From an uncultured Actinomycetes bacterium (lineage in GTDB: Bacteria; Actinomycetota; Thermoleophilia; Solirubrobacterales; Solirubrobacteraceae), in contig CALAQT010000016.1 in NCBI GenBank assembly GCA_937888775.1, positions 1 to 7,327 of the forward strand: a stretch of 7,327 nucleotides of DNA, in the 5' to 3' direction. Positions 1 to 7,327 of the stretch are shown here, one piece after another (position 1 is the stretch's first letter; every line of letters begins with the position of its first letter). Under the pieces are notes generated by a model that saw only the letters and a list, made by a program, of their open reading frames with translations, ran no database searches and was not told the origin of the DNA. The position numbers were made by a program, and so were the translations under genes.

Positions 1-1
1 G

Positions 2-457
2 GTCGCCGTGCGTGTGGTCGGCGAGCGCGTGGCCCGGCTGGACCGCGGGCGCGTCGGGCATCGCGCGATCCTGGCCGCGATCCCGCTGGCGCTCGCCGGT
101 CGCTTTGACGCCGACGCCGCGGGCGATCTGGCGGCCACCTTTCAGCTGTCGGTCGGCGACACCCGCAGCCGGGTGCCGGCGTCGTTTGCGCTTGTGATCG
201 CCGGGGGCACCCTGACCGTCACGCGCGGCTCGCCGCCTGATCCCGGCGCCGTCGCGGTGAGCGGCGCCGAGGACCTGATCCGGCTGGCCAGCGGCGCCGC
301 CAGCTGGCCGCAGCTTCTTTCCAGCGGGCGCTTCTCACTCTCCGGAGACCCGTTTCTGGCCCTGCGCTTCGCGGCGCTGTTCCGGTTGCCGGCCGGCGCC
401 GGCCCGACCCACGCGCCAGCGCAGGTCGGGCCGCCGGGGCGACTCAGTGGCCCTTGA
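2..457 (+). CDS. SCP2 sterol-binding-domain-like protein (5' end open at window edge)
   Basis: The reading frame is open to the left edge, so the gene probably begins upstream; a GTG at 8 is the first start codon in view, but its ribosome-binding region is outside the window. The visible ~150 residues fit an SCP2-type lipid-binding fold: an amphipathic start (AILAAIPLALAGRFD), a strand region with ATFQLSVGD, then FALVIAGGTLTVTRG, a DPGAVAVSGAEDLIRLASG helix, and a closing SGRFSLSGDPFLALRFAALF helix. The DLIRLxSG...LLSSGRFxLSGDP arrangement is typical of bacterial SCP2 domains, which bind hydrophobic ligands or sit at the C-terminus of larger proteins. The ligand cannot be told. The final 20 or so residues are Pro/Gly/Ala-rich and probably disordered. 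Its 3' end overlaps the convergent neighbour by 14 bases. Confidence 0.6.
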   Translation, partial: VAVRVVGERVARLDRGRVGHRAILAAIPLALAGRFDADAAGDLAATFQLSVGDTRSRVPASFALVIAGGTLTVTRGSPPDPGAVAVSGAEDLIRLASGAASWPQLLSSGRFSLSGDPFLALRFAALFRLPAGAGPTHAPAQVGPPGRLSGP

Positions 458-1004
458 TCTTCACGGTGAACGTCCGGGTCACCGGCCCACAGGAAAACGA
501 CTTAGCGTGGGGCGGGATGTCGGTCTGCGTGAACGTGACCTTGCCGCTGGCCCGTTTGGCGCTGGTGAACTTTCCCGTGACCGCTGTGACGGTGACGAGC
601 GTCGGCTGGTCCTTGCCCTTGAGCTTGTCTGTCTGCTTGACCTTGGCGATCGCAAAGTGGCCATTGGCGGCCACTGAGATCGTGCCGACTGGGTAAAGCG
701 ACCCACCCGTAAACGGGTTCACTCCCGGCCGGAATCCACCCGAGCCGAGGCAGCCCAGCGACCCGTAGGTGAAGTGCAGCAGCTTGGTGCCGCTTGCCGA
801 CACCGTGAAGGTAACCGGCGCGCTAAAGCCCTCGATCTTCGCTTGCGATGTGGCGCCGGAGTACTTGCCGCCCGCCTTTGGGTGGGCGGCAAGCGCGGTC
901 GCGGCGACGGCGAGCGTCATTGCCGCGGTGAGCAGCGCTGCGGCTCGCGTCCGGCTGCGGCGGCGACCGTGAGTGCTACGGGGCGCCATGACCCGGTAAT
1001 CCAT
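444..1004 (-). CDS. Small secreted protein, paralog of the gene at 2785-3336
   Basis: An exported protein of unknown function, about 186 residues. The N-terminus has an Arg-rich n-region (RRRSRTR), a hydrophobic core (AAALLTAAMTLAVAATA) and an ALA|AHP cleavage site, so a Sec signal peptide is clear. The mature part opens AHPKAGGKYSGATS, followed by beta-strand-like segments (APVTFTVSASGTKLLHFTY) and two cysteines, one in SLGC and one in SCGP, which could form a disulfide once outside the cell. The second gene of this type in the window shares these landmarks in order. I do not recognise a named domain; similar AHPxxG...KYSGxTS proteins are, from memory, common uncharacterised secreted proteins in Thermoleophilia. 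The ATG at 1004 is preferred over the ATG at 1010 because GAGGGGG lies 6 bases before it but abuts the other. It has its own promoter-like site in the 102-base gap downstream of the exporter gene. Confidence 0.75.
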   Translation of the reverse strand: MDYRVMAPRSTHGRRRSRTRAAALLTAAMTLAVAATALAAHPKAGGKYSGATSQAKIEGFSAPVTFTVSASGTKLLHFTYGSLGCLGSGGFRPGVNPFTGGSLYPVGTISVAANGHFAIAKVKQTDKLKGKDQPTLVTVTAVTGKFTSAKRASGKVTFTQTDIPPHAKSFSCGPVTRTFTVKIKGH

Positions 1005-1010
1005 CGTCAT

Positions 1011-1017
1011 CCCCCTC
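1011..1017 (-). promoter_or_regulatory. Ribosome-binding site deciding the start at 1004
   Basis: On the minus strand GAGGGGG ends directly before an ATG at 1010 and 6 bases before a second in-frame ATG at 1004. Normal Shine-Dalgarno spacing favours the second. Confidence 0.5.
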
Positions 1018-1042
1018 GTGATGTGTCCGGCCGACGGGCGCG

Positions 1043-1071
1043 AGCATATCTCGCCATCGGTTGAGTTTCAG
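1043..1071 (-). promoter_or_regulatory. Candidate sigma-70-type promoter for the secreted-protein gene
   Basis: Read on the minus strand: CTGAAA (1071-1066), a 17-base spacer, then TATGCT (1048-1043). The -35 matches TTGACA at four of six positions and the -10 fits TANNNT. Transcription would begin near 1036, giving a leader of about 30 bases before the start at 1004. The surrounding bases are unusually A/T-rich for this window. It suggests the gene can be transcribed independently of the exporter upstream. Confidence 0.4.
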
Positions 1072-1112
1072 TTAGTTGCGTGGATCAAGACGGCCGGGTC
1101 GGCGCGGGTGCA

Positions 1113-2735
1113 TCAGGACCCGGACTCGGGCGCGGCGACCACGGGCGCGGATCGGGCGCCGGCCGAGCCGTCGTCGCGGGCGAGGACCGAGCTGGCCCCA
1201 GCCAGGGCGCCGCCCGGGCAGTCGGCGCACGCCACGCTACGGCGCGGATTCTCGATCCCCACCAGCGCGATCGCGCCACCCAGCAGCGCCAGTCCCGCGC
1301 CGATCCCGATCCCGATCCTGAAGGCGCGCACCGACGCTTCCACCAGCGCGCGATGGACGACGGGGCGCTCCGCGCCGGGCACCGCGCCGGCGTCGGTGAC
1401 CAGCGGACGAGTTCGAGCGCGGGCAACGAAGGTTCGGGCCTGAGGCGTAAGCCGCGCGCCCGCCAGGTCGTGGTCGAGCCGGCTGGCGAAGCTGCCGGAC
1501 ACGATCGCCCCCAGCGCGGCGATCGCCAGCAGCCCGGCGACCCGGGCGACCGCATTGTTGACGCCACTGGCCACGCCCGAATGGCCCGGCTCCACCGCAC
1601 CCAGCACTGTGGCGGTCAGCGGTGCCACCGTCGCCGCCAGCCCCAGACCGAACACGAGCACGCCCGGCAGGACAGTCGTGGGGTAATCGGCGCTCGCTCC
1701 CATGCGGACCAGCAGCAGCAGCCCGGCGCCCGCCACCATCGGGCCGCCGGCCATGAACAGATGCGGGCCGAGCTTGTCGGCGAGCGCCCCAAAGCGCCGG
1801 GAGAGGGCGAACACCACGATCGTGATCGGCAGCAGCGACAGCCCGGCCTCCAGCGGCGTGTAGCCGCCCACCTGCTGGATGAACACGACGATGAAGAACG
1901 TGGCCACGCCAAGCCCTGCGTACAGCAGCAGCGTGGTCAGGTTGCCGACGCTGAAGTTGCGGCTGGCGAACAGCTTCAGCGGCATCATCGGCGCCGGGCT
2001 GCGCCGCTCCCAGGCCAGGAATGAGCCGAACAGGACGATGCCGATGACCAGCGGCATCGCGACCCTCGGGTTGCCCCAGCCGTAGCTGGGCTGCTCGATC
2101 AGTGCGAACACCGGCCCGGCCAGGCCCAAGGCGCACAGCAGCGCGCCGATCACGTCCACGTGCCCGGGCGAGCGCACGTCGGCCGGCAGGCGACGCAGCA
2201 GTGTGAGCGTGACTACCACCGGGATCAGGTTGATCGCGAAGATCCAGCGCCAGGAAGCCAGTTCGATCAGCAGTCCTCCGCCCAACGGGCCGATCACCGT
2301 CGCGATCCCCGTCCAGGCCGTCCAGCTGCCGATCGCCGCGGCGCGCTCGCTGTCGGGGAAGGTGTCCATGATCAGCGCCAGGGTGCTCGGCACCAGCAGC
2401 GCGCCGGCGACTCCCTGCACGGCGCGGGCGCCGATCAACAGACCGGCGCTCGGCGCGACCGCGCACAGCAGCGAGCAGCTCCCGAACGCCGCCAGCCCGG
2501 TCGCGAACACCCGCCGGCGGCCGAGCAGATCCCCCAGCGAGCCGCCGACCAGCAGCAGCGAGGACAGCGTCAGCAGGTAGGCCTCGACCACCCACTGCTG
2601 GTCGGCCAGCCCACCATGCAGGCTGGCGCGGATCGACGGCAGCGCGACATTGACGATCGTCCCGTCGAGGAATACGATCCCCGAGCCCAGGACGCTCGCC
2701 ACGAGAGCGATGCGCTTGGTGCGGACCTCAGCCAA
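1113..2735 (-). CDS. MFS drug/metabolite exporter, DHA2 (EmrB/QacA) family, 14 TMS
   Basis: An inner-membrane proton-coupled efflux pump of the DHA2 drug:H+ antiporter family; 540 residues is the usual size for a 14-helix member. Diagnostic motifs appear in order: LDGTIVNVALP in helix 1 with Asp24 (motif D1), GGSLGDLLGRRR at about residues 64-75 between helices 2 and 3 (motif A), RAVQG at 104-108 in helix 4 (motif B), and the antiporter motif C in helix 5, ending GPLGGG at 149-154. Hydrophobic segments continue to about residue 495, followed by a soluble Ala/Ser/Gly-rich tail of about 45 residues with two cysteines. The start is a TTG with no clear Shine-Dalgarno; it is chosen because RTKRIALVASVLGSG is the normal family N-terminus. 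The start lies 49 bases after the stop of the secreted-protein gene upstream, suggesting co-transcription. The substrate is unknown, and no regulator gene adjoins it in the window. Confidence 0.93.
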   Translation of the reverse strand: MAEVRTKRIALVASVLGSGIVFLDGTIVNVALPSIRASLHGGLADQQWVVEAYLLTLSSLLLVGGSLGDLLGRRRVFATGLAAFGSCSLLCAVAPSAGLLIGARAVQGVAGALLVPSTLALIMDTFPDSERAAAIGSWTAWTGIATVIGPLGGGLLIELASWRWIFAINLIPVVVTLTLLRRLPADVRSPGHVDVIGALLCALGLAGPVFALIEQPSYGWGNPRVAMPLVIGIVLFGSFLAWERRSPAPMMPLKLFASRNFSVGNLTTLLLYAGLGVATFFIVVFIQQVGGYTPLEAGLSLLPITIVVFALSRRFGALADKLGPHLFMAGGPMVAGAGLLLLVRMGASADYPTTVLPGVLVFGLGLAATVAPLTATVLGAVEPGHSGVASGVNNAVARVAGLLAIAALGAIVSGSFASRLDHDLAGARLTPQARTFVARARTRPLVTDAGAVPGAERPVVHRALVEASVRAFRIGIGIGAGLALLGGAIALVGIENPRRSVACADCPGGALAGASSVLARDDGSAGARSAPVVAAPESGS

Positions 2736-2784
2736 CTGCGACCGAGCCTACCGCGCCGCCGGGCCGCGTCGGCGGGCTGCTGGC

Positions 2785-3336
2785 TTACCGGAGCTTGGCG
2801 CTGAACGTGAACGACATCGGCCCGCACGTGGAGCCGGCCACCTGCGGGTCGCTGAACGTCTGCTTATAGCTGATCTTGCCGGTCGCGAGCTTGGCGGTCT
2901 TGAACCGCCCGGTGATGCTCGTCGCGGTGACCGTTTTCTGACCTTGGACCACGAACGTCGACCGGGCGCCGGTGACCGAGAAGCTCCCTGTCTGGCCGAC
3001 CTTGACCCTACCGACGAATTGGATCGTGTCCTTCAGCGTGAATGGGTCCCCGCGGAAGCCGCCACCGCCGAAACAGCCGACCGTCGAGTAACGGAAACTG
3101 ATCAGGGCGGTGCCGTTGCTCGACACCCGGAAGCTCACCGGCGCGTGGAAGCCGGCAACCGCGGGTTCCGAGGTAAAGCCGGAGTACTTGTTACCCGGCT
3201 TCGGGTGCGCAGCGAGCGCGTCGGCGGCCACCGCGAACGTCAGCAGCGTCGCCGCGGCTGCGACCGACACTCGACGTGTGCTCAGATGATGCCCGCCCCT
3301 GCCAGCCTGTCCGGGACGGGTGATTCCCAGCCTCAT
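2785..3336 (-). CDS. Small secreted protein, paralog of the gene at 444-1004
   Basis: A 183-residue exported protein of unknown function. The signal peptide has a basic n-region (including STRR), a core VAAAATLLTFAVAADA and an ALA|AHP cleavage site near residue 42. The mature protein starts AHPKPGNKYSGFTS and continues with APVSFRVSSNGTALISFRY. Two cysteines, in TVGC and TCGP, match those of the paralog, as do GFxAPVxFxVSxxGTxL, a TGxFxxAKxAxGK block and a C-terminal CGPxxxTFxxK. The repeated short strands suggest an all-beta fold with one disulfide. The ATG at 3336 is well supported: AAGGAG lies 7 bases upstream. It is the first gene of a probable leftward transcript with the MFS exporter. 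Two related exported proteins flanking a pump suggest a linked cell-envelope role, but that is inference. Confidence 0.78.
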   Translation of the reverse strand: MRLGITRPGQAGRGGHHLSTRRVSVAAAATLLTFAVAADALAAHPKPGNKYSGFTSEPAVAGFHAPVSFRVSSNGTALISFRYSTVGCFGGGGFRGDPFTLKDTIQFVGRVKVGQTGSFSVTGARSTFVVQGQKTVTATSITGRFKTAKLATGKISYKQTFSDPQVAGSTCGPMSFTFSAKLR

Positions 3337-3379
3337 CGCTTAACTCCTTGACCTGGTGGCTCGGCCGTCGGGGCGCCCC

Positions 3380-3385
3380 ATCCTA
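3380..3385 (-). promoter_or_regulatory. Candidate -10 box for the secreted protein/MFS transcript
   Basis: The minus strand reads TAGGAT, a good -10 hexamer, which would put transcription start near 3373 and leave a leader of about 37 bases. No good -35 lies 16-18 bases upstream. That position is occupied instead by the 13-bp direct repeat, which would suit activator-dependent control. Confidence 0.3.
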
Positions 3386-3392
3386 CTGCGAC

Positions 3393-3422
3393 CCTGTCAC
3401 CGCATGCGGCCTGTCACCGCAT
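3393..3422. repeat. 13-bp direct repeat, two copies, possible operator
   Basis: CCTGTCACCGCAT occurs exactly at 3393-3405 and 3410-3422, a period of 17 bases with a 4-base spacer (minus-strand reading ATGCGGTGACAGG). It lies just upstream of the TAGGAT box in the direction of the secreted-protein gene. An exact two-copy repeat at this position could bind a transcription factor. No regulator gene in the window can be paired with it. Confidence 0.4.
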
Positions 3423-3445
3423 CGATTCCCATTTGTTTAGTAACC

Positions 3446-3478
3446 GCCGGCGCCACCGTGCGGCCGGCGGGCGCCGGC
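3446..3478 (-). terminator. GC-rich inverted repeat, possible terminator of the leftward membrane-protein gene
   Basis: GCCGGCGCC (3446-3454) is the exact reverse complement of GGCGCCGGC (3470-3478), giving a 9-bp stem with a 15-base loop. It lies about 90 bases past the stop at 3566 in the direction of that gene's transcription. There is no T-run after the stem, so it is at best an atypical terminator of the kind seen in high-GC genomes. Confidence 0.3.
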
Positions 3479-3565
3479 CCATTATGCGGTCGGCAGGGAT
3501 GAGCGGATCCGGGCGGCCCCTCGACGGGGTCGCCTAGAACTGCCACCCGCTCCCTTGTGAGAGCG

Positions 3566-3889
3566 CTATGGAGCCGGCGGCGTAGCAGGCACGACAACGG
3601 TCAGATCACCCACCGTCTCGGCGGGCTTGACAATCTGCTTCCTGGCCGCCTGGTTGAGTGAAGGCGCCGCCTCGCTGGAAAGTGTCGCCGTGAGGCACCG
3701 CAGCACCTGCATGACGACGTGCTCGCGCTTGAGCGCGCGCGTTCGACCCACGCAGGGCGTGAGCGCGGAGCGGTCCCCCGTGTGGCGACCGAGATTGAGC
3801 TGGTAGTCGCCGCCTGCGCCGCTGGGACGAACCCGTGAGAACTTGAAGTTCAGCAGTTTCGTGGCTGCGCTGGAGACGCTCGCCGGACG
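3566..3889 (-). pseudogene. In-frame continuation of the membrane-protein gene beyond an internal TGA
   Basis: After the TGA at 3892-3890 the same frame stays open for 107 more codons to a TAG at 3568-3566. Codon third positions here are about 79% G or C by my count, as expected for coding DNA in this genome. The translation is protein-like, e.g. TKLLNFKFSRV, REHVVMQVLRCLTATLSSE and KQIVKPAETVGDLTVVVP, with two cysteines (CVGR, RCLT). It has no good start of its own: the first candidate is a GTG at 3751 without a signal peptide or clear ribosome-binding site. The simplest reading is the 3' part of one gene split by a nonsense mutation (for instance CGA or TGG to TGA). A sequencing error, readthrough, or a separate 61-residue gene starting at 3751 are alternatives. 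Confidence 0.55.
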
Positions 3890-4483
3890 TCAGTTGACCC
3901 CTTGCGCAAACGTGGCGTTGGATTCGTAGCCGGCGAAGGTGACGCTGCGGGCGAACGGGAGCTGGGTCTTGACGATCACGCAGTAGGTTCGGGTCCCGTC
4001 GACACTCGGGACGCACGTGCGGTAGATGCTCCCCGGTTGAATCGTGAAGGTGTCCAGGTGTGTCACGTTCTCCCTGAAGGGAGCCGGAGCCCGATCGCCG
4101 ATGAACGCCTCCGCCCGCGTGATCGCGTCCTGCAGCGCTCGCTGATGGGCGATCACCGTGGGACGGTGCAGCAGCCCGGCGGCCAACAGCACTGCCGCCA
4201 CCGCGACGACGGCATACGTGCCGCCATAGTTGCGCGCCACCAGCACGGGCAGATCGCTTCGGAAACGTCGCAGCACGGCGCCCAGCGGTCGTGAGAGCAA
4301 CAGCACCGCCAGCACGTTGAGCACGAGCGCCGCGATCACGCCGCCGGCGACCGACTGGGTCTCCCCCGCCTGCGGCAGCGCATGTCCCGTCACGCCGTCA
4401 AACGCCGTCGCCGCGACGAACGTCGGCCACAACCAGGCGCCGCGCTGGCGCCAGCGCAGACGGGCGAGCCAAGCACCTTCCAT
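3890..4483 (-). CDS. Membrane protein with three TM helices and an extracytoplasmic domain; probably truncated
   Basis: A protein of unknown function, 197 residues from the ATG at 4483. It begins MEGAWLARLRWRQRGAWLWP, a basic cytoplasmic start, followed by hydrophobic segments near residues 15-30 (AWLWPTFVAATAF), 45-70 (VAGGVIAALVLNVLAVLLL) and 80-105 (YAVVAVAAVLLAAGLL). The remaining ~90 residues are soluble and probably outside the cell; they contain two cysteines (YRTCVPS, TYCVIV), possibly a disulfide. An in-frame ATG at 4564 would add 27 residues, but these are polar and neither start has a clear ribosome-binding site; 4483 is preferred because the MEGAW start is typical of a membrane protein. 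The frame ends at a TGA after ...NATFAQGVN in the middle of the apparent soluble domain, and coding continues beyond it (see 3566-3889). It is transcribed away from the E1 alpha gene. Confidence 0.6.
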   Translation of the reverse strand: MEGAWLARLRWRQRGAWLWPTFVAATAFDGVTGHALPQAGETQSVAGGVIAALVLNVLAVLLLSRPLGAVLRRFRSDLPVLVARNYGGTYAVVAVAAVLLAAGLLHRPTVIAHQRALQDAITRAEAFIGDRAPAPFRENVTHLDTFTIQPGSIYRTCVPSVDGTRTYCVIVKTQLPFARSVTFAGYESNATFAQGVN

Positions 4484-4621
4484 TCGATCAAGGCTACCCC
4501 CGGCCGGCGAGGTGAGGTCTTGCTTTGGGCGGAGGCGTCCCTCAGTGACCGTCACGGCGGACATGGGTCTGAGGGTCTCGCTCAGTGATCGCGGGCGCGG
4601 GCGCGGACCCAGCGGGTGGGG

Positions 4622-4627
4622 TAAGCT
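4622..4627 (+). promoter_or_regulatory. Candidate -10 box for the E1 alpha-E1 beta-E2 operon
   Basis: TAAGCT fits TANNNT and is preceded by a G-run, a common look for actinobacterial -10 elements. It would start transcription near 4634, with a leader of about 97 bases. No recognisable -35 lies 17 bases upstream. Confidence 0.3.
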
Positions 4628-4637
4628 CGGCGTCCCG

Positions 4638-4676
4638 ATCGAGGGGCCGAGCCGGAGATCCCGGAGCGGCTTCGAT
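4638..4676 (+). promoter_or_regulatory. Predicted stem-loop in the E1 alpha leader
   Basis: Paired blocks nest in order: ATCGA (4638-4642) with TCGAT (4672-4676), GCCG (4646-4649) with CGGC (4667-4670), and CCGG (4652-4655) with CCGG (4661-4664), around a 5-base loop AGATC. The interruptions are GGG opposite T and a symmetric AG/AG mismatch, giving 13 Watson-Crick pairs. It may be a leader-RNA structure or, being symmetric, a protein-binding site on DNA. No known riboswitch is recognised. Confidence 0.3.
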
Positions 4677-4716
4677 GAGCGATACCGGATGGAGATCCCG
4701 ACCGGTCCAGAAACGA

Positions 4717-4722
4717 AAGGGA
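4717..4722 (+). promoter_or_regulatory. Ribosome-binding site deciding the E1 alpha start
   Basis: AAGGGA lies 8 bases before the ATG at 4731. An in-frame ATG at 4689 lacks a comparable site. Confidence 0.5.
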
Positions 4723-4730
4723 AGCGAGAG

Positions 4731-5825
4731 ATGGCGACGCATACGGCTCAGCCGGCCGCCGCGGACAGCGGCTCAGTCGGGCACCTACAGCTCGAGGACC
4801 GCGTCCGTCTGCTTGAAGCGATGCTGCTGATGCGAGGGCTCGAAGCCCGCACGATGAGCCTCTACCGTCAGGGCAAGGTCCCAGGATCCTTCTATGACGG
4901 GTTCGGACAGGAGGCCGTGTCGGCGGGCGCGGCGTACGCGATGGCGGCCGGGGACCGGCTCTGCATCCTGCACCGTGACCTGGCGGCGCACCTGATTCGC
5001 GGCGTGCCGCCGACCCGGATCCTCGCCCAGTACCTGGGCCGTGAGGCAGGCGTGACGCGCGGGCGCGACGGCAACGTGCACTTCGGTGACCGACATCTCG
5101 GGTGCGTCGGGATGGTCTCGATGCTGCCGGACATGATGCTGGTCGCAGCCGGGATGGCGATGGCGTTCAAGTTGCGCGGCGAGCGGCGCTGCGCGCTGAC
5201 CTGGTTCGGTGACGGCTCCACCTCCCGCGGAGACTTCCACGAGGCGATGAACTGGGCCGGCGTGCAGAAGCTGCCGGTCATCTTCGTGCTGGAGAACAAC
5301 CAGTACGCGTACTCGACGCCGGTGAAGATGCAGTATGCCGTCGACCCCGTACAGCGGGCGGCGGCCTACGGCCTGGCGGGGGTGACGGTGGATGGCAACG
5401 ACGCGGAGGCGATGTTCGAGGTCACGCATGAAGCGCGCGAGCGTGCGCTGGCGGGTGACGGCGCGACGTTGATCGAGGCCGAGACGATGCGGATGCACGG
5501 TCACGCCGCCCACGACGACATGAAGTACGTGCCCTCCGAACAGGTCGAGGAGTGGCGCAAGCGTGACCCGATCGAGCGCCAGGAGGGTCGGCTGCGCGAG
5601 GCGGGGGTCGATGTCGACGGGGTGCGAGCCGCGGTGCAGGCCGAGATCGACGCCGCCGCCGAGGAGGCACTGGGGGGCCCGATGCCCGATCCTTCCTCCG
5701 CGACGACGGGCGTGTTCTGCACGGGTGAGGCGGAGCCGCTGGGCGATGGGCAGGCGCCGTGGAGTGGCTTTGCGGCCGGGTCGGAGGCCTCCGAGTCCGG
5801 GGCGGCCTCGGAGGTGGACGCGTGA
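4731..5825 (+). CDS. 2-oxo acid dehydrogenase E1 component, alpha subunit (PDH/acetoin/BCKDH type)
   Basis: With the beta subunit it forms the thiamine-diphosphate-dependent E1, which decarboxylates a 2-oxo acid and passes the acyl group to the lipoyl arm of E2 in the cytoplasm. The 364 residues include the ThDP/Mg motif starting GDG at 160-162 and ending NN at 189-190 (LENNQYAYSTP), the early YDGFGQEAVSAGAAYAM and HRDLAAHLIRG blocks, GREAGVTRGRDGNVH, a VDGND block near 220-224, and MHGHAAHDDMKYVP near 255-267. The last ~50 residues are a low-complexity Gly/Ala/Ser/Glu tail ending EVDA. The HGHAAHDD...YVP...RDPIER region resembles PDH/acetoin-type E1 alpha, so the substrate is left open (pdhA, acoA or bkdA are all possible). 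The ATG at 4731 has AAGGGA 8 bases upstream. Its TGA shares its A with the ATG of the first mini-cistron. Confidence 0.93.
   Translation: MATHTAQPAAADSGSVGHLQLEDRVRLLEAMLLMRGLEARTMSLYRQGKVPGSFYDGFGQEAVSAGAAYAMAAGDRLCILHRDLAAHLIRGVPPTRILAQYLGREAGVTRGRDGNVHFGDRHLGCVGMVSMLPDMMLVAAGMAMAFKLRGERRCALTWFGDGSTSRGDFHEAMNWAGVQKLPVIFVLENNQYAYSTPVKMQYAVDPVQRAAAYGLAGVTVDGNDAEAMFEVTHEARERALAGDGATLIEAETMRMHGHAAHDDMKYVPSEQVEEWRKRDPIERQEGRLREAGVDVDGVRAAVQAEIDAAAEEALGGPMPDPSSATTGVFCTGEAEPLGDGQAPWSGFAAGSEASESGAASEVDA
5788..5814 (+). promoter_or_regulatory. Predicted hairpin masking the Shine-Dalgarno before the tandem starts
   Basis: CCTCCGAG (5788-5795) is the exact reverse complement of CTCGGAGG (5807-5814), an 8-bp stem with an 11-base loop. 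The 3' arm includes GGAGG, the probable ribosome-binding site for the ATG at 5825. The 5' arm is also part of a perfect 14-bp palindrome (TCGGAGGCCTCCGA, 5781-5794), so a competing small hairpin is possible. It lies inside the E1 alpha coding region; ribosomes finishing E1 alpha would open it, a usual basis for translational coupling. Confidence 0.4.
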
Positions 5826-5866
5826 TGGCCACGCTCACCTACCTCCAAGCGAGGGTGGACGCCTGA
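5825..5866 (+). CDS. 13-codon mini-cistron 1 (MATLTYLQARVDA) between E1 alpha and E1 beta
   Basis: Its ATG overlaps the TGA of E1 alpha by one base and its own TGA overlaps the next ATG by one base. GGAGG sits 10 bases upstream. The first nine residues equal the start of E1 beta and the last four (RVDA) resemble the end of E1 alpha (EVDA), so it arose from the tandem duplication. It is likely translated by reinitiating ribosomes; whether the peptide has any function is unknown. Confidence 0.5.
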   Translation: MATLTYLQARVDA

Positions 5867-5907
5867 TGGCCGCGCTCACCTACCTCCAAGCGAGGGTGGA
5901 CGCCTGA
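5866..5907 (+). CDS. 13-codon mini-cistron 2 (MAALTYLQARVDA) between E1 alpha and E1 beta
   Basis: This second relay cistron is made by the middle repeat unit. It differs from the first by Thr to Ala at residue 3. GAGGG lies 10 bases before its ATG, and its TGA shares its A with the E1 beta ATG at 5907. Its role, if any, is probably to hand ribosomes on to E1 beta. Confidence 0.5.
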   Translation: MAALTYLQARVDA

Positions 5908-6872
5908 TGGCCACGCTCACCTACCTTCAAGCGATCTCATCCGCCCTGCGAGACGAGCTCCGGGCCGACGAGCGCGTGCTGCTGATGGGCGAGGACATCG
6001 GCGTGTTCGGCGGTGCCTTCAAGGTGACCGACGGCTTCGTCGAGGAGTTCGGTACCGATCGCGTGATGGACACCCCGCTGGCCGAGTCGGCAATCATCGG
6101 GTGCGCCGTGGGGGCCTCCGTGGTCGGGATGCGGCCCGTGTGCGAGATGCAGTTCGCCGACTTCATCTCCTGCGGCTTTGACCAGCTCGTCAACGTCGCG
6201 GGCAGGATGCACTACCGCCAGGGCCTGGCTGTGCCAATCGTCGTCAGGTTGCCCTCGGGGGGCGGATTCTCCGGCGGCCCGTTTCACTCGCAGAATCCCG
6301 AGGCGCTGTTCATGCACTCGCCCGGGATCAAGGTGGTGGCGCCGTCGACCGCCGAAGATGCCAAGGGCCTCCTGCACTCAGCGATCCACGACCCCAATCC
6401 GGTCCTGTTCATGGAGCACAAGCATCTGTACCGGCGTGTGAAGGGCGAGGTGCCCGAGGGGGTGTTCGAGACCCCGTTCACCGCCCGGGTGGCGCGGCCG
6501 GGATCCGATCTGGTGGTGATCGCCTACGGGGCCATGGTGCACGTCGCGCTGGAGGCGACCTCGGATCTTGATGGCGCGTCGATAGAGGTGCTGGATCTTC
6601 GCTCGCTGGTCCCGCTCGATGAGGACGCGATCCTGGACTCGGTCGCCCGCTGCTCGAAGGTGGTGATCGTCGACGAGGCGAACATGACCTGCGCCGCCGG
6701 CGCCCAGGTGGCGGCACTGATCGCGCAGCACGGCTTTGAGGATCTGGACGGTCCGGTCGTCCGGGTAGCGACGCCCGACTCGCCGATCCCGTTCTCACCG
6801 CCCTTGGAACAGGTGGTGCTTCCCAGCGTCGAACGTGTCAAGGAGGCGTGCCGTGAGCTCCTCGCGTACTGA
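5907..6872 (+). CDS. 2-oxo acid dehydrogenase E1 component, beta subunit
   Basis: This is the partner of E1 alpha in the alpha2-beta2 ThDP enzyme; 321 residues is the normal length. The N-terminal pyrimidine-binding domain has GEDIGVFGGAFKVTDGF (28-44), RVMDTPLAESAIIG (52-65) with Glu60 as the residue expected to activate ThDP, EMQFADF (80-86) and FHSQNPEALF (126-135, with the conserved His127). HSPGIKVVAPSTAEDAKGLL and DPNPVLFMEHKHLYR (162-176) follow. The C-terminal transketolase-like domain starts near residue 190 (GSDLVVIAYGAMVHVA) and includes the DLRSLVPLDE block. The EHKxxYRxxKGEVP stretch recalls branched-chain 2-oxo acid E1 beta proteins such as Bacillus BfmBAB, while E1 alpha looks more PDH/acetoin-like, so no symbol is assigned. 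The start at 5907 is the third copy of the repeated start region; GAGGG lies 10 bases upstream. Its end overlaps the E2 gene by 20 bases. Confidence 0.94.
   Translation: MATLTYLQAISSALRDELRADERVLLMGEDIGVFGGAFKVTDGFVEEFGTDRVMDTPLAESAIIGCAVGASVVGMRPVCEMQFADFISCGFDQLVNVAGRMHYRQGLAVPIVVRLPSGGGFSGGPFHSQNPEALFMHSPGIKVVAPSTAEDAKGLLHSAIHDPNPVLFMEHKHLYRRVKGEVPEGVFETPFTARVARPGSDLVVIAYGAMVHVALEATSDLDGASIEVLDLRSLVPLDEDAILDSVARCSKVVIVDEANMTCAAGAQVAALIAQHGFEDLDGPVVRVATPDSPIPFSPPLEQVVLPSVERVKEACRELLAY
6840..6846 (+). promoter_or_regulatory. Strong ribosome-binding site for E2, inside the E1 beta gene
   Basis: AAGGAGG, a near-perfect anti-16S match, lies 6 bases before the GTG at 6853. This fixes the E2 start despite the 20-base overlap with E1 beta. 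Confidence 0.75.
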
Positions 6873-7327
6873 GGGTGTTGGTGCCGGCGCGGGTTCTGGC
6901 GGCGGGGCGGATGCGGGCGCCGGAGCGGGTGCGCTGACCGACGTGACCATGCCGCAGATGGGTGTGTCGGTGGTCGAGGGCACCGTGGTCGGCTGGCGAG
7001 TGCAGGCCGGCGACCGGATCGAGGCCGACCAGACGATCTGCGAGATCTCCACCGATAAGATCGACACCGAGGTCCCGGCGCCCGTCAGCGGCGTTGTCAC
7101 CGAGATCCTGGTCGCGGTTGAGGCGACGGTCGAGGTGGGGGTTGTGTTGGCACGGATCGCGACCGGCGTCGCCGCTGACCTTGAGGGCCCAGCCGGCGAG
7201 CCGGGCAACGGCCGGTCGCAGCCCGAGGTATCCGAGGGCGAGGCTGGGTCGAGGTCCAGGGCTCGTGTCGGTTCACCGGCGCCCGGCCGCGAGGCCGGAT
7301 CAGCCGGGGGTGGTGTTAGCTCACCGG
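6853..7327 (+). CDS. 2-oxo acid dehydrogenase E2 (lipoyl-bearing acyltransferase), N-terminal part
   Basis: The gene runs off the right edge; 158 codons are visible. E2 is the core acyltransferase of the complex: its lipoyl-lysine arm takes the acyl group from E1 and transfers it to CoA. A GTG start is fixed by AAGGAGG 6 bases upstream. Residues 1-30 are an unusual Gly/Ala-rich leader ahead of the lipoyl domain. That domain runs from about 31 (VTMPQMGVSVVEGTVVGW) to 110, with the lipoylated lysine at Lys69 in EISTDKIDTEVPAP. After it comes a Gly/Pro/Glu/Ser-rich linker. The peripheral-subunit-binding and catalytic domains should lie beyond the window. The order E1 alpha-E1 beta-E2 supports PDH, acetoin or branched-chain complex membership. 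The domain alone could also belong to another lipoyl protein, but a linker after a single lipoyl domain fits E2. Confidence 0.9.
   Translation, partial: MSSSRTEGVGAGAGSGGGADAGAGAGALTDVTMPQMGVSVVEGTVVGWRVQAGDRIEADQTICEISTDKIDTEVPAPVSGVVTEILVAVEATVEVGVVLARIATGVAADLEGPAGEPGNGRSQPEVSEGEAGSRSRARVGSPAPGREAGSAGGGVSSP

Follow-up and report, generated by a model that had tools for sequence, protein, structure and literature searches.

In its layout, the known system closest to the array analysed here appears to be the MIRU (mycobacterial interspersed repetitive unit). MIRUs are described, in the part available of a review from 2025 (PMC12548453), as seemingly mobile units that insert at start codons and whose ORF couples at -4, likely with little effect on expression. 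Two units between senX3 and regX3 are 77 and 53 bp long (PMC4213456, in extract), and both lengths are 2 mod 3 by our own arithmetic. Termination-reinitiation gene pairs, with junctions such as TGATG or ATGA, form a second group. Short overlaps are enriched among the subunits of heteromeric complexes according to the available portion of PMC10666635, and the experiments in E. coli reported in that portion show that reinitiation fell by 80-90% in two gene pairs, and completely in a third, when the distance was widened from -1 to +38 nt. The same portion gives the effect of distance as specific to the pair, hyfH-hyfI keeping 60% at 14 nt, and states that the last 15 nt of the upstream gene suffice for coupling (PMC10666635). 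Structure just 3' of the stop codon is reported with poorer coupling (PMC12548453, available part). Third, in bicistronic, or mini-cistron, design a short first cistron supplies ribosomes to the next gene (PMC12548453, in extract; see also PMC6348689). Among the papers listed by the literature search, none dealt with a native stop/start junction duplicated in tandem.

The array lies in the window, i.e. the whole stretch of 7,327 nucleotides that was analysed, from a soil-type actinobacterium, within what is, judged from domain matches, the beginning of a 2-oxoacid dehydrogenase operon comprising E1-alpha, E1-beta and the start of E2. The E1-alpha gene (4731..5825, forward strand, as are all features of the window given below) has 364 codons, ends with TGA at 5823-5825 and matches Pfam E1_dh (PF00676) in a profile search with E=2.2e-64, and its product is assigned by this match to the 2-oxoacid/pyruvate dehydrogenase type. 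NCBIfam pyruvate-dehydrogenase models score below their cut-offs (TIGR03181, 252.9 bits under a cut-off of 411.35), and the substrate of the enzyme is therefore not settled. The E1-beta gene (5907..6872, 321 codons) contains the Pfam domains Transket_pyr (E=3.2e-40) and Transketolase_C (E=7.1e-32). The E2 (lipoyl acyltransferase) gene (6852..7327) begins with GTG at 6852 within the end of E1-beta, carries a Biotin_lipoyl match (PF00364, E=2.5e-22) and continues past the edge of the window. A scan of positions 4400-7000 for sigma-70-like promoters gave no sites, such scans being of little informative value for a GC-rich actinobacterium; Rfam had no matches in the window at gathering score, and the viral contigs searched had none. 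In a plasmid collection a single stretch of 58 bases matched, in a record from Nonomuraea.

Between E1-alpha and E1-beta, Tandem Repeats Finder reports an array at 5813-5934 with a period of 41, 3.0 copies, 95% matches and a score of 223, the top of nine tandem arrays in the window, of which the runner-up scores 60. The three 41-bp units were each located, at 5813..5853, 5854..5894 and 5895..5935 (together 5813-5935), in agreement with the triplicated junction of the preliminary description, whose left coordinate of 5814 is corrected here to 5813. Copy 1 consists of the E1-alpha tail, TGATG and the first nine codons of E1-beta, and copy 3 holds the actual E1-beta start. The ATG codons of the array are found at 5825, 5866 and 5907 (ATG1, ATG2 and ATG3). 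ATG1 opens a mini-cistron of 13 codons, MATLTYLQARVDA (5825..5866), whose stop shares one base with ATG2, and ATG2 opens a second one of 13 codons, MAALTYLQARVDA (5866..5907), whose stop shares one base with the ATG of E1-beta. A chain of one-base TGATG overlaps thus runs from E1-alpha through both mini-cistrons into E1-beta, and reading of the frames bears out the earlier claim that it is unbroken; the stop/start overlap of 1 or 4 nt associated with translational coupling is present at all three junctions. The copies are distinct at four of their 41 positions, namely 5822 (G/C/C in copies 1, 2 and 3), 5831 (A/G/A), 5845 (C/C/T) and 5853 (G/G/T), the numbers being those of copy 1.

This array shares with MIRUs the tandem short units between co-directional genes and the small ORF that ends on the next start. 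It differs in that MIRUs are dispersed and unrelated in sequence to their sites, whereas the unit of the window is the sequence of its own junction, with no match to the pattern across its joint in the best 80 of 150 relatives' loci or in 232 genomes of the order; in addition, MIRUs couple at -4 and the overlap here is -1. That a mobile MIRU-like repeat was inserted at the overlap is hence barely credible, despite the common geometry of tandem copies, a unit of 2 mod 3 length and a small ORF linked to the gene that follows, because the unit is built from the sequence of the flanking genes and its joint pattern is absent from the 80 loci and 232 genomes searched. Termination-reinitiation gene pairs have the same -1 overlap, but those tested in the available portion of PMC10666635 have one junction, and the window has three in series with two mini-frames between them. 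The bicistronic design is engineered and has a single leader cistron, whereas the array is natural, internal and doubled. The details of the layout of that design are used here as general background. The array is best classed as a local-duplication variant of coupled repeat arrays; it is real and rare, and is explained by duplication together with frame arithmetic.

The frame arithmetic was followed with in-silico variants. In a two-copy array, a unit of 41 bp produces a frame of 13 codons that stops at the E1-beta start, one of 42 bp lengthens E1-beta in frame, and one of 40 bp opens a frame of 104 codons that enters E1-beta out of frame. With three copies, units of 40 bp would lead to a 26-codon frame that again stops at the E1-beta start, and units of 42 bp to an extended E1-beta of 349 codons. 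The view that the unit length is exactly what is needed consequently holds for one length class in three and fails in that, with three copies, other classes link as well. Chance is ruled out for the repeat itself but not for the unit length modulo 3: a chain formed unit by unit has a prior of one in three, and the constraint is weaker still once three copies are present. The length of 41 bp may have mattered at the two-copy stage. Both proteins are spared by any tandem duplication across the junction, since the stop survives in the first copy and the start in the last; here copy 1 retains the E1-alpha stop and copy 3 the E1-beta start. This geometry upholds the proposal that copy number could change without touching either enzyme, and the four differing sites fit an expansion from one to two to three copies. 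A simple rule follows for the gain of one unit where two genes overlap by -1 or -4: with a length of 2 mod 3 coupling is kept through a mini-cistron, with 0 mod 3 the second protein becomes longer, and with 1 mod 3 the link is lost. The MIRU units of 77 and 53 bp obey the 2 mod 3 case. Against an argument from length it may be noted that 2 mod 3 arises by chance once in three.

Relatives were collected from reference genomes with the E1-beta protein as query, and the loci of the best 80 of 150 confirmed relatives, mainly Solirubrobacterales, were compared. The closest E1-beta among these 80 has 90% identity, and by this comparison the source of the window seems to be a member of the Solirubrobacterales. 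One of the 80 loci is without the E1-beta N-terminus, two are without E1-alpha upstream and 13 have both subunits in one open frame, leaving 64 unfused junctions, none of which contains the array. The rows were not dereplicated, and two of them (L021 and L023) carry the same strain number. Six of the 64 junctions lack a start codon where the alignment places it, and no gap is assigned to them; the gaps in the other 58 are -1 in 24, -4 in nine, -8 in nine, -13 in two and +1 to +27 in 14, i.e. negative in 44 of the 58. Among the ten loci with at least 86% identity, eight have a gap of -1, one of -4 and one of +1. The 26-base pattern across the joint of two units was absent, at up to 3 mismatches, from all 232 genomes of the order. 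Because of the 0 of 64 junctions and the 0 of 232 genomes, the array is read as an insertion of 82 bp that is private to the lineage as far as sampled.

The native junction would have been the single TGATG overlap of most of the nearest relatives, and the array would have been copied from it. The sequence at the joint is CGAG|GGTGG, as against CGGAGGTGG in the E1-alpha tail and CGAT in E1-beta. In a first step, of which the joint is the observed trace, the end of the ninth E1-beta codon would have been linked to the E1-alpha tail, either by a 40-bp copy plus one G or by a 41-bp copy plus two substitutions. The pattern of differences is mixed: copy 2 equals copy 3 at the left site and copy 1 at the two right sites, and the base at 5872 occurs in copy 2 alone. 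Such a pattern fits a second step in which the unit was copied in register once the two existing copies had become different, and the two-step expansion from one to two to three copies suggested by it rests on few (four) sites. The same four sites make an assembly artefact highly improbable, as the false expansion of one unit would not produce them. A 123-bp array would, moreover, fit within a single read if the reads were 150 bp long. A different outcome of the three units is a common frame for E1-alpha and E1-beta, with one TGA and 27 sense codons between them; read-through would therefore yield a fused E1. The frame 4731-6872 has only two stops, at the ends of E1-alpha and of E1-beta, and 13 of the 77 two-subunit loci do have both subunits in one open frame; however, the shared frame is the arithmetic result of three units and nothing indicates read-through, which has scarcely any probability.

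The initiation signals of the three copies are not alike. The preliminary description placed an SD-like stretch in the thrice-repeated unit, but this stretch varies: GGAGGTGG (5810-5817) precedes ATG1, and GAGGGTGG precedes ATG2 (5851-5858) and ATG3. Duplex energies with what we take to be the anti-SD sequence are -14.2 kcal/mol before ATG1 and -8.3 kcal/mol before ATG2 and ATG3. Among 44 relatives hand-picked from the 64 unfused junctions, the median SD duplex is -10.25, with 31 at or below -8.3 and 13 weaker. Copy 1 folds into a hairpin of -20.7 (z -3.16), one arm of which contains the SD and the loop of which contains the ATG; copies 2 and 3 have no comparable fold (z 0.46 and -0.52, copy 3 at -12.8), and the structure of the array as a whole is unremarkable (z -0.94). 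As a candidate for a conserved element the hairpin of copy 1 was dropped and treated as incidental, none of the 44 relatives reaching -20.7 and their folds being different. As predicted from these values, the E1-beta start site is now weaker but more open, and the strong, closed site is that of mini-cistron 1, a shift that may either raise or lower E1-beta output.

These signals bear on whether the mini-frames are used at all. The array may be a silent, neutral duplication in which the mini-frames are not meaningfully translated and E1-beta is initiated de novo in copy 3 with no relay. For this speak the SD of copy 3 (-8.3 kcal/mol) with its weak structure, the locking of copy 1 in its hairpin and the 13 of 44 relatives that manage with an SD weaker than -8.3. 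However, the negative gaps in 44 of the 58 junctions suggest that coupling is ancestral, and the strong SD belongs to ATG1; a silent duplication is on these grounds rather unlikely, though it deserves to be kept in mind. The somewhat favoured explanation is a local two-step duplication in which a reinitiation relay keeps the subunits coupled, with the peptides as by-products and the effect on E1-beta near-neutral or slight. In this relay a ribosome would terminate at the end of E1-alpha and restart at ATG1; it would then terminate on ATG2 and on ATG3 in turn, restarting each time, and so enter E1-beta, a stepwise passage that is possible because 41 is 2 mod 3. From the published behaviour of such overlaps, the relay would prevent the insertion of 82 nt from uncoupling the subunits. 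By analogy with those gene pairs it is the expected route to E1-beta, and a plausible one. The hairpin of copy 1 lies downstream of the E1-alpha stop and therefore counts against an efficient first step, and, as a further observation against the relay, the SD at ATG3 could feed E1-beta by de novo initiation. The two mini-cistron peptides would be by-products. The array as a whole is probably a near-neutral duplication, or one that may slightly alter E1-beta output. A natural series of three reinitiation steps would offer a clean test of the efficiency of repeated restart on very short frames.

The earlier proposal that the number of units tunes the E1-beta:E1-alpha ratio found no support: the array is absent from the relatives' loci compared, the SD of E1-beta is weaker than that of copy 1, and a neutral accident suffices. 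Ratio tuning is speculation. In its fullest form, an adaptive tuner adjusted by slippage and kept under selection, it is improbable. Similar arrays were sought in 2.4 Mb from five relatives' genomes and, besides, in loci L001-L080, by scanning for stop/start motifs in tandem copies behind an open frame of 100 codons. All 11 rows from the 2.4 Mb with a tandem identity of at least 0.75 have periods divisible by 3. Among the matches listed, which leave out eight weaker ones from the scan as a whole, the only row of L001-L080 that is not a multiple of 3 is L006, a relative's locus from genome G005. This locus has two tandem copies of its E1-beta/E2 junction, with a period of 53 bp and agreement at 37 of 40 bases; from GTG 3947 an 18-codon frame runs to the GTG start of E2 (4000), which its end overlaps by 4 bases. 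A survey of the 2.4 Mb by Tandem Repeats Finder, which used a crude gene caller, gave nine rows where a gene ends next to a neighbour on the same strand; six have periods divisible by 3, and in the remaining three arrays (14, 22 and 20 bp) the start codon is, by eye, not repeated.

A wider scan covered 3,068,423 bases, including masked stretches, from the survey, the window, L001-L080 and L231-L250, for repeats of at least 30 nt at 85% or more. It yielded 13 distinct arrays with a period not divisible by 3, after the rows of two masked contigs were dropped and double listings were merged. Three of the 13, assigned by eye, contain a gene start: those of the window, L006 and L240, with units of 41, 53 and 23 bp, all 2 mod 3. 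This agreement and a copy number that appears to have changed at least twice are what the tuner would lead one to expect, and for M. tuberculosis MIRUs the change in copy number is estimated at 2.7e-3 per locus per year (PMC3635867, available part). Against it, the figure of 3 of 3 start-containing arrays compares with 4 of 10 others (Fisher p = 0.12), two of the three being from one genome; none of the relatives examined has the array, and with three copies other unit lengths link too. An alpha2beta2 E1 is expected to favour a 1:1 ratio of subunits, which also counts against a tuner. The agreement in unit length is a lead and not a result; the recurrence of start-containing arrays in a relative is the part worth following up. 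A broader generalization, by which start-spanning duplications recur in Solirubrobacterales and those of 2 mod 3 length are kept as slippage-adjustable reinitiating chains that set downstream expression, as a non-mobile counterpart of MIRUs that could form de novo at any overlapping junction, would at present be an improbable one.

The array of L240, also from G005, has its 23-bp unit before a RidA-family gene (Ribonuc_L-PSP). GTG 1044 and GTG 1021 open 8-codon frames that form a chain of 4-base overlaps to ATG 998, and GTG 1069 opens a 24-codon frame ending at the same place as this chain. The array sits in a leader, opposite a divergent reading frame by eye, and not between genes of an operon; the three closest homologues have a single start at its position. 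As a dispersed repeat it was rejected, since 12 genomes gave three matches, all in one genome: two are the array itself, and the third, with 2 mismatches, resembles coding sequence by eye.

A hairpin is predicted at window positions 5805-5850, at copy 1 of the three tandem 41-bp units spanning the E1-alpha/E1-beta junction, its loop holding the start codon and one of its arms the Shine-Dalgarno sequence (folding z-score -3.16). By the same kind of prediction copies 2 and 3 lack this hairpin, and a fold as strong was found in none of the 44 relatives checked, hand-picked from 64 unfused E1-alpha/E1-beta loci. Among the reference loci retrieved with the E1-beta protein (the best 80 of 150 relatives), E1-alpha and E1-beta are fused in one open frame in 13: L060, L064, L066-L068, L070-L073, L075 and L077-L079, labelled as Candidatus Actinomarina (11), OCS155 cluster (1) and Chryseobacterium gleum (1).

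In one relative (locus L006), the E1-beta/E2 junction carries a 53-bp tandem duplication (3927-4019), creating an 18-codon frame whose end overlaps the E2 start by 4 bases. In the same genome, 23-bp tandem units lie upstream of a RidA-family gene (L240:995-1069, minus strand). This array contains two 8-codon frames linked through GTGA/ATGA overlaps to the RidA-family gene start; in the three closest homologues a single start stands at this place. An intergenic 20-bp tandem repeat is located at about 198301-198340 of the surveyed L171-L190 block (G067:C1). It contains, by eye, TTAGGGT..CCTAA-like palindromes, which resemble iron-regulator boxes, and may be an operator.

Elsewhere in the window, an MFS-transporter gene sits between two minus-strand genes (444-1010 and 2785-3336) encoding related proteins, with 39% identity across 145 amino acids. 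Searches of Pfam (0.001) and NCBIfam (0.01) returned no match for either protein, and their N-termini, judged by eye, look like signal peptides.
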